A stretch of 64,000 nt of DNA from contig OY282441.1 of assembly GCA_958296105.1 (NCBI GenBank), positions 2,749,800-2,813,799 of the forward strand, given 5' to 3'. The notes beneath the pieces were generated by a model. The model made no database searches, had not been told where the DNA came from, and saw only the letters and a program-made list of their open reading frames with translations. Shown in pieces: positions 1 to 64,000 of this stretch. Position 1 is the first letter of the stretch, and each line of letters begins with the position of its first letter. The position numbers and the translations under genes are program-made. The DNA comes from an uncultured Dehalococcoidia bacterium (GTDB lineage Bacteria > Chloroflexota > Dehalococcoidia > Lucifugimonadales > UBA1123).

Positions 1-393
1 ATCGGGGTCGACGTCGGACACGAACGCCAGCGCGCTGGAGTCGGGCGACCATGCGACGTCCGTAATGCCCCCCGCCAAGCTCGTCAGCCTTCGCGCCTCC
101 CCTCCCCCGGTGGCTATGACCCACAGCTGAGCCTTGCCGCCATCGTCTGGTCGGACGAAGGCAAGGTGCTTTCCATCCGGCGAGAAGCGCGGACTCGCAT
201 CGCGCTCTCCCGATGTGAACCGCGCGCAGACGCGCGATTCCACGTCCATGACGAATATCCGCGACTGCGTCTCCATGCTGTCCCTGTCGACCTGTGAGCG
301 CGTGAAAGCCAGCCCCGCCCCGTCGGGAGACAGCGAAGGCGAGCCGACGTTCACCAGCTCGTAAACCAGATCGGGAGAGATAGATCGAGACAA
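1..393 (-). CDS. S9-type peptidase / TolB-like beta-propeller protein, N-terminal part (gene runs off the window)
   Basis: Reading the minus strand from a TTG at 393 gives an open frame of 131 codons to the window edge. It contains repeated propeller signatures of the form SPDGxxLAF (SLSPDGAGLAF, RFSPDGKHLAF, AWSPDSSALAF), the WD40-like PD40 blades found at the N terminus of S9 oligopeptidases and in TolB. A GGAGG (plus strand 401-405) lies 7 nt upstream of the TTG, which decides the start. No signal peptide is seen, so a cytoplasmic acylaminoacyl- or dipeptidyl-peptidase is more likely than TolB. The catalytic domain would lie outside the window, so peptidase function is an inference. Confidence 0.75.
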   Translation of the reverse strand, partial: MSRSISPDLVYELVNVGSPSLSPDGAGLAFTRSQVDRDSMETQSRIFVMDVESRVCARFTSGERDASPRFSPDGKHLAFVRPDDGGKAQLWVIATGGGEARRLTSLAGGITDVAWSPDSSALAFVSDVDPD

Positions 394-449
394 GACACCG
401 CCTCCAAGAACATGCTGAGACTATCTTAACCAGCAGAGCGTTCACGTCG

Positions 450-1217
450 TCAAGTGAGAGAAGCCAAGAACCTTCGGACGTGGGGCAGCGCGAGATCGGA
501 GCGCGTGAACGTGCCGCCGTGATCCTGCCCCGCCAGAGACGCGAATTCGGCGTTCGGCAGCATCTCCGCCAGCTCCCGCGCGCCACTGTGGAAGCCGTCC
601 CTGTCCCCGTCGTACACGAGGCAGGGCATCGTCATCTGTGGAATCAGTCCGTCGTAGCCGCCATAGCCGTCGCGCAGCCCCATGCTAGCGGCGATCAGCG
701 CGAGGGAGTCGTTTTCGAGAAAGCGCTCGCGCTTGGACGTAGGCAGCATCCTGCCGAATCTGGACTCGAACCCCTCCAGATAGAGACTCATCCCCCTGCT
801 CAGAAAACGTATGCGGCTCTGGAACCTCGAAGGGTGGGTGCCGAATCGGTCTATGCCCGCCAGTATCATCGCGCGTATCCGCTCCGGCGCCCGCTCAGCC
901 ACGCCGAACCCTATGCGCGCGCCCATGGAGTATCCCCAGTACGCGGCGCTTTCGATGCCCAGCTCGTCCAGCGCGGCGACCACGTCCGCCACACGGCGCG
1001 ACATTGTATACGCCTCCGGCGCGCGCGGTTTGTCGCTCTTGCCGTGTCCGAGACAGTCCAGCATGACCAGCTTGAAATCGGCCTTCAGCGCATCAACGTA
1101 TCCCGCCTCGCGCCAGTCCTCGATGCTGTCGCTGAATCCGTGAACCATCACCACAGGCGGCCCCTCGCCCTCGATGTGGTAGTGTATGCGGCCTCCGCCG
1201 CTGCGCGCGTATGCCAT
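450..1217 (-). CDS. Alpha/beta-fold hydrolase
   Basis: About 255 residues with the alpha/beta-hydrolase order: an HGF oxyanion motif after the VVMVHG strand, the nucleophile elbow G-Y-S-M-G, a late acid in YDGDRDG and a catalytic His in GQDHGG. The substrate cannot be told; esterase, lactonase or C-C hydrolase are all possible. An in-frame TTG at 1271 would add 18 residues of poor character. I prefer the ATG at 1217, where family-like sequence begins, although its ribosome site is only a G-rich run. The gene is divergent from rph and shares its promoter region. Confidence 0.85.
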   Translation of the reverse strand: MAYARSGGGRIHYHIEGEGPPVVMVHGFSDSIEDWREAGYVDALKADFKLVMLDCLGHGKSDKPRAPEAYTMSRRVADVVAALDELGIESAAYWGYSMGARIGFGVAERAPERIRAMILAGIDRFGTHPSRFQSRIRFLSRGMSLYLEGFESRFGRMLPTSKRERFLENDSLALIAASMGLRDGYGGYDGLIPQMTMPCLVYDGDRDGFHSGARELAEMLPNAEFASLAGQDHGGTFTRSDLALPHVRRFLASLT

Positions 1218-1292
1218 GTCCCCAGCTGTTGGGCCTGCGCTCGGACGAGCGCGGCGATTGGAAAATTGCAAAGTACAGCCGATTTCCCGTCC

Positions 1293-1301
1293 AGTATAGC
1301 A
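1293..1301 (-). promoter_or_regulatory. Extended -10 promoter for the hydrolase gene
   Basis: The minus strand reads TGCTATACT, a TGn-extended -10 box. No convincing -35 is present. It is paired with an identical box on the plus strand at 1325-1333, giving divergent promoters. Confidence 0.5.
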
Positions 1302-1324
1302 TCACTGTAGCGCCATGCCCCCTG

Positions 1325-1333
1325 TGCTATACT
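1325..1333 (+). promoter_or_regulatory. Extended -10 promoter for rph
   Basis: TGCTATACT lies 33 nt upstream of the chosen rph start, followed by a GGAGGTG ribosome site at 1349-1355. The expected transcription start is near 1340. Confidence 0.5.
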
Positions 1334-1365
1334 TCGGCGCAGTATCTCGGAGGTGTCCCCAAGAC

Positions 1366-2094
1366 GTGACTCGCATAGACGGACGCTCGAACGATCAGCT
1401 CAGACCCGTGTCCCTGGAGCTTGGCGTACAGAGCTACGCCGAAGGCTCCGCGCTGATCGGCGCGGGGCAGACGCGAGTGCTTTGCGCCGTGAGCGTAGAA
1501 GAGAAGGTGCCGCGCTTTCTGCGAGGATCCGGGCGGGGCTGGGTGACTGCCGAGTACGCGATGCTTCCCAGATCCACCCACACGCGCAAGCGCCGCGAGA
1601 CCACGCCGCGCGGACGTACTCAGGAGATACAGCGCCTCATCGGGCGCTCACTGCGCGCCGCCGTGGACATGGACAGGCTCGGAGAGCGCACGCTGACAGT
1701 GGATTGCGACGTTCTACAGGCAGATGGCGGCACGCGAACCGCCGCAGTCACCGGAGCGTACGTCGCCCTGCGACAGGCGCTCATCGCCATTGGCGAGCGA
1801 GAGGGCATGTCTGCGCTTCCGATCAGGTGCGGAGTCGCCGCCGTCAGCGTGGGCATTGTGGACGGAGAGGCGATGCTCGATCTGTGCTACGACGAAGACC
1901 GCCGCGCCGAAGTGGACTTCAACATAGTGATGACCGACGGCGGCGAGTTCGTCGAAGTTCAGGGAACAGCCGAGCGCGGAGCCTTTACGCGGGGACAGCT
2001 GGATGATCTGCTCGCGCTGGCGGCGAAGGGCGTCCGCGAGCTGGCGCAGGCGCAGCGGCGGGCGGTCGACGGGCTGATCGCCGACGGACGATAG
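1366..2094 (+). CDS. rph: Ribonuclease PH
   Basis: A 242-residue phosphorolytic 3'-5' exoribonuclease that trims tRNA 3' ends, acting as a cytoplasmic hexamer. The family order is intact: N-terminal [12 protein letters not shown], then [17 protein letters not shown], the [14 protein letters not shown] helix and the phosphate-site region with [14 protein letters not shown]. The GTG at 1366 is chosen because GGAGGTG lies 10 nt upstream and the protein then begins like other RNase PH proteins. An upstream ATG at 1315 would add 17 atypical residues and precede the promoter box. It converges with dnaN 25 nt downstream. Confidence 0.95.
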
Positions 2095-2119
2095 CCCGAT
2101 AGCCCATAGACCAGCCCGC

Positions 2120-3262
2120 CTACCACTGAACGAACATCGGCATCACCACGTGCGTATAGCTGTGGCTGTCCGAGTCGATGGCAGGCTTGATCACACCCGG
2201 ACTCGATGGCGTGGTCGTCTCCAGCGCAACGTCCCCATCCCCGATCACGTCCAAGACCTCGCTGAGGTACTTGCTGTTGAACGCTATCTTGGCGTCTCCG
2301 CCCTCGACGTCGGCGTCCAGCTCCCCGGTGTTGTCGCCAAGCTCCTCAGCGCGCGAGGAGACAGCCACCCTGCCGCCCGTCCCGTTCTCGGCGGCTGTCA
2401 TGTTCAGCCGAACTATGCCCGACCCGTCGCGAGCGAATATCGAAGCCGTCCGCGTGGCTCTGAGAAAGGCATCCTGCTTCACGACGGCTCTGGTTTCGTA
2501 GCTCTCCGGTATCAGCTGTCTGAAGTCTGGGAAAGACCCATGAACCAGCTGAGACACCAGCTCGGCGTTCTCCAGCCTGAACAGCGCCTGGCTGCGCTGC
2601 GGAGTGACCGTGAACTCGACAGGCTCTGTCTGGCCGCCGAGCAGGCGGTTGACCTCTTGCAGCGCGCGCGCCGGCAGTATGAAGCCGATGTCATCGGAGA
2701 TAGGCTCGGACATCTTGCCATCGTAGATCGCCAGCCTGAAGCCATCGGCGGCGGCGAACGTGAAGCTGTCCCCCCGTATCTCCACCTTGATTCCGGTGAG
2801 AACGGGGCGTGAATCCTCCGTAGCGGCGGCGAACGCCACCCGATTGATCGCGTCGCGCAGCACTGTCGGGGCGATTCGTCCGATCGCGCCCTCGTCCACA
2901 GTGGGAATCGGTGGAAAGTCCTCGGCGTCCTGTCCGTTGATGTGCGCCTGAAAGCGCGCGCAGCTCAGCTCCATACTCAGCGGCTGCTCCGAGGAAGATA
3001 TGTCTATGCGCTCCGACGGAAGCGAGTTGACGAACTCCGTCAGCAGTCTGGCGGGAATCGTGATCGCCCCCTCCCCCTCCACCTGCGCGGGTACCCAGGT
3101 GCTGATCGCTATTTCCAAGTTGGTTGCGGCAAGTTTGACGCGCGCGTTGTCTGTCGACAGCAGAACGTTCTGCGTAATGGGCAGCGTGGTGCGAGTCGCC
3201 ACCGCGCGCTGCACCACCGACAGGCCGCGGCTCAGGTTCTCTTGCAGGCAGGACAGCTGCAT
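2120..3262 (-). CDS. dnaN: DNA polymerase III beta subunit (sliding clamp)
   Basis: A full-length clamp of 380 residues made of three similar domains. Recognisable segments are the N-terminal MQLSCLQENLSRGL, the domain-2 region with RPVLTGIK and AADGFRLA, and the C-terminal HVVMPMFVQW, where the canonical tail is ...PMR(L). It forms the ring that tethers polymerase III to DNA. The usual partners dnaA and recF are not adjacent: rph converges with it and a redox lipoprotein set lies upstream on the same strand. A good sigma70-type promoter lies about 100 nt upstream. Confidence 0.97.
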   Translation of the reverse strand: MQLSCLQENLSRGLSVVQRAVATRTTLPITQNVLLSTDNARVKLAATNLEIAISTWVPAQVEGEGAITIPARLLTEFVNSLPSERIDISSSEQPLSMELSCARFQAHINGQDAEDFPPIPTVDEGAIGRIAPTVLRDAINRVAFAAATEDSRPVLTGIKVEIRGDSFTFAAADGFRLAIYDGKMSEPISDDIGFILPARALQEVNRLLGGQTEPVEFTVTPQRSQALFRLENAELVSQLVHGSFPDFRQLIPESYETRAVVKQDAFLRATRTASIFARDGSGIVRLNMTAAENGTGGRVAVSSRAEELGDNTGELDADVEGGDAKIAFNSKYLSEVLDVIGDGDVALETTTPSSPGVIKPAIDSDSHSYTHVVMPMFVQW

Positions 3263-3361
3263 CGTCTATACCCTCTTCTTCCGGAATTCGCGCTCAGGCG
3301 CGGCTTCGGCGCTGAGATGCCGCGAACGGGGCGCGAGGCAAAATCAGCGCGGTTGGGAGAC

Positions 3362-3390
3362 AGTATAGAATTCGCCTTTTGGAGCGTCAA
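3362..3390 (-). promoter_or_regulatory. dnaN promoter
   Basis: The minus strand carries TTGACG (3385-3390), a 17-bp spacer and TATACT (3362-3367). This is a near-consensus housekeeping promoter, implying a dnaN leader of roughly 90 nt. Confidence 0.7.
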
Positions 3391-3421
3391 CGAGAATAAG
3401 CCGCGTAAAGCCGCAAAAGCG

Positions 3422-4183
3422 CTAGTTCCGTTCCACGGACGCGCTGATGTCCAGCTCCAGACGTATCTCGTCCTCCACGCTGATGATGAAGCTGAACGAC
3501 GGCTTGGACAGATCGAGCTGCTCGAAGGTCACAACGGTATTCGCCCGTCCGTTGACCGAATCATCGCCGAATTGCGCCATTGCGTCCCACGTCACCCGTT
3601 CCGTAACCTCCTGTATCGTCAGGTCTCCGACTATCTGGAACGTCGCCTCCCCAGAGTTGGGCAGCGGCCACGGCAGCCCCGCCACTTCGGTTACTGCAAG
3701 CTCGGCGTTGGGAAACTGGCCAGTGTCGAACAGCCTGCTGCGGACGTACCTGTCGCGGCGCGACTCGTCGCTAGTGAAGCCGGACAGACCAACGGCGATC
3801 ATCGAAGCGTCGGCGTCCACCATGCCATCCGAGTCGAACACTATCGCGCCCGTAACGTCGGACGTCTCCCCGACGGCGTCGTTGGGAACGCTGAGACTCG
3901 CAAGCTGCTCGCCCACGAGGTATCGCGCCACCGTCCCGTCCGCCACGCTTATGACCACGCCCCCGCCGTCCGGCGCGGGCGCGGCGGCTGCCGCAGTCGG
4001 CGCAGGCGTGGCGGTTGCCGGCGCCGGCGCCAGTGCCGGCGCCGGCGCCAGTGCCGGAGTAGGCGCCAGTGCCGGCGTAGGCGCGCTGCCCCCCGAGCAG
4101 GCAGCCAGCGCGAAAACCAAGCCAGCCAGCCCAGCCAGCGCCCAGCGCCCCCCGATGATGCCAATTCGATGGGACTCTTTCAT
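3422..4183 (-). CDS. YceI-family lipoprotein
   Basis: A 253-residue exported protein. The start at 4183 is set by AGGAGG 11 nt upstream. A signal peptide ends in the lipobox L-A-A-C, so it should be lipid-anchored. A low-complexity Pro/Ala linker follows, made of repeated ALAP(A/T)P units. The rest is a YceI lipocalin-like domain: DGTVARYLVGEQL, the IVFDSDG strand, SRRDRYVRSRLFDTGQFPNAEL and the TWDAMAQFGDD/FEQLDLSKP region. YceI proteins bind isoprenoid or other hydrophobic ligands and often accompany redox proteins. It is third in a cytochrome c, cupredoxin, YceI set read in one direction. Confidence 0.85.
   Translation of the reverse strand: MKESHRIGIIGGRWALAGLAGLVFALAACSGGSAPTPALAPTPALAPAPALAPAPATATPAPTAAAAAPAPDGGGVVISVADGTVARYLVGEQLASLSVPNDAVGETSDVTGAIVFDSDGMVDADASMIAVGLSGFTSDESRRDRYVRSRLFDTGQFPNAELAVTEVAGLPWPLPNSGEATFQIVGDLTIQEVTERVTWDAMAQFGDDSVNGRANTVVTFEQLDLSKPSFSFIISVEDEIRLELDISASVERN
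4019..4085. repeat. 18-bp tandem repeat coding a Pro/Ala linker
   Basis: Units close to GGCGCCGGCGCCAGTGCC are repeated inside the YceI-family gene and code for the flexible ALAPAP spacer after the lipobox. Its length is likely to vary between strains by slippage. Confidence 0.8.
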
Positions 4184-4257
4184 AGTGGACCCAACCTCCT
4201 GCATCCGCGCGCGCCATCCGGCGGCGGCGCTGATCGCCCTCCAAAATACCACTTCGA

Positions 4258-4674
4258 TCAGCGGACGGATATAGTCCCCTTCATCCCCAGCGCTTCGTGG
4301 GGAATGCAGATCAAGGCGTACTCGCCCGGCCTATCGAACGTGAAATCCAAGTACTCGGTCTTGTGCGCGTTGACCTCTATATCTATGCCCAGATCCGCGG
4401 CGGTGAACGTGTGGAACTCGTCATCCGCGACCAGCTCGAACCGCGCGGACTCCCCAGCATCGAACTCGAAGTCTGCCGGATCGAACTTGCACGAGCCGCC
4501 CCCTGAGCAGTTGCCGAGAGTCACCCGGACCTCGCGCAGTCCCGGAACCGGAGATGGCGATGTCTGCGCGATGTCCCCGCCCCCGCATCCCGCGAGCAGG
4601 ACAGCCAGTATCATAGCCGCCACAGACAGGATGCGGAGCTTGGGTCCCGCTTCCCTGAGATTCAGTACGTCCAC
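4258..4674 (-). CDS. Cupredoxin-like copper-binding lipoprotein
   Basis: 138 residues from a GTG start. A signal peptide ends in the lipobox L-A-G-C followed by Gly/Ser-rich sequence, so it should be lipid-anchored outside the membrane. The mature part is plastocyanin-like. The Cu ligands fit H in EFHTF, then C, H and M in the C-terminal loop CIPHEALGM. This is the type-1 blue-copper pattern, although with a short C-to-H interval (CIPH). It probably carries electrons between the neighbouring cytochrome c and another partner. The ribosome site is weak. Confidence 0.85.
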   Translation of the reverse strand: MDVLNLREAGPKLRILSVAAMILAVLLAGCGGGDIAQTSPSPVPGLREVRVTLGNCSGGGSCKFDPADFEFDAGESARFELVADDEFHTFTAADLGIDIEVNAHKTEYLDFTFDRPGEYALICIPHEALGMKGTISVR

Positions 4675-4722
4675 CGCAAAAGTGGGCGCGCGCAGCGTCG
4701 TTATGCGCGGCAGCGCGGCGAG

Positions 4723-5199
4723 CTACCTGAGCGACTCGATGTATGCGATGATATCCGATACTTCTTCCGCCGAGATCGTCTCTTCGTCGAAGGCCAGCAT
4801 GACCGAGTTGGGGCCGAAGCCTTTGACCACCTTCAGCGCCGGGGTGCGTATGGACTCTGTGATGTAATCCGCGTCCACAGTCGCAGCCGTACCGTCCTCC
4901 AGCTCCTCTCGGGATCCGAAGATTCCCTGCCAAGTCGGGCCGATGCCCGGCTCCCCGTCCACTGAGTGGCAGCCGGCGCAGCCATGCACGAGCGCGAGCT
5001 GCTCCCCTCGCTCTACGGGATCGTCCGATGGCGGCTCCGCGTCTCGCGTGATCCAGTCGTCGGGAGCGGGGCCAAGCACGGGGGGAGACGCGCGCTGTAT
5101 TGTAATCACGGATGGCTCGGTGGGCGCGGGCCTGCCACAGGCCGCGAACACCGCCAAAGCGGCGCCTAGCGCGAGCGCCAAGACTGCGAGTTTCGTCAC
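4723..5199 (-). CDS. Cytochrome c lipoprotein (single haem)
   Basis: 158 residues from a GTG at 5199, with AGGGGG 7 nt upstream. A signal peptide ends in the lipobox A-A-C. One haem-binding motif C-A-G-C-H is followed by IGPTWQGIFG and an axial Met candidate in GPNSVMLAF, then a C-terminal helix DIIAYIESLR; this is the class I small cytochrome c layout. It is a membrane-anchored electron carrier, first in a three-gene set with the cupredoxin and YceI lipoproteins (48 and 74 nt gaps), consistent with one transcript. Confidence 0.9.
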   Translation of the reverse strand: MTKLAVLALALGAALAVFAACGRPAPTEPSVITIQRASPPVLGPAPDDWITRDAEPPSDDPVERGEQLALVHGCAGCHSVDGEPGIGPTWQGIFGSREELEDGTAATVDADYITESIRTPALKVVKGFGPNSVMLAFDEETISAEEVSDIIAYIESLR

Positions 5200-5523
5200 C
5201 GGTTTTCCCCCTTGACAGCCGTGCATGAACCTGCTGCTCGACCACGTTCCAATCGGCAAGTCGCCATCTTCCTAAGACGGAAGAGCCAGTCACAAGACAG
5301 GCAGAATCGAAGATTCGCCCCCATTGGTGAATGGTTTCACACATGGTAGCACCTGCGATTTTGAGGGTCAATTGACGCAGCCTCGAAACCCATATCAGTT
5401 TCGCAGGCAGGCGCGCGCAGAGATTCGCAAGGCGTTCACCGAAGAAGGATGAGGAAGGATTTGGCGCTGCCTCTCGTTCGTCACACCTCGAAAATTGCGG
5501 AAGCGCAACCTCCCGCAGAGCGG

Positions 5524-5552
5524 TTGACATCGCACAAATGGTCTGTTAACCT
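5524..5552 (+). promoter_or_regulatory. lexA promoter
   Basis: TTGACA (5524-5529), a 17-bp spacer, then TAACCT (5547-5552) preceded by TGT, which forms an extended -10. The predicted start is near 5559, about 30 nt before the lexA ATG, and falls at the proposed LexA site. Confidence 0.65.
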
Positions 5553-5560
5553 GCGCTCAC

Positions 5561-5574
5561 AGAACATCCGTCCG
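5561..5574 (+). promoter_or_regulatory. Candidate LexA (SOS) box, autoregulatory
   Basis: AGAACATCCGTCCG matches the Gram-positive-type SOS box CGAACRNRYGTTYG at most positions: GAAC, four bases, then GTCC in place of GTTC. It overlaps the expected transcription start of lexA, where an autorepressor should bind. The match is imperfect. Confidence 0.4.
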
Positions 5575-5588
5575 CGAGGAGTTGCGAC

Positions 5589-6233
5589 ATGAAATCAAAG
5601 CTATCCCCCAGACAGCAGCGCATCCTTAGCTTCATACAGGAGTTCATGGACGACCACCAGTACCCCCCAACGGTGCGCGACATACAGAGCGGATGCGAGG
5701 TTAGCTCCACGTCCGTAGTCGATTACAACCTCCAGAAGCTCCAGCAGATGGGCTATCTCAAGCGAGAGCGCGAAGTCTCGCGGGGCATCGCGCTCATAGG
5801 CGAGGGACTCAAAGATTCGCGCCGAGACATCGTCAGAATCCCCATCATGGGCAGCATCGCCGCGGGCGAACCCCTTCAGGTTCCGGACGCGCCCACTCAC
5901 GCCGACCAGAGCTACGACACCGTCGATCTCACGTCTTCACTCACCAAAGACAGGCAGGACCTCTTCGCTCTGCGGGTCAAGGGAACCTCGATGATAGACG
6001 CGCTCGTCGCCGACGGCGATCTGGTCATCCTAGAGCGCGCGTTCGATGCCAGAGACGGCGACATGGTGGCAGCATGGCTGGACGGCTCGGAAGAGACCAC
6101 CCTGAAGCGCTTCTACCTCGAGGGCGACATGGTGCGCCTACAGCCGGAGAACGAGACGATGGAGCCGATCAGGGTTCCAGCCAAAGACGTTTCCGTTCGC
6201 GGCAGGGTAGTCGGAGTGGTGCGAAGCCTCTAG
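5589..6233 (+). CDS. lexA: LexA repressor
   Basis: 214 residues. The N-terminal winged helix (about 1-65, starting [14 protein letters not shown]) binds SOS operators. The C-terminal S24 peptidase-like domain cleaves itself when RecA filaments form. The cleavage bond is A92-G93 (in SIAAGEP), the nucleophile S134 (in GTSMID) and the general base K173 (in TTLKRF), so the repressor should be active. GAGGAG lies just upstream of the ATG. The monocistronic setting and consensus promoter fit autoregulation. Confidence 0.96.
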
Positions 6234-6380
6234 CGATCGGCTCAGCAGTTCTGGGGGAGCGGCAAAGCATGTTGGAGCCGCCCCCCAAACCGTTGAGCCG
6301 ATCGGTGGCTCGGCGCTTTTCCAGCTCTCCCCGCCACGAGGCCGGAAGCGCGGCGAGCGCCTGCACTGGATTGGCACTCG

Positions 6381-6389
6381 TGCTAGAAT
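6381..6389 (+). promoter_or_regulatory. Extended -10 promoter for copA
   Basis: TGCTAGAAT, a TGn-extended -10, lies 30 nt before the TTG chosen as the copA start. Its position inside the longest possible reading frame argues against starts further upstream. Confidence 0.5.
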
Positions 6390-6418
6390 CGTTGGGAAAT
6401 GATAACGAAGGCTGTCCA

Positions 6419-8896
6419 TTGCCCACCTCGCTAAGATCACAGATAGCCCTGCCCGTCACGGGTATGACCTGCGCCGCCTGCGTCACTCACGTATCCCACG
6501 CGCTCGAATCCGTAGACGGCGTAGAGGACGTATCCGTCAACCTCGCCACCGAGCGCGCCACCCTCGAACTCAGCGGAGACGCGCCCGATCTGCGCTCCCT
6601 GTCCGATGCGCTAAGAGACGCAGGCTACGGCGTCGGAACTCGCAAAACCACGCTGGGCATAGGCGGGATGACCTGCGCCGCGTGCGTATCCCACGTGGAA
6701 CGCGCGCTCCAGGGCGTGGACGGAGTGGCGCACGCCTCGGTCAACCTCGCCACCGAGCGCGCCGCCGTAGAATACGTTCCGGGCGTAACCGGAATCTCCG
6801 ACCTCCGCTACTCGGTCGAGGACGCCGGCTACTCGGTCAGCGCCGTAATCGGCGAGTCCGACGACTTCGACGCTTCGGGCGACCTCGCCGCCCTCAGAGT
6901 CAAGTTCGTATTCAGCCTTGCCGTCGCCGCCCTGATCATGGCTCTGATGGCGCTCCCCGTGTCGGACATGCTCCCCTTCAGGTTGGATTTCCTGCTCTGG
7001 ACGCTTGCGACTCCTGTGCAGCTCTGGGCAGCCAGAGGGTTCTACGCCTCCGCATGGGGCGCGGCAAAGCATCTGACCTCCAACATGAACACGCTGATCG
7101 TCGTGGGAACGTCCGTCGCCTACGGATACAGCGTGGCGGTCACGCTGTTCGCAGGCTCGACGTTCTTCGAGGGATACTCCGCCGCCGCCTACTTCGACAC
7201 GTCCACCGCGATAATCGGTTTGGTGCTGTTCGGAAAGTATATGGAGGCAAGAGCCAAGCGCAGAGCGTCCGACGCGATCCGCGCTCTCTTGGGTCTTCAG
7301 CCGAGCGCCGCGCTCGTCATAAGGGACGGTCGCCATCTCCACGTCCCCATAGAGGACATCGAGATCGGAGATCGCATCGTCGTTCGACCCGGGGAGAAGA
7401 TCGCAGTCGACGGCGTCATCGAGTCGGGCGGATCGTCCATCGACGAGTCCATGCTCACCGGCGAGAGCGCGCCTGTGGACAAGGTCCCCGGCAGCGAGGT
7501 CTATGCCGCCACCCTCAACGGCAGCGGCGGATTCGTCTTCATCGCCACCCGCGTAGGGCGCGACACCATGTTGTCCGGCATCGTCCGCCTCGTAGAGGAG
7601 GCGCAGGGGTCGAAGGCTGCGATCCAGCGGCTCGCGGACACGGTCTCGGCGTACTTCGTACCCGCAGTGATAGCCGCCGCCGCGCTCGTGTTCCTGATAT
7701 GGCTTGCGCTGGGCCCTGCGCCGAGCTACGTAACCGCCATTCTCACGTCTGTCGCAGTATTGATCATCGCCTGCCCGTGCGCGATGGGTCTGGCGACCCC
7801 GACCGCGATTATGGTCGGAACGGGCAAGGGCGCCGAATACGGCGTCTTGATTCGCAGCGCCCAGACGCTGGAGCTTGCCCATCGCCTCGATGTGGTCGTG
7901 CTGGACAAGACCGGCACGCTTACCAGAGGCAGCCCGTCGGTGACGGAGATTCACGCGCCCGATTTCGACGAGGACGCTCTGCTGGCAGTCGCCGCGTCCG
8001 TGGAGCGCGGGTCGGAACATGCGCTTGGAGCGGCAATTGTCGAAGCGGCCGCCGAAAGAGGACTGCCCCTCCGAGACGCCGAGGACTTCATGGCGCGCCC
8101 CGGCGCCGGCGTGACCGCCACCGTCGGCGGCTCTCGCGTCGCCATAGGCAATCGCAGGCTCATGGCGGAGCTTGCGATTCCGACTAGCCACTTGGAGCGG
8201 CAGGAAGAGCGGCTGTCGGCTGTGGCATCCACGCCCGTGTTCGTGGCGCTGGACGGCGAGGCGCGGGGGATCATCGCCATCGCCGATACGATCGAGCCAG
8301 AGTCTGCGATGGTGGTCGAGGATCTGAAGCGTCGCGGAATCGAGGTCGTCATGCTGACCGGCGACAACGCGCGCACAGCCAGCGCCATAGCCGCGCAGGT
8401 CGGAATCGAGCGGGTGGTGTCCGAGGTGCTGCCTGCCGACAAAGCCGCGCACGTGACGGAAATTCAGGGCATGGGCAAGACCGTCGGCATGGTGGGAGAC
8501 GGCATCAACGACGCGCCCGCGCTCGCGCAGGCAGACGTCGGAATCGCCATAGGCACGGGCGCGGACGTGGCTATGGAAGCGGCGGACATCACACTGGTGG
8601 GCGGCGATCTGCGCGGCGTGTCCACTGCCATCGCCCTCAGCCGAGCCACGATGAGGGTGATAAAGCAGAACCTGTTCTGGGCGTTCGCCTACAATGTCGC
8701 GCTCATCCCAGTAGCGGCGGGCGCGCTCTACCCCCTGTTCGCGGCATACGGGGTTCCGGACGTCCTGCGTCCCATCTTGGGAGAGTACGGATTCCTGAAT
8801 CCGATCCTTGCCGCAGGCGCAATGGCTTTCAGCTCCGTGAGCGTAGTATCGAACTCGCTGCGTCTCAAGAGATTCCGCCCCGCGCCTTCTGCTTGA
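6419..8896 (+). CDS. copA: Copper-exporting P1B-type ATPase
   Basis: 825 residues from a TTG at 6419, with GAAGG 7 nt upstream and a promoter box just before it. Two heavy-metal-associated domains, each with GMTCAAC (residues about 15-21 and 84-90), are followed by transmembrane helices, the actuator motif TGES, the membrane metal site C-P-C (about 452-454), the phosphorylation site DKTGT (D496) and the GDGINDAP hinge. These mark a Cu(I) exporter of the inner membrane. The nucleotide-binding SEHPL motif reads S-E-H-A-L (about 532-536), with Pro replaced by Ala. A YHS-domain gene follows, as near many copper ATPases. Confidence 0.95.
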
Positions 8897-8920
8897 GCCG
8901 AAATTTCCTAGCTGACACTC

Positions 8921-8991
8921 AGAGATACCAAGCGCGAAACGCAACCGTCGGATCCCCTCTCCCTCGATGGGAGAGGGCTAGGGTGAGGGTG
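8921..8991. repeat. 71-bp direct repeat, copy 1, with hairpin
   Basis: About 95% identical to 9035-9105. It contains the perfect 9-bp hairpin CCCTCTCCC/GGGAGAGGG (8955-8977, loop TCGAT) followed by CTAGGGTGAGGGTG. It is a REP-like intergenic element that may also end copA transcription. Confidence 0.85.
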
Positions 8992-9034
8992 TAGTGCTGA
9001 GGAGAAACCAGATGAGCCTTCTCCTCCCCCGATG

Positions 9035-9105
9035 AGAGAAACCAAGCGCGAAACGCAGCCGTCCGATCCCCTCTCCCTCGATGGGAGAGGGCTAGGGTGA
9101 GGGTG
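9035..9105. repeat. 71-bp direct repeat, copy 2, with hairpin
   Basis: Second copy of the unit at 8921, with the hairpin at 9069-9091. The sequence after both copies is also related: GGAGAAACCAGATGAG occurs at 9001 and again at 9171, where it forms the ribosome site and start of the YHS gene. A segment longer than 100 bp was therefore duplicated and later altered. Confidence 0.85.
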
Positions 9106-9180
9106 AATATACATAAGGCACACCCCAGTAAGCCCCCCCTGACGGTGTAGGCTGAGGGTGTAGGATTAAGGAGAAACCAG

Positions 9181-9384
9181 ATGAGACTTCCGCTGTTCAA
9201 CAGGCGCGGCAGCGACCGCGCGACAGATCCCGTTTGCGATATGCAGGTGGACGTGCGAAAGCCGCCCGGCGGCGCCTTCGACTATCAGGGAGAGACCTAC
9301 TACTTCTGCGGCCCCGGCTGCAACCGCGCCTTCCAGAGAGAGCCTGAAGCCTACCTGTCGGGCGAGAAGAAGATCGAGATGTAA
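9181..9384 (+). CDS. YHS-domain protein
   Basis: 67 residues. The YHS core is clear: DPVCDM, then FDYQGETYYFC and GPGCNRAF. The Cys pattern of this small domain suggests metal binding. YHS proteins often accompany or are fused to copper ATPases, so a copper-handling role beside CopA is inferred. AAGGAG lies 5-10 nt upstream of the ATG. The leader and start overlap a duplicated segment (see repeats at 8921 and 9035). Confidence 0.9.
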   Translation: MRLPLFNRRGSDRATDPVCDMQVDVRKPPGGAFDYQGETYYFCGPGCNRAFQREPEAYLSGEKKIEM

Positions 9385-9402
9385 CCCGCGCTCGCAGCGA
9401 AG

Positions 9403-10089
9403 CTAGAGCGCCGCGGTCACTGCGCCCGACACGATCAGCGCGCCGGCCCACAGGCGGTCGAGATTGAACCAAGACTTCCGCAGCAGCGCCAAGCCAACCT
9501 TCTCGAACACCACCACCGCCACGAGCGTCATCACCCCGAACATCGCCACCGTGTGGACTCCCACCGCGGTCAGCTGAGCGGCCGCGGTGCCGATGGACGC
9601 CGGCGCCCCTAGGAACATGTATTCGGCGTGCGGAACGTCTCGCGCGTCTATCGCCTCTGCCACCGATTGGCCGTAGCCCGGCAGATTGAACAGCACCGGC
9701 GCGAGCATCAGCCCCGCGCCGTGCGCTGACGCCATCAGGAAAGACCACGCCGTCAGGTCTCGAAACCCGACTCGCATCCCCACCCAGCGCGGATGAGACC
9801 TGTTCCAGAACAGCTTGTACAGCCCGAAGGCAGTCAGAGCGCCCGCGCCCACGTACTTCAGGATGTCCGTTGGGACGATCGCGCGCCCAAGCGCCACGAC
9901 AGCTACGACGATGGCGACCGATGCCATGTGGCCCAGCGCAATCGGCGCGAAGGCGCGGTACAGCGCCGCTCGGCTCTGCTCCTGCAATCCGAGCGCGACT
10001 GCGAACAGCCACCCCATCGCGGGATTGACTCCGTGATAAGCCCCGAATGCCGCCAGCGCGATCCAGGGCCAGAACTCGACCAACTCCAA
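9403..10089 (-). CDS. Polytopic membrane protein with HGVNPxMGW motif
   Basis: 228 residues from a TTG at 10089, with about six hydrophobic segments. Conserved-looking His motifs sit in or near membrane helices: GAYHGVNPAMGW near the N terminus, ALGHMASV and SAHGAGLM. The pattern recalls NicO/RcnA-like metal transporters and a family of unassigned integral membrane proteins, so transport is a guess. The frame extends upstream to 10179 but would then run through the inverted repeat at 10117-10138; AGGAAG about 9 nt before the TTG supports the shorter form. Its place between copA/YHS and the copper enzyme MTO is suggestive. Confidence 0.65.
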   Translation of the reverse strand: MELVEFWPWIALAAFGAYHGVNPAMGWLFAVALGLQEQSRAALYRAFAPIALGHMASVAIVVAVVALGRAIVPTDILKYVGAGALTAFGLYKLFWNRSHPRWVGMRVGFRDLTAWSFLMASAHGAGLMLAPVLFNLPGYGQSVAEAIDARDVPHAEYMFLGAPASIGTAAAQLTAVGVHTVAMFGVMTLVAVVVFEKVGLALLRKSWFNLDRLWAGALIVSGAVTAAL

Positions 10090-10116
10090 CTGACGCCACT
10101 TCCTGATCGGACAAGT

Positions 10117-10138
10117 AGGGGCGGTCCGCGAACCGCCC
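10117..10138. repeat. Inverted repeat (REP-like hairpin)
   Basis: GGGGCGGT and ACCGCCCC arms surround a short CCGCGA-type centre. It lies just upstream of the membrane-protein start. Such G/C-rich palindromes are common dispersed intergenic elements. Confidence 0.6.
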
Positions 10139-10202
10139 CCTGTGGTTGTTTCGTCTATCCCGCGCGCCTGCGCTCGCACGCGCGCGCTAATGGGCTAATG
10201 GA

Positions 10203-11594
10203 TCAGTCCGGGTAGCAGAACGTGTCGGAAGACGAGTCGCCGCCCTGGAGCCTGATCTGGTGCGGGCGCTCTTCCCCGAACTCAGCGAAGAAGTCGCTGT
10301 CGATCTCTATTCCGCCTTCGGGCGAGGCGTCGATCTTGGCAGTCCACCCTCGTATTCCATCCGGGTAGAACTGCGCGTCCCACGCCAGATACAGGGAATT
10401 GGTGACGTACAGCCTGTTCCCGTCGCGGCTCAGCTCCACCATCTGAGGGCCGCCGTTCACAGCGGAGCCGTTGGGATGAGCCGCCTTTCGGACGATGCCC
10501 CCAAGATGCACCGAGCCGGTCTTCTTCGGATTGAACGGGTCGGATACGTCGTACTGCTGGAACTCGCCCGTACCCCAGCAGGAGACGTAGAGATAGCGGT
10601 CGTCGAGCGACAGGACGATGTCTGTCACGAGCGGCGGCACGGCGCCGAAGCCCTGAAGCAGAGGCGGCAGCAGCTCCGCGTCCGCAGGCTCGGCGGGTAT
10701 CTCGATTATCTTCTTCACCGCCCAGTCGTCGCCGTCTTGGTACCATGTCCATACCGAGCCGGAGAGGTCTTTCAGGCTGGTGACCACACCCAAGAATCCG
10801 TAGGCGCTGCGCGGGTTGTGCGCGGGCCTCAGCTCCAGCGCCATCTGGTTCTCCGGTCCGAGATCCAGCGCCTGCTTGTGCTTGCGCGTGCGAATGTCCC
10901 ACACGTGCAGATGGTGGCCGTACTTGCTGGCGAGAAGCTCGTCTGCCAAGACTCCGTTCTCGACCATCCTCGGCGTTCCCCATTCGCTGGTGATCATCGT
11001 GTCGTGGTTGAGATGCCACCAGAAATCGTAAGCCATCTTCTGCGGGCCTCTGTCGACTTCCCAAGGCCCGCTCACCTCGAAGGTGTCGTGATCCAGCGTG
11101 AATATGCCGCCTGGCCCCTCGCCGTCCGGCGCGCCGAGCGCGCTCATGTATATCGCGTCCGGGCCGCAGTGTACGGTGTGCGGGCGGCTGTACCCAGTCT
11201 TGCCCTCGAACTCCTCGCGGCTGATCGTCTTCGCCAGCTTCGGGTTTCGCGGGTCGTTCTTGGTATCTACGATGTAGATGTTCGACGAGCGCAGCCCGCC
11301 GAGCAGGAGATATCGCCGCTCGACGTGCGGATGCGCCTGATTCGGGCAGAGAGCGGCGCTGCATGCGTTCCAGCCGAAATGGTGCAGCTCGTCGCCGGAC
11401 GACGGCAGATTCATACGCCCCACGAGTTGCCCGTAGGTCTGCGACTTGGGATCCACGTCCAGCACGCCGAGCGCGTCCGGCTTGCCGTCTTCGTTCGGGT
11501 TGACTATGGCAACGTATGCCAGCTCCTCCTGTGGCGCGTCCATCGCCATCTTGGGAGAGGGGTAGAAAGTTGGGTCGGGTGTCCAGGTACTCAT
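10203..11594 (-). CDS. Methanethiol oxidase / selenium-binding protein 1 family
   Basis: 463 residues over the full length of the SELENBP1/MTO family. Typical segments are LHHFGWNACSAALCPNQAHPH, RRYLLLGGLRSSNIYIVD, YSRPHTVHCGPDAIY, NHDTMITSEWGTP and HLHVWDIRTRKH. The His-rich set in these motifs matches the copper-binding positions described for bacterial methanethiol oxidase, which turns CH3SH into formaldehyde, H2S and H2O2. Cys in the NACSAALC segment is kept. No signal peptide is visible, unlike the periplasmic Hyphomicrobium enzyme. The nearby copper genes (copA, YHS) could serve metal supply. Confidence 0.9.
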   Translation of the reverse strand: MSTWTPDPTFYPSPKMAMDAPQEELAYVAIVNPNEDGKPDALGVLDVDPKSQTYGQLVGRMNLPSSGDELHHFGWNACSAALCPNQAHPHVERRYLLLGGLRSSNIYIVDTKNDPRNPKLAKTISREEFEGKTGYSRPHTVHCGPDAIYMSALGAPDGEGPGGIFTLDHDTFEVSGPWEVDRGPQKMAYDFWWHLNHDTMITSEWGTPRMVENGVLADELLASKYGHHLHVWDIRTRKHKQALDLGPENQMALELRPAHNPRSAYGFLGVVTSLKDLSGSVWTWYQDGDDWAVKKIIEIPAEPADAELLPPLLQGFGAVPPLVTDIVLSLDDRYLYVSCWGTGEFQQYDVSDPFNPKKTGSVHLGGIVRKAAHPNGSAVNGGPQMVELSRDGNRLYVTNSLYLAWDAQFYPDGIRGWTAKIDASPEGGIEIDSDFFAEFGEERPHQIRLQGGDSSSDTFCYPD

Positions 11595-11678
11595 TCTCGC
11601 TCCTCTGTCTTGAGTTTGCTCGTCTGGGCATATACTTCAGTCTATTCTATCCCAAACGAGGGTGTATCTAAAAGCTCG

Positions 11679-12434
11679 TCATCCGGCTCGCTCACGTATC
11701 CTCGCGCGTCGGATTGCCCTCGTCTCGTCTCCCCGATTTCGCCTCGTCATCAGCATCGGCGCAGCCACGAGCGCAGCCGCCTGCGCCACGACGGACAGCG
11801 CGATCAGCATGGTGGCGTCGAAGAAGAACCCTTGCGGGAACATGGCAATCAGGTAGTCGCGTCTTGGGTCGAGCTGCCATAGGTCGTTGCTGAAGCTGAT
11901 GAGATGGAACGCGAGGAAGAGCCTGTCGAATCCGAAGACTGCGCCGAGTCCCGCCAGCGCCGCCAGTCCGAGCGTCACGCCGCCGCCCCACGCCGCCAGC
12001 CGAGCGAGCGCGGGCAGGAACTCGCGCCGCCACACGGCGAACCCGACAGCTGCGAACGCCGCCAGCAGAAGGCCGCTCACTTCGGATACGCGGTACACAC
12101 CCCGCACTAGCCCCTTGACGTCGCGCATGTGCAGAACCTCGCGCTCGTTGTAGAGGTTGCGCACCCTGACCCCGCCAGCCACGACGCTGATCTCCAGCAG
12201 CTCCTCGTCGTCGTTGAAGTAGTCGCGGATCTGCTCGCCCGCCGCGATCAGCTCCCCCCGCTCGATGCCCGTGTATTCGGGGATGTCGTACCTGTCGAAG
12301 CCATACGAGTACAGCGGCGGAAAGTTGATGACCCAGCGAACGTTGAAGGCGATCAGGAACACCGGAACGAGAGCCGCAAACGCGCACACTGCCGCGATGC
12401 GAAGAGTCGGGGAGATTTTCATACGGGGCGACAT
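11679..12434 (-). CDS. DUF1461 integral membrane protein
   Basis: 251 residues matching the DUF1461 (TIGR01906) layout: an N-terminal membrane helix, an extracytoplasmic segment with DYFNDDEELL and LYNEREVLHMRDVKGLV, then three further helices and a basic tail. LHMxDVK and FH(L/I)xSFxNDLWxLDP are the family's best-known stretches and both are present. The function of the family is unknown. A second Met four residues in is an equally good start. Confidence 0.85.
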   Translation of the reverse strand: MSPRMKISPTLRIAAVCAFAALVPVFLIAFNVRWVINFPPLYSYGFDRYDIPEYTGIERGELIAAGEQIRDYFNDDEELLEISVVAGGVRVRNLYNEREVLHMRDVKGLVRGVYRVSEVSGLLLAAFAAVGFAVWRREFLPALARLAAWGGGVTLGLAALAGLGAVFGFDRLFLAFHLISFSNDLWQLDPRRDYLIAMFPQGFFFDATMLIALSVVAQAAALVAAPMLMTRRNRGDETRAIRRARIRERAG

Positions 12435-12534
12435 GCGTTAGCATCTTACGTACAGCGCTTTCGGGTGTCAATCAACGGGGTATTCTCGACTCGCGCTGGT
12501 ATTACATACTTTCATTCAACGGAGGTGAACGCTC

Positions 12535-13326
12535 TTGACCCACGACCACAGTTTCCCCCACACGTTCGGAGGCGTCCATGACGTGGTCGCCACGCTCCTG
12601 GGTCCGCGCGGCTGCCCGTGGGACAGGGAGCAGACTTTCGACTCTCTCAAGCACCTATTTCTGGAAGAGTGCTACGAGCTGGTGGAGGCGATAGAGGAGG
12701 GAGACAACGCCAAGATCGTAGAGGAGATGGGAGACGTGCTGTTCCACATCGCGTTCCAGATGCAGATTGCGGAAGCCAATAATCAGTTCACCGGAAAAGA
12801 CGTGTGCGCCGGCGTCATAGACAAGCTGGTGCGCCGTCATCCGCACGTGTTCGGAGACGCGGTGATGGACGACGCATCCCAAGCCGTTCCGCGCTGGGAC
12901 CAGATCAAGCGCGAGGAGATGAGGGGCGAGGAACGCTCGATTCTGGACGGGGTGCCCAAGGCGATGCCCGCGCTGGCATACGCTCAGGCGGTGCAGGGCA
13001 GGGCGGCGAGGATGGGGTTCGACTGGGACGATTACGCAGGAGTGATCGAAAAGGTCGGCGAGGAGCTGCGGGAGCTCGAGGCGGCGAAGTCGGACGCCGA
13101 GCGCGAGCGCGAGCTGGGCGACCTGCTGTTTTCGCTGGTCAACGCCAGCAGGTGGCTCGGAGCGGAGGCCGAAACCGCCCTGCGCATGACCAACCGCAAG
13201 TTCTACACCCGCTTCACCGGCATGGAGCGACTGGCGCGCGAGCGCGGCTTGGACTTCGAGGCGCTGCCCCTCGATGCCAAAGAAGAGCTGTGGCAAGAGA
13301 CCAAGCGCGCCGAGTCTGGCGGCTGA
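12535..13326 (+). CDS. mazG: MazG nucleoside triphosphate pyrophosphohydrolase
   Basis: 263 residues from a TTG, with GGAGGTGA (12521-12528) just upstream. The tandem MazG fold is seen: CPWDREQTFDSL, the metal-binding EECYELVEAI with EEMGDVLFH, the link GVPKAMPALAYAQ, and the second domain with EELRELEAA and RELGDLLFSLVN. It removes non-canonical NTPs in the cytoplasm (house-cleaning). Length and motifs are typical. Confidence 0.95.
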   Translation: MTHDHSFPHTFGGVHDVVATLLGPRGCPWDREQTFDSLKHLFLEECYELVEAIEEGDNAKIVEEMGDVLFHIAFQMQIAEANNQFTGKDVCAGVIDKLVRRHPHVFGDAVMDDASQAVPRWDQIKREEMRGEERSILDGVPKAMPALAYAQAVQGRAARMGFDWDDYAGVIEKVGEELRELEAAKSDAERERELGDLLFSLVNASRWLGAEAETALRMTNRKFYTRFTGMERLARERGLDFEALPLDAKEELWQETKRAESGG

Positions 13327-13344
13327 CCCAGCTTCGCGCCTGCA

Positions 13345-14967
13345 CTAGAGCGCGCGCCAGAAGCGTCGAGTCGTCCACGCCCCAATCCCGAACGCCAGCA
13401 GCAGCGCGACCGAGACTATCTGAGTGGCGTGCGGCGCGCCGAGCCGCTCGGCTAGGTAGCCGCTGACTAGGCTTCCGATGGGAAACAGCCCCCACGTGAT
13501 CATGTACAGCCCCGACACGCGCCCCCGAAACTCGTCCGACACGATGCTCTGCACAACGGCGCTGCTGACCGAGAAGAACGTCATCGTCGCCGCGCTGACG
13601 ATCATCAGGTTCACGTATGCCGCTTGGAACACGCCGTTCACGGAGAACACGAGCGTGGCAAGCGCAAGAACGATGACGCTTGCGACTATGGCAGTCCCCT
13701 TGCCCGGAATGTCGCCTATGGATGCGAGCGCGAACGTCCCGATCGTCGATCCGGCGCCCACGGCGGACAGCAGCAGCCCCAGCCCTCTGGCGTCCACCCC
13801 GAACACCTCCGCCGCATAGACTGGCATCAGCCCCTGAATCGAAGGCATGACCAGCATCGCGGGCAGGGCGGTCAGCGCGAACAGAACCAGCAGCACAGGC
13901 TCGCCCCGAACGTAGCGGATCCCCGCCGCGAAATCGCGCGCGACCTCGCGCGGGCGCAGCGTGGCGCGGCTCGTCATCGCCATTCTCAGACCGAGAGCCG
14001 CCGCCACCGCGCCGACCTGAAGCGCGCCCTCCAGAATCAGCGCCTGCCCCGCGCCAACCGTCACTATCAGAACTCCGCCAATGGCGGGCGCCGCCAGCCG
14101 AGTCATGCTGAACGCCATCGAGTTCAGCGCGAAGGCGTTGATCAGGCTCTCTCTGGGCACCATGTTCGGTATCAGCGACATCCGCGCCGGGTCGCTTATC
14201 ACCCAAGACAGCCCCATGAAGAAGATGAACGCGAAGATGTGCCACGCTTCCAGACTGCCCAGCAGCGCGATCGCCGCGAACGCGGTCGTCACCACCGCTT
14301 GGTAGCCGTAGATGGCAGCCAGCAGCTTGCGCCGGTCGAACCTGTCCACCAGAAGCCCGCCCACCGGACCGACGAACAGAATCGGCAGCGCGTCCAAGCC
14401 GAGCGCCAGGCTCGTCCAGAACGCCGACTGCGTCACCTCGTAAGCGAGCCAGCCCACGATGACCTGCTGAAGCCAGAACCCGCCGGAAGACAGCGCGGTC
14501 GTCAGCCACAGCAGAACGTAGTTCCGGTAGCGAAACGAGTCGAACGTGTGAACACGCACCGGAATGTGTACTGGGCGCATTCGGGGCATGTGGACGCGCG
14601 GCATCCGCGCCTGCGGCATCGAGAGCCGCCTGCGCGCGCGCCCGTCGCCCACCTCGATCGGAGGCGTGACTATGACGCCCGTCAGCTCGGCGGCGGGGGA
14701 GTCCGCGGCGATGAGGCTCTTCACCTCGTCCGGCGCGACCGCCTGCGCGGATGGCGGAGGGTGAATCGCGGCCACTTCCGGCGCGGAAGCCTCGACCCCG
14801 TCGACCGGAGCCAGGCTCTTGACGTCCGGCGGCGAGCCAAGCCCATCCGGTGAGGCGTGAGTCCGCTCGTCCGTCAGGGCAACTATGGGAATAGCACTGC
14901 TGCGAGAACGTGACGCTTCTCGTGTGTCCAAGGAATTCTGCTCCGCGCTGGGGTTCACCCGGTTCAT
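13345..14967 (-). CDS. MFS transporter (MFS_3 / EntS-like exporter) with long hydrophilic N terminus
   Basis: 540 residues. The C-terminal ~400 form a 12-helix MFS permease beginning at DSFRYRNYVLLWLTTALSSG, with the loop GGLLVDRFDRRKLL typical of the enterobactin-exporter/MFS_3 group. The first ~135 residues are hydrophilic and repetitive (MPQARMPRVHMPRMRP), with no recognised domain; a start inside this region is possible. Substrate unknown; drug or siderophore efflux is usual for the group. A -35/-10 pair with a palindrome over the -10 lies ~90 nt upstream. Confidence 0.85.
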   Translation of the reverse strand: MNRVNPSAEQNSLDTREASRSRSSAIPIVALTDERTHASPDGLGSPPDVKSLAPVDGVEASAPEVAAIHPPPSAQAVAPDEVKSLIAADSPAAELTGVIVTPPIEVGDGRARRRLSMPQARMPRVHMPRMRPVHIPVRVHTFDSFRYRNYVLLWLTTALSSGGFWLQQVIVGWLAYEVTQSAFWTSLALGLDALPILFVGPVGGLLVDRFDRRKLLAAIYGYQAVVTTAFAAIALLGSLEAWHIFAFIFFMGLSWVISDPARMSLIPNMVPRESLINAFALNSMAFSMTRLAAPAIGGVLIVTVGAGQALILEGALQVGAVAAALGLRMAMTSRATLRPREVARDFAAGIRYVRGEPVLLVLFALTALPAMLVMPSIQGLMPVYAAEVFGVDARGLGLLLSAVGAGSTIGTFALASIGDIPGKGTAIVASVIVLALATLVFSVNGVFQAAYVNLMIVSAATMTFFSVSSAVVQSIVSDEFRGRVSGLYMITWGLFPIGSLVSGYLAERLGAPHATQIVSVALLLAFGIGAWTTRRFWRAL

Positions 14968-15054
14968 CCGAAAGAGATCGAACAGAGAGGCACGCAGAGC
15001 GTGTTCCTTGAGACACGTTACGTCCGCTCGCCAAAGTCGAATCCAGAAGATTCA

Positions 15055-15089
15055 CGAATAATTATTCGCCCTTTAGCGGACTATTTCAA
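15055..15089 (-). promoter_or_regulatory. MFS gene promoter with palindromic operator candidate
   Basis: On the minus strand TTGAAA (15084-15089), 17 bp, then AATAAT (15061-15066). A perfect 14-bp palindrome CGAATAATTATTCG (15055-15068) covers the -10 box, as expected of a repressor operator. Confidence 0.5.
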
Positions 15090-15257
15090 GAGCAATTTTA
15101 GACTTGTTCTATGTGGATTCTGAACGGCGCGGGCGGGCAGAGATCGAGCGCGAATCCCAGCCGCCAATCTCCACTCTGCCCCGATGCGGAAGGCCCGATG
15201 TGGAAGGGTGGATGAGAGATGGTTGGGGCGAACGTAAGAAGCGACCCCTCGCCTCCG

Positions 15258-16202
15258 CTAAGCGTACTCCGCGATGTGGCTGAAGATTCGCTCCAGCCGG
15301 ACGCGGTCGGCTTGGCGCAGGTAGGGGCGCTCCATGGCGCGGACGTTGGATTCCATATGCTCGATGCTGGAAGTGCCGGTGATGACGCTGGATATGGCAG
15401 GATGGTCAGCCGCGAACTTGTACGCCGCGCCGATCACAGATTCCACATCGCCCCGAACCAGCCATCCGAGCGGGTTGGCGTCTGGAATCGAATCCCGCGT
15501 GAGCAGCCCGCGCGATTTCCACTCCGCTATCGTCTCCGCCAGCAGGTCGGGTTTGGGCAGCCTGATTCTGACTGCGGCCATGTTCAGGACGCCGACGCCG
15601 TGCCTGAGCGCCAGCGGCAGTATCTCGCGCGCCGCCCACTGGTTGAGGATGCCGAACTTGAGCATGATCACGTCCCACAGATCGGGCGCTCTCGTCAGGC
15701 CGGTCAGCGCGCCGCTCTGGTGGGGATCTACGATGTATCTCGTGCTGAAGCCGCGATACCCCACCTTGCCCTGCTCCCGCAGCCTCTCCAGAACGGGCAT
15801 GTACCGCTCGACGACCATGTCGTGATGCTCTGCCAACAGGCCGTGGAACATCATAACCTCGATGTGGTCGGTGTTCAGTCGGCGCAGGCTGCGCTCCACC
15901 GAGCGCGCCAGATCCTTCGGGTCGCCGCTCGGGTCGCCGTCTCTGGGGTACGCCCACTTGGTCACCAGCGCGTACTCGCCGCGCGGAACTCCGCGCAGCG
16001 CGCGCCCCAGTATGGCTTCGCTGTCGCCGTAGGACTCGTGAGTGTCGAACAGGTCAATGCCCAGATCGAGGCAGCGGCGGATCAGACGATCCTGCTCGGC
16101 CTGATCCGCGCCCCGACGCTGACCGAACTGGCTGGGTCCGCCCGTTCCCTGACTCAGCAGGGATACGCGAAGCCCCGTTCTTCCCAGAGTTCTGTAGTTC
16201 AT
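15258..16202 (-). CDS. Aldo/keto reductase
   Basis: 314 residues from the ATG at 16202, where the family N terminus MNYRTLGRTGLRVS begins; a longer frame to 16292 adds unrelated sequence. The catalytic tetrad is visible: D and Y in FDTHESYG, K in VTKW and H in MMFHG. The C terminus has the cofactor region SSVITGTSS. This is an NADPH-dependent TIM-barrel oxidoreductase of the YghZ/Tas-like type; the substrate is unknown. Confidence 0.92.
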   Translation of the reverse strand: MNYRTLGRTGLRVSLLSQGTGGPSQFGQRRGADQAEQDRLIRRCLDLGIDLFDTHESYGDSEAILGRALRGVPRGEYALVTKWAYPRDGDPSGDPKDLARSVERSLRRLNTDHIEVMMFHGLLAEHHDMVVERYMPVLERLREQGKVGYRGFSTRYIVDPHQSGALTGLTRAPDLWDVIMLKFGILNQWAAREILPLALRHGVGVLNMAAVRIRLPKPDLLAETIAEWKSRGLLTRDSIPDANPLGWLVRGDVESVIGAAYKFAADHPAISSVITGTSSIEHMESNVRAMERPYLRQADRVRLERIFSHIAEYA

Positions 16203-16334
16203 GGCGCTGCTGCCCCAGTCTTCACAAGGTGGGCATGGGCATATGTGGACAGGATGATTGGACGGGCGGTCGACTGCGCCCTGTGTCGCCACGTCTTGAG
16301 CATCCCCCGCGTCGATCGACGGCGGTCAGTACGG

Positions 16335-17123
16335 CTAAAGCCCGTGCCTGCCCTGCCACAGCCGCCGTTCGAGACTGTCGGCGACCGACTCCACGAGGGT
16401 ATCCACGAGCGGACCGAACAGCCTTGCGCGCAGGCCGCGCTGCGGGCGCAGGTAGACCGCGCGCTTGGGGATGTCCGCCGCGCGCGCCGCCAGATCGAGC
16501 GCAAGGTCGAGGTCTCCGATCTCGTCTACCAGACCGACTTCGAGGGCGCGAGGCGCCAGATAGACCTCGCCCGTCGCAAGCTCACGCACCCGCTCCCGGC
16601 TCATGTCTCTGCTGTCGGCGACCACGCCGACGAACGAGTCGTAGGTATCGTCTATGAGCTCTTGGAGCTTTGCGTCCTCCTCCTCCGTAGTCTCGCGCCA
16701 GGGAGCGCCCAGATCCTTGAATTTGCCGCTCTTGTTGACGTTGACCCCTATGCCCGCGCGCTCCAGAAGCTGCTCCAGCGCGGGCCTGACCGAGATGACG
16801 CCGATGGAGCCGATGATCGAACCCGGAGCGGCCACTATACGGTGAGCGGCGCACGCGATCATGTACCCCCCTGACGCGCCGATGCCGCGTATGACGGCAA
16901 CAACGGGCTTGCGCCCCGCGAGCCGCTTGGCGGCGTGGTAGATGTAATCCGAAGCAGACGCGCCCCCGCCTCCCGAATCTATGTCCAAGACGACGGAGCG
17001 GAGGCGCGGGTCGTCCATGATTCGATTCAGGAGCTTCTCCATCTCCGGAGACTTGATCCCGCCCCCGATGGCTCCGTGAATCTCCACAACCGCTATCTTT
17101 GGCTTCATTCTGGCAACCAGCAT
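16335..17123 (-). CDS. S49 (SppA/ClpP-fold) signal peptide peptidase-like serine protease
   Basis: 262 residues, a single S49 domain. The nucleophile Ser sits in GIGASGGYM and the general-base Lys in the NKSGKFKDLG stretch, the Ser-Lys dyad of SppA. Glycine-rich SGGGGASASD precedes. No N-terminal membrane anchor is visible, unlike classical SppA, so the protein may be cytoplasmic or peripheral. The start at 17123 has GAGG 6 nt upstream; a longer frame reaches 17186. The likely role is degradation of cleaved signal peptides or small membrane fragments. Confidence 0.88.
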   Translation of the reverse strand: MLVARMKPKIAVVEIHGAIGGGIKSPEMEKLLNRIMDDPRLRSVVLDIDSGGGGASASDYIYHAAKRLAGRKPVVAVIRGIGASGGYMIACAAHRIVAAPGSIIGSIGVISVRPALEQLLERAGIGVNVNKSGKFKDLGAPWRETTEEEDAKLQELIDDTYDSFVGVVADSRDMSRERVRELATGEVYLAPRALEVGLVDEIGDLDLALDLAARAADIPKRAVYLRPQRGLRARLFGPLVDTLVESVADSLERRLWQGRHGL

Positions 17124-17392
17124 CGAACGCCTCGTTCGCACTTCATCAGTTTTCGCATAGGTATAGATATGGTGACGCGCGCGCAATCACCCCGAACCGC
17201 CCCTTTGGACAGCTGCTTCGTCTTCGGCGCAGACGTACAGGACACGCGCGATTTTCAGGATGCGCTGATCACGTCGTCAGCGGCGGCTTGCACATCGTCA
17301 TCATACCATCATGCGCATCCATGTAGATCGACCGGCAGATCGACCGTGAACCTGCGCTTGTCCCGACGTATGCGCGCTGTCCACGCGACGGG

Positions 17393-19036
17393 CTACCTCG
17401 ACATATGCGCGCTGCTGTCCTTGCCCCCGCGCATTCTGGGGTTCCAGTTGGGGTTGATGACGCTCCAGGGCAGCACGCCGCACCGCTCCGCCCACTCCGC
17501 GTACAGCCTCTCCAGCTCGTCGGACTTGGGCCGATTGCGCCCGCGCAGGTCGTTCAGCTCCGTGCGGTCCTCGTCTATATTGTACAGCTCCCAGCCGCCG
17601 CCGACAGCCGAAACCAGCTTCCATTCGCCCTGCCTCACGGCGCGGCTGCCCTCGTGTTCCCAGAATATGGGGCGTTCGCGCCTCCAGCCGCCTCGTGTGA
17701 TCGCGGGAACGAGGCTCTCCCCTTCCAGCGGCATCGTCTGCTGTCCGGCGCGCTCGGTCGGATGCGCCGCCCCCGCCGCGTCCAGGCAGGTTGGCATGAC
17801 GTCGATCAGGTGGATGGGAGAGTGAACTATGCCCTGCTCCCGGATCCTGGCGGGCCAGCTCATGATGAACGGCGTGGATATGCCGCCCTCGTGCGTCCAG
17901 CGCTTGAATCTGCGGAACGGGGTGTTGGATGCGTTCGCCCAGGGGAGGTCGTAGCTCATAAACGTCTGCGCCCCTCCCGGACGCAGTCCGCGCACGTTTC
18001 CGATCGTAACCGGGGTTCCGTCCGGGTTGGCGCCGCTGTATCTCGAAGGCTGAGGCAGGCTGCTGTCTTCGGCAAGGAATTCGGCGCACCCGCCATTGTC
18101 CGACAGGAACATTATCAATGTGTCTTGTTCTTGCCCGTTGGCGCGAAGCGTGGCGAGTATTCTGCCCACGCCCTGATCCACGCGGTCTATCTGAGCTGCG
18201 TAAACCGCCATGCGGATGTCTTCCCAGTCGTGGTCCGGCGCGTCGCCCCACGGTGGGCTGTCGACGTCTCGCGGGCTGATCTCCCACTTCTCATCCACTA
18301 TCCCCATGCCCTTGAGCCTTTCGTGGCGGCTCGTTCGCAGCTCGTCCCAGCCGCTGCGGTAGCGCCCCTCGTATCGCGCGATGTCCTCTTCCAGCGCGTG
18401 CAGCGGCCAGTGGGGAGCGGTGTAAGCCACGTACATGAAGAACGGGGCATCGCCGTCTGCCGCCTCGCCGATCATCTTGACCGCGCTGTCGCTGATCGCG
18501 TCCGTCAGGTAGAAGTCGTCCATATCGAGAGGAACGAGCGTGTCCTGATCCATGAGCGTCTTGGGGAAGTAGAAGTTGCCCGCGCCCGTCAGTATGCCGA
18601 AGTAGCGGTCGAAGCCGCGCTGTGTGGGGATCGGATTGGTCGGGGCCGATGGCGTCCATGAGTCCGCGTCCGCCAGATTGTAGTCGCCGCCCACGTGCCA
18701 CTTGCCGCACATGAAGGTCGAGTAGCCGCTCGCCTTCAGCGCCTCTGCCACCGTGACCGCGTTCTCGCGCAGGTAGCCTTGATACTCCGTCACACCGAGG
18801 TTCGCCACCATGTGGCCCACCCCCGCCTGATGCGGATTCAGGCCAGTCAGAAGCGCGGCCCTGGATGGACAGCATCGCGCGGAGTTGTACATCTGCGAAA
18901 ACCGCAGCCCTCCCGCCGCGAGCGAATCCAAGTTCGGGGTGCGTATCTCGGAGCCGAAGCATCCGATGTCCGAATAGCCCATGTCATCCACCAGAATGAC
19001 GATGATGTTCGGGCGCTCCGCCCGTGCGTCGGACAT
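17393..19036 (-). CDS. Arylsulfatase-type sulfatase
   Basis: 547 residues, alkaline-phosphatase superfamily. The metal motif VDDMGYSD is near the N terminus and the formylglycine motif C-x-P-S-R is at residues 55-59 (C55-C56-P57-S58-R59), so C55 should be converted to formylglycine by a sulfatase-modifying enzyme not in this window. GKWHVGG and the FLSDNGG metal site are also present. There is no signal peptide, so the substrate should be intracellular or imported; the natural sulfate ester is unknown. GGAGG lies 6 nt before the ATG. Confidence 0.93.
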   Translation of the reverse strand: MSDARAERPNIIVILVDDMGYSDIGCFGSEIRTPNLDSLAAGGLRFSQMYNSARCCPSRAALLTGLNPHQAGVGHMVANLGVTEYQGYLRENAVTVAEALKASGYSTFMCGKWHVGGDYNLADADSWTPSAPTNPIPTQRGFDRYFGILTGAGNFYFPKTLMDQDTLVPLDMDDFYLTDAISDSAVKMIGEAADGDAPFFMYVAYTAPHWPLHALEEDIARYEGRYRSGWDELRTSRHERLKGMGIVDEKWEISPRDVDSPPWGDAPDHDWEDIRMAVYAAQIDRVDQGVGRILATLRANGQEQDTLIMFLSDNGGCAEFLAEDSSLPQPSRYSGANPDGTPVTIGNVRGLRPGGAQTFMSYDLPWANASNTPFRRFKRWTHEGGISTPFIMSWPARIREQGIVHSPIHLIDVMPTCLDAAGAAHPTERAGQQTMPLEGESLVPAITRGGWRRERPIFWEHEGSRAVRQGEWKLVSAVGGGWELYNIDEDRTELNDLRGRNRPKSDELERLYAEWAERCGVLPWSVINPNWNPRMRGGKDSSAHMSR

Positions 19037-19228
19037 GTCTGACCTCCACGCGCTGAATGGACATACTAGGCGGCGTGAGTCTATGCGGGATGCGCGAAAG
19101 GTGTCAAGCGCGTCCAGCGACCTGCCTTCTGCGAGATTGCAATTTTATTGGCGCAGATACCTTCAATGAGATCGAAGCCAGTGGCGTATTTCTTGATATC
19201 TCTGCCCATACTGTTAGAAAATGTGTCT

Positions 19229-19930
19229 ATGACCCTATCAGTAGATATGCAATCCAAAATCGTTGACTTGGCCAACGCGCATTGGACAGAACACGCGCGG
19301 GATCAGAGTTTCGCCGAATTGACAGTGGGAAAGGAGCCTGGACACAGAATCGCCGACTATGTTGACGATAGGACATGCTCTCTTCTGAAGGTAAACCTCG
19401 ATACTCGGTACGAAGGTAATCACAGAGGGCAGGTCAGGAAGCGTTCCATGGGGGATATATGGGTTAGTTCGCACGGGGTGTACAATCCCATCAACGTGAA
19501 AGCTGGTCTCCAAGCCATGAGGGGTCAGCCCAACGTGGTCTCCATGCAAAAACTGCTAGACTACGTATTGAAGCGATGGATTGATTCGTACTATTTGCTC
19601 ATCATCAAGTTCGATTTGTCCACGGCTATTACTCATAGAGTGTACTTTATCGACTTGTTGGACTGGCTCGATTTCATTACTTACGACGCGGGGCCGGGAC
19701 AGATCATGCTCAGGGAACAGGAGTTGTACGACGAGCTGGATGCTGGGCGCGTACCTGAGCATCGAACCATCTTCGAGAAGGTCGAAAGTCTTTTCGTTCT
19801 GTTCGAACGACAACTCCGGGCTTTGTTCGCCAACCGTCAACAAAGACTGGACAGACAACGAGCTATGGCGCAGGAATTTCGACAAGAGGAGTTTATCGTA
19901 GATCAGTCTGAGATGAAGTTTGTGCTATGA
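19229..19930 (+). CDS. Probable type II restriction endonuclease (unassigned family)
   Basis: About 233 residues, first gene of a two-gene unit whose stop overlaps the start of a DNA methylase (ATGA at 19927). I recognise no named family. A PD-(D/E)xK-like core is possible: D in MGDIWVSS followed by INVK, with Asn instead of the usual acidic residue before x-K, and a hydrophobic strand YLLIIKFD after it. The start is uncertain; frames exist from 19148 and 19166, but a TGTTAGAAA box at 19212 sits just before 19229, which would give an almost leaderless mRNA. Base composition is clearly lower in G+C than the neighbours. Nuclease function rests mostly on the pairing. Confidence 0.6.
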   Translation: MTLSVDMQSKIVDLANAHWTEHARDQSFAELTVGKEPGHRIADYVDDRTCSLLKVNLDTRYEGNHRGQVRKRSMGDIWVSSHGVYNPINVKAGLQAMRGQPNVVSMQKLLDYVLKRWIDSYYLLIIKFDLSTAITHRVYFIDLLDWLDFITYDAGPGQIMLREQELYDELDAGRVPEHRTIFEKVESLFVLFERQLRALFANRQQRLDRQRAMAQEFRQEEFIVDQSEMKFVL

Positions 19931-21654
19931 GACTGCGAAAGCATGAGCGTGAGCGCAAACGCCAACGTGGACAGTACATGACGCCTTTGCCACTTGCTCG
20001 GGAGGTCGTGTCAAGGCTGGCAGTCGAGAGTTGCAGCCGCATACTCGAGCCATCCTGCGGAGACGGCGCGTTTCTTGACGCCATTCTTGAAAGACTGTCC
20101 CGTGTTTCTATCCCGAACCTTCACGATGGCGAGATCGAGGTTATTGGCATTGAGATAGATCCTCTGTTGGCGAAGAAGTCGCGCGCCGTCCTCGAAAATC
20201 GCCTGCTCGGTGAATGTTCTTTCAAATTCGAGGTGCGTCAGGCGGATTTTTTCAAGGAGTATCTTTCAGCGTCAGCTTTCGACTACAACACCAATGGTCT
20301 CAACCGCCTCGATCACGAAAGTTTCGATCTCATAGTGGGCAATCCCCCATTTGGCGGCACCTTCGATCACGCAATCGAAGATTTGCTGGATGCTCGTTTA
20401 GGTAATCGTCTCGGCAAGAAGATAAAGAAGGAGACTTACGCCTTCTTCATTGTTGCCTGTCTAGACCTGCTTCGATTAGGTGGGCGTCTGATTTTCGTAT
20501 GCAGCGACACACTTCTCACGATACCTACGATGACAGGTTTGCGCCATCTGCTCATGGAGTACGGCGACGTGAAACTGCATGACATCGAGCGCTTCTCGAG
20601 CGAAACAAGCTATCCCATGACTCTGCTCGATTTCACAAAACGAGGACATCCTGGCCGCGTCACGCGCAATTCCGAAGTGATAACCAGCAGCTTGATTCGC
20701 TCCACCCCTAACCTGTCTTGGGGCATCACGCCGGACTTGGCGAGACTGTTCTCCGGGCCGCTTCTTGGAGATTACTTCGTCGCATCGAGCGGGATGACCA
20801 CGGGTAAGAATGAACTCTTCGTGCGCAAAATTGACGAATGTGACAGGATTATCGAACCATATCATTTTGACTTCTATGACGCCCCCATTACCCTGTCCTA
20901 CGAGTTGGAACGGGCAAGGCTTGGAAAACTGTCCTCCAAGCGCGCTCATGCGTTAAAAACAGCCGAAGCCCGAGGTGAAACGGAGAAACGCCTTAGCGCG
21001 ACTCTGCGGGATGAACCTTTGACAGTGCAGTTGCCGGATCCACGCTACCGTCCATACAACAAGGCGAACAACCGCCTTCTGTTCTCCAATCCGACCCACT
21101 GCATATACTGGGAGAATCAAGGGGAGGCAGTTCTTACCTTTAAGCAGACGGGAAACTGGTATCTGAGAGGCGTCGGCGGACAGCCATATTTCGGTAGAGA
21201 GGGCATCACTTGGCCGCTCGTAGCAACCAGGTTCAATGCAAGATACATTCCTCCGGGCTACATCCTAGACAGCGGAGCGCCTTGCGCCTTTGTGAGAGAT
21301 GGAGTCGATAGGGATGAGATATTCTTCGCCATAGGATGGCTTCTCTCACCTCTTGCCAATCGTGTGCTGAAGGCCGTGATAAACCATACGCGAAACATCC
21401 AAAGCAAAGACTTCGAACGCATGCCGTACCCATGGTGGGTGACTGCTGAAGATAGGGCCGCCGTAGTAAATTCGGTCAAGAATATGATATCGGACGCTTC
21501 CAGTGGCAAGATATGGACATGGGAAAGCGAGCGGATACGACGGGTGGGCGATACGTTCGCGCTGCCTGACAGTGTCGCAATCGCAAATCCATCACTGCCG
21601 CGCCCCCGACCTTCCCCTCCGAAGCAGTTCGAGCTTCGAGGTTTGCCGCGATGA
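19927..21654 (+). CDS. Type II N6-adenine DNA methyltransferase (Eco57I/TaqI-like)
   Basis: 575 residues. Motif X-like RQRGQYMTPLPLAREVV is followed by motif I LEPSCGDGAFL (about 40-50) and the catalytic motif IV N-P-P-F (about 139-142), the gamma-class order. The C-terminal ~330 residues should hold target recognition, including the segment RYRPYNKANNRLLF. It methylates adenine in a recognition site and protects host DNA from the partner upstream (4-nt overlap). The low G+C and isolation between housekeeping genes point to acquisition by transfer. Confidence 0.9.
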   Translation: MRLRKHERERKRQRGQYMTPLPLAREVVSRLAVESCSRILEPSCGDGAFLDAILERLSRVSIPNLHDGEIEVIGIEIDPLLAKKSRAVLENRLLGECSFKFEVRQADFFKEYLSASAFDYNTNGLNRLDHESFDLIVGNPPFGGTFDHAIEDLLDARLGNRLGKKIKKETYAFFIVACLDLLRLGGRLIFVCSDTLLTIPTMTGLRHLLMEYGDVKLHDIERFSSETSYPMTLLDFTKRGHPGRVTRNSEVITSSLIRSTPNLSWGITPDLARLFSGPLLGDYFVASSGMTTGKNELFVRKIDECDRIIEPYHFDFYDAPITLSYELERARLGKLSSKRAHALKTAEARGETEKRLSATLRDEPLTVQLPDPRYRPYNKANNRLLFSNPTHCIYWENQGEAVLTFKQTGNWYLRGVGGQPYFGREGITWPLVATRFNARYIPPGYILDSGAPCAFVRDGVDRDEIFFAIGWLLSPLANRVLKAVINHTRNIQSKDFERMPYPWWVTAEDRAAVVNSVKNMISDASSGKIWTWESERIRRVGDTFALPDSVAIANPSLPRPRPSPPKQFELRGLPR

Positions 21655-21657
21655 GCC

Positions 21658-22884
21658 TCACCCCCCGAATAGCTCCGTCTCTGGGTTCCAGTCCGTCCAC
21701 GCGAACCAGAACGACAGGTGGGAGGGCAGCCTTTCGATTACTCTCCCCTTCAGCTCGCCCTCGATTGCCATGCCGCTGAATGCCATCCAGCGCGAGCCTG
21801 TCTGCTCGTCCACCAAGACTGTCTGGACGCCCGCAGGCTCCCCCTCCAGCCCAAAGCTCAGCTCGCGCCCGTCCACCACGCGGTCGTAGACGAGCGCAGT
21901 ACCGCTCGGCGCGTCGTGATACACCAGCGCGCTCCGCCCGGCGAAGTCGTCGTTGACCACCGAGCGCCTGCTCAGCTCGCTCAGCGGGTAAGCCTTCGTC
22001 TTGCCATCGAAGCTGACGCCAACCACCAGGTCCTTCGTGTTCAGCCGCTCGTCCCTGTTCGCCTCGCCGATGACCCCCGGCTTGCGGCTCGTGTAGTAAG
22101 AGTCGTAGTTGTCCGTGTTGTAGTAGCCCCCGGTGCTGAGGAGCTTGGTATCCGGGTAGAGCTCCTTCCAGCTGCCCCAGTTGGTCTGAGTCAGCGGTAT
22201 CACGTCCAGATCCACGCCGACCAGCTCCCCCCTGACGCCCTTGCTGAGAAACTGGCTCCAGAGCGTCCGCGTCTGGTGGTCGTACATGACCAGCGCGTTC
22301 ATTATCAGCTTGCCGGAGACTCCGAACGTATACTCGCTGCCGTCGATGCTGCGGCTATACCCGATAGCCGAGTAGCACAGCGGTCACCACGTCACCGCCA
22401 CCGGTTCGCCGCCAACCACGTCGTTCACTATCTCGTGCGCGCTGAGCATGGGGACGGAGTAGGCGCGGCTGTCCCCGTCTATGGACAGACCGATCACCAG
22501 ATGATCCGGATCCAGCCACTCGTCAGCCTGCGCCGCGTCCACGAACTCCGGTTCCATGATCGCGCGAATGGCGTCGAACCCGAGCAGCGTCACTATCTCC
22601 AGCTCTTCTATTTCGAGCGTCTCGCCCTCGCCCTCGTCTTTCGGAACACTCTCGCCCGTCGCCGCGACTCGCTCGGCAGTGGCGGCGGGAGGCGGCGCGG
22701 CGGTCCGTGTGGGCGCGGGCGCGGCGGTCGGCCGCGTCTCGGTCGGAGGCGGCGAGGATGTCGCCGGTATGCTGGACGAGGCGCGCTCCGGCGGCGGACT
22801 CGAATCGGAAGCGCATCCCGAAGCGATGGCTGTCAGCAGCGCAAGCCCAATCGCCATCGCGCAGTATCTTCGCAGTATCTTCAT
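21658..22884 (-). CDS. DUF3179 lipoprotein, probable selenoprotein (TGA at 22384-22386 read as Sec)
   Basis: The minus-strand frame from ATG 22884 runs 166 codons, meets one TGA, then stays in the same frame for 241 more codons to a normal stop. Read through, the product is 408 residues, a complete DUF3179 protein: lipobox A-S-G-C, a Pro/Ser/Thr-rich linker, the core with RAYSVPMLSAHEIVND and PVAVTW, then [TGA]-P-L-C-Y-S-A, and the C-terminal half ending SHLSFWFAW. Family members have C-P-L-C here, so the TGA replaces the first Cys of a CxxC. A SECIS-like hairpin follows. GAGGAG lies 9 nt before the ATG. The alternative is a nonsense-mutated pseudogene, less likely because both halves are intact. 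The function of DUF3179 is unknown; a redox role is inferred. Confidence 0.85.
22348..22386 (-). promoter_or_regulatory. Bacterial SECIS-like hairpin of the DUF3179 gene
   Basis: Read from the UGA (22386-22384): a lower stem of 4 bp (22381-22378 with 22351-22348), a 7-nt 5' bulge, an upper stem of 7 perfect pairs (22370-22364 with 22358-22352) and the loop CGGGU (22363-22359). The loop begins 20 nt after the UGA and has G at its second position, which fits the bacterial SECIS pattern for SelB binding. Confidence 0.75.
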
Positions 22885-22963
22885 GGTTGGCAGCTCCTCG
22901 TATGCTGCGGGTCTTGCATGTTGGATGAGATCGGAGCGCAAAGGGTTCGAGGAGCGGGCGCGC

Positions 22964-23689
22964 TCAGAGCGTCCTTCTTTCGGACGGCCCCCATCTGTCC
23001 TCGTGCTGTGCGATCAGCTCGTTCAGCCGCTCCCTGTAGCCCGCGTCGCCTATGGGCTTCGTGGTCATTATCAGCGCGTCCTCGCGGTTGTCGGTGTAGT
23101 AGCCCTTGCGCCTGCCGCGCTCCGTGAACTCGTACTTCCTGTACAGGTTCTGAGCAACGTGGTTCGAGACGCGCACTTCGAGAGTGACTGCGCGAGACTC
23201 CATCGCCATCGCCTGCTCTATGGCTGCGATCAGCAGCAGCTCGCCCAGCCCCAGACCGCGATACTCGGAGCGCACCCCGATGGCGACCACGTGCGCCTCG
23301 TCCACCACGTACCACAGACCGACGAATCCGGCTATCAGCTCATCGCCCGGCTTCCAGGACGGGTTGCGATTCCTCCACACTTGGCGCGCGCCGTTCATCA
23401 GCCGACCGAACAGGGGGCCGCCCCGCGCGCGCTCGCCCGAATTCGGGAGCGGAGGAAGGGACGGATCGGCACTGTCCGCGTGGTCGGTCCGCGCCAGAAC
23501 GAGGTAGCGCGCAATCCTGCTCCGAAGCTCGCGTCTGAACGAAGTGGGCGGAAAGAGCGTGGGGAATGCGTCTTTCTCCACCTCTGCGGCTTGCCCCAGA
23601 TCGCGCTCCTCCAGGGAGCGGACGACGAAAGGCCGCGCGCGCGGCGGGGAGTGTCTGCGAGCTGCGCTCACTGTGTCGCTCGCATCCAT
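22964..23689 (-). CDS. rimI: Ribosomal-protein-alanine N-acetyltransferase-like GNAT enzyme
   Basis: 241 residues. The GNAT core shows VVDEAHVVAIGVRSEYRGLGLGELLL (strand beta4 and the acetyl-CoA R-x-x-G-x-G/A loop) and the NHVAQNLYRKYEFTERGRRKGYY ending typical of RimI. About 50 residues of Pro/Arg-rich insertion interrupt the N-terminal half, making the protein longer than E. coli RimI (~148). It probably acetylates the N terminus of S18 or other proteins. It starts 1 nt after the folD stop, so the two are co-transcribed. Confidence 0.85.
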   Translation of the reverse strand: MDASDTVSAARRHSPPRARPFVVRSLEERDLGQAAEVEKDAFPTLFPPTSFRRELRSRIARYLVLARTDHADSADPSLPPLPNSGERARGGPLFGRLMNGARQVWRNRNPSWKPGDELIAGFVGLWYVVDEAHVVAIGVRSEYRGLGLGELLLIAAIEQAMAMESRAVTLEVRVSNHVAQNLYRKYEFTERGRRKGYYTDNREDALIMTTKPIGDAGYRERLNELIAQHEDRWGPSERRTL

Positions 23690-23690
23690 C

Positions 23691-24593
23691 CTACGAGTGG
23701 CGAAGCTGGGGGTGGATGCGGATTCGCGCCGCCTTCAGCGTGTTCCTCAGCAGCATGGCTATGGTCATTGGCCCAACGCCGCCGGGAACGGGCGTGATCG
23801 CCGCCGCCTTCTCCCTCACAGCCTCGTAGTCCACGTCTCCCACCAGTCTGTAGCCGCGTCTGCGCTCGGGGGCATCCACCTGATTTATGCCCACGTCTAT
23901 GACCACCACGCCCTCGCTCACCATGTCTGCCGTCAGAAATCGGGGCCTGCCGATGGCAGCTATTACGATGTCCGCCTGCCGCGTGATGGATTCCAGATTC
24001 CGCGTGCGCGTGTGGCACACCGTGACAGTGGCGTTCGCGCCGCTCGCGCGCTGCATCAGCAGGTTCGCAACCGGCTTGCCCACGATGTTCGAGCGTCCCA
24101 GAACGACTGTGTTCTTCCCCTCGATGTCCACGCCCGACCGCGCGAGTATCTGCTGTATGCCGCCCGGCGTGGCTGGAACGAATACGGCCCTTCCCGCCAT
24201 CAGCAGCCCCATGTTGAACGGGTGCAGTCCGTCCACGTCCTTGTCCGGGTCTATCGACTCTATCACCGTGTTCTCGTCCACCTGAGCGGGCAGGGGCAGC
24301 TGGACTAGGATTCCGTGAATCCGCTCGTCCTCGTTCAGCCGCTGAACCTCGTCCAAGACCTCGCCTTGCGATGCCTGACCGGACAGACGGGCAACGTCTG
24401 TAGTCATGCCCGCTTCGATGGCCGCTCTCTCCTTGAGCCGAACGTAAACCGCAGACGCCGGATCGTCGCCGACCAGCGCTACGCCTATGCCCGGCGCGAT
24501 CCCGTGCTTGTCGCGCATCTCCGCCACGCCGTCCGCGACTTCGCGGCGTATCTCTTCGGCTATCGCCGTTCCCCTGAGTATCTTGGCTGCCAT
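23691..24593 (-). CDS. folD: Bifunctional methylenetetrahydrofolate dehydrogenase / cyclohydrolase
   Basis: 300 residues. Both FolD signatures are present: the N-terminal VGDDPASAVYVRLKERAA with the catalytic Lys region, and PATPGGIQQIL plus VVLGRSNIVGKPVANLL in the NADP-binding half, ending TPVPGGVGPMTIAML. It interconverts 5,10-methylene-, methenyl- and 10-formyl-tetrahydrofolate in the cytoplasm. AGGAG lies 7 nt before the ATG. It is the first gene of a folD-rimI transcript and is divergent from acpS. Confidence 0.97.
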   Translation of the reverse strand: MAAKILRGTAIAEEIRREVADGVAEMRDKHGIAPGIGVALVGDDPASAVYVRLKERAAIEAGMTTDVARLSGQASQGEVLDEVQRLNEDERIHGILVQLPLPAQVDENTVIESIDPDKDVDGLHPFNMGLLMAGRAVFVPATPGGIQQILARSGVDIEGKNTVVLGRSNIVGKPVANLLMQRASGANATVTVCHTRTRNLESITRQADIVIAAIGRPRFLTADMVSEGVVVIDVGINQVDAPERRRGYRLVGDVDYEAVREKAAAITPVPGGVGPMTIAMLLRNTLKAARIRIHPQLRHS

Positions 24594-24620
24594 TGTGAAA
24601 CTCCTGCCTCGTCAGCGCCA

Positions 24621-24646
24621 ATTATACTACGGCGCTGCGGTATAAT
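24621..24646. promoter_or_regulatory. Divergent -10 boxes between folD and acpS
   Basis: TATAAT occurs on the plus strand (24641-24646, towards acpS) and on the minus strand (24621-24626, towards folD). Matching -35 hexamers are weak on both strands. Confidence 0.45.
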
Positions 24647-24678
24647 GGCGGGGCAATCCAAGAGATAGAGGCGCGAGC

Positions 24679-25059
24679 GTGCTGATAGCCGGAGTGGACA
24701 TCATAGAAATCCCCAGAGTGGGGCGGGTCTATCGGCAGTACGGCGAGCGTTTTCTGCGGCGCATATACACCGAGCGCGAGATCGCGTACTGTCGAGGAAG
24801 AGCGCCGCAGCTCGCCAGCAGGTTCGCGGCGAAGGAGGCAACCATGAAGGCGCTCGGTACGGGCGTGCGCGGAATCCGCTGGCGCGACATCGAGGTGGTG
24901 CGCGGCAGAGGGCAGGCGCCGAGGATAGAGCTTCACGGAACCGCGCTCGCCAGAGCCGACAGACTCGGCATGACCGACATCGCGCTTTCGCTCAGCCACT
25001 CCAAAGAGTTCGCAGTCGCCTCGGTGGTGGGAGAGAGCGAGAAGGGCAACATCCTGTAA
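24679..25059 (+). CDS. acpS: Holo-[acyl-carrier-protein] synthase
   Basis: 126 residues from a GTG. The AcpS signatures are present: GVDIIEIPRV with the Mg-binding Asp, and RFAAKEATMKALGTG with the Mg-binding Glu, then SLSHSKEFAVASVV. It transfers 4'-phosphopantetheine from CoA to the conserved Ser of acyl carrier protein. It heads a run of plus-strand genes through ubiE. Confidence 0.95.
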   Translation: MLIAGVDIIEIPRVGRVYRQYGERFLRRIYTEREIAYCRGRAPQLASRFAAKEATMKALGTGVRGIRWRDIEVVRGRGQAPRIELHGTALARADRLGMTDIALSLSHSKEFAVASVVGESEKGNIL

Positions 25060-25089
25060 CCTGCCTGTAACCTGTAAGTGGAGAACCGA

Positions 25090-25509
25090 ATGCTTTTCGT
25101 ATCCATACTCACCTCCGACCGCGCGCGAGACCCAGAGCTTTGGGCAACCGTCTGGCATGGCGGCGCGCCGCCGAGCATAGACCTGATCGGCGCGTACAAT
25201 CTCGGAAACGACAAGCGCGTTTTCATCTGGGAGGGTGAAACCGTCGCCGATACGCAGTTCATGGATCGGTTCAACGAAGTCGGCGTCTTGGAGACGTACC
25301 CCGCTTTCGACCGAACCGAGGGCTGGCGCGCCGCTTTCGGCAAGGACATAGTCGGCTTCAGGGCGCGGCTGGAGCGGGCGAGATCCACCGCCGCCGCGAA
25401 CGTGAGCTCCGCAATAGACCTGAGAACGCGAGGAATGAACGCGCCCAACCGCCACGCCGCGCGCGCCGCCGCGCGCCAGTGGGTATCCGAACAGGAATCT
25501 GGAGGCTGA
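25090..25509 (+). CDS. Small DUF3303-like (dimeric alpha/beta barrel-type) protein
   Basis: About 139 residues from the ATG at 25090, with GGAG 6 nt upstream; a GTG at 25078 is also in frame. The first ~95 residues (MLFVSILTS, LIGAYNLGNDKRVFIWEGE, LETYPAFDRTEGW) resemble small ferredoxin-like stress or ABM-type proteins such as DUF3303, seen as beta-alpha-beta patterns rather than a firm match. The Ala/Arg-rich tail is probably disordered. Function unknown. Confidence 0.65.
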   Translation: MLFVSILTSDRARDPELWATVWHGGAPPSIDLIGAYNLGNDKRVFIWEGETVADTQFMDRFNEVGVLETYPAFDRTEGWRAAFGKDIVGFRARLERARSTAAANVSSAIDLRTRGMNAPNRHAARAAARQWVSEQESGG

Positions 25510-25511
25510 TC

Positions 25512-26438
25512 ATGCGTATAGGGCTTTTCATAGGAACGATGGGCGCAGCCGACACCCTGCAAGGTCAGGTTCGGCAGTCCGTCGAGGCAGAGTCGGACGG
25601 GTTCGACAGCTTCTGGACGGCGCAGGTCGCCGGAGTGGACGCGCTGACCCTGCTCGCGCTGTGCGGCGGCGCGACCCGCGCGATCGAGCTTGGAACTGCC
25701 GTCGTGCCGACGTACCCGCGACACCCGATGGCGCTCGCGCAGCAGGCGCTCACGGCGCAGGCAGCAGCCGGCGGCAGGCTGCTTCTCGGCATAGGCCTGT
25801 CGCACAGGCCCGTAGTCGAAGAGCGCTGGGGCATGTCGTTCCGCGCCCCCGCTCGGCACATGGACGAGTATCTGACGATCCTACAGTCGCTCCTGTCCAG
25901 CGGCAGCGTGGACTTTCGAGGCGAGCATTTCAGCGTCTCCGGAGAGATCGCGCGCATAGCCGATTCGCCCCCCTCCGTCTGCGTCGCCGCGCTCGCGCCC
26001 CGAATGCTGCGAATGGCTGGGGAGAGGAGCGACGGAACCATCACGTGGATGGTCGGCCCGCGCGCGCTCGAAACCCACGTCGTCCCTAGAATAACGTCCG
26101 CGTCCGAAGACGCCGGACGCCCCGCGCCTCGCGTTTGCGTAGGCTTGCCGATCTGCGTCACGGACGATCCACAGGCAGGCTTCGAAGCGGCGTCCGCCTA
26201 CTTCCACCGCTACGGCAGCCTGCCCAGCTATCGGCGGATGCTGGACATCGAGGGCGTCGAAAGCCCCGCTGAAGTGGCGATAGTGGGCGACGAGGGCGAG
26301 GTCGAATCGCGTCTGCATGCTCTCTCGGACGCGGGGGCTACGGATTTCTTGGCGTCCATATTCCCCACGGGCGCGGACGCGGCGGCTTCGGTCGCCAGAA
26401 CCCGCGCGCTGCTCCAAGATCTGGTCGGCAGGGTGTGA
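25512..26438 (+). CDS. LLM-class (luciferase-like, F420/FMN) oxidoreductase
   Basis: 308 residues from ATG 25512 with GGAGG ~7 nt upstream; the start lies just past the stop of the previous gene. The TIM-barrel pattern of bacterial luciferase-like enzymes is seen: IGLFIGTMG, EAESDGFDSFWTAQ, ELGTAVVPTYPRHPMALAQQALT, GRLLLGIGLSHRPVVEERWG. It resembles the F420-dependent subgroup (TIGR03564-like). The substrate is unknown. Confidence 0.88.
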   Translation: MRIGLFIGTMGAADTLQGQVRQSVEAESDGFDSFWTAQVAGVDALTLLALCGGATRAIELGTAVVPTYPRHPMALAQQALTAQAAAGGRLLLGIGLSHRPVVEERWGMSFRAPARHMDEYLTILQSLLSSGSVDFRGEHFSVSGEIARIADSPPSVCVAALAPRMLRMAGERSDGTITWMVGPRALETHVVPRITSASEDAGRPAPRVCVGLPICVTDDPQAGFEAASAYFHRYGSLPSYRRMLDIEGVESPAEVAIVGDEGEVESRLHALSDAGATDFLASIFPTGADAAASVARTRALLQDLVGRV

Positions 26439-26442
26439 CCCC

Positions 26443-28047
26443 TTGAAGGTCGTCACCGCCGAGCAGATGCGCGCCATAGAGTCGCGCTCCGAGAGCGCGG
26501 GCGTATCCACCGACGCGCTGATGGAGAACGCCGGGCTTGCAGTCGCCAGATGCGCCCGACGGCAGCTTGGCGCGCTGACAGGCGTCCGCGTCGTGGTTCT
26601 GGTCGGACCCGGCAACAACGGCGGCGATGGACTGGTCACCGCCCGCCACCTGCGGCGCTGGGGCGCGAGAGTCGCAGCTTACCTGTACAGAGACCGTCCG
26701 CCCTGCGATTCCAAGCTGGACGCGGCGGCAGAGGCAGGAGTCGCAATCTCGGACGCCGCCAGCGACCCGCAGCTGGAGCGGCTGGAAGACCTGCTGGCGT
26801 CCGCCCATCTGGTCATAGACGCCATACTGGGCACCGGGCGCGCCAGGCCCGTCACTGGCGTATTGGCGCGCATTCTCGCCAAACTCGGAGACGCGAGGAA
26901 GCGATCCCGACATCTTCGGCTGCTGGCGATGGATATGCCCACAGGCTTGGACTGCGACTCCGCCGAGCTGGATGCGCTCTGCGTGGCGGCGGACGTCACC
27001 GTTGCGCTCGGCTTCCCGAAGCGCGGGCATCTGGCGTTTCCCGGCGCGGGCTGCGCGGGCGAGCTGGAGGTGGCGGACATCGGCATCCCCCCGGGCTTGG
27101 ATTGTGACGTGCGCTTGGAGCTTATGACGCGCGAGTGGGCGCGCTCGAATCTGCCCGACAGACGCGCGGATTCGCACAAAGGCAGCTACGGGCGCGCCAT
27201 GGTCGCGGCAGGTTCCAAGAACTTCCTCGGCGCTGCGCATCTCGCCGCCGCCGCCGCAACCCGCGTGGGAGCCGGACTGGTGACCGTAGCCATTCCCGAA
27301 AGCCTGATCGGAGCGGTTGCGCCGGGCCTCGTCGAGCCGACTTACGTCCCGCTGCCCGAATCCAGCCCCGGCGTGGTGTCCGCAGACGCAGCGCGCATCT
27401 TGCTGGAATCGCTCGATGGATACAGCGCGCTTCTCATGGGCTGCGGGCTGGGAATGGCGGCGCAGACTCAGGCGATGGTCAGGGAAGTCCTGCTGACGGG
27501 GCGCGATCTGCCTCCCGCTGTGATAGACGCCGACGGGCTGAACGCGCTGGCGCGGACACCAGACTGGCGCGAGCGCTGGACGCGCGAGGCTGCGCTGACC
27601 CCTCATCCCGGAGAGATGGCTAGGCTGTCGCGCGACTCCGCCGAGAGGATAGGGCGCGAGCGGCTAGACGTTGCGCTGGAAGGCGCGGCGCGCTGGAACA
27701 AGACGGTCGTTCTCAAGGGCGCGCATACCATAGTCGCCCACCCGGACGGCTCCGCCATGATCGCGCCGTTCGCCAATCCGGGACTCGCCACCGCAGGAAG
27801 CGGCGACGTACTCGCAGGCGCAATAGCCGGGCTTCTGTCGCAGGGTCTGAGCGTGGCGGACGCGGCTTCGCTTGGCGTCTATCTTCACGGACTCGCCGGC
27901 GACGCCGCGCGCGAGCGGCTCGGAGACGCGGGCATGATCGCCAGCGACCTGCTCCCGGAGCTTCCAAAGTCCATCCGAAGACTGCGCGAGGGCGGCAGCA
28001 GCGTCACGCAAGCTGTCGTATATGGGCAAGATGCTCACGGCTGTTAG
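26443..28047 (+). CDS. nnrD: Bifunctional NAD(P)H-hydrate epimerase / ADP-dependent dehydratase
   Basis: 534 residues from a TTG 4 nt after the LLM gene. The N-terminal YjeF_N epimerase domain carries VLVGPGNNGGDGLV and MDMPTGLDCDS. The C-terminal ribokinase-like dehydratase domain carries SHKGSYGRAMVAAGS, LTPHPGEMARL, VVLKGAHTIV and NPGLATAGSGDVLAG. It repairs NADHX and NADPHX in the cytoplasm. The frame extends upstream into the LLM gene, but the TTG matches the family N terminus. Confidence 0.95.
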   Translation: MKVVTAEQMRAIESRSESAGVSTDALMENAGLAVARCARRQLGALTGVRVVVLVGPGNNGGDGLVTARHLRRWGARVAAYLYRDRPPCDSKLDAAAEAGVAISDAASDPQLERLEDLLASAHLVIDAILGTGRARPVTGVLARILAKLGDARKRSRHLRLLAMDMPTGLDCDSAELDALCVAADVTVALGFPKRGHLAFPGAGCAGELEVADIGIPPGLDCDVRLELMTREWARSNLPDRRADSHKGSYGRAMVAAGSKNFLGAAHLAAAAATRVGAGLVTVAIPESLIGAVAPGLVEPTYVPLPESSPGVVSADAARILLESLDGYSALLMGCGLGMAAQTQAMVREVLLTGRDLPPAVIDADGLNALARTPDWRERWTREAALTPHPGEMARLSRDSAERIGRERLDVALEGAARWNKTVVLKGAHTIVAHPDGSAMIAPFANPGLATAGSGDVLAGAIAGLLSQGLSVADAASLGVYLHGLAGDAARERLGDAGMIASDLLPELPKSIRRLREGGSSVTQAVVYGQDAHGC

Positions 28048-28146
28048 CGTCCGACGTGGCATCCCCGCTGTATGCGCCACACGCCGCAAATGGGGGGATA
28101 TGTCCGTCGGCAGCTGGCTAGGGACTGACGCAAGGAGAAGCGGCAG

Positions 28147-28869
28147 TTGGCGTTCCTGAAGGGAGACGAGCGAGCGCGTTACGTGTCGGGCATGTTCGCC
28201 CGAATCTCGCGCCGATACGATCTGATGAACTCGGTGATGTCCGGCGGACGTCATTACGCTTGGCGTCGCCGCGCCGCCGCGCTCGCGGTGGAGGGGCTGC
28301 GCGGCAGCGCGCTAGACGTGGCGACCGGCACCGGCGACTTCGCCTTCGATTTGGCGCGCAGGCAGGAGGTCGAATCGGTCTTTGGCTTGGATTTCACGCG
28401 CAAGATGATGATGCTCGGCGTATCCAAGTCCGCCCGTCAGCGGCTCGCGCGCTCCGTCTCGTTCGTAGAGGGAGACGCCCACCGCCTGCCGTTCGCCGCC
28501 GACAGCTTCATCTGCGTCACAGTTGGATTCGGCATCCGCAACTTCGTAGACGTCCCTGCCGCTCTGCGCGAGATGGTCAGGGTCGTCTCCCCCGGCGGCA
28601 GGGTGGTATCGCTGGAGATAGTGCGGCTGGACGGCAGCGGACCCGTGAGCCGAATGGCGCGCTTCCACTTTCGAAGCGTCACCCCGTGGATCGGGGCAGT
28701 GGTGGCAGGCGACCGAGAGGCGTACACCTACTTGCCGCAGTCGGCGCAGGGGTTCATGTCCGCCTCCGAGCTGTCCCACGCCATGGAGGAAGCCGGTCTG
28801 AAGGTCACGACGTGCCGCGAGCTGGCGCTGGGAACCGTGGCGATCCACGTGGGAGAAAAGCCTCGATAA
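28147..28869 (+). CDS. ubiE: Demethylmenaquinone/ubiquinone C-methyltransferase
   Basis: 240 residues from a TTG with AAGGAG 10 nt upstream. UbiE signatures are present: VSGMFARISRRYDLMNSVMSGGRHYAWRR, motif I ALDVATGTGDFAF, GDAHRLPFAADSF and VGFGIRNFVD. It methylates demethylmenaquinol (or the ubiquinone precursor) using SAM. The neighbouring cytochrome and cupredoxin genes fit a respiratory lifestyle but do not show which quinone is made. Confidence 0.94.
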   Translation: MAFLKGDERARYVSGMFARISRRYDLMNSVMSGGRHYAWRRRAAALAVEGLRGSALDVATGTGDFAFDLARRQEVESVFGLDFTRKMMMLGVSKSARQRLARSVSFVEGDAHRLPFAADSFICVTVGFGIRNFVDVPAALREMVRVVSPGGRVVSLEIVRLDGSGPVSRMARFHFRSVTPWIGAVVAGDREAYTYLPQSAQGFMSASELSHAMEEAGLKVTTCRELALGTVAIHVGEKPR

Positions 28870-28934
28870 TCCCTCGCGCCCAGTACGGGACAGACGGGGA
28901 CAGTCGGCGTCGCTGCCGCCAGCCGGCATACTGC

Positions 28935-31043
28935 TTACGGCTGCGCCTTCGGCTCCTCGACCACCAGGATCTGGTTGGCTGCAACATCGTTCAGCGTCTG
29001 TGTCGCGCCGCTGGGCCATACGATGGCGATTTCGTCCACGTTCTCCGCTTCGCCCAGCCCGAAGTGAACGTCCAAGCTGTTCATGGATAGGAAAGTGGAG
29101 CTTGCCAGCACTTCCTGCACCTGTGTAAGCGCCCTGTCCGCCGACGTCCGCGCCTTCAGATAGACCCTCGCGCCCACCGCGTCGGCGTTGCTGCCCGTAC
29201 CGTCTATCGCCATACGCCCCTTGAGTCTCAGCGTTATCCAGCGTCTGTCCGAACCCTCGTTTATCCACACGAACAGCGGGCCTTTGGCAAAGCCGACAGA
29301 GCCGTTCTTGTAGACGTCGCCGCTGCTGTTCGTCGCTATCAGGTCCACGAAGCCGTCGCCATTCAGATCGCCCTTCGCCAGCCCCTTGCCGTTCTCGTGG
29401 AACGCGGGCGAGATGCGCTGACGCTCGGCGTCGAAACTGGGGTCGTCGGGATCCAGCGTAGAGTAGTCCACGTCCTGCGTATCCAGAAGATGCGCCTCCA
29501 CGGTGACGTCCTCGAACCCGCCCAGTCCGTCCCCTCTCAGCATACGCCCCGCCCCGGGGTAGAGCTGCCCTCCGGGGCCTTCCCCTCTGGAGACGAGCGA
29601 CCCCAGCCAGTAGAGGTCTTGGTCTCCATCGTTTTCGTAGTCCAAGAACACCGCGCCAAACCCGAAGTCGTATGCGGCAACGCCGGCGGGAGCTTCCCAC
29701 GCCGGATGTATGTTCTCGGCGTTCAGCGACACCGGCGGCATGATCCGACTTGGCTCGACATGCGTCGCCTGAGCGACGTCCACGAAGTGGAACGCCCCGC
29801 CCGCTTCGAACTGCTCGGCGGATCCATCGTTTCTCATCAGCAGGTGGAAGCAGCTTCCCCAAGCGAACTGATGAGTATAGGCGCAGTCTGCGCTAGGCAC
29901 AGGCACGGGCCGCCGCGTCAGAGGGTGGAAGCCGATGTTGGTGACGAATACGTCCAGGTCCTCGTCCGAGTCGTAGTCTCCCAGCGCGAACCCCATCCAC
30001 TGGCCAATGGGCAGCTCGGCTTCGACGAGCGAGAATCGAACATCGCCCCGCGCGGAATCGTTGCGGAACACCTTCAGACGGTCGCCGTCGTCGGCTATCC
30101 ACAGATCGGAGTCGCCATCCCCGTCATGGTCGAAGAACAGCGTCGCCCACGTCTGCCCTGTGGGATCCCCAACGCGGTTGCCCCCGAAGTCGCGCATTTC
30201 GGGATCGTAACCCTGAAACAGCTCGCCGCTGCTCCTGTCCTCGTAGAAGATGGCTCTGCCGTCGGGAGCGCGCATGACTATCTGCGGCCCATCCACGCCT
30301 GCCCGCCGCGCCATCTCCGTGAAAGTGAGATTGCCGTTGTTGACGTACAGGACGTTGAAGTTGCCGTGATGATTGGGGCGGTCGAAGCGCACGAAGTCGA
30401 AGTCCGCTCGGTTTCCAACGTAGATGTCGAGCCAGCCGTCGCCGTCCACGTCGGCGCAAGCTGCGCTGGCGGCGGACCGCGAGTTTGCCGAGTCCCCAAA
30501 TGCCGCGGCGGTGATGTCGCTGAAAGCGCCGTTGCCGTCATTGAGGAACAGGCGGTCGGTGATCGCCTCCCGCAGACCCTCCCGCATGTCTGCGGAGCGG
30601 AAGTCGAGCGCGTCGAAGTGTCTCCCTCTGGATCCGACGTAGAGGTCCTGGTAGCCGTCGTTGTCTATGTCGCAGGCTACAACCCCCGTGCTGTTGCTCC
30701 CCTCGGCTGCGACCCCCGCCTCACGGCTCACTTCGGAGAACGCCCCGCCGCCCTCGTTGCGAAAGAGAAAGTTGGGTCCGCCCTCCATCTGGGTGACGTA
30801 GAAGTCTTGGTCGCCGTCCCTGTCGTAGTCGAAGATGGCAACGCCCGGGTAGCGGTTGATGACGAACGCCTTCTTGCCAAGAGCCTGCGGAGCGATGTTC
30901 CTGAAGGAAGGCATGTCTTCCCCTCCCTCCGAGCGCGAGGAGGACGCGCAGCCGCCCATGAGGCCGCCCACGAGGATAGCCCCCAGAATGCAGAGCGTCG
31001 CCGCGCTTGCCCTGAACGCGGCGCAGCTCGAACGCCCGGACAT
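28935..31043 (-). CDS. CRTAC1-like lipoprotein: FG-GAP/VCBS propeller plus ASPIC/UnbV domain
   Basis: About 702 residues. The start at 31043 gives a signal peptide with a lipobox ending G-G-C; a longer frame reaches 31370. At least seven calcium-binding D-x-D-x-D-G type loops occur (DYDRDGDQD, DIDNDGYQD, DVDGDGWLD, DHDGDGDSD, DYENDGDQD, DLNGDGFVD), the signature of an integrin-like FG-GAP propeller. The last ~110 residues form the ASPIC/UnbV domain (VGARV...HFGLGEAENVDEIAIVWPSG). It is expected on the outer surface, probably in adhesion or carbohydrate binding. Divergent from the NifU-like gene. Confidence 0.88.
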   Translation of the reverse strand: MSGRSSCAAFRASAATLCILGAILVGGLMGGCASSSRSEGGEDMPSFRNIAPQALGKKAFVINRYPGVAIFDYDRDGDQDFYVTQMEGGPNFLFRNEGGGAFSEVSREAGVAAEGSNSTGVVACDIDNDGYQDLYVGSRGRHFDALDFRSADMREGLREAITDRLFLNDGNGAFSDITAAAFGDSANSRSAASAACADVDGDGWLDIYVGNRADFDFVRFDRPNHHGNFNVLYVNNGNLTFTEMARRAGVDGPQIVMRAPDGRAIFYEDRSSGELFQGYDPEMRDFGGNRVGDPTGQTWATLFFDHDGDGDSDLWIADDGDRLKVFRNDSARGDVRFSLVEAELPIGQWMGFALGDYDSDEDLDVFVTNIGFHPLTRRPVPVPSADCAYTHQFAWGSCFHLLMRNDGSAEQFEAGGAFHFVDVAQATHVEPSRIMPPVSLNAENIHPAWEAPAGVAAYDFGFGAVFLDYENDGDQDLYWLGSLVSRGEGPGGQLYPGAGRMLRGDGLGGFEDVTVEAHLLDTQDVDYSTLDPDDPSFDAERQRISPAFHENGKGLAKGDLNGDGFVDLIATNSSGDVYKNGSVGFAKGPLFVWINEGSDRRWITLRLKGRMAIDGTGSNADAVGARVYLKARTSADRALTQVQEVLASSTFLSMNSLDVHFGLGEAENVDEIAIVWPSGATQTLNDVAANQILVVEEPKAQP

Positions 31044-31162
31044 CCCCAGCCAGCCGTCGAACGCCACTGTCGCCACCGTAGCCGCTGTCGCAAGGAGCGG
31101 CGCGATGCGTCGATCGGAATGACACAGCCCGCCCGAAGGCTGGCAACGTCCCCCCGCAGACG

Positions 31163-31171
31163 TGTTACCAT
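31163..31171 (+). promoter_or_regulatory. Extended -10 candidate for the NifU-like gene
   Basis: TGTTACCAT lies 31 nt before the start. The 17-nt stretch from here (TGTTACCATGTCTGCGC) recurs almost exactly at 44906 before the glyoxalase gene. Confidence 0.4.
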
Positions 31172-31202
31172 GTCTGCGCACACCATTCAGGAGAGCCAAC
31201 AT

Positions 31203-31445
31203 ATGACGACCATCGCAGACCCAGCGCTTCAGAGCGTGCTGGACAACATCCAAGTGATAGCCGCGTCCGAGGGCGGCTCGGTCCGCTTCGTAAACTCCAT
31301 GCGCGGCAAGCTCACGGTGGAATACACCCCGGGAGTGAACGAAGATTGCCCCGAATGCGTCCCCACGCACGACCTGATCAAGATGATGCTCGAATCCTCC
31401 GTGAGCGTCCTCGCGCCCTACGTCAGGGAGGTGGAAGTGCGTTAG
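31203..31445 (+). CDS. NifU C-terminal-like Fe-S scaffold domain protein
   Basis: 80 residues. The single domain carries C-P-E-C, the spacing of the NifU/Nfu C-terminal cluster-binding CxxC, followed by a TxxLxKMMLE-like helix. AGGAG lies 9 nt upstream of the ATG, which rules out the much longer frame that runs antisense through the CRTAC1-like gene. It probably carries or delivers Fe-S clusters. The short length without an N-terminal scaffold domain is like Nfu-only proteins. Confidence 0.8.
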   Translation: MTTIADPALQSVLDNIQVIAASEGGSVRFVNSMRGKLTVEYTPGVNEDCPECVPTHDLIKMMLESSVSVLAPYVREVEVR

Positions 31446-31467
31446 CCTGTGGCTGTCATGGCTGTCG

Positions 31468-32646
31468 TCACAGAGGATCTTCCACCAAGTCCAGGTACTT
31501 CAGCCCTGAGCCGGTGTTGAGAAGCAGGATGCGCTCGTCCGGGTCCAGCTGCCCGGATGCGATCATCTTCCCCAGCGCGGCGGCGGTGGCTGCGCCCTCC
31601 GGACAGACGAACATGCCCTCCAGCCGCGCCACCAAGCCCATGTAGGCGAGTATATCGCCATCGCTGACCGTCAGCGCGCCGCCGCCGCTCTCTCGGATCG
31701 CCCCCAAGATCAGGTAGTCGCCGATGGCGGACGGTACGCGGATGCCAGCCGCCACAGTCTCGGCATTCTGCCAAGCCTCTGCGAACTCCGTCCCCTGCTC
31801 GAACGCGCGAACGATGGGAGCGCACCCCTCGGACTGCACCGCGAACATCTTGGGCCTGCGCGAGTCGATCCAGCCCATCTCCTCCATCTCCGCGAACGCC
31901 TTCCACATGCCCACTATGCCGGTTCCCCCGCCGGTCGGGTAGATTATCGCGTCCGGCAGCGTCCACCCCAGCTGTTCGGCTATCTCGTAGCCCATGGTCT
32001 TCTTGCCCTCCACCCTGTACGGCTCCTGAAGGGTGGATACGTCGAACAGCCCCTCTTCGGCGGCGCGCGCGCGGCTCATCACTCCGGCGTCGCTGATCAG
32101 CCCGTCTATCAGGCTCAGGTCGCCGCCCGTTATCGCAACCTCTTTGCGATTCGACTCCGGCGCGTCTCTGGGCATGAACACGAACGCCTCGATGCCGCCC
32201 TTCGCCGCGTAGGAGGTCATCGCGCCCGCGGCGTTGCCCGCCGAAGGCATCGTTATCTTGGCGATGCCAAGCTCCTTCGCCTTCGACACCGCCGCCGACA
32301 GCCCCCTAGCCTTGAAAGACGCCGTTGGGTTGACCCCCTCGTCCTTGATGAGCAGGTCCGAGCATCCCATCTCTGCGCCGAGCCGCTCGGCTCTGAACAG
32401 CGGAGTGAAGCCCTCGCCCAGCGTGATGATGTTCGCCTCGTCGCGCACCGGCATCAGCTCGAAGTAGCGCCACATGTTGGCCGGCCTGCCCTTGAGCGCC
32501 TCGCGGTCGAGCGCCGCCGCAGCCGCTTCGAGATCGTAGCGCGGGTACAGCACTTTCCCGCACTCCTCGCAGAGCCGCTGCGGGGAGTCCGCCGAGAGCG
32601 TGTCGCCGCAGTATGTGCATTCGAGAACAGTCAGAAAGCTGCGCAT
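31468..32646 (-). CDS. thrC: Threonine synthase
   Basis: 392 residues from ATG 32646. An N-terminal zinc-ribbon-like Cys4 motif (CTYCGD and CEECGK) is followed by the PLP lysine in NPTASFKARG, SAGNAAGAMTSYA and the phosphate loop PTGGGTGIVG; this is the type II layout of actinobacterial/archaeal enzymes. It converts O-phosphohomoserine to threonine; hom lies 6 kb away. It overlaps the end of the deacetylase gene by 16 nt, so the two are probably co-translated. Confidence 0.93.
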   Translation of the reverse strand: MRSFLTVLECTYCGDTLSADSPQRLCEECGKVLYPRYDLEAAAAALDREALKGRPANMWRYFELMPVRDEANIITLGEGFTPLFRAERLGAEMGCSDLLIKDEGVNPTASFKARGLSAAVSKAKELGIAKITMPSAGNAAGAMTSYAAKGGIEAFVFMPRDAPESNRKEVAITGGDLSLIDGLISDAGVMSRARAAEEGLFDVSTLQEPYRVEGKKTMGYEIAEQLGWTLPDAIIYPTGGGTGIVGMWKAFAEMEEMGWIDSRRPKMFAVQSEGCAPIVRAFEQGTEFAEAWQNAETVAAGIRVPSAIGDYLILGAIRESGGGALTVSDGDILAYMGLVARLEGMFVCPEGAATAAALGKMIASGQLDPDERILLLNTGSGLKYLDLVEDPL

Positions 32647-33521
32647 GTTTCGGATAGCCTCTCGGTTCGACTCTGCCCCGGCGGGTACTTCTCCAGCCAC
32701 CAGCGCGCTATCTCCGTTCGCCGCGCGAACCAGACGTCTGGAAAGCCCGTCGCGTACTCCAAGAAGTCCCTGAGCGCGACGGCGCGAGACGGACGCCCCA
32801 CGATGCGGCAGTGGAGGCCAATGTTCATCATCTTGGGAGAGTCAGCGCCCTCCTCGTAGAGCAGGTCGAACGTGTTCTTCAGCGTCTGATAGAAGTCGGA
32901 TGGGCTGTTCATGCCGCCCCGCCAGAATCGCGTGTCGTTGACCTCCAGAGAGTACGGCACCACCAGCCACGCCTTCCCCTTCACCTCTGCGTAGTAGGGT
33001 ATGTCGTCGGCGTAGGAGTTCGAGTCGTACAGGAAGCCGCCCTCCTCCGCCACCAGCTCGCGCGTGTGGAGGCTCGGCGCGTATCGCGTGTACCAGCCCA
33101 GCGGACGCTCTCCCGTCGTGCGCTGAATGGATTCGACCGCCTTGCGGATGGCTTCGCGCTCGTCATCGCGGCTCATCCTGTAGTACTCTTCCCATCTGAA
33201 TCCATGCCCAAACACCTCGTGTCCCTGCTGGACTATGGCAGGGCCGACCTCGGGGTTGCGCTCCAGCGCCAGGGCGCAGCAGTAGAACGTGGCGGGTACT
33301 CCGTACCTCTTCAGAATGCGCATGACGCGCCACACGCCCGCCCTGCTTCCATACTCGAAGAACGACTCGTTGGCGAGGTCGCGCTCGTTCAGGGGCAGCG
33401 GAGACGGAACCTCGCTGTTGGTCTCGCGCTGCGCGTCCCCGTCGAGAAGGGAGTACTCCGACCCCTCCTCGTAGTTGACGACTATGGAGACGGCGACGCG
33501 AGCTTGGTTAGGCCACTCCAC
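32631..33521 (-). CDS. Polysaccharide deacetylase / PuuE-type allantoinase family
   Basis: 296 residues of the NodB-fold CE4 family. The N terminus VVNYEEGSEYSLLDGD resembles PuuE allantoinases (NYEEGGE). Family segments GVPATFYCCALALERNPE, HEVFGHGFRWEEY and SYADDIPYY follow. The DxxHH metal motif of true peptidoglycan deacetylases is not obvious, favouring the PuuE-like subgroup. The likely substrate is allantoin or a small amide, not shown by the sequence. Between PAC2 and thrC on the same strand. Confidence 0.85.
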   Translation of the reverse strand: MEWPNQARVAVSIVVNYEEGSEYSLLDGDAQRETNSEVPSPLPLNERDLANESFFEYGSRAGVWRVMRILKRYGVPATFYCCALALERNPEVGPAIVQQGHEVFGHGFRWEEYYRMSRDDEREAIRKAVESIQRTTGERPLGWYTRYAPSLHTRELVAEEGGFLYDSNSYADDIPYYAEVKGKAWLVVPYSLEVNDTRFWRGGMNSPSDFYQTLKNTFDLLYEEGADSPKMMNIGLHCRIVGRPSRAVALRDFLEYATGFPDVWFARRTEIARWWLEKYPPGQSRTERLSETCAAF

Positions 33522-33570
33522 GCTAGGCGGATGCTGGCCGTAACCGATGAAGTCGCGTTCGGAAGCGCTG

Positions 33571-34497
33571 TCAGCGATGCTCGTCGGAGTCTTCCTCTTC
33601 TGCCTCGCCTGTCACTTCGCGCAGGAACTGCTCCAAGCCCGGCGACAGCTCAGCGCCTTCGTCCTCATCGTCTTGCAGCGCGCGCGCCGCGCCGCTGTCG
33701 GCAAGAACGCGGTCGTAGTAGGACTCCAGCCGTCCGATGAGAGACTTGACCTCGCGGTTGTTCTCGACCGCCTTGTCCACCTCTTCGTACTGCCGCCTGC
33801 CTCGCTCCCTGTTTGCGAGAGAGCGGGGAAAGTCGAACATGGCTGACAGTATCTCGACTATTCTGGCTGCCCCCATGTGATCTTCGTCCAGCTGCATGTA
33901 CTGGGGAAGATGCGCCATCAGGCTGGTGGTGGGGATCTCGTTCTCGGTCGCCAGCTCGGCAACCATGTTGACGATGCTGGTAGGGCCCTGATAGGTGTTG
34001 CGCCGCTGCGACACCAGCCCCCCCGCCTTGGCGGCCTGCTCGTCCGTCATCGAGCCGGTTACGAGCAGCGGCCTCGTGTGTGGAACGGAATCGTACATCC
34101 CCCCCACGCGGCAGTACTCCTGAACGCCGAAGTGCGACAGCACCTTCGATATGGCGCGGCAGTACTCCTCGCCGTAGGCGTGCGGCTCTCGGATGTGCAG
34201 GAACAGATAGTCTCTGCCCGTCGCCTCGTCGTGCGCGTGGTGAATGATCGTGTTGGGAGTCGTGAACACGCGCCGACCGTCCACGATTCGCATACGCGGC
34301 CGATATCTGGTGAAGTCGAAGAACTTGCCGGGCTGCGCCAGTCGCCCCACTTCCTGCGCGCCAAGATGTCGCTGCAAGATGTTGAGCGAGAGCGTCCCGA
34401 TTCGTCCCACGTCAATCCAGGGCCGCAGCATCGCTATGGCGATCGGGCGGCTAAGCTCCGGTACAGGGTCTCTCAGATCGAACTCACCTATTCTCAT
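33571..34497 (-). CDS. PAC2 (proteasome assembly chaperone 2)-family protein
   Basis: 308 residues. PAC2-family features are visible: AMLRPWIDVGRIGTLSL, LFLHIREPHAYGEEY, GMYDSVPHTRPLLVTG and a QGPTSIVNMVAELATENEIP segment, with an acidic coiled C-terminal tail (QDDEDEGAEL). Family members act in or near proteasome/ATP-grasp pathways in actinobacteria and archaea, but the function here is unknown. No clear ribosome site; A/T-rich TATATAT lies directly upstream, possibly a -10 of a short-leader mRNA. Confidence 0.82.
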   Translation of the reverse strand: MRIGEFDLRDPVPELSRPIAIAMLRPWIDVGRIGTLSLNILQRHLGAQEVGRLAQPGKFFDFTRYRPRMRIVDGRRVFTTPNTIIHHAHDEATGRDYLFLHIREPHAYGEEYCRAISKVLSHFGVQEYCRVGGMYDSVPHTRPLLVTGSMTDEQAAKAGGLVSQRRNTYQGPTSIVNMVAELATENEIPTTSLMAHLPQYMQLDEDHMGAARIVEILSAMFDFPRSLANRERGRRQYEEVDKAVENNREVKSLIGRLESYYDRVLADSGAARALQDDEDEGAELSPGLEQFLREVTGEAEEEDSDEHR

Positions 34498-34564
34498 ATA
34501 TATATCGTCTCAAAATTCGAGCCGTTTCGCAAGCCCCGTTTCCCCAAATTGGACTCCACATCGG

Positions 34565-34593
34565 TTGACTATCCCCCGACTCGCCTTTAGGAT
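34565..34593 (+). promoter_or_regulatory. Promoter of the CoA-transferase pair
   Basis: TTGACT (34565-34570), 17 bp, TAGGAT (34588-34593), then GGAG before the ATG at 34630. Both hexamers are close to the consensus. Confidence 0.55.
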
Positions 34594-34629
34594 TCTGTAG
34601 CCCACAGACTGGCTTGGAGAGTAGGTTCT

Positions 34630-35850
34630 ATGCGTAGACACGCGCTTGAAGGCGTTAGGGTCGTCGATTTTTCGTGGATTGTGGCTGGGCCGACCTGCAC
34701 CCGCATCCTCGCCGACTTCGGCGCGGAGGTCATACGAATCGAGTTCGAGCAGACGATGGACTACACGCGCGGGTTCTCCGCCAGTCCCAGCCCGAACGCG
34801 AGCGGCATGTTCAACAACCTGAACCGAAACAAGCTCGGCGTCACCCTCAACGTCATGCACCCCAGCGGCATGGAGCTGCTCCACGAGCTGATATCCGTCT
34901 CCGACATCGTGGTCGAGAACTTCAGCGCCACCGTCTTGGAGCGCTGGGGCTTGGACTACGAGGCGCAGCGCAAGATACGGCCAGACGTGATCTATCTGAG
35001 CCTGTCCGGGTTCGGACACACCGGCCGCGACAGGAGCTACGTCACCTGGGGGCCGACCGCTCAGGCGCTGTCCGGCCTGACGCTCATGTCCGGGCTGCCG
35101 GGCGAAGAACCCGCAGGCTGGGGCTTTTCGTACATGGACCACACCGCCGGATACTACGGCGCGATGGCGTGCATGACCGCGCTCCACCACCGCAGACGCA
35201 CCGGACAAGGGCAGTGGCTAGACCTGTCGCAGGTCGAAGCGGGCATGGCGCTCACCGGCCCCGCCATACTCGACAAGACCGTCAACGACCGCCCGTTCAG
35301 GCGCGAAGGCAGCCCGCCCGGCAATCGCGCGCCCGGCTACGCCGCCGCCCCGCACAACACCTATCGCTGCAAGGGCGAAGATCGCTGGTGCGCCATTACC
35401 ATATTCAGCGAAGAGGAGTGGGCAGCCTTCGTACGAGCCATCGGCGCGCCCGAATGGACGGACGACGACCGCTTCGCCACCAGCGAAGGCCGTCTCTCCA
35501 ATCAGGACGAGCTCGACGCGCTGATCGAGACGTGGACGTCCACGCGCGCGCCGAGCGAGGTCTTACATGAGCTGCAAGCCGCGGGGGTGATCGCGGGCGC
35601 GGTGCAGACGCCCAAAGAGAAGATAGAGCAAGACCCTCAGCTGCGCCATAGGGGGTTCCTGCCGCAGATCGGCCACGCCGAGTTGGGCGTGAACAAGTTC
35701 GAAGGCGAGCCGATGCGCCTGTCGCGCACCCCGTGGGAGCTGCGCCGCGCCTCTCCCCTCTTCGGCGAGCATACCCAGCAGATATACACCGAGCTTCTCG
35801 GCGTGCCGCAGGAGACCGTAGCGGAGCTGATGGTCGAGGGGGCGATCTGA
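34630..35850 (+). CDS. CaiB/BaiF-family CoA-transferase (1)
   Basis: 406 residues of class III CoA-transferase. The family start GVRVVDFSWIVAGPTCTRILADFGAEVIRIE is followed by NRNKLGVTLN, the acylated Asp region (VVENFSATVLERWGLDYE) and LSGFGHTGRDRSYVTWG. It moves CoA between carboxylic acids (formyl-, succinyl- or bile-acid types). The substrate is unknown. Its stop overlaps the next CoA-transferase start (TGATG), so the two proteins may form a hetero-oligomer. Confidence 0.92.
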   Translation: MRRHALEGVRVVDFSWIVAGPTCTRILADFGAEVIRIEFEQTMDYTRGFSASPSPNASGMFNNLNRNKLGVTLNVMHPSGMELLHELISVSDIVVENFSATVLERWGLDYEAQRKIRPDVIYLSLSGFGHTGRDRSYVTWGPTAQALSGLTLMSGLPGEEPAGWGFSYMDHTAGYYGAMACMTALHHRRRTGQGQWLDLSQVEAGMALTGPAILDKTVNDRPFRREGSPPGNRAPGYAAAPHNTYRCKGEDRWCAITIFSEEEWAAFVRAIGAPEWTDDDRFATSEGRLSNQDELDALIETWTSTRAPSEVLHELQAAGVIAGAVQTPKEKIEQDPQLRHRGFLPQIGHAELGVNKFEGEPMRLSRTPWELRRASPLFGEHTQQIYTELLGVPQETVAELMVEGAI

Positions 35851-37115
35851 TGCCGAATGAGATGCCGAAAGAAGAGAGCGCGCTTGGCGACCTGACTGTT
35901 CTCGACCTGTGCGACGAGAAAGGCCATCTGGTGGGCAAGCTGCTGGGCGAGATGGGCGCGCGGGTCATCAAGATCGAGCCGCCCGAGGGCGATTCCGCCA
36001 GAGACGTGGCGCCGTTTCGCGCAGACGTCAGAGATCGCAGCCAGAGCCTCTACTTCTGGGCGTTCAACACCGCAAAAGAGGGCATAACCCTGAATCTCGA
36101 AGATCCCCGAGGGCGCGACCTGCTCAGAAAGCTGGCAGCCGGCGCGGACGTGCTGCTGGAGAGCTTCGACCCCGGCCGCCTCGATTCGCTCGCGCTTGGA
36201 TACGCCGACCTCAGCGCCGTCAACCCCTCTCTGGTGATGACCTCCATAACCGCCTTCGGGCAGGATGGCCCATACCGCGACTACAAGACCTCCGATCTGG
36301 TGGCTATGGCGATGGGCGGGGTCATGTACAGCTGCGGCTACGACGACCTGCCCGGCTCCCCCCCGATTCGTCCGAGCGGCTGGCACGGGTACAACATAGG
36401 CGCGCACTACGCCACGCTCGGCACGCTGGCGGCGCTCAGCTGGCGCGACGTGAGCGGAGAGGGTCAGCACGTGGACGCCTCTATCCATGAAGCCTGCTCA
36501 TGCACCACAGAAGCAGCCATGCCGACCTACATCTACCAGAAGGAGCTGGTGCATCGGCAGACGGGACGGCATCACGGCGTCCAGCCCACGCCCAAGACAC
36601 TCTGCCCCACCAGCGACGGCAAGCTCATAAACGTGTTCGCAGTCTTCACCAGCCTGAATCAGTGGCTCTCGCTGGTGACGTGGATGGACTCGAAGGGCAT
36701 GGCGGAAGACCTGATGGACGAGCATTACCGCAACATGGCGCGGATGCGCGTCCGCGCCGGCCCGGAAGTAGATCACGCATTCGAGGTGGTGAGGAGATTC
36801 ATCGCCGCGCACCCGGCGGAGGAGATATACAGGGGCGCGCAGGGAAGGAAGTTCCCCTGGGGAATCATCCGCGCGCCCGAAGACACGCTGGAAGACCCAC
36901 ACTTCGCTGAAGACAGGGGCTTCTTCGCGCAGGTCGAGCATCCCGAGCTGGGCGAAACTCACACCTACGCCGGCAGACCCTACATCGCAAACGCCACCCC
37001 TTGGAGAACCTTCAGAAGCCCCCTTCTTGGGGAACACAACAGGAGCGTCTACGGGAACGATCTTGGTCTGTCGTCCGAAGAGATAGCGCGACTGACTTCC
37101 GACGGCGTCATCTGA
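35850..37115 (+). CDS. CaiB/BaiF-family CoA-transferase (2)
   Basis: 421 residues from the ATG at 35850 (1-nt overlap with the upstream stop). The same fold signatures are present: LTVLDLCDEKGHLVGKLLGEMGARVIKIEPPEGD, FNTAKEGITLN, LLESFDPGRLDSLALGY and ITAFGQDGPYRDYK. The pair of unequal CoA-transferases resembles two-subunit class III enzymes. Its last 18 codons and the DNA after the stop are partly repeated twice in tandem downstream. Confidence 0.92.
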   Translation: MPNEMPKEESALGDLTVLDLCDEKGHLVGKLLGEMGARVIKIEPPEGDSARDVAPFRADVRDRSQSLYFWAFNTAKEGITLNLEDPRGRDLLRKLAAGADVLLESFDPGRLDSLALGYADLSAVNPSLVMTSITAFGQDGPYRDYKTSDLVAMAMGGVMYSCGYDDLPGSPPIRPSGWHGYNIGAHYATLGTLAALSWRDVSGEGQHVDASIHEACSCTTEAAMPTYIYQKELVHRQTGRHHGVQPTPKTLCPTSDGKLINVFAVFTSLNQWLSLVTWMDSKGMAEDLMDEHYRNMARMRVRAGPEVDHAFEVVRRFIAAHPAEEIYRGAQGRKFPWGIIRAPEDTLEDPHFAEDRGFFAQVEHPELGETHTYAGRPYIANATPWRTFRSPLLGEHNRSVYGNDLGLSSEEIARLTSDGVI

Positions 37116-37277
37116 ACGATCTTGCGGGCTGTTCTTGGTCTGTCGGCAGATGTGAGATAGCGATAGCGCGACTGACTTCCGACGGCGTCATCTGAACGAT
37201 CTTGCGGGCTGTTCTTGGTCTGTCGGCCCAAAGAGATAGCGATAGCGCGTTTGGCTTCCGACAGCGTCATCTGAACG
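37061..37277. repeat. Tandem near-repeat of the CoA-transferase 3' end
   Basis: Three copies start with TCTTGGTCTGTCG at 37061, 37133 and 37213 (72- and 80-bp spacing). Each carries the TTCCGAC(G/A)GCGTCATCTGAAC end of the gene. Copy 1 is the real gene end; copies 2 and 3 are partial and non-coding, with extra GATAGC inserted. Confidence 0.8.
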
Positions 37278-37308
37278 AGTTCGTTCGGGTTGTGTCCGCC
37301 GCCGCCCG

Positions 37309-38124
37309 CTAGTTCATCCGTATTCCGCCATCCACGTTGATCGCCTGCCCGGTGATGTTCTTCGCGTCGTCCGAAGCTAGGAACGCCGCCAGCTTGCCGA
37401 TGTCTTCCGGCGTCTGCTCGCGGCGCATCGGCATGGTATCGTGAACGATCCTCTCGAAAAGCTCGCGTCCGGGAAGCCCCCGCACCTCCGACTGCGAGGA
37501 GCCGAACGTCGATCGCCGCCGCGCGATCGCCTCCCACATGGGAGTCCACAGCAGGCCGGGGCAGATCGCGTTGACGGTTATCCTGTGCGCGGCAAGCTGC
37601 AATGCGCTGGACTGCGTCCAGCTTATGGCAGCCGCCTTGGACGTGGAGTAGTGGGGAATCTCCGGGCTTCCCTGCCTACCCGCTATCGAGGCTATGTTGA
37701 TTATCCTGCCGGAGCCGCGCTCGATCATGTGTCCCTGCACGGACTCCGAAGCCATGACCATACCGCGAACGTTCACCTCGAACGTCTGCTGCCAGTCCTC
37801 GTCCGAGGGCGCGCCGCGCTCCCAAATGCCGCCTGCGCCGATTATGCCCGCGTTGTTCACGAGAATGTCTATTCGTCCAAGCCGTTCGAGCGCGTCCGAG
37901 ACGGCGGCGTCTATGGACTGCCTATCCGTGACGTCCACCTGAAACGGCGCGGCGCGGCGACCAAGACGCTCCACCTCCGCCGCCACGTCAGCCGCGTTCT
38001 CCGCTATCAGGTCAGCCGCCGCCACGTCAGCCCCCTGCTCCGCCAGCGCGAGACTGATCCCGCGCCCGATTCCGCGTCCCGCGCCCGTGACCAGCGCCAC
38101 CCTGCCGCTGAGATCAGCTATCAT
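37309..38124 (-). CDS. Short-chain dehydrogenase/reductase
   Basis: 271 residues, classical SDR. The Rossmann motif TGAGRGIG, NNAG, the catalytic Ser in SIAG, and YSTSK (Y-x-x-x-K) are all intact, with PGLLWTP and the C-terminal DGGIRMN. NAD(P)-dependent alcohol/ketone oxidoreductase; the substrate cannot be told. It lies 21 nt after the ArsC/Spx-like gene on the same strand. Confidence 0.93.
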   Translation of the reverse strand: MIADLSGRVALVTGAGRGIGRGISLALAEQGADVAAADLIAENAADVAAEVERLGRRAAPFQVDVTDRQSIDAAVSDALERLGRIDILVNNAGIIGAGGIWERGAPSDEDWQQTFEVNVRGMVMASESVQGHMIERGSGRIINIASIAGRQGSPEIPHYSTSKAAAISWTQSSALQLAAHRITVNAICPGLLWTPMWEAIARRRSTFGSSQSEVRGLPGRELFERIVHDTMPMRREQTPEDIGKLAAFLASDDAKNITGQAINVDGGIRMN

Positions 38125-38145
38125 CGTCTTGCCTCCGTGTCGATG

Positions 38146-38493
38146 TCAGCCCGTCAGACTGGCGAGAGCCGCCTTGTCCGCGCCAACGATCAGTCTGCCG
38201 TCCTCCGTCATAATGAGTGGACGCCGTATCAGGCGAGGCTCGTTCGCCATCAGCTCCAGCATCAGCTCTTCGCTCATGTCGTCTCGGGTCATGCCCAGCT
38301 TGCGGAACGAGGGCGAGCGCCATGAGAAGTAGTCGGATACGGGCATCGAGCCTATCGCCTCGCGCAGCTCGCCGACCGTAAACCGCTCAGCGAAGAAGTC
38401 GCGCTCGTCCAGATCAATCCCTGCCTGTGAAAGCTCCGCCTTCACTTTTCGGCAGGCGCTTCATCGCTTCCAAGTGTAGTAGGTCGCAGCCAT
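38146..38493 (-). CDS. ArsC/Spx-like thioredoxin-fold protein, probable selenoprotein (TGA at 38461-38463 read as Sec)
   Basis: Automatic calling would start at a GTG at 38445 and give 99 residues that lack the active site. Reading upstream in the same frame reaches ATG 38493, with a perfect GGAGGTGA just before it. The extra codons read M-A-A-T-Y-Y-T-W-K-R-[TGA]-S-A-C-R-K, exactly the ArsC/Spx N terminus with TGA (residue 11) where the catalytic Cys of CxxC belongs. The remainder matches the family (DLDERDFFAERFT, RRPLIMTEDGRLIVG). The product is 115 residues. A SECIS-like hairpin follows the TGA. ArsC-type selenoproteins are known, so Sec is the best reading. Redox partner or substrate unknown. 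Confidence 0.87.
38420..38463 (-). promoter_or_regulatory. Bacterial SECIS-like hairpin of the ArsC/Spx-like gene
   Basis: After the UGA: a lower stem of 6 bp (38456-38451 with 38425-38420), a 5-nt bulge opposite one A, an upper stem of 7 pairs with one G-U (38445-38439 with 38433-38427) and the loop CGGAG (38438-38434). The loop begins 22 nt after the UGA and has G at its second position. Confidence 0.78.
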
Positions 38494-38564
38494 TGGCTCA
38501 CCTCCGTGTTCTAGGTTCGCCAGCCAGCATACATTCGATCAGGCGGATGCGACAAGGCGGGAAG

Positions 38565-39863
38565 CTACCACTCTTCTACGCGAACCATGTTGCTCACCTC
38601 GTCCACCACCTCCAGCGCGGCAAGCTGGCGCACGGCGCGCTGCATCGCTCGCTCGCTGGACGGGTGGAGCATGAACACTATCTCCGCGAGCTTGTTGTCA
38701 TCGTCCCTCCACTTCTGGAGCGCGGAGACGATGGATATGCTGCACTGCGCGAACACGTTGGCGATCTGCGCCAGCACGCCGGGGTGGTCGGCTGCCGTCA
38801 GCCTGACGTAGTATTTCGTATGCAGCTCCGACATGGGCTTGACGCGAACGTCCCCCGATATGCGCGGCATTGGGGGCGGCGCGCCTCCCCCGCGCAGGCT
38901 GCGCGCGATCTCCACTATGTCGGCAATGACCGCGCTGGACGTGGGCATAGAACCCGCGCCCGCGCCGTGGAACAGCAGCTTCCCCGCCAGATCCGTCTGA
39001 ATCTCCACCGCGTTTAGTACGCCGTCCACTTTGGCGATCATGGTGTCCGCGCTCACGAACGCCGGATGCACCCTCACCTGAACCCCGTCCACGTCTGCGG
39101 TGGCGATGCCGAGCAGCTTGACCGTGTAGCCCAGCTCGCGCGCGTACTGGAAATCGCGCGCCGTCAGCCGAGTTATGCCCTCGCGGTACACGTCCTCCTC
39201 CCTGATGCGCGAGCGAAACCCCAGCGTCGCCAGAATCGCCAGCTTGTAAGCCGCGTCTATGCCCTCTATGTCGTTGGTAGGGTCTGCCTCCGCGTAGCCC
39301 AGCCGCTGAGCCTCCTCGAGCGTGTCCCCGAAGTCTGCGCCGTCCTGCTCCATCCTCGTGAGTATGTAGTTGGTCGTGCCGTTGATGATGCCGTGTATGG
39401 ATATGACCTCGTTGGCGGCAAGGTCTCGCATGACCGGGGCGATTATGGGAGTGCCTCCCGCCACCGCCGCCTCGAACAGCACCCGCACCCCCGCCTTGCG
39501 CGCGGCGTCGAGAATCTCGGGCCCGCTGCGCGCCATCACCTCCTTGTTGGCGGTGACTACGTGCTTGCCCAGCGATATGGCGCGCATGACGTACTCGAAC
39601 GCCGGCTCTTGACCGCCCATCAGCTCCACGACCACGTCGACGTCTGGGCTGAGCAGGATATCGTCCGCGCACGTGGTGATCATGCCCTCCGCAAGACGTA
39701 TCGCCCTGCGCTTGCCGACGTCCCTCACCAGAACTCCCCTGAGCTCGACGGGGCAGCCGACCAGATCGGCGAGATGGTCTCGCTTCTGACTCAGCGCCGA
39801 TGCCGTGCCGCCGCCCACGACGCCCATTCCCAGAAGACCGATTCCGATTCCGACTTTGCTCAC
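38565..39863 (-). CDS. hom: Homoserine dehydrogenase
   Basis: 432 residues: NAD(P)-binding GIGLLGMGVVGGG, then VTANKEVMARSG, AAVAGGTPII and the catalytic core NGTTNYILTRME with EADPTNDIEG. A C-terminal ACT domain (YYVRLTAADHPGVLAQIANVF) suggests feedback control by threonine. It reduces aspartate semialdehyde to homoserine, supplying threonine (thrC in this window) and methionine synthesis. It follows the parvulin-like gene on the same strand. Confidence 0.96.
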   Translation of the reverse strand: MSKVGIGIGLLGMGVVGGGTASALSQKRDHLADLVGCPVELRGVLVRDVGKRRAIRLAEGMITTCADDILLSPDVDVVVELMGGQEPAFEYVMRAISLGKHVVTANKEVMARSGPEILDAARKAGVRVLFEAAVAGGTPIIAPVMRDLAANEVISIHGIINGTTNYILTRMEQDGADFGDTLEEAQRLGYAEADPTNDIEGIDAAYKLAILATLGFRSRIREEDVYREGITRLTARDFQYARELGYTVKLLGIATADVDGVQVRVHPAFVSADTMIAKVDGVLNAVEIQTDLAGKLLFHGAGAGSMPTSSAVIADIVEIARSLRGGGAPPPMPRISGDVRVKPMSELHTKYYVRLTAADHPGVLAQIANVFAQCSISIVSALQKWRDDDNKLAEIVFMLHPSSERAMQRAVRQLAALEVVDEVSNMVRVEEW

Positions 39864-39950
39864 TGTGGCGCTCCCTGAGCGGAGATTCTGCTTACAAACG
39901 GCATGGGCGCACTCGGTACGCCCACGTGAAAACTGGAAGTAGCTGTTCGG

Positions 39951-41087
39951 CTACAAGCCCCGCAGCAGATCCTGCATGGGGTTGGTCACCGGAGTCGGAG
40001 TCGTGCCGGCGCTGATCCTCAGCTGCTCCACGAACCAAGCGTACACGTCGGAATTGAACGTGGCGTAGACGTCGTGGTTCTGGCGCTCGTCGTTTATCCA
40101 AATCTGGAGCGCGCGCGTCTTGAGCGCCTCGCGGCTCAGGCGGCCGACCTCGCGGTTCTCGTCCCTGTCCGAGAGGATGAAGAAGAACACCGTCTGCGGG
40201 TCGTCCACGTTTGGAACAGGGTCGGACAGCTCCCCAACCTCCAGCTCCCAGAAGTCGAACTCGTAATCCTCGTGGATGCCGAGCGGCGTCCAGCCCAAGT
40301 CGCCCCCGGACTGATACGTGTTGGGGTCGCTCGAAAACTCTCTGGCTATGACCTTCACCGCGGCGCGGACGTTCCTCGGGCTCTTGTCGTCGCCTATCGT
40401 GTCCATGAGCTTGGTCTGCATGACGTCTATCTCGTCCTGCCTGCCCATGGCTATGCGGTGAAGATATACCTGTTCGGCATACGCCGGCACCTGGTCGCCC
40501 GCGAACTGGCGGAACTTCTCCCTGAGAAGAGATTTCCGCACCAAGTCGCGGTGTTCGGCTTCGCTGACCTGAGAGGCGTTGAGGAACTGGCGGTGTCGCT
40601 CCTCGAACTCGCGCTCGACCTGCGCCGCCGATTTGCCCAGCGCCTCGTCGGCGCTGGGGGCAAGCACGGCTCGGATCGAGTTGGTCACCTCTTCGCGCGA
40701 TACCGATATGCCCTGACTTGGCGCCGCCTGCGATATCACCTCGTTCTCGACGATTATCTGGAGCGCTTGGAATATGTCGTCCGTGGTCCGAAGCCCTTGA
40801 GCGTTCACCAGCTCCATCGAGCGCTGGCGCAGCCTCAGCAGCTTCACCATGTCCCCGCGCGAGTACGTCACGTCGTTGACGCGGACGATCAGCTGCTGAG
40901 GCGGCAGGACGAAGATTATGACGTAGCCCGCGCTCACGATGCTGATGATCACGAGTATGAGCGCGCCGATTATGACCAGCGCGAGCCGCCGCCGCCTGCG
41001 CTCCTCCGGAGAGAGCTCGACCGCAAGCCTGCGGCTGTCCCTCCTAACCGTTCGTCTGGACGGCCCCTCCTGAGCTTCGTCAACCAC
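39951..41087 (-). CDS. Membrane-anchored SurA/PrsA-like peptidyl-prolyl isomerase
   Basis: 378 residues. A basic cytoplasmic N terminus precedes one membrane helix (about 36-60), so the bulk is outside. A SurA-N-like helical region follows (VNDVTYSRGDMVKLLRLR, EVISQAAPSQGISVS), then a rotamase-like part with VIAREFSSDPNTYQSGGDLGWT and ELEVGELSDPV. It probably assists folding of exported proteins. The active-site fit to parvulins is partial, so a chaperone without isomerase activity is possible. Confidence 0.83.
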   Translation of the reverse strand: MVDEAQEGPSRRTVRRDSRRLAVELSPEERRRRRLALVIIGALILVIISIVSAGYVIIFVLPPQQLIVRVNDVTYSRGDMVKLLRLRQRSMELVNAQGLRTTDDIFQALQIIVENEVISQAAPSQGISVSREEVTNSIRAVLAPSADEALGKSAAQVEREFEERHRQFLNASQVSEAEHRDLVRKSLLREKFRQFAGDQVPAYAEQVYLHRIAMGRQDEIDVMQTKLMDTIGDDKSPRNVRAAVKVIAREFSSDPNTYQSGGDLGWTPLGIHEDYEFDFWELEVGELSDPVPNVDDPQTVFFFILSDRDENREVGRLSREALKTRALQIWINDERQNHDVYATFNSDVYAWFVEQLRISAGTTPTPVTNPMQDLLRGL

Positions 41088-41142
41088 TGTGGCTCACCCT
41101 AGAACAGTCGTCATGGTATGCTGCCGCCTAGTCGCCAAGACC

Positions 41143-41781
41143 CTAGCGCCTGTCTCTGTAGAATGGCTGCCGCTGGCCGCCGCCTCCGCCTCCCCGATAG
41201 GGTGGCCGTCCGCCCCCGCCCCTGCGGTCTCGCCCATCTCTGCGATCTCGTCCGTCCCTGAAAGAGGACTCTCTGGACCATCTCATCGGGGGGCCGTCGT
41301 GATCCGGGCTGAACGGGATGAGCGCCAAGTGTCTGGCGCGCTTGATGGCGTTCGCAAGCCCGCGCTGGTGCTTCGAGCATACGCCGGTCTTGCGCCGCGA
41401 CTCGATCTTCCAGCGGTCGGTCATGTACCGTCGAAATCGGTCCGTATCTTTGTAGTCTATGTACTCGATGTGATCCACGCAGAACCCGCAGATCTTGCGC
41501 CTGCTGTAGTAGCGAGGCCTTCCTCGTCCGCCCCCCCGACCGGCGAATCTTCCACCGCCGGGCCTGCCGCCGCCCTGCCTCGGCCCGCTCCCCGCTGGCC
41601 TGGAATCCCCTGTCCTCGGTCCTGTCCCCGCCGCTCCCGGTGGTCTCGGCCCTGTCGCCGGCCTCGGTCCTGCCCCCGCCGCTCCCGGCGGTCTGGGGCC
41701 TGTCGTCGGCCTCGGTCCTGCCCCCGCCGCTCCCGGCGGTCTGGGTCCTGTCCCTGGCGGTCTGTTGAACTGCGTAGTCAT
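41143..41781 (-). CDS. rpsR: Ribosomal protein S18 with long disordered extensions
   Basis: 212 residues, against ~75-80 for ordinary S18. The S18 core is central (about 88-155): RRKICGFCVDHIEYIDYKD, then RYMTDRWKI, RRKTGVCSKHQRGLANAIKRARHLALIPF, with the zinc-binding pattern CxxC...CxxH of the C+ form. The N-terminal ~85 residues repeat a 16-residue GPRPPGAAGAGPRP unit, and the C-terminal ~45 are Arg/Gly/Asp-rich with RGG-like runs. ATG 41781 follows AGGTG by 7 nt. Third gene of the rpsF-ssb-rpsR order. Confidence 0.93.
   Translation of the reverse strand: MTTQFNRPPGTGPRPPGAAGAGPRPTTGPRPPGAAGAGPRPATGPRPPGAAGTGPRTGDSRPAGSGPRQGGGRPGGGRFAGRGGGRGRPRYYSRRKICGFCVDHIEYIDYKDTDRFRRYMTDRWKIESRRKTGVCSKHQRGLANAIKRARHLALIPFSPDHDGPPMRWSRESSFRDGRDRRDGRDRRGGGGRPPYRGGGGGGQRQPFYRDRR
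41609..41758. repeat. 48-bp minisatellite in rpsR
   Basis: About three imperfect 42-48-bp units code for the Pro/Gly/Ala-rich N-terminal repeats of S18. The in-frame unit size suggests expansion by slippage. Confidence 0.8.
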
Positions 41782-41886
41782 CTCCACTCACCTACTTGTT
41801 ACGTCTAATGTGGTCTTCGCGGATGTGCTGGGCTGGTGTCTCGGTCCTATGGCGGGGCGAGTATCCCGTTGGAGCGGAGCCGCCGC

Positions 41887-42297
41887 CTACCATGGCAGGT
41901 CGTCTGCGTCATCGTCCGCGCCGCCGTATCCCGGAGGCGGAGCGCCGCCGGGGGCGCTGTCCGTCTGACCGCGCGGAGTCAGGAACTGGACTTCCTGCGC
42001 GCGCACCTCGTTCGAGAATCGAGTCTGTCCATCGGATCCCGTCCAAGATCGGCTGCTCAGACGCCCTTCGACGTAGACCTTGCTGCCTTTGGAAAGGTAC
42101 TGATTCGTGATCTCTGCGAGACGCCCCCAAGCGCTGATCCTGAACCACTCGGTCTCGTCGACCGTTTGGCCTTCCCGGTTCCGGTATCGCCGATTGGTGG
42201 CTACGGAGAAGCTGGTCACCGCGTCTCCGCTTGGCATGTAGCGCATCTCTGGGTCGGAACCCAAGTTGCCAATCAGGATCATCTTGTTCATGGTCAT
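41887..42297 (-). CDS. ssb: Single-stranded DNA-binding protein
   Basis: 136 residues. OB-fold start MNKMILIGNLGSDPEMRYMPSG, then TEWFRISAWGRLAE and SKGSKVYVEGRLSSRSW. A Gly/Pro-rich linker leads to the acidic tip DDLPW, close to the DDDIPF-type tail that binds partner proteins. Located between rpsF and rpsR, the standard bacterial arrangement. A start two codons later (MNK) is possible. Confidence 0.96.
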   Translation of the reverse strand: MTMNKMILIGNLGSDPEMRYMPSGDAVTSFSVATNRRYRNREGQTVDETEWFRISAWGRLAEITNQYLSKGSKVYVEGRLSSRSWTGSDGQTRFSNEVRAQEVQFLTPRGQTDSAPGGAPPPGYGGADDDADDLPW

Positions 42298-42346
42298 TAG
42301 GCGGCTCCTGCAATCTCTTTTGACCGCTGCCGAACGGCTCTCGTGT

Positions 42347-42856
42347 CTAGTTGGGCGTCTGCGCTGCTGGCGCGGTGTTTGGTCCGGGCTGCGCTTCGCC
42401 TTCGCCGGCCGCCGCCGCCGAAGCAGCGCGCGACTCTGCGGCCATGGCTTCTGCGGTTCGGCGCGCTTCGTCCCTCTCTCGTGCCGCGCGCTCTGCGGCT
42501 CGGCGCGCTTCGTCCCTCTCTCGTGCCGCGCGCTCGCGCTCCGCCTGCGCCTCCATTGCCGCGATATCCGACTTCTCCAGCCTGAAGATCAGGTGGCGCA
42601 GCACGTCTTGGGCAGAGTTCAGCACGCCGTCCAGCTCGGACGCCGCCTGTGCGTCCATCGTGCAGCGCGTGACGAAGTAGTTGCCTTCGACGAAGCGCTG
42701 GATCGGATATGCGAGACGCTTCACGCCCCAGCCGTCCTGTTTGGAGATGCCGCCGCCGCCATCGGTAATCAGCCCCGAAATGCGTCTCACCGTCTCCGCC
42801 GCCTCGGACTCCGTGGCCTCCGGGCTGAGAATCATCACCAGTTCGTATTCGCGCAT
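42347..42856 (-). CDS. rpsF: Ribosomal protein S6 with repeat-bearing C-terminal extension
   Basis: 169 residues from ATG 42856 (MREYELVMIL). The S6 domain is clear (GWGVKRLAYPI, EGNYFVTR, and the LDGVLNSAQDVLRHLIFRLEK helix) and ends near residue 100. A further ~70 residues form a charged helical repeat, two copies of a 14-residue AARERDEARR(A/T)AE unit, followed by an Ala/Gly/Pro-rich tail. S6 pairs with S18 in the 30S platform, and S18 here is also extended. First gene of the rpsF-ssb-rpsR set. Confidence 0.93.
   Translation of the reverse strand: MREYELVMILSPEATESEAAETVRRISGLITDGGGGISKQDGWGVKRLAYPIQRFVEGNYFVTRCTMDAQAASELDGVLNSAQDVLRHLIFRLEKSDIAAMEAQAERERAARERDEARRAAERAARERDEARRTAEAMAAESRAASAAAAGEGEAQPGPNTAPAAQTPN
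42459..42536. repeat. 42-bp tandem repeat in rpsF
   Basis: Two nearly identical 42-bp units (GCGCGCTTCG starts at 42461 and 42503) code for the 14-residue repeats in the S6 extension. Confidence 0.8.
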
Positions 42857-43147
42857 CCGTTGCAAAACCAAGACAGTCTCCTGAATCTGGGAGGGGATTA
42901 TCCGTAGAATTATAGCATGAGCCTTGAGCTCCCTGCCACAAGATTAGTGGTACAAGAAGATCGCAAAAGCCCCGCTCGCGCCCGCAGCCCCGCTCGTGGA
43001 TGCGAACGCCCTCCTCGCGCTCGGCTGGCAGATGGGCGAATCGAGGAGCCGTCGTATAAGCGCATCCCCCGCGCAGTGCAGCCGCAATCGGAAGAGGTTA
43101 CAATACGCGAACGCCTAGTATAAGGCCTAGTATAAGGGGGATTCTTC
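42857..43147. other. Divergent intergenic region between rpsF and the FAD oxidoreductase
   Basis: No convincing gene is seen. Near the right end a 12-bp segment GCCTAGTATAAG occurs twice in tandem (about 43108-43135), each holding a TATAAG box. GGGGG precedes the ATG at 43148. The rpsF promoter is not obvious. Confidence 0.5.
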
Positions 43148-44314
43148 ATGCCGAACACAGCCGACGCGGTCATCATTGGCGGGGGCGTCATGGGGTGCAG
43201 CATACTGTACAGCCTCGCAGAGCGCGGCGTGTCCGGCGCGGTTCTGCTGGAGAGGGACGTTCTCGCCTCCGGCTCCACGAGCAGGTCGCAAGCCATTCTT
43301 AGGATGCACTACTCCAACGAGGTCACGACGCGGCTGGCATGGGACAGCCTCCCCATCTTCGTGAACTTCCATGAGATCGTCGGCGTCTCGTCCGGCTACA
43401 CCAAGACCGGCTACTTCGTCATCGTGGGCCCCGAAGACCGCGAGGCGATGGAGGCGAACGTGGCGATGCAGAGATCGGTCGGCGTCGACGCCTCGCTCGT
43501 AACCGCCGAGGACGTGCGCGAGATCGCGCCGATGGTCGAGACGGCAGATGGCGAGGCGTTCGCCTACGAGCCGGATTCGGGCTACGCAGACCCGTACTCG
43601 GTCACCACCGGCTACGCCAGCGCCGCGCGCGAACGTGGCGCGCGAGTCCTGTCGGGTACTCCCGCCATCGGGGTCGAGATCGCCGCAGACCGCGTTGCCG
43701 CCGTGCTGACTGAGGACGGCCGCATCGAGACGCCCATCGCAGTGGTCGCCGCCGGCCCCTGGTCGGGCCCGTTTCTCCGCTCCATCGGCATCGAGGCGCC
43801 CCTGCGTCCGATACGCCATCAGGTGATCATGCTGCGCAGACCGCAGGACATCGTGCCTGACCACCCGATCATAGGCGACGTGGTCAACGACATGTCGCCG
43901 AGGCCTGACGTCGGAAACCTTACGCTGATCGGAGTGGGCGAAGACGAATACGCCGAGCCCGATTCGTTCGATCAGGGGGTGGATATGTCTCTGGTCGAGC
44001 AGACCTTCGAGAAGCTCGCCAGCCGTATGCCCGGCATGGCGAGCGCGCTGTTCCGCGGGGGGTGGAGCGGACTGTTCACCACCACCCCAGACTGGCACCC
44101 GATACTCGACCGCGTCGAGGGCATAGACGGCCTCTATATAGCAGTGGGCTTCAGCGGACACGGCTTCAAGCTGTCGCCCATGATCGGCGCGGTCATGGCT
44201 GAGCTGATCACCGAGGGGCAGGCGACCAGCGTGGACATATCCTCGCTCGGCTTGCGCCGATTCGAAGAGGGCCGCCTGCTGAGATCTCGCTACTCGATGC
44301 AGGTGTTGGCGTGA
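43148..44314 (+). CDS. FAD-dependent oxidoreductase (DAO / sarcosine oxidase beta-like)
   Basis: 388 residues. FAD-binding ADAVIIGGGVMGCSILYSLAERG with an acidic end to the second strand, the STSRSQAILRMHY segment that follows the FAD loop in the DAO family, and the C-terminal GVDGLYIAVGFSGHGFKLSP-like stretch. It probably oxidises an amino acid or N-methylated amine with release of H2O2 or transfer to a dehydrogenase. A RidA gene, which removes imine by-products of such enzymes, is convergent 4 nt away. Confidence 0.9.
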   Translation: MPNTADAVIIGGGVMGCSILYSLAERGVSGAVLLERDVLASGSTSRSQAILRMHYSNEVTTRLAWDSLPIFVNFHEIVGVSSGYTKTGYFVIVGPEDREAMEANVAMQRSVGVDASLVTAEDVREIAPMVETADGEAFAYEPDSGYADPYSVTTGYASAARERGARVLSGTPAIGVEIAADRVAAVLTEDGRIETPIAVVAAGPWSGPFLRSIGIEAPLRPIRHQVIMLRRPQDIVPDHPIIGDVVNDMSPRPDVGNLTLIGVGEDEYAEPDSFDQGVDMSLVEQTFEKLASRMPGMASALFRGGWSGLFTTTPDWHPILDRVEGIDGLYIAVGFSGHGFKLSPMIGAVMAELITEGQATSVDISSLGLRRFEEGRLLRSRYSMQVLA

Positions 44315-44318
44315 AGCC

Positions 44319-44786
44319 TCAGTCATCCACCTCGATGATGACCTCTATCTCGACCGGAATGTCGTTGGGCAGCCCTGCCATGCCCACTGCGGAGCGCGCG
44401 TGACGCCCCTTGTCCCCGAACACATCCACCAGCAGGTCCGAGCATCCGTTCACCACCGCCGGCTGCTGATTGAAAGACGGGTCGCTGTTGACCATTCCGA
44501 GCAGCTTCACCACCCGCTTCACCTTGTCGAGGTCTCCCACCTCCCCCTTCATCCTCGCTATTATGTTGATGCCCGTGAGCCGCGCGGCTTCGTAGCCCTC
44601 CTCCACGCTCAGATCGCTCCCCACCTTGCCCGAGGGCGCCGTTCCGTCCGCCCGGTTTGCGGGGCCAAGCCCCGACAGGTAGATCAGGCTGCCGGTTCTG
44701 ACTGCGGGAACGTAGTTGGCTATGGGCGGCGGGGTGCTGGGCAGCTCGATCCCAAGCTCCTCCAGCCTCGCTTCGATTGCGCTCAT
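44319..44786 (-). CDS. RidA/YjgF-family protein
   Basis: 155 residues. Family features: PPIANYVPAVRTGSLIYLSG, VGSDLSVEEGYEAARLTGIN, VNSDPSFNQQPAVVNGCSDLL, and the active-site Arg in ARSAVGMAGLP followed by VEIEVIIEV. RidA hydrolyses reactive enamine/imine intermediates. Its convergent neighbour is an amino-acid/amine oxidase whose products would be imines, so the link is reasonable. Confidence 0.9.
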   Translation of the reverse strand: MSAIEARLEELGIELPSTPPPIANYVPAVRTGSLIYLSGLGPANRADGTAPSGKVGSDLSVEEGYEAARLTGINIIARMKGEVGDLDKVKRVVKLLGMVNSDPSFNQQPAVVNGCSDLLVDVFGDKGRHARSAVGMAGLPNDIPVEIEVIIEVDD

Positions 44787-44905
44787 GTAATTCTCCTCTC
44801 AGCTCTTTGCCGCCTTTCATCAGCGCGGCGCGTATTCTGCGCCGCCATTGTACCACCGCAGCGGCGCGAATCCGCCACTGGGCATCAGCCAAAAGCGCCC
44901 AATCC

Positions 44906-44914
44906 TGTTATCAT
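44906..44914 (+). promoter_or_regulatory. Extended -10 candidate for the glyoxalase-agmatinase pair
   Basis: TGTTATCAT, 42 nt before the ATG. The surrounding 17 nt match those before the NifU-like gene at 31163 except for one base. Confidence 0.45.
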
Positions 44915-44955
44915 GTCTGCGCGGCGCAATATCTATATATAGGAGAATACCACCA

Positions 44956-45351
44956 ATGTCAGCCATGATAGGGACGATCAGACTCAGGCGCGTCAACCAC
45001 CTCACCTACTGCGTCAGGGACAAGGAGCGCGCCACCCGATTCTGGGTGGACGTACTCGGAGTGAAGGAGATACCCAGCATGGTCGATTCCGACCATATCG
45101 TATGGCTCCAGCTTCCGAGCGGCACGATGGTTCACCTCATAGAAAACGAAGACGCCCCATCCGAGCCGTCCCACCACGGCGCCTTCGAGGTCGAGGACAT
45201 CGACGAAGCGCAGAGGTACATGCACTCCAAGAACGTCGAGACCACCGACATCACCCAGAGGCACGACGGCCAGCGCGTGTTCTTCATCGAAGATACAGAG
45301 GGAAACCGCATAGAGATATGCACCAAGTCCGGGTTCGGAGTTCTAGTCTAA
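44956..45351 (+). CDS. Glyoxalase/VOC-superfamily protein
   Basis: 131 residues from ATG 44956, with AGGAGA ~10 nt upstream. The VOC fold is seen: RVNHLTYCVRDKERATRFWVDVLGVKE, MVHLIENED, FEVEDIDEAQRYM and FFIEDTEGNRIEIC. The likely metal ligands (H in VNH, E near the end in RIEI) are kept. The reaction is unknown. Its TAA overlaps the ATG of the next gene by 1 nt. Confidence 0.88.
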   Translation: MSAMIGTIRLRRVNHLTYCVRDKERATRFWVDVLGVKEIPSMVDSDHIVWLQLPSGTMVHLIENEDAPSEPSHHGAFEVEDIDEAQRYMHSKNVETTDITQRHDGQRVFFIEDTEGNRIEICTKSGFGVLV

Positions 45352-46313
45352 TGACCAGCGGCGCTGAAGAGCGCTGGCCAGACGTCAGAGCCAGATCCAG
45401 GACGTTCTACGACGCGCCGTCGTGCGATGACCTAGACACTCTGGACGCGCAGGTGGCGTTCGTGGGAATGCCCTTCGATCAGGGGACTTTTGGAAGGCCG
45501 GGCGCTCGGTTCGGCCCTGACGCCGTTCGAGACGCCAGAAGCTACTCCTACATCGGATACGGCGGAATGCAGTTCGACCAGCAGGCGGCGGGCTACTTCG
45601 ACTCGGATCGCGCAACCGAGCTGCTGCGAGGCGTCACCATGGCGGACTGCGGCAACGTCACCGTCGTTCCCTCGGACGTGCTGGACAACTTCCAGAAGCT
45701 CACCAACGTTGTCGAGAAGATAACCTCCCGCCGCTCCATGCCCGTCGTGATCGGAGGCGACCACGCCATAACCTTCCCCGCCGTGCGCGGACTCGGAAAG
45801 TTCGAGCCGCTCGACATAGTCCACTTCGACGCCCACATGGACTACTCTCACGAGACTCAGGGCGTTCTCTACACTCACGGAAGCCCGATTAGACGCTGCC
45901 GCGAGCTGCCGTTCGTTCGCGCCATCAGCTCCATAGGCATACGCAAGGAGAGCCGCAAGGTCTATGACGAGGCGATCGCGGACGGCAACTTGGTAGTCAC
46001 CACGCGCAGGTTCAAAGAGCTTGGCGCTGAGGCGGCTATGGCTCTCGTGCCGCCCTCCGAGAACCTGTACGTGACCATAGACATAGACGTGCTGGATCCA
46101 TCCCACGCCCCCGGCACCGGCACCCCGGAGGTCGGAGGTCTGTACTACGAGGAGCTTAGAGACTCGCTCGTACACTTGGCGCGCAGCCACAACGTGGTGG
46201 CGTTCGACATGGTGGAGGTCGCCCCGCCCTACGACCACGCGGACATAACTTCGATGAACGCCGCAAGGCTCGTGATAGACTTCCTGACTGAGATATTCCC
46301 GCCGCAGGACTAG
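45351..46313 (+). CDS. speB: Agmatinase/arginase (ureohydrolase) family enzyme
   Basis: 320 residues from ATG 45351, translationally coupled to the glyoxalase gene (TAATG). The Mn2+ ligands of the ureohydrolase family are in place: H in GGDHAI, the DAHMD motif and D-x-D in DIDVLDPSHAPGTGTPE. AFVGMPFDQGTFGRPGARFGPDAVR is agmatinase-like. It would hydrolyse agmatine or a related guanidine compound to an amine and urea. The exact substrate is not certain. Confidence 0.9.
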   Translation: MTSGAEERWPDVRARSRTFYDAPSCDDLDTLDAQVAFVGMPFDQGTFGRPGARFGPDAVRDARSYSYIGYGGMQFDQQAAGYFDSDRATELLRGVTMADCGNVTVVPSDVLDNFQKLTNVVEKITSRRSMPVVIGGDHAITFPAVRGLGKFEPLDIVHFDAHMDYSHETQGVLYTHGSPIRRCRELPFVRAISSIGIRKESRKVYDEAIADGNLVVTTRRFKELGAEAAMALVPPSENLYVTIDIDVLDPSHAPGTGTPEVGGLYYEELRDSLVHLARSHNVVAFDMVEVAPPYDHADITSMNAARLVIDFLTEIFPPQD

Positions 46314-47227
46314 CCCAGCAGCTCGCGCCGTATCTCGTCCAGACGCGCGCGCTCTTCGGGCGTCGCCTCCGCGTATGGCTCCCCCTTCTGCCGAATGGAG
46401 CCTGTGAACTGCGGCGGCCGCTTCTCCAAGAACGCCGCTCGCCCCTCGTCCCCGTCCGCGGTCATCTGAGTCAGCAGCGCGTTCATCAGCGTCTGCACGC
46501 GCCACGCCTCCGTCACCGGAATATCGCGGAACCTCAGCGCCAGCTCCTTCATCATCCGAGTTGCCAGCGGCGGCAGCGCCGCGATGTGCGCCGCAAGCTC
46601 CTCTGCCCTAGACATGAGCCGCTCGTGCGCCACCACCTCGTTGACCAGATTGATCCGCAGCGCCTCCTTCGCGTCGAACGGCTCGTCCATCAGCAGAATT
46701 CGCATCGCGTCCGCGTGAGCTATCTGGCGGGTCAGGTAGGTCGCCCCTGGCCCGCCGCCCACCCAGCCTTGACTGAGCAGCGCGAACTTGAAGCGCGCGT
46801 TCTCCGCGCTGGCTATGCGAATGTCCGTGGACGTCAGCATCAGGTAGAAGCCAGCCCCCGCCGCCCAGCCGTTTATCGCCCCTATCACCGGCTTGTATAT
46901 CTGCGGATAGTGGTCTCCCAGCCTGCCGTCCGCGCCTATCCTCGCTCCGTTCACCGTTCCCGCCAGTGGCCAGAACACCCCTTCGGCGCGCAGCCGCTCG
47001 CGCTCCTCAGCCGTCACGTCCGGCCTTGACGCCAGATTGTGGCCCGCGCAGAAGTGGCGGTCGCCCACCCCCGTCAGAATGGACACGCGAATATCGCGGT
47101 CGTCCCAGATCTCCTTCCATATCTCGGCTATCTCGAAAGAGATCTGCCTGTCCAGTATATTCGCTTTGGCGGGATTGTTTATCGTCACCCAGCCCACGTG
47201 TCCGCGCTTCTCGTAATCTACGGGCAT
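46310..47227 (-). CDS. Enoyl-CoA hydratase/isomerase family protein
   Basis: 305 residues from ATG 47227, with AGGGAG 6 nt upstream; a frame to 47242 exists. Crotonase fold: DYEKRGHVGWVTINNPAKANILD, FCAGHNLASRP (first oxyanion segment), KPVIGAINGWAAGAGFYLML (second) and FALLSQGWVGGGPGATYL. The catalytic Glu positions of classical hydratases are not clear. It overlaps the ureohydrolase gene 3' end by 4 nt (convergent). Confidence 0.9.
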   Translation of the reverse strand: MPVDYEKRGHVGWVTINNPAKANILDRQISFEIAEIWKEIWDDRDIRVSILTGVGDRHFCAGHNLASRPDVTAEERERLRAEGVFWPLAGTVNGARIGADGRLGDHYPQIYKPVIGAINGWAAGAGFYLMLTSTDIRIASAENARFKFALLSQGWVGGGPGATYLTRQIAHADAMRILLMDEPFDAKEALRINLVNEVVAHERLMSRAEELAAHIAALPPLATRMMKELALRFRDIPVTEAWRVQTLMNALLTQMTADGDEGRAAFLEKRPPQFTGSIRQKGEPYAEATPEERARLDEIRRELLG

Positions 47228-47302
47228 AGCCGCTCCCTTCACCTTCCGACGGTTATCCGAATTCTATTGCCTCCCGAAACGCAGGTCAACGAGCGGACTA
47301 GA

Positions 47303-47323
47303 TGTTAGACTTGATGCTAGAAT
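47303..47323 (+). promoter_or_regulatory. Tandem extended -10 boxes before rnhA
   Basis: TGTTAGACT (47303-47311) and TGCTAGAAT (47315-47323) lie just before the rnhA ATG. Use of the second would give a nearly leaderless mRNA; use of the first leaves GGAAG as ribosome site. Confidence 0.4.
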
Positions 47324-47332
47324 GGAAGCGAA

Positions 47333-47875
47333 ATGAACCAGCGCGTCACCATACATACCGATGGCGCCTGCTCGGGCAACCCCGGACCAGGCGGATACGG
47401 CGTCGTACTCCAACTCGGACAGCATCGCACCGAGCTGAGCGGCGGCTTTCGACACACCACCAACAACCGCATGGAGCTTCTGGCGGTGATAGAGGGGCTG
47501 GAAGCCCTGAAACGCCCCTGCGCCGTCACGGTGTACAGCGACTCGAAATACATCGTGGACGCCGTCAACAAGGGCTGGGCGAGGCGATGGCGCGCCAACC
47601 GCTGGATGCGAAACAAGAGCGAAGCCGCCATAAACCCCGACCTTTGGGCGCGCCTGCTCGACCTGCTGGCAAGGCACGAAGTGGAGATCCGCTGGGTCAG
47701 AGGACACGCAGGCGATCCGGGCAACGAGCGCGCCGACGCGCTGGCGGTGGCGGCGTCCAGCGCGGACGATCTGGCGGTGGACGAGGAGTACGAGAGGACG
47801 ACGGGCGGCGCGCGCCGAGCGCCCCGCTCTCAGCCGCGCCGCTCCCGACAGCAGCGCAGAGGCGGCAGGCGATGA
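47333..47875 (+). CDS. rnhA: Ribonuclease HI
   Basis: 180 residues. The D-E-D-H-D set is complete at the same places as in E. coli: D10, E48, D70, H125, D135 ([42 protein letters not shown]). A ~35-residue Arg-rich tail follows, perhaps adding nucleic-acid affinity. It removes RNA from RNA-DNA hybrids. Its TGA overlaps the ATG of moaC (ATGA). Confidence 0.96.
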
Positions 47876-48366
47876 GCGCGCGCCAGCCGAAGCTGACACA
47901 CGTAGACCAGTCCGGCAGCGCCCAGATGGTGGATGTCGGATGGAAGCCGAACACCGAGCGCGAGGCGGTGGCGAGAGGCCGCGTAGCCATGCGCCCGCAG
48001 ACGCTCGCGCTGATCCGAGCCAACGCATTCGACAAGGGCGACGTTCTCGGCGTGGCGCGAATAGCCGGCATCATGGGCGGCAAGAACACATCCCAGCTCA
48101 TCCCCCTGTGCCACCCGCTGCCCATAGACAAGATCGGCGTGGACTTCGATCTGAACGAAGCCGAGAGCGCAGTCGAGATCAGCGCAACCGCTCGCACAAC
48201 CGGCAAGACGGGCGTAGAGATGGAGGCGCTCACAGCCGTGAGCGTGGCGGCGCTGACCATCTACGACATGTGTAAGGCAGTCGACCGCGCCATGCGCATA
48301 GAATCCGTCCGCTTGGTCAGAAAGACAGGCGGGCAGAGCGGCGACGTGACACTGGAGGACGAATGA
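47872..48366 (+). CDS. moaC: Cyclic pyranopterin monophosphate synthase
   Basis: 164 residues from ATG 47872. MoaC signatures: [74 protein letters not shown]. It forms cPMP from the GTP-derived intermediate in molybdopterin synthesis. It is joined by 4-nt overlaps to rnhA before and the PLP enzyme after. No moaA is in the window. Confidence 0.96.
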
Positions 48367-49568
48367 CCGACCAACCGCAGCAGCCATCCCCACTACGCTC
48401 CCCACTGCAATCCATAGATGCGATCTGCGCCGCCGCAGGCTCGGACATCCCGTCCGTCACCAGGCCGCTCGTCGCCCCCATATATCAAAGCTCCGTGTTC
48501 CAGATCGAGAGCCTCGAACAGATAGACGACATCTACGAGGGGCGCGAAGAAGGCTTCATCTACTCACGAGACGCCAACCCCAACGTGTCGATCTTGGAGC
48601 GCGTCATCGCCCAGCTGGAGGGCGCGGATGACGCCGTCGCCTTCGCCTCCGGCATGGGCGCGATGGGCGTCACCCTGCTGTCCATGCTGAAGTCCGGCGA
48701 CTCCATCCTAGCCGCCAGCGACCTGTACGGCGGCACGAACACCCTGCTGAGGGATCAGCTCTCCCGGCTCGGCGTCCGCACCCAGTTCGTGGACGCCACC
48801 GATCTGGACGCGGTGGAGACTGCGCTGAATCTCGAACCCGCGCTGGTTGTGGTCGAGTCCATAACCAACCCGCTGCTGCGCCTGTCGGACGTCCAATCCA
48901 TAAGCCGCCTCGCCCACGAGCGCGGCGCGCGCGTGGCGGTGGACAACACACTGGCTACGCCCCTGCTCTTGCGCCCGCTCGATCTCGGCGCGGACGTGGC
49001 TATCCACTCCACCACCAAGTTCCTCGGCGGCCACTCGGACGTTACTGGCGGAGCAGTCGCGGCGCGCGCCGATCTCGCCATGCAGGTGAGACTCGCCAAC
49101 AGGGGATGGGGAAACACCCTCGACCCCTTCGCCGCGTGGCTGATCACGCGCGGCTTGCGAACCCTGCCGCTCAGAATCGAGCGCGCATGTGACAACGCCA
49201 TGCACGCCGCCGGATTTCTCGCCGCCCATCCAAAAGTCTCCGCAGTCCACTATCCGGGCCTGCCAGACCATCCTCAGCGCGAGCTGGCGCGCTCCATGTT
49301 CGGCGCGCGCTTCGGACACATGGTATCGTTCGAGTTCGACGATCCCAGCGAGGCGTCCGCGTTCGTTCGCTCGCTTCGTATGATCGCCCTCGCGCCCAGC
49401 CTCGGCGAAGCGCGAACCACCATCTCCCACCCCGCCAAGACCTCGCACCGCGCGCTGACCCCTGCCGAGCGCGCCGCCTCCGGCATCCACGACGGCCTCA
49501 TACGAATGTCCTGCGGCATCGAATCCGCGCAGGACATCATCACCGACCTAGCGCGCGCGCTCGGGTAG
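48363..49568 (+). CDS. Cys/Met-metabolism PLP enzyme (cystathionine gamma-synthase / gamma-lyase type)
   Basis: 401 residues. Family signatures: [67 protein letters not shown] and the PLP lysine in [16 protein letters not shown]. Members are hard to separate by sequence: cystathionine gamma-synthase, gamma-lyase, methionine gamma-lyase and O-acetylhomoserine sulfhydrylase are possible. A lyase that releases methanethiol would link to the methanethiol oxidase at 10.2-11.6 kb, but this is speculation. Confidence 0.9.
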
Positions 49569-49623
49569 AATGGACTTCGGAAAGACGAACAAAGCCGGAC
49601 AAAGCCGAACGAGGAGACGCCGT

Positions 49624-50046
49624 ATGAACTTCGAAGACGCAAGGCCCTTCATGGAATCCCACCACAGAGGCGTCATATCCACGAGGCGGCCGGACGGAGC
49701 GACCCACTCGTCCATAGTGGTGTGCGGAGCATACGAGGGACACGCCGCCTTCGTCTCCGTCTATCCGCGCTCGCAGAAGATTCGCAACCTGCGCCGCGAT
49801 CCCCGCTGCACCGTGCTGGCAGTCTCCGAAGACTGGCGGCAGTGGGTATCCGTAGAGGGCAGCGCGGCGCTGTTCGACTACGGCAGTACGGACGCCGAGC
49901 GGATGCGTCTCATGCTGCGCAGAGTCTATATGGCGTGCAGCCACACCGAGCATCCGAGCTGGGAAGAGTACGATCAGGCGATGATAGACCAAGAGGCGGT
50001 GATCGTTCTCGTAGCCCCGCGGCGGGTGTACGGCCTCCTTCGGTGA
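49624..50046 (+). CDS. PPOX-class (pyridoxamine 5'-phosphate oxidase-like) F420/FMN protein
   Basis: 140 residues from ATG 49624, with GGAG ~10 nt upstream. Split-barrel pattern: FMESHHRGVISTRRPDGATHSSIVVC, FVSVYPRSQKIRNLRRDPRCTVLAVS and YVSVEGSAAL-like WVSVEGSAAL. It is of the short F420-dependent type (TIGR03618-like), fitting the LLM/F420 enzymes elsewhere in the window. The substrate is unknown. Confidence 0.87.
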   Translation: MNFEDARPFMESHHRGVISTRRPDGATHSSIVVCGAYEGHAAFVSVYPRSQKIRNLRRDPRCTVLAVSEDWRQWVSVEGSAALFDYGSTDAERMRLMLRRVYMACSHTEHPSWEEYDQAMIDQEAVIVLVAPRRVYGLLR

Positions 50047-50053
50047 TTCGAGA

Positions 50054-50674
50054 TTGTCCTTCGTCCCCAACCCGTTCAGACGAAATCGCAGACTGAAAGG
50101 CGACCTGCCCACCCCCGACCTGATAGTCGTCGGACTGGGCAACCCCGAGCCGCACTATCTGAAGACGCGCCACAACGCCGGCTGGTGGCTGGTGGACCTG
50201 CTCGCCGAGCGGCGCGGAATCCAAATCCTGCGCGCCCACTCCACGACGCGGCTCGGAGTGGGCAGGGTGGACGCGCATACACTCGCCCTCGCAAAGCCGC
50301 GAACCCACGTCAACGGCAGCGGCGCGGCGGTCGAGTACCTGCTGGACAGATTCCACGTCTCGCAGGACAGGCTGCTGATAGTACATGACGAGACCGCGCT
50401 TCCCCCGGGCAGACTGCGCCTTCGTCCCAGCGGCGGCGCGGCCGGACACAACGGAATCAAGTCCATCATAGCCGCGCTTGGCAGCCAGCACTTCGCCCGC
50501 CTGCGAATCGGAGTCGGCCGCCCTCCTCCGGGCGGCGACATGGTGGGCTGGGTGCTTGGCGAGCCATCCGCCCAGGACCGTGAGCTGGTCGATGAGGCGA
50601 TAGAGCGCGGCGCGGACGCCGTTCTAACGCTCATGGCGGAGGGCGTCGAAGCCGCCATGAACCGCTTCAACTGA
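50054..50674 (+). CDS. pth: Peptidyl-tRNA hydrolase
   Basis: 206 residues from a TTG, 7 nt after the previous stop. Pth signatures: LIVVGLGNPEPHYLKTRHNAGWW (with the catalytic His in RHN), AKPRTHVNGSG, LLIVHDETALPPGRLRLRPSGGAAGHNGIKSI and FARLRIGVGRP. It recycles tRNA from peptidyl-tRNA. The N terminus has ~20 extra basic residues; no better start is visible, so the exact start is unsure. Confidence 0.92.
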   Translation: MSFVPNPFRRNRRLKGDLPTPDLIVVGLGNPEPHYLKTRHNAGWWLVDLLAERRGIQILRAHSTTRLGVGRVDAHTLALAKPRTHVNGSGAAVEYLLDRFHVSQDRLLIVHDETALPPGRLRLRPSGGAAGHNGIKSIIAALGSQHFARLRIGVGRPPPGGDMVGWVLGEPSAQDRELVDEAIERGADAVLTLMAEGVEAAMNRFN

Positions 50675-50737
50675 GCGCGGCGCGGCTGGGAGCGCGCATC
50701 CCGCCCGCACAGACGAAATCGAGCGCGGGAGGGTAGA

Positions 50738-53626
50738 ATGCCCCGACAGACCGAGCCGAGCGCGAACAACGCCTTGGGAAACATTCTCGAAAGGATGCTG
50801 CCCAGCTGCGCCGTTCGCTCGGAGAACACGCGCCAGATAGTCGATCAGCCCGGCCTTCAGCTCGACATACTCATCACCGCCACGGACCGCTCGCCCGTGG
50901 TGATCGAAGCCGAGTTCATGCCCGCCTACAGCGCAGAGAGCGAAGCGCGCGAGCGGCTCGGCTTAGATGTCGTCGCAGCCGCTCGGCAGATCGACTCCGC
51001 GATTGCGCTCAGATACCCGGACGACGTGGCAGACGCCGCCGACCTCTACGCCGCCGTATCCACGGCGCGCCTGTCTTACTGCGTCCTCTACTCGGACGGC
51101 GTCCGCTTCCCCGAATCCGGCTGGATAGAGGGATCCGTCGAAGACCTAGCGGACGTCATCAGGCTGATAGCCGTTCCCGAGCGCGTGGTGAAAGAGGCGG
51201 CGGACGCGCTGGAAAAGGGCATAAACCGCGCCGCGTCCATCCTAGAACAGCTAGGCGAGTCCAAGCCAGACGTCACCGCGAGCGTGGCGAGTCTGCTCGG
51301 CATGTCCGAAGTCGTGCAGACCTACCGCATGGCGGGCGCGATCGTCGCCAACGCCATGGTGTTCCACGAGCGCCTTGTCGGTTGGCACGACGTGAAGCCC
51401 CTGTCGCAGATATGCTCCACCTCTTCCCGAAGTCCCAAGAGCGGGATGCTGGACGCTTGGGAGCGGATTCTGGAGATAAACTACTGGCCCATATTCGCAA
51501 TCGCCCACGACATCGTGGAGCAGCTGCCCGCAGCGGAGGCGGCGCAGCTGCTGACGAACCTCAGATCCACCGTCGAAGAAGTAGCCGCCACAGGCGCAAG
51601 TCAGGCGCACGACCTCACGGGGCGCATCTTCCAGCGGCTCATAGCCGACCGCAAGTTCCTCGCCACCTTCTACACCTTGCCCGAGTCCGCTGCGCTGCTG
51701 GCGCGCATCGCCGTATCCAAGATGAACGTGGACTGGTCGGACGCTTCGGCAATCAGCAAGCTGAGAATAGGCGATTTCGCCTGCGGCACCGGCGCGCTGC
51801 TGTCCGCCGTCTATGATCAGACAGCCGCCCGACACGAGCGCGCCGGCGGAGACCTCGCAGCCCTCCACCCCGCCATGATGGAAGAGGTGCTGTACGGCTG
51901 CGACGTCATGCCCTCCGCCATACACATAACCGGATCCACCCTCTCCGGCGCGCAGCCCACCCTCGGATTTGGCAGGTCGCGCCTCTACACCATCGCCTAC
52001 GGTCGGCAGGAAGATGGCAGCGTGCGCATCGGCTCGCTGGAGCTGCTCCAGTCGTCCGCGACCATGACCCTGTTCAACACCAGCGACCCAGCCATGCGAA
52101 CCGGAAGCGTAGGCGAAGAGACAGCCGCCCAAATAATGGTCGACGTGCAGGACGAGGCCTTCGACCTTGTGATAATGAACCCGCCGTTTACCCGGGCGAC
52201 GAACCACGAGGGCGCTCATGCCGACGTGACCAATCCCGCGTTCGCCGCTTTCGGCGCGACGAGGGCAGATCAGACGGCTATGGGCGGTAGAATCAACCAA
52301 ATGGGAAAGGGGACATGCTATCACGGCAACGCGGGCATAGCGTCCGCGTTCGCAGCCCTCGCCGACCGTAAGCTCAAGCCCGGCGGAACGCTCGCTCTGG
52401 TTCTGCCCCTGTCAGCCGCCGCTGGGCTGTCTTGGCAGAAGTTCAGAAAGATGCTCGCCGAGCGATACACCGACCTGACCGTTCTCAGCATCGCCGCCAA
52501 CGGCAAGGATATATCGTTCTCGTCGGATACAAGCATAGCAGAATGCCTTGTCGTTGCTCGCAAAATCGGGGCGGAAGAAACCGCCGTGCAGCGAGACCGT
52601 TTCGTATCCCTGAAATCCCGTCCTGTGGGATTCGCGCAAAGCAACGCAACAGCCAAAAGCATCGTTGAGAATCGGACAATCAGGAACGTCGAAGATGGTC
52701 CATACGGCGGCACGTACATCGAGATAGGCGACGATTCGATCGGTTCCGCGCTGGAAGTGTCCGCCCGAGTCGACGGGAAACCTTGGGGCGCAGTTCGCGT
52801 ATCCGATTACGCCCTAGCCCAAACCGCATACGCGCTCGCTAACTCGAAACTCCGATTGCCCGGAGAGCCGACGACTCTCGAACTGCCGACGATTCCAGTT
52901 GAGGATATTGGGAAGATGGGCATGGTTCACCGCGACATTACTGGCCCACTTCCGCGCGGCCCATTCGACAAGTCCGCTCCCAGCCCGACGGCGACATATC
53001 CATCGCTGTGGAATCACAATGCCAAGAAAGAGACGTGGATGATCTGCGAACCCGATTCGCAGCTGCGTGTTCGGCGCGGGATGGAAGACAAGGCGGCGGC
53101 TATCTGGGCAACCGCTAGCCGCGCGCATCTGAATCAGGACTTCGGGTTCGGCTCCCAAGCTCTTGCAGTCGCATTCACCGAATACAAGAGCATAGGAGGC
53201 AGAGCTTGGCCCAATGTGATTTTCGAGGATGTGCGCTTCGACCTTCCATTCATTCTATGGTCCAACTCCACCTTGGGCCTGCTACTGTTCTGGAATCATG
53301 CCAACCGCCAGCAAGATGGACGTGGAATAGTAACCATCCGCTCCTCCGAAACCCTGCCCGTGCTGGATTTACGAACACTGACAGACGCCCAGCTTGCCAC
53401 GGCAGAAGAAATCTTCGAGGACTTCCGTGATAGGGAGCTGAAGCCCGCATACATAGCCGATGCCGACCCCAGCCGCGCCCTGCTCGACCGCCGCGTCGTA
53501 TGCGACCTGCTCGGCTTCGATGAGCGAACCTACGAAGCCGTCCGCCGCCTGAGCGCCAAGTGGTGCGCCGAGCCATCAGTGCATGGCGGCAAGCGCAGAC
53601 CACGCCGCGCGCGCCTTGTGATGTAG
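50738..53626 (+). CDS. Stand-alone N6-adenine DNA methylase with N-terminal nuclease-like domain
   Basis: 962 residues. Residues ~35-75 carry LQLDILITATDRSPVVIEAEF, a D...E-A-E pattern like a PD-(D/E)xK nuclease or its inactive relative. A helical region follows, then the methylase core: motif I IGDFACGTGALLSAV (about 343-357) and catalytic N-P-P-F (about 481-484) in MNPPFTRATNHEGAHAD. The C-terminal ~400 residues may select the target. The fused layout recalls type IIG/type I-like enzymes, but no separate restriction or specificity gene is next to it. GGAGGG lies 4 nt before the ATG. G+C drops in the 3' half. Its last ~120 bp are repeated at 55846. Confidence 0.85.
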   Translation: MPRQTEPSANNALGNILERMLPSCAVRSENTRQIVDQPGLQLDILITATDRSPVVIEAEFMPAYSAESEARERLGLDVVAAARQIDSAIALRYPDDVADAADLYAAVSTARLSYCVLYSDGVRFPESGWIEGSVEDLADVIRLIAVPERVVKEAADALEKGINRAASILEQLGESKPDVTASVASLLGMSEVVQTYRMAGAIVANAMVFHERLVGWHDVKPLSQICSTSSRSPKSGMLDAWERILEINYWPIFAIAHDIVEQLPAAEAAQLLTNLRSTVEEVAATGASQAHDLTGRIFQRLIADRKFLATFYTLPESAALLARIAVSKMNVDWSDASAISKLRIGDFACGTGALLSAVYDQTAARHERAGGDLAALHPAMMEEVLYGCDVMPSAIHITGSTLSGAQPTLGFGRSRLYTIAYGRQEDGSVRIGSLELLQSSATMTLFNTSDPAMRTGSVGEETAAQIMVDVQDEAFDLVIMNPPFTRATNHEGAHADVTNPAFAAFGATRADQTAMGGRINQMGKGTCYHGNAGIASAFAALADRKLKPGGTLALVLPLSAAAGLSWQKFRKMLAERYTDLTVLSIAANGKDISFSSDTSIAECLVVARKIGAEETAVQRDRFVSLKSRPVGFAQSNATAKSIVENRTIRNVEDGPYGGTYIEIGDDSIGSALEVSARVDGKPWGAVRVSDYALAQTAYALANSKLRLPGEPTTLELPTIPVEDIGKMGMVHRDITGPLPRGPFDKSAPSPTATYPSLWNHNAKKETWMICEPDSQLRVRRGMEDKAAAIWATASRAHLNQDFGFGSQALAVAFTEYKSIGGRAWPNVIFEDVRFDLPFILWSNSTLGLLLFWNHANRQQDGRGIVTIRSSETLPVLDLRTLTDAQLATAEEIFEDFRDRELKPAYIADADPSRALLDRRVVCDLLGFDERTYEAVRRLSAKWCAEPSVHGGKRRPRRARLVM

Positions 53627-53697
53627 AGCTAACGGAAATCCCCTCTCCCTCGACGGGAGAGGGCTAGGGTGAGGGTGACGACCCACCCACAAAACGG
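53504..53697. repeat. Direct repeat 1, end of the methylase gene plus hairpin
   Basis: About 90% identical, apart from a ~22-bp gap, to 55846-56014. It contains the coding segment FDERTYEAVR, the gene end, a 9-bp hairpin (53641-53663, CCCTCTCCC/GGGAGAGGG) and GGTGACGACCCACCCACAAAA. The two copies enclose the HD/YwgA-like genes. Confidence 0.85.
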
Positions 53698-53793
53698 AAA
53701 CAGCCTCCATCGTCAAGAGAGCGGCGCGCGCGGAATCGCCTGAGAGCCAAGCCGCGCGCGCCTGTCAGTATAGCGGAGAGTCGATTTAGGTTC

Positions 53794-53822
53794 TTGCATT
53801 ATGCGAACAGATGACCTATAAT
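53794..53822 (+). promoter_or_regulatory. Promoter of the HD/YwgA-like pair
   Basis: TTGCAT (53794-53799), 17 bp, TATAAT (53817-53822). GGAGGGG then precedes the TTG start at 53869. The pair thus has its own promoter inside the repeat-bounded segment. Confidence 0.7.
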
Positions 53823-53868
53823 CGCCTGCATAGAAGGACCTCGGACAGGCACGTGTGGAGGGGTCAGC

Positions 53869-55179
53869 TTGGTAGCCGGACCATATCACGAGATCAGGGA
53901 CCCGATACACGGATTCATCAAATTGGACAGCCATGAACGTCGTGCGCTCGACTCACCCTCAGTGCAGAGACTCCGACATATCCATCAGTTGGCGATGTCC
54001 TACTTGATCTACCCGGGCGCAACCCATATGCGGTTCGAGCATAGCCTGGGCGTGATGGAGTTAGCTGGACGGGTTTACGATGTAGTCACTGCCGAGTACA
54101 ACTTGCACGAGTCGATCGCCAGCTTTGTTCGTCAGATACCAGCTGACGAGAGAAGCTACTGGCGCAAAGTCCTCCGAATGGCCGCCCTGTGCCACGACAT
54201 AGGACATCTGCCATTCTCTCACGCCGCAGAGATAGAGTTGCTGCCCAATGACTGGAACCACGAGAAAATCACTGCTCGGCTGGTCTTGAGCGATTCTATG
54301 AAGGAGATATGGGAATGTATGCGTCCTCCCTTGAACCCGAAGGACGTCGCCAAGATTGCGGTTGGTCCAGAGAAGATGCGTGACGAATCGTTCTCCGATT
54401 GGGAAGCGTTGCTGTCTGAGATAATCAGCGGTGAGGCGTTTGGCGTCGACAGAATGGACTATCTTCTGCGAGACTCTCATCATGCTGGAGTGGCATACGG
54501 GAGATTCGACCATCATCGTCTGATAGAAACTATGCGGATACTCCCCGCAGACCAGGATTCGGACGCGCCAACGCTCGGAATCGAAGAAGGCGGCATTCAC
54601 GCCGCCGAAGCTCTCCTTCTCGCTAGGTACTTCATGTTCATGCAGGTGTACTATCACCGGGTCAGAATAGCTTACGACCTTCATCTTGAAGAGTTTCTCC
54701 GAGATTGGCTTCCGAACGGGCAGTTTCCTACCGAAGAGAACGAGTTGCAGCGTCTGACTGACAATGAAATCCTACAAGTAATCTATCAGGCTGCGAGTGA
54801 CCCATCCGCCCCTGGACACGTACACGCCAGCCGGATCTCGAAAAGAAGACACTTCAGACCTGTTTACACGACGAATCCGGCTGACAGGAAAAATCACGAT
54901 GACCCACTGACGACTATATTCAGCGCCTGCGTAGAGGAATACGGAGAAGACTCGGTGCGAAAGAGAGAGCATACGCAGCTCGACCCAGCGGCAGCTTTTC
55001 CGGTCACCGACTCGCGCGGGAATGTTTCATCATCAGAAACGGTCTCGGATCTGCTGGGCAGCATCCCCTTAGCAAACGTTGGCGTTGTCCTAATGGATCC
55101 GTCTCAGGTATCAGATGCTAGAAGATGGCTCGACGCTGATAAGGATGATATCTTGGTTGCCAGTGGCAACGGAGGGTAA
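53869..55179 (+). CDS. HD-domain phosphohydrolase (SAMHD1/YwfO-like)
   Basis: 436 residues from a TTG with GGAGGGG just upstream. The N terminus EIRDPIHGFIKLD and the HD metal residues are intact: H in RFEHSLGVMELA, H-D in ALCHDIGHLPFSHAAE and the later D in GVDRMDYLLRDSHHAG. This is the SAMHD1-type arrangement of dNTP triphosphohydrolases and Bacillus YwfO. Depletion of dNTPs during phage growth is one known role of the superfamily, but the activity here is not shown. It is lower in G+C than its surroundings. The partner gene starts 2 nt after the stop. Confidence 0.9.
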   Translation: MVAGPYHEIRDPIHGFIKLDSHERRALDSPSVQRLRHIHQLAMSYLIYPGATHMRFEHSLGVMELAGRVYDVVTAEYNLHESIASFVRQIPADERSYWRKVLRMAALCHDIGHLPFSHAAEIELLPNDWNHEKITARLVLSDSMKEIWECMRPPLNPKDVAKIAVGPEKMRDESFSDWEALLSEIISGEAFGVDRMDYLLRDSHHAGVAYGRFDHHRLIETMRILPADQDSDAPTLGIEEGGIHAAEALLLARYFMFMQVYYHRVRIAYDLHLEEFLRDWLPNGQFPTEENELQRLTDNEILQVIYQAASDPSAPGHVHASRISKRRHFRPVYTTNPADRKNHDDPLTTIFSACVEEYGEDSVRKREHTQLDPAAAFPVTDSRGNVSSSETVSDLLGSIPLANVGVVLMDPSQVSDARRWLDADKDDILVASGNGG

Positions 55180-55181
55180 AC

Positions 55182-55742
55182 ATGGAACCGATGCAACAGT
55201 CAGAACGACAGGCTCTGATCTGCCGACTCATTCAGGCCATGCAAAACGAGGGAAGCTGGGCGGGCCAAACTCACATACAGAAATCCGTTCTGTTCCTCCA
55301 GGACCTAATGGGAGTCCCTATGGGATACCAGTTCGTACTCTACCTGCATGGGCCATTCAGCTTCGATCTCAGAAACGAGCTCGCCAAGATGAGGGCGAGG
55401 CTGATGCTGGACATCAAGCCGCGTTCCATATACGGCCCGTCATTCGATCTGGGCCACTGGGGAGATCAAGCCGCCGCACGATCGGAGAAGCGTTACGAAG
55501 AAGCCATTCAATTCGTGGCTAAGAAGGTGTCATGCAATGACACGCGCACGCTAGAGGAACTTTCGACGGCGTTCTTCCTCAAGGACAAGTACCCCAACTT
55601 ATCGGACAGCGACATTGCCATTTGGATCAACAAACTCAAGCCTCACATCACAACTTCCCGAGCATACTTCGCCATCGGGAAGGTCGAAGAGCTTCGGACC
55701 GCGGCAGCCTGCGTACAGATCACCGAACACGCCGCTTCCTGA
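55182..55742 (+). CDS. YwgA-like protein (partner of the HD phosphohydrolase)
   Basis: 186 residues. The first half (LICRLIQAMQNEGSWAGQTHIQKSVLFLQDLMG, then YQFVLYLHGPFSFDLRNELAKM) has the pattern of YwgA and of the Panacea/DUF4065 antitoxin-like fold: helix, T-x-x-Q-K-x-x-F/Y-L-Q, then HGPFS. From memory, YwgA is encoded beside the HD protein YwfO in Bacillus, so the pairing looks conserved across phyla. The C-terminal half (KPHITTSRAYFAIGKVEELR) is a second helical segment. It probably senses or controls the HD enzyme; the function is unknown. GGAGGG lies 8 nt before the ATG, overlapping the end of the HD gene. Confidence 0.75.
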   Translation: MEPMQQSERQALICRLIQAMQNEGSWAGQTHIQKSVLFLQDLMGVPMGYQFVLYLHGPFSFDLRNELAKMRARLMLDIKPRSIYGPSFDLGHWGDQAAARSEKRYEEAIQFVAKKVSCNDTRTLEELSTAFFLKDKYPNLSDSDIAIWINKLKPHITTSRAYFAIGKVEELRTAAACVQITEHAAS

Positions 55743-55809
55743 ATGCCGTGAAAATCCTGCTCATTCCACACGTCTTGAAGATCACAGTTCAGACCAAGAC
55801 CCCCGCCGC

Positions 55810-55989
55810 ATGACCATCACCCAAGAACTCGCGGAGTTCGTCTTTGACCTGCTCGACTTCGACGAGCGAACCTACGAAGCCGTCCGCCAAGCCATCCGTG
55901 CATGGCGCCGAGCGCAGACCACGCCGCGCGCCTTGTGGTGTAGGGCTAACAGAACTCCCCTCTCCCTTGACGGGAGAGGGCTAGGGTGA
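55810..55989 (+). pseudogene. Remnant of a methylase C terminus
   Basis: A 59-codon frame reads FDLLDFDERTYEAVRQAIRAW, matching the C-terminal region DLLGFDERTYEAVRRL of the methylase ending at 53626, then diverges after a 22-bp deletion and runs through the hairpin element. It has no ribosome site and lies within direct repeat 2. I read it as a decayed copy rather than a gene. Confidence 0.65.
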
Positions 55990-56014
55990 GGGTGACGACC
56001 CACCCACAAAATGG
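55846..56014. repeat. Direct repeat 2, decayed copy with hairpin
   Basis: Partner of 53504-53697. The hairpin is at 55958-55980 (loop TTGAC), followed by the same GGTGACGACCCACCCACAAAA tail. The unrelated DNA between the two copies holds only the HD/YwgA-like pair. Confidence 0.85.
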
Positions 56015-56018
56015 TTGC

Positions 56019-56027
56019 TGGTATAAT
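56019..56027 (+). promoter_or_regulatory. Extended -10 promoter for the antitoxin-like gene
   Basis: TGGTATAAT, a perfect -10 with the TGn extension, lies 82 nt before the ATG at 56109 and directly after direct repeat 2. Confidence 0.55.
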
Positions 56028-56108
56028 CGTCACTGCCAGACCATCTGACAGCAGCGAGCGCAGGCGACTCAGACGACAGAGCTAACCCGAATCATATAGG
56101 AACAGCCG

Positions 56109-56417
56109 ATGCCCACACGCCATTATCTTGAGTCCGAGATCGAAGAGGCAGCCGAATACTGGGATACTCACAGCGTCACCGACGAGAACTCAGAACCGGT
56201 GCCCGGACCTGCATTTATCGAGAAGCCATTGGGGTCGTCTTTCGTGGTTCGTCTCGATTGCCCTGACGTGGTCAAACTCAGGTCGTTGGCAAAGGCAAAC
56301 GGCATCGGTCAAACTGCCATGGCGCGCAAGCTGCTCAGGCGCGCTATCAGCCAAGCGCACTACGACGGCAAAGACAGCCCCAAACCGTCGCCATATCTGC
56401 GCCAGACCTCGACATAG
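56109..56417 (+). CDS. Orphan antitoxin-like protein (CopG/BrnA-like)
   Basis: 102 residues. The N terminus EEAAEYWDTHSVTD resembles BrnA/CopG-type antitoxins (E-x-A-x-x-W-D-T-H), and FVVRLDCPDVVKLRSLAKANGIGQTAMARKLLRRAI fits a ribbon-helix-helix DNA-binding unit. No toxin gene (BrnT-type or other) is next to it on either side, so it is either a lone regulator or the remains of a toxin-antitoxin pair. It lies at the edge of the repeat-bounded segment. Confidence 0.65.
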   Translation: MPTRHYLESEIEEAAEYWDTHSVTDENSEPVPGPAFIEKPLGSSFVVRLDCPDVVKLRSLAKANGIGQTAMARKLLRRAISQAHYDGKDSPKPSPYLRQTST

Positions 56418-56518
56418 CGCTTCACAGCCCGCTCGAATCCACCGTCGAGAGCGCGCCGCCCGCCTTGCGGCGTGAGCGAAGCCCAGGCCGCCGCCGCGCT
56501 CCCTCGCGCCCGCCCGAG

Positions 56519-56548
56519 TTGTGCATCGGCGGCTCGCTTCTCTACAAT
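56519..56548 (+). promoter_or_regulatory. Promoter of the ABC-2 exporter genes
   Basis: TTGTGC (56519-56524), 18 bp, TACAAT (56543-56548), 36 nt before the GTG start of the ATPase gene. Confidence 0.45.
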
Positions 56549-56583
56549 GTCCAAGACTCACACGCCCAAGACCCACGTGACCG

Positions 56584-57348
56584 GTGGAAGACGTGACCGC
56601 AGCGCAAGATTTTTTGACGGCAAGCAGCCTGCACAAGGCGTTCGACGGCGCGCAGGCGGTGGACGGCGTTTCGTTCACCATCCGACAGGGAGAGATATTC
56701 GGCTTGCTCGGTCCGAACGGCGCGGGAAAGACGACCACCATCCGAATGCTCTCGACGGTTCTCCAAGCAGACGCCGGAGACGTGACCATCGGCGGATTCT
56801 CGGTCGGCAGACAGGGAGACGAGGTGCGCCGGCTGATAGGCGTCTGTCCACAGGAGCTCGCGCTCTATCCCGAGCTTTCGGCAAGCGACAACATGATCTT
56901 CTTTGGGCGCATGGCGGGGCTGAGCGGCCGCGAGGCGAAGGCGGCGGCGCGCCAGAACCTCGAAACAGTCGGACTCGCCGACCGCGCCAAAGACAAGGTG
57001 GATAAGTTCTCCGGCGGCATGAAGCGGCGCGTGAACATAGCCATCGCGCTGATGAACCGTCCGCGTATGCTGTTCTTGGACGAGCCTACGGTGGGCATAG
57101 ATCCACAGTCGCGCAACCACATCTTCGAGACGGTGGAGAGCCTGCGCGACGGCGGCATGACCGTGCTGTACACCACCCACTACATGGAGGAGGCGGATCG
57201 GCTGTGTGACCGAATCGGAATCATGGATCACGGTCGGCTGATCAGCCTTGGCGCTCCCCGCGAGCTGAAGGCGCGCATCGGAGACCCCGATCAGGTGACG
57301 CTCGAAAGCGTGTTCCTAGACCTGACGGGCCGCAGCCTCAGAGACTAG
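56584..57348 (+). CDS. ABC-2 transporter ATP-binding protein
   Basis: 254 residues from a GTG. Walker A GPNGAGKTT, Q-loop CPQE, signature FSGGMKRR, Walker B MLFLDEPTVG and H-loop TTHYMEEAD are intact. The type matches drug/antibiotic exporters such as DrrA. It powers export through the two permeases encoded directly downstream. The substrate is unknown. Confidence 0.94.
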   Translation: MEDVTAAQDFLTASSLHKAFDGAQAVDGVSFTIRQGEIFGLLGPNGAGKTTTIRMLSTVLQADAGDVTIGGFSVGRQGDEVRRLIGVCPQELALYPELSASDNMIFFGRMAGLSGREAKAAARQNLETVGLADRAKDKVDKFSGGMKRRVNIAIALMNRPRMLFLDEPTVGIDPQSRNHIFETVESLRDGGMTVLYTTHYMEEADRLCDRIGIMDHGRLISLGAPRELKARIGDPDQVTLESVFLDLTGRSLRD

Positions 57349-57358
57349 CCGCCGATCC

Positions 57359-58534
57359 ATGCCGCTGCACATCGCCCTGCTGGAGCTGAAACTCTACGTA
57401 CTAGACCGAGGCGAGCTGGCGCTCAGCATAGCCCTGCCCATAGCCCTGTTCGCGCTGATGTACGGCGCGTTCGGCGGCGAAAGCAGCTTCAGCGCCACCG
57501 CCGACATCGTCGACCTCGACGGCGGCGCTCACGCGAGGGCGCTGATTCAGCGTCTGGACTCTCTGGACGAGATCACGGTCAGAGAGCGCGCGCCCCAAGA
57601 CGCCAACGCCGCGCTGGAACGCTCCGCCATCACCATGGCAGTGGTCATACCCGACGGATTCAGCCAGTCGCTCGATTCGGGCGCGCCCCAACCCTTGCTG
57701 TTCCGGCAGAGAGGCAGCGGCGGCGACACGGGGCAGATCGTGGCTGGCATCGTCCGAGCGGTTGCCCAGCGCATGAGCGGAGAGGCGCAGCTTCGGGGGA
57801 CAGTCCTAGACGCGACGTCCGGCTCCAACATCGAGCGCGCCGACGTCGAGCGCGCCATCGCAGAGACGCTCGAGCGCGTTCGACAGAACCCGCCGATTCG
57901 CGTAGTCGAGCGCGCCGTACACGATGAGCGTCCCAGCGCTCTGGACAGGCTCGTACCCGGCCTTCTGGTGATGTTCCTGATGTTCTCGATCACACTTGGC
58001 GCTCAGACGCTGGTCGAAGAGAGGCGAATCGGCACCCTCGAACGGCTGATGACCACTCGCCTGACCGTAACCAAGCTCTTCATCGGCAAGTTTCTGTCCG
58101 CTGCGCTGCGCGCGATGTTTCAGGCGGTGATTCTTCTGACGCTGGCGTTCGCCGCGCTGAGGATAGGCGGTCTCGTGGACTACGCCGAGCTGCTCGCGCT
58201 GTCGGTGTGCGTGGCGGCGGCGGTCAGCGCGATCGGCTTGGTGATCGGCGCGCTGGCGCGCACGCGCGATCAGGCTGTATGGGCGGCGGTGGTCTTCACC
58301 ATGTTTATGACCGTGTTCGGAGGCACGTTCTTCGACGTGGGCGCGGATGGACCGCTGGCGACGCTGGCGCGGCTCACCATCACGCGCTACGCCATCGAGT
58401 CCATGTCCGCCGTCCTGTCCGCTGGAGAGAGCCTCGCCCAGCAGGGAGTCGGCATTCTGGCGCTTGGCGGCGTGGCGGCAGTCGCGCTGACGATAGCGCG
58501 CGCCCTGTTCCGCGTGACCGAGACGGGCAGGTAG
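57359..58534 (+). CDS. ABC-2 type permease (1)
   Basis: 391 residues. One N-terminal membrane segment, a long extracytoplasmic domain (about 45-190), then five membrane helices with the ABC-2 motif LVEERRIGTLERLMTTRLTVTKLFIGKF. It starts 10 nt after the ATPase stop. With the second permease it forms the membrane part of the exporter. Family typing is clear, substrate not. Confidence 0.9.
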   Translation: MPLHIALLELKLYVLDRGELALSIALPIALFALMYGAFGGESSFSATADIVDLDGGAHARALIQRLDSLDEITVRERAPQDANAALERSAITMAVVIPDGFSQSLDSGAPQPLLFRQRGSGGDTGQIVAGIVRAVAQRMSGEAQLRGTVLDATSGSNIERADVERAIAETLERVRQNPPIRVVERAVHDERPSALDRLVPGLLVMFLMFSITLGAQTLVEERRIGTLERLMTTRLTVTKLFIGKFLSAALRAMFQAVILLTLAFAALRIGGLVDYAELLALSVCVAAAVSAIGLVIGALARTRDQAVWAAVVFTMFMTVFGGTFFDVGADGPLATLARLTITRYAIESMSAVLSAGESLAQQGVGILALGGVAAVALTIARALFRVTETGR

Positions 58535-58538
58535 GACG

Positions 58539-59726
58539 ATGCCCACAGTCCTACATCAGGCGCTGCTGATAGCCGCCAAAGACACCAGGATATTCTTCAA
58601 GGACCGATTCGCCGTCGGCTTCTCGTTCCTGTTCCCGTTCCTGTTCGTCATCGGCTTCACGCTTGCGCTGAGCGGCCAGGGGCCTGACGACAGCCCGCTG
58701 ACGATCACCGTATCTTCGCAGGAAGAGACCGAAGCCGGAGAGACGCTGATGGCGGGGATGATCGCGGAGTCCCCGCTCACGATCAGACAGCTGGACTACG
58801 ACGAAGCGTTGGCACAAGTCGAGAGTGGCGATTTGGACGGGTTCGTATCGTTCCCCGTCGGCTTCACTCAGGCGCTGACAGAAGGCAGACCCGCCACGCT
58901 CGAAGTGGTGACTGGCGGCGGCTCCGCCGAATCGGCGGCGGCGCTGCGGAGCTTCGCCGACCACGTCGCCGGCGAGCTGGCGGCCGTTCAGAACACCTAC
59001 AGCGCGCTCTCCCTGCTGGGCGAGGCAGGGCAGGCAGACTTGGATGCCATAGACTGGAGCGCAGCTCTCGGTAGCCGCGACTACGCGATACGGTTCGAGG
59101 TCGAGACGGTCGGAGAGGTCGGGCCGTTCAACGCCTCCAACTTCACACTGCCGGGCTACCTGACCATGTTCGTATTCTTCGCCGCCGCCATGAGCGCGGA
59201 GGCGATAGCGCGCGAGCGGCAGACCAACACGCTTGAGCGGCTTATGTCCAACGGGACGCGCCGAGAGGCCATCGTGCTGGGAAAGTTCATCGGCGCATCC
59301 TACAGGGGCGTGGCGCAGCTAGCGGTAATGTGGACTGTCGGGATAGTGGCGTTCGACATAGATTTGGGAGCGTCGCCCGCGGCGGTCATCGTCATATCCG
59401 CGCTCATGGTCTTGGCGTCATCGGCGTTTGGGCTGCTGCTGGCGAGCTTGGTGAGCAGTGTACGGGCGGCTGCCACCGCGGGCGTGCTGGCGTCGCTCAC
59501 CTTGGCCCCGCTCGGCGGTTGCTGGTGGCCTCTGTTCATAACCCCCCAGTGGATGCAGTCGCTGGCGAAGATAACGCCTCACGGCTGGGCGAACACGGGC
59601 TTCAACAAGCTGATGCTGTTCGGAGCGGAGTTCGGAGACGTCACTCAGGAGATGGCGGCGCTGCTGCTGTTCGGCGTGGCGTTCTTGGCATTCGCGCTCT
59701 GGCGCTTCCGCCTGACGGCGAGCTGA
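58539..59726 (+). CDS. ABC-2 type permease (2)
   Basis: 395 residues, same layout as the previous gene: an N-terminal helix (FAVGFSFLFPFLFVIGFTLAL), a soluble extracytoplasmic part, then helices around the motif ARERQTNTLERLMSNGTRREAIVLGKFIG. It starts 4 nt after the first permease. The two may form a heterodimer. It converges with sucD, with 4 nt between the stops. Confidence 0.9.
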   Translation: MPTVLHQALLIAAKDTRIFFKDRFAVGFSFLFPFLFVIGFTLALSGQGPDDSPLTITVSSQEETEAGETLMAGMIAESPLTIRQLDYDEALAQVESGDLDGFVSFPVGFTQALTEGRPATLEVVTGGGSAESAAALRSFADHVAGELAAVQNTYSALSLLGEAGQADLDAIDWSAALGSRDYAIRFEVETVGEVGPFNASNFTLPGYLTMFVFFAAAMSAEAIARERQTNTLERLMSNGTRREAIVLGKFIGASYRGVAQLAVMWTVGIVAFDIDLGASPAAVIVISALMVLASSAFGLLLASLVSSVRAAATAGVLASLTLAPLGGCWWPLFITPQWMQSLAKITPHGWANTGFNKLMLFGAEFGDVTQEMAALLLFGVAFLAFALWRFRLTAS

Positions 59727-59730
59727 CCCC

Positions 59731-60612
59731 TTAGCGCCCGCTCATCATCTGCTGTACGGTGACGCCTATCTCGCCCGGCGCGGGGATTATGGACACGCCG
59801 GCGGCGTCCAGCGCCTTTACCTTCTCGCTGGCGCGGCCCGCGCTGCCTGTGATGATCGCGCCCGCGTGTCCCATGCGCTTGCCCGGAGGAGCGCTCTGGC
59901 CCACTATCAGCGCGGCAACCGGTTTGGTCAGCTCTTGGGCGATGAACTCCGCCGCCTCCTGCTCCCTGCTGCCCCCTATCTCGCCGATCATAACCACCCC
60001 GTCCGTGTCGGGGTCGTCCTCGAACATCCGCAGGATATCCACGAAAGAAGAGCCGTTCACAGGGTCGCCGCCGATGCCCACGCAGGTCGACTGCCCGATG
60101 CCCAGATCCGTCAGCTGTCCGACGGCTTCATAGGTCAGAGTGCCGCTGCGTGAGACGACCCCCATGCGCCCTGCCAGATGAATGTGACCGGGCATAATGC
60201 CCATCTTGAAGCTCTCTCCCGGCGAGATGACGCCCGGGCAGTTGGGACCTATGAGCGTGGTCGCCTTGCCCTTGAGATATCGCACCACGCGCACCGTATC
60301 CATCACGGGGATCCCCTCCGTGATGCAGGCGATGACCGAGATGCCCGCGTCTGCGGACTCCACGATAGCATCCGCCGCGAACGGAGGCGGAACGAAGATC
60401 AGCGAGGCGTCCGCTCCGGTCTCGGCAACCGCCTGTTCCACCGAATTGAACACGGGAACATCGCCGTCGAACATCTGGCCGCCGCGCCCCGGAGTTACCC
60501 CTGCCACGAGATTCGCGCCGTACTCTCGACAGCGCAGCGCGTGAAAGCTCCCCTCGCGCCCGGTGATTCCCTGAACCATCAGCTTCGTTTCCCTGCCAAC
60601 CAGTATGCTCAT
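59731..60612 (-). CDS. sucD: Succinate-CoA ligase subunit alpha
   Basis: 293 residues. CoA-binding [37 protein letters not shown], and the catalytic phosphohistidine region GHAGAII near the C terminus. With SucC it makes succinyl-CoA reversibly in the TCA cycle. It lies 230 nt after sucC on the same strand, an unusual gap since the two genes are normally adjacent. Confidence 0.96.
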
Positions 60613-60842
60613 CTATTCACTCCTGTACCCAGCGCTCGAAATCCGAGCTTCACTTGAGCTTGTGTAAAGTCTCCATCGAAAGACAACACGAACAGAGACC
60701 CCCGTTCACAAATGCAGACCAAGCTGGCGCAATCGACAATGCCCCACCGCTTGCCAATTCCTTCTCCCCCGATTGGCAGGGAGGTCGAGTCGATTCCTTC
60801 TCCCCCTTTGCGGGAAGACCAAGAGGGGGGCTGCCCCCCCGA
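60613..60842. other. Repeat-bearing spacer between sucC and sucD
   Basis: No gene is seen. The phrase ATTCCTTCTCCCCC occurs twice (about 60758 and 60795). The tracts GAGGGGGGCTGCCCCCCC (about 60823-60840) can form a strong hairpin close to the end of sucC, a possible attenuator or REP-like element. Confidence 0.6.
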
Positions 60843-62000
60843 CTATCGCGCCTTCCTGATGGCATCAGCCGCTTGGTTGAGGTCGTCGACCAGAACCACG
60901 TCTAGTCCCGAGTTGGCGAGCGTCTCGCGCCCCTCTTCCGCGTTGGTTCCCAGCATCCGCGCCACCATTGGGCGCATCTTTCCCCGCATCCTCTCGGACG
61001 CCATGACCAAGCCGCGCGCTGCCACGTCGCAGCGCAGGATTCCGCCGAAGATGTTCACCAGCACGCGGCGCACGTTGGCGTCCTTCAGCACGATCTCCAG
61101 CGCTTTGGCGACCTTCTCCTCGTCCGCGCCGCCGCCTATGTCCAAGAAGTTGGCGGGCGACGCTCCGGCGGCGTGAGTAACGTCCATCGTGGCCATCGCC
61201 AGCCCCGCGCCGTTCACTATACAGCCCACGTCCCCATCCAGCTTCACGTAGTTGATGTCGAACTCGCTCGCCTCCACTTCGAGCGCGTCCTCCTGACTCA
61301 CGTCGCGCATACCCGCGATGTCGCGGTGTCTGAACATAGCGTCGTCGTCCATGTCGATCTTGGCGTCCATCGCCAGGACGCGCCCGTCCGCCGTCACCCC
61401 AAGCGGGTTGATCTCGACCAGCGAGCAGTCGTTCTCCTCGAACAGCCTGTACAGCGCGGACATGAGCGCAGCCACCGGGCGGTTCAGAGAGTCTGCCACT
61501 CCAAGCCCGTATGCCAGCTTGCGCCCCTGAAACGGCTGAAGACCGAGGACGGGATCGACCGCCACGCTGATTATCTTCTCCGGCGTCTGCTCCGCCACCT
61601 GTTCGATCTCCATGCCTCCGGCTGCGCTGGCGATGGCGACCACGCCTTCAGCCGAGCCGTCTATGGCCATGCCCACGTACATCTCCGTCTCCACGTCCAC
61701 GACCTCCTCGACGAGGACGCTGCCGATGGGAACGCCTTCAGGCCCAGTCTGGAACGTGACCAGCGTCGAGCCGATGAGCGCCTCCGCGGCCTCCGCGGCC
61801 TCCGCGGCTGACTCGACCACCCTGACGCCCCCCGCCTTGCCCCGTCCGCCCGCGTGTACCTGCGCCTTGACCACGGCGCGCCCGCCCAGCTCGTCCGCGA
61901 TCCGAGCGGCATCGTCCGGCGTCTTGGCTGCCCGCCCACGCGGAACGGAAATCCCATACTTGGCGAAGACGCCCTTCGCCTGATATTCGTGTATCTTCAT
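60843..62000 (-). CDS. sucC: Succinate-CoA ligase subunit beta
   Basis: 385 residues from ATG 62000 (MKIHEYQAKGVFAKYGI); the frame continues upstream but without family sequence. ATP-grasp fold: KAQVHAGGRGKAGGV, VEINPLGVTADGRVLAMDAKI, INYVKLDGDVGCIVNGAGLAMATMD and the C-terminal NIFGGILRCD. It binds the nucleotide and succinate. It precedes sucD in the same direction. Confidence 0.96.
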   Translation of the reverse strand: MKIHEYQAKGVFAKYGISVPRGRAAKTPDDAARIADELGGRAVVKAQVHAGGRGKAGGVRVVESAAEAAEAAEALIGSTLVTFQTGPEGVPIGSVLVEEVVDVETEMYVGMAIDGSAEGVVAIASAAGGMEIEQVAEQTPEKIISVAVDPVLGLQPFQGRKLAYGLGVADSLNRPVAALMSALYRLFEENDCSLVEINPLGVTADGRVLAMDAKIDMDDDAMFRHRDIAGMRDVSQEDALEVEASEFDINYVKLDGDVGCIVNGAGLAMATMDVTHAAGASPANFLDIGGGADEEKVAKALEIVLKDANVRRVLVNIFGGILRCDVAARGLVMASERMRGKMRPMVARMLGTNAEEGRETLANSGLDVVLVDDLNQAADAIRKAR

Positions 62001-62172
62001 GTTGCTGCCCCTGCGTGCATGATGTATGACAGGTATGATGTGTGACAGGTGTATTGTAGCGCACGAAAGGCGTTCGATGCAGAGCGCAGACCGCCGCTCA
62101 CTGGTCGAGGTTGCTTTACTGCGGAATTTGCCTGAAAATGGCTGGCGAAGCGCTGAGCGAAAGGAGCCCATT

Positions 62173-63252
62173 ATGAGATTCGGCATGTTCGACGTAATTC
62201 GGTGGCATCAGGACGTGGAGGGGAGCGAGACGCTGACCAACGCGCTCGAACAGGTGGAGTACGCCGACAGTCTGGGCATACAGGACATCTGGCTCGGCGA
62301 GCATCACTTCTCCCGACACGGCATCCTGTCGGGAATCTTCTCGTTCATGGGCGCAGTGGCGGCAAGGACTACCAGCGCGCGGATCGGCACGTCCATCGTC
62401 ATACTGCCGTTCCACAACCCCGTTCAGGTCGCGGAGGAGGCAGCCACCATAGACATCCTGTCCAACGGCAGGTTCAACCTCGGCGTGGGCGCAGGCTATC
62501 AGGCGCAGGAGTTCCACGGAATGGGGATAGATATCACCAAGTCCAGAGAGCTTTTCAAGGAGTATCTCGAAGTCGTCCAGAAGTGCTGGGAAGACGGCAA
62601 GCTGACCTACAAGGGCGAATACGTGGACATAGAAGACATATGGGTCATACCCAAGCCCGTCCAGAAGCCCGGCCCGCCCATCTACATAGCCGTCAGCACC
62701 AGCCCCGAGAGCGTGGACTACGCCGCCAAGATAGGCGTTCCCATACTCGTGGGAGGCCCGACCACCACGCTGGGCCAGACCCCGCGAGTCGTTCGGATGT
62801 GGCACGAGCGCATGGAGCATTACGGCAACCCGCACGAGCATATAGACCTGCCCGTGAGCGCCAACGTCTACGTCGCCCCCACTATGGAAGAGGCGGAGAG
62901 CGACATAGCCGGCCTGGAGGCGCTGATCAACGAGGAGTTCCACAGAATCGGCAACCCGGCAGACAAGAACGGCGTCATACCCGACAACTACAAGCACTGG
63001 GCGCATCGAGACCGAGACAGGCAGATCGCCGCTGAGCGCGCTCGGCAGGAGGGCATACGCCCGCTCGTCGGCACTCCCGAAGTGGTGTGCGAAAGGCTGG
63101 AGGTTCTGAGATCGAAGGGGATCGAGCGCATCTTCGGCAAGTTCGGCGCAGCCGGCCTAGATCAGGACAAGACGCTGCGCTGCATCGAGATGTTCACCAA
63201 AGAGGTGATGCCCGAGTTCGCCGAAGAGCCTGTGAGCGCGGCGGCATGTTAG
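62173..63252 (+). CDS. LLM-class flavin-dependent oxidoreductase (luciferase-like)
   Basis: 359 residues from ATG 62173, with AAGGAG 6 nt upstream. Typical pattern: DIWLGEHHFSRHGILSGIFSFMGAVAARTT, RIGTSIVILPFHNPVQVAEEAATIDILSNGRFNLGVGAGYQ, and a C-terminal GTPEVVCERLE. These are the alkanal monooxygenase-like enzymes that use FMNH2 from a separate reductase. The substrate is unknown. Confidence 0.93.
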   Translation: MRFGMFDVIRWHQDVEGSETLTNALEQVEYADSLGIQDIWLGEHHFSRHGILSGIFSFMGAVAARTTSARIGTSIVILPFHNPVQVAEEAATIDILSNGRFNLGVGAGYQAQEFHGMGIDITKSRELFKEYLEVVQKCWEDGKLTYKGEYVDIEDIWVIPKPVQKPGPPIYIAVSTSPESVDYAAKIGVPILVGGPTTTLGQTPRVVRMWHERMEHYGNPHEHIDLPVSANVYVAPTMEEAESDIAGLEALINEEFHRIGNPADKNGVIPDNYKHWAHRDRDRQIAAERARQEGIRPLVGTPEVVCERLEVLRSKGIERIFGKFGAAGLDQDKTLRCIEMFTKEVMPEFAEEPVSAAAC

Positions 63253-63325
63253 GGTTAGGGTAGGTCGCGCGCGGATGTAGGATCAGTCCGCGCGCGGGTC
63301 GTCTTGCGCGCCCATGCTCGTCGAA

Positions 63326-63416
63326 TGGCGGAGGGGATGGGATTCGAACCCATGATTTGCCAGAAGCAAATGCCTGTTTTCAAGACAGGTGCCTTCGTCC
63401 ACTCGGCCACCCCTCC
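63326..63416 (-). tRNA. tRNA-Ser (anticodon UGA)
   Basis: The minus strand folds into a class II tRNA: acceptor GGAGGGG (63410-63416) with CCCCTCC (63330-63336), D-arm with GTGGCCGAGTGG, an anticodon stem CCTGT/ACAGG enclosing CTTGAAA (anticodon TGA), a long variable arm and the T-arm GGGTTCGAATCCC. The discriminator is G and a CCA end is encoded (63326-63328). The anticodon reads UCA and other UCN codons. A TACAAT box (63475-63480, minus) lies ~60 nt upstream. Confidence 0.97.
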
Positions 63417-63614
63417 TGGATACTGAGCGCCCCCCGGAAGGAGCCACCGCAGGCAGTAGTCGCGCAGTCATACCATTGTAGCCGCATACTGACGCCTGCG
63501 CCAAATTGCGCCCCGCTGTCTTGCCCGCTATCTTGTGAAATGCTACGCCAGACCCGCCCGCGCTGTGGGACCCGCCCCGGCGCTAGACCCGCCCGCGCTG
63601 GGACACTCCCCGCG

Positions 63615-63968
63615 CTAGACTCTCTTGAGAATGAACCCCTTCTCGCCCCTTACGCGAACGGCGTTCGGTCTGGCGACCACCACCCCCGCGATGGTATCGT
63701 CCAGCTTGGACTCGTTCATCTTCCACGTGAGCCTGACCGTCTCCTTGGGCAGGTCCACCGTGATGAACTGGATCTCCTGATACTTGGGCCTGTCCATCAC
63801 AATCACGTTCTGCCCGCGCCATTCGGCTGAGCCTGCCACCGGCTCTTCGAACTCGATGGTGACCGATCCCTCCGCCTTGTCGAGCGATACGATCACCTCG
63901 CGCCGCTCCGTCTCGCTCGGTATGGCGAGCGCGCCCCTGAACCGTTCAGAGCTGGAAGAAGCTGTCAT
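63615..63968 (-). CDS. Hypothetical protein, all-beta
   Basis: 117 residues with no family I recognise. The sequence alternates charged and hydrophobic residues in beta-strand style (REVIVSLDKAEGSVTIEFE, WRGQNVIVMD, IQFITVDLPKETVRLTWK), consistent with a small beta-sandwich or barrel. No signal peptide or membrane segment. The frame uses codons like its neighbours, supporting a real gene. Confidence 0.6.
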   Translation of the reverse strand: MTASSSSERFRGALAIPSETERREVIVSLDKAEGSVTIEFEEPVAGSAEWRGQNVIVMDRPKYQEIQFITVDLPKETVRLTWKMNESKLDDTIAGVVVARPNAVRVRGEKGFILKRV

Positions 63969-64000
63969 ATGGTCTCACTCCGTGCTGCCTGCGCCGTCCC

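What the first reader, a model, noticed from the sequence alone, without database searches (positions are those of the whole stretch)
21658..22884. Probable new selenoprotein: DUF3179 lipoprotein with UPLC in place of CPLC
Seen: one in-frame TGA (22384-22386) separates two halves of an otherwise complete DUF3179 gene, with no frame change and no other stop in 408 codons. The TGA sits between PVAVTW and PLCYSA, where relatives have Cys. A hairpin whose loop starts 20 nt after the TGA and carries G at its second position follows. Known: Sec usually replaces a catalytic Cys in redox motifs such as CxxC. Inference: the first Cys of CPLC is the reactive residue of this family of unknown function, which would make DUF3179 a redox enzyme or thiol/metal-binding protein. 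I know of no described DUF3179 selenoprotein.
Basis: partly seen in the sequence, partly recalled or inferred. Interest (0 to 1): 0.9.

Follow-up and report, generated by a model that had tools for sequence, protein, structure and literature searches.

The report
DUF3179 selenoprotein of marine Chloroflexota
A gene that looks broken by a stop codon is in fact intact: the stop is read as the rare amino acid selenocysteine, as published catalogues of bacterial selenoproteins already predict for this family, and a structure model now suggests that the protein is a doubled Rieske-like fold without the iron-sulfur centre.

Summary
On the minus strand (22884 to 21658) lies a 408-codon DUF3179 lipoprotein gene with one in-frame TGA (22384-22386), exactly where homologues have the first Cys of CPLC. 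The genome carries selA, selB, tRNA-Sec and selD. The TGA sits in the same column in 57 non-identical homologues. All 57 carry the same hairpin, with its loop starting 20 nt after the TGA and G at loop position 2. The stem varies by paired changes (98.2% paired, against 86.0% in codon shuffles); 19 Cys homologues lack it. A pseudogene is ruled out; UGA is decoded as Sec with near certainty. The claim of a new selenoprotein family is wrong: reviews list DUF3179 (UxxC/T) as a predicted selenoprotein, citing a 2007 study. Added here: the Sec form is widespread in an order of SAR202-like Chloroflexota, and Sec and Cys were exchanged at least twice. The domain is a tandem duplication whose confident model resembles the Rieske fold in both halves but lacks the four cluster ligands; Sec lies in a hairpin turn of the first half. 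The likeliest function is an extracytoplasmic Sec/Cys redox enzyme with unknown substrate (inference).

The parts
21658..22884 (-). Selenoprotein gene, 408 codons, DUF3179 lipoprotein; terminal stop TGA at 21658-21660
22813..22884 (-). Signal peptide with lipobox A-S-G-C (Cys24)
   Evidence: read from the sequence; no signal-peptide program was run
22384..22386 (-). In-frame TGA, codon 167, read as Sec
   Evidence: same column as Cys in 19 homologues and as TGA in 57 non-identical ones
22375..22386 (-). U-P-L-C redox-like motif
   Evidence: Sec/Cys and the second Cys kept in nearly all homologues
22352..22370 (-). bSECIS hairpin: 7-bp stem CGGCUAU/AUAGCCG, loop CGGGU (22359-22363)
   Evidence: constraints of the published bSECIS model met
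22129..22518 (-). DUF3179 repeat 1, carries UPLC; Rieske-like fold in the model
21661..22044 (-). DUF3179 repeat 2, lacks UxxC (D-A-P-S in its place); Rieske-like fold in the model

Best explanation
The gene encodes a full-length DUF3179 lipoprotein in which UGA codon 167 is decoded as selenocysteine by SelB and Sec-tRNA at a bSECIS hairpin that begins 13 nt downstream of the codon. Well supported by comparison: Sec insertion. Inferred: the protein sits outside the cytoplasmic membrane and uses Sec167 as nucleophile with Cys170 as resolving partner in a thiol/selenol redox reaction on an unknown substrate. The site belongs to the first of two duplicated Rieske-like repeats; the second lacks the motif. 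The confidence given is for Sec insertion; for the redox mechanism it is about 0.6.
For: Genome has tRNA-Sec (66.2 bits, cut-off 47; ARAGORN SeC tca), SelB 329.7 bits over cut-off, SelD 379 bits, SelA 524 bits. TGA falls exactly on the CPLC Cys column; 19 other homologues have TGC/TGT there. Hairpin at a fixed place in 57 of 57 non-identical sequences, 16 stem variants, 98.2% of stem cells paired, loop position 2 G in 57 of 57; codon shuffles within column and amino acid average 86.0%, maximum 89.7% in 2000; Cys homologues 45.9%, none with 6 of 7 pairs. Homologues of other families of the phylum (L158-L160) have TGA and the hairpin too. Sec and Cys exchanged at least twice. Protein identity after the TGA stays near that before it.
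Against: No protein or mRNA data. The single hairpin is not significant by folding energy alone. Loop G is also common in Cys homologues (17 of 19), so it is partly set by the encoded peptide. The pair counts are not corrected for ancestry. In the own paralogue L108 six of the stem pairs can form, but the minimum-energy fold differs. A few fragmented genomes with TGA homologues lack a SelB over cut-off (G006, G052, G093), most likely incomplete assemblies. Redox function rests on motif analogy only.
Confidence: 0.96

Rival explanations
1. Pseudogene or sequencing error: the TGA is a genuine stop that truncates the protein.
For: One stop in frame; ordinary ORF calling splits the gene in two.
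Against: Same TGA in dozens of genomes at one column, downstream half equally conserved, compensating hairpin changes, full Sec machinery.
Confidence: 0.01
2. UGA is read through as another amino acid (Trp or Cys) by a suppressor tRNA or a recoded genome.
For: None found; read-through under any decoding gives a full-length protein.
Against: The same gene ends in TGA; homologues use Cys, never Trp, at the column; tRNA-Sec and a bSECIS are present.
Confidence: 0.02
3. Sec is inserted, but UPLC binds a metal ion instead of doing redox chemistry.
For: CxxC-like motifs often bind metals; E61, N64, D65, D112 (domain numbering) are conserved in Sec and Cys forms.
Against: No His is among the conserved residues; exchange of Cys for Sec usually marks a catalytic rather than a structural Cys (established knowledge of selenoproteins).
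Confidence: 0.2

Closest known systems
DUF3179 (PF11376) selenoproteins, UxxC/T, first predicted in the Olavius algarvensis symbiont
   Same: Same Pfam family and same UxxC motif, as listed in PMC9312934 and PMC13188914
   Different: Different phylum (Chloroflexota, SAR202-like); the 2007 paper itself was not held, so the sequences were not compared
Rieske ferredoxins and Rieske domains (PF00355; e.g. 3gce, 3c0d, 8hn2)
   Same: Both repeats match the fold in the models (Z 8.9 and 8.7)
   Different: No profile match; none of the four ligands of the 2Fe-2S cluster in either repeat; UxxC lies in a hairpin turn ahead of box 1
Thioredoxin-fold UxxC selenoenzymes
   Same: N-terminal Sec of a UxxC motif (knowledge of the field)
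   Different: The model is mainly beta and its listed matches are Rieske folds

Membership tests
Bacterial selenoprotein (UGA/Sec) | selA, selB, selC, selD in the same genome | tested here: met
   all over curated cut-offs
Bacterial selenoprotein (UGA/Sec) | In-frame TGA aligned with conserved Cys of homologues | tested here: met
   19 Cys homologues (TGC/TGT) against 57 non-identical main-clade TGA homologues (counted)
Bacterial selenoprotein (UGA/Sec) | bSECIS: loop 3-9 nt, stem 4-16 bp, G in first two loop positions, spacing 16-37 nt, MFE at most -7.5 | tested here: met
   loop 5, stem 7, G at position 2, spacing 20, hairpin MFE -9.7 (model)
Bacterial selenoprotein (UGA/Sec) | Selenium in the protein | not testable with these tools
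   needs 75Se labelling or mass spectrometry
DUF3179 (PF11376) | Profile match over gathering score | tested here: met
   287.7 bits against 27, E 1.4e-85
Rieske iron-sulfur protein | Rieske fold | tested here: inconclusive
   VIA Z 8.9 whole domain and 8.7 repeat 1, the 50 listed rows are Rieske proteins or complexes with one; Foldseek E only 0.018 at prob 1.00 for the whole, 0.43 for repeat 1
Rieske iron-sulfur protein | Cluster ligands CxH ... CxxH | tested here: not met
   no such motif in the sequence; no His among conserved residues
Rieske iron-sulfur protein | PF00355 profile match | tested here: not met
   no hit listed at E up to 10 for either repeat; hhalign probability under 1%
Thioredoxin-fold oxidoreductase | Thioredoxin fold | tested here: inconclusive
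   not among the fold matches listed; absence from a list is no exclusion

The most novel reading that the evidence does not exclude
DUF3179 is a cluster-less, duplicated Rieske-fold protein that has turned the beta3-beta4 hairpin of its first repeat into a Sec/Cys redox site: a selenoenzyme active site on a scaffold otherwise known for iron-sulfur electron transfer.
Probability: 0.4. Interest if true: 0.6.

Novelty: new member of a known kind. Interest (0 to 1): 0.38.

Why it matters
It corrects a gene that ordinary annotation splits in two, and shows that the Sec form of a family of unknown function is widespread in a marine lineage (60 of 98 genomes of the order have a homologue, many with one TGA; 86 have SelB over cut-off). 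The fold hint and the list of residues kept in both Sec and Cys forms give a starting point for finding what DUF3179 does.

Tried and rejected
The 2007 source paper is not held. Conserved operon: none; only a GNAT gene recurs upstream, in 10 of 52 loci, so context gives no function. PDB sequence search: no relative. First idea that UPLC is Rieske box 2 (CxxH): dropped, because start and end of the structural alignments (3dqy 1-94 to repeat-1 residues 15-114; ligand positions) put box 1 near repeat positions 56-64 and box 2 near 75-84, while UPLC is at 45-48. That register is an estimate from ranges; no residue-by-residue structural alignment was available. A search for other stop-split genes in the window found only what look like gene boundaries. 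No paper in the library joins SAR202 with selenoprotein, or Rieske fold with selenocysteine; the two papers with SAR202 and selenocysteine were seen by title only.

Full report
Observation. The gene is on the minus strand, 22884 to 21658. Translation with TGA as U gives 408 residues with U167 and a terminal TGA. Pfam DUF3179 covers residues 104-403 on both sides of the TGA. The start has a lipobox (A-S-G-C24), read by eye.

Machinery. The genome (one contig of 3.18 Mb) holds tRNA-Sec, SelB, SelD, itself with one TGA, and SelA. In 98 genomes of the order, 86 have SelB over cut-off, and 60 have a homologue of this protein, many of them with exactly one TGA.

Column test. In homologues with the TGA it stands between ...TW and PLC, the column where 19 others have TGC or TGT. 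Exceptions: one Ser (L125), one Arg in a broken fragment (L106). Identity to the window protein is similar before and after the TGA.

bSECIS. Among 57 non-identical main-clade TGA sequences, every one has at least 6 of 7 pairs in a stem whose loop begins 20 nt after the TGA. There are 16 stem variants, with changes on both sides at five of seven pairs (three of them in many sequences), and loop position 2 is G in all. Shuffling codons among sequences within one column and amino acid lowers pairing from 98.2% to 86.0% (maximum 89.7% of 2000). Cys homologues pair in 45.9% of cells and none has the stem. Limits: counts are not corrected for ancestry, the loop G is frequent in Cys homologues as well, and the single window hairpin is not significant by energy alone. 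The published bSECIS constraints are all met. Homologues from other families of the phylum (L158-L160) have the TGA and the hairpin at the same place with other bases; the own paralogue L108 has the TGA and can form six of the pairs, though its minimum-energy fold differs.

Tree. With 74 rows, Sec and Cys need at least two changes on well-supported branches; L108 (Sec, own genome) lies within a Cys group. The genome also has a Cys paralogue (L109).

What the protein is. The two halves of the domain align over 125 columns without a gap, 33% identity, probability 99.9; the second half alone matches the first part of PF11376. Only repeat 1 has UPLC. AlphaFold2 gives pLDDT 94.6, pTM 0.91 for the domain and pLDDT 89.1 for repeat 1 alone. 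Against solved structures the listed matches are Rieske proteins: Z 8.9, rmsd 3.2, 96 aligned for the whole (mostly repeat 2), and Z 8.7, rmsd 3.7, 98 aligned for repeat 1. Foldseek alone is weaker, and Z near 8 can mean a common arrangement, so this is a lead and not a proof. Rieske ligands are absent and no profile links the families. UPLC falls, by an estimate from alignment ranges, in the hairpin turn before box 1.

How it works (inference). Residues kept in Sec and Cys forms include E61, N64, D65, U/C77, L79, C80, G98, D112, W119, D188, R190 (domain numbering; add 90 for the full protein), and no His (that set holds some genomes twice). This favours a Sec/Cys redox pair with acidic neighbours over a His-liganded metal site. 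The substrate is unknown, and the gene neighbourhood gives no hint.

Known or new. DUF3179 with UxxC/T is listed as a predicted selenoprotein in PMC9312934 and PMC13188914, credited to a 2007 paper that could not be read. So this is a further member, in another phylum, with strong comparative support.

Noticed in passing
window 19148-21654 (+): A 260-aa ORF without Pfam match followed by an Eco57I-type N6 DNA methyltransferase gene, next to the selenoprotein gene; not among genes recurring beside it in relatives. Possibly an inserted restriction-modification pair.
   Followed up: partly
L127 (G089:C1:2387556-2388440): DUF3179 paralogue with two in-frame TGAs eight codons apart; the first stands where others have Gly, the second at the usual Sec column with a hairpin after it.
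   Followed up: partly
L125 (G089:C1:666552-667487): DUF3179 paralogue with S-P-V-T instead of U/C-P-L-C on a very long branch: may have lost the active site.
   Followed up: no
L045 (G000:C1:539652-540569): SelD of this genome is itself interrupted by one TGA, so probably a selenoprotein.
   Followed up: no
L108 (G000:C1:1176128-1177063): A second TGA-containing DUF3179 paralogue in the same genome, U-T-L-C, inside a Cys clade of the tree.
   Followed up: partly
window 17396-19036 (-): Sulfatase gene (PF00884), found near DUF3179 in a few relatives too.
   Followed up: no
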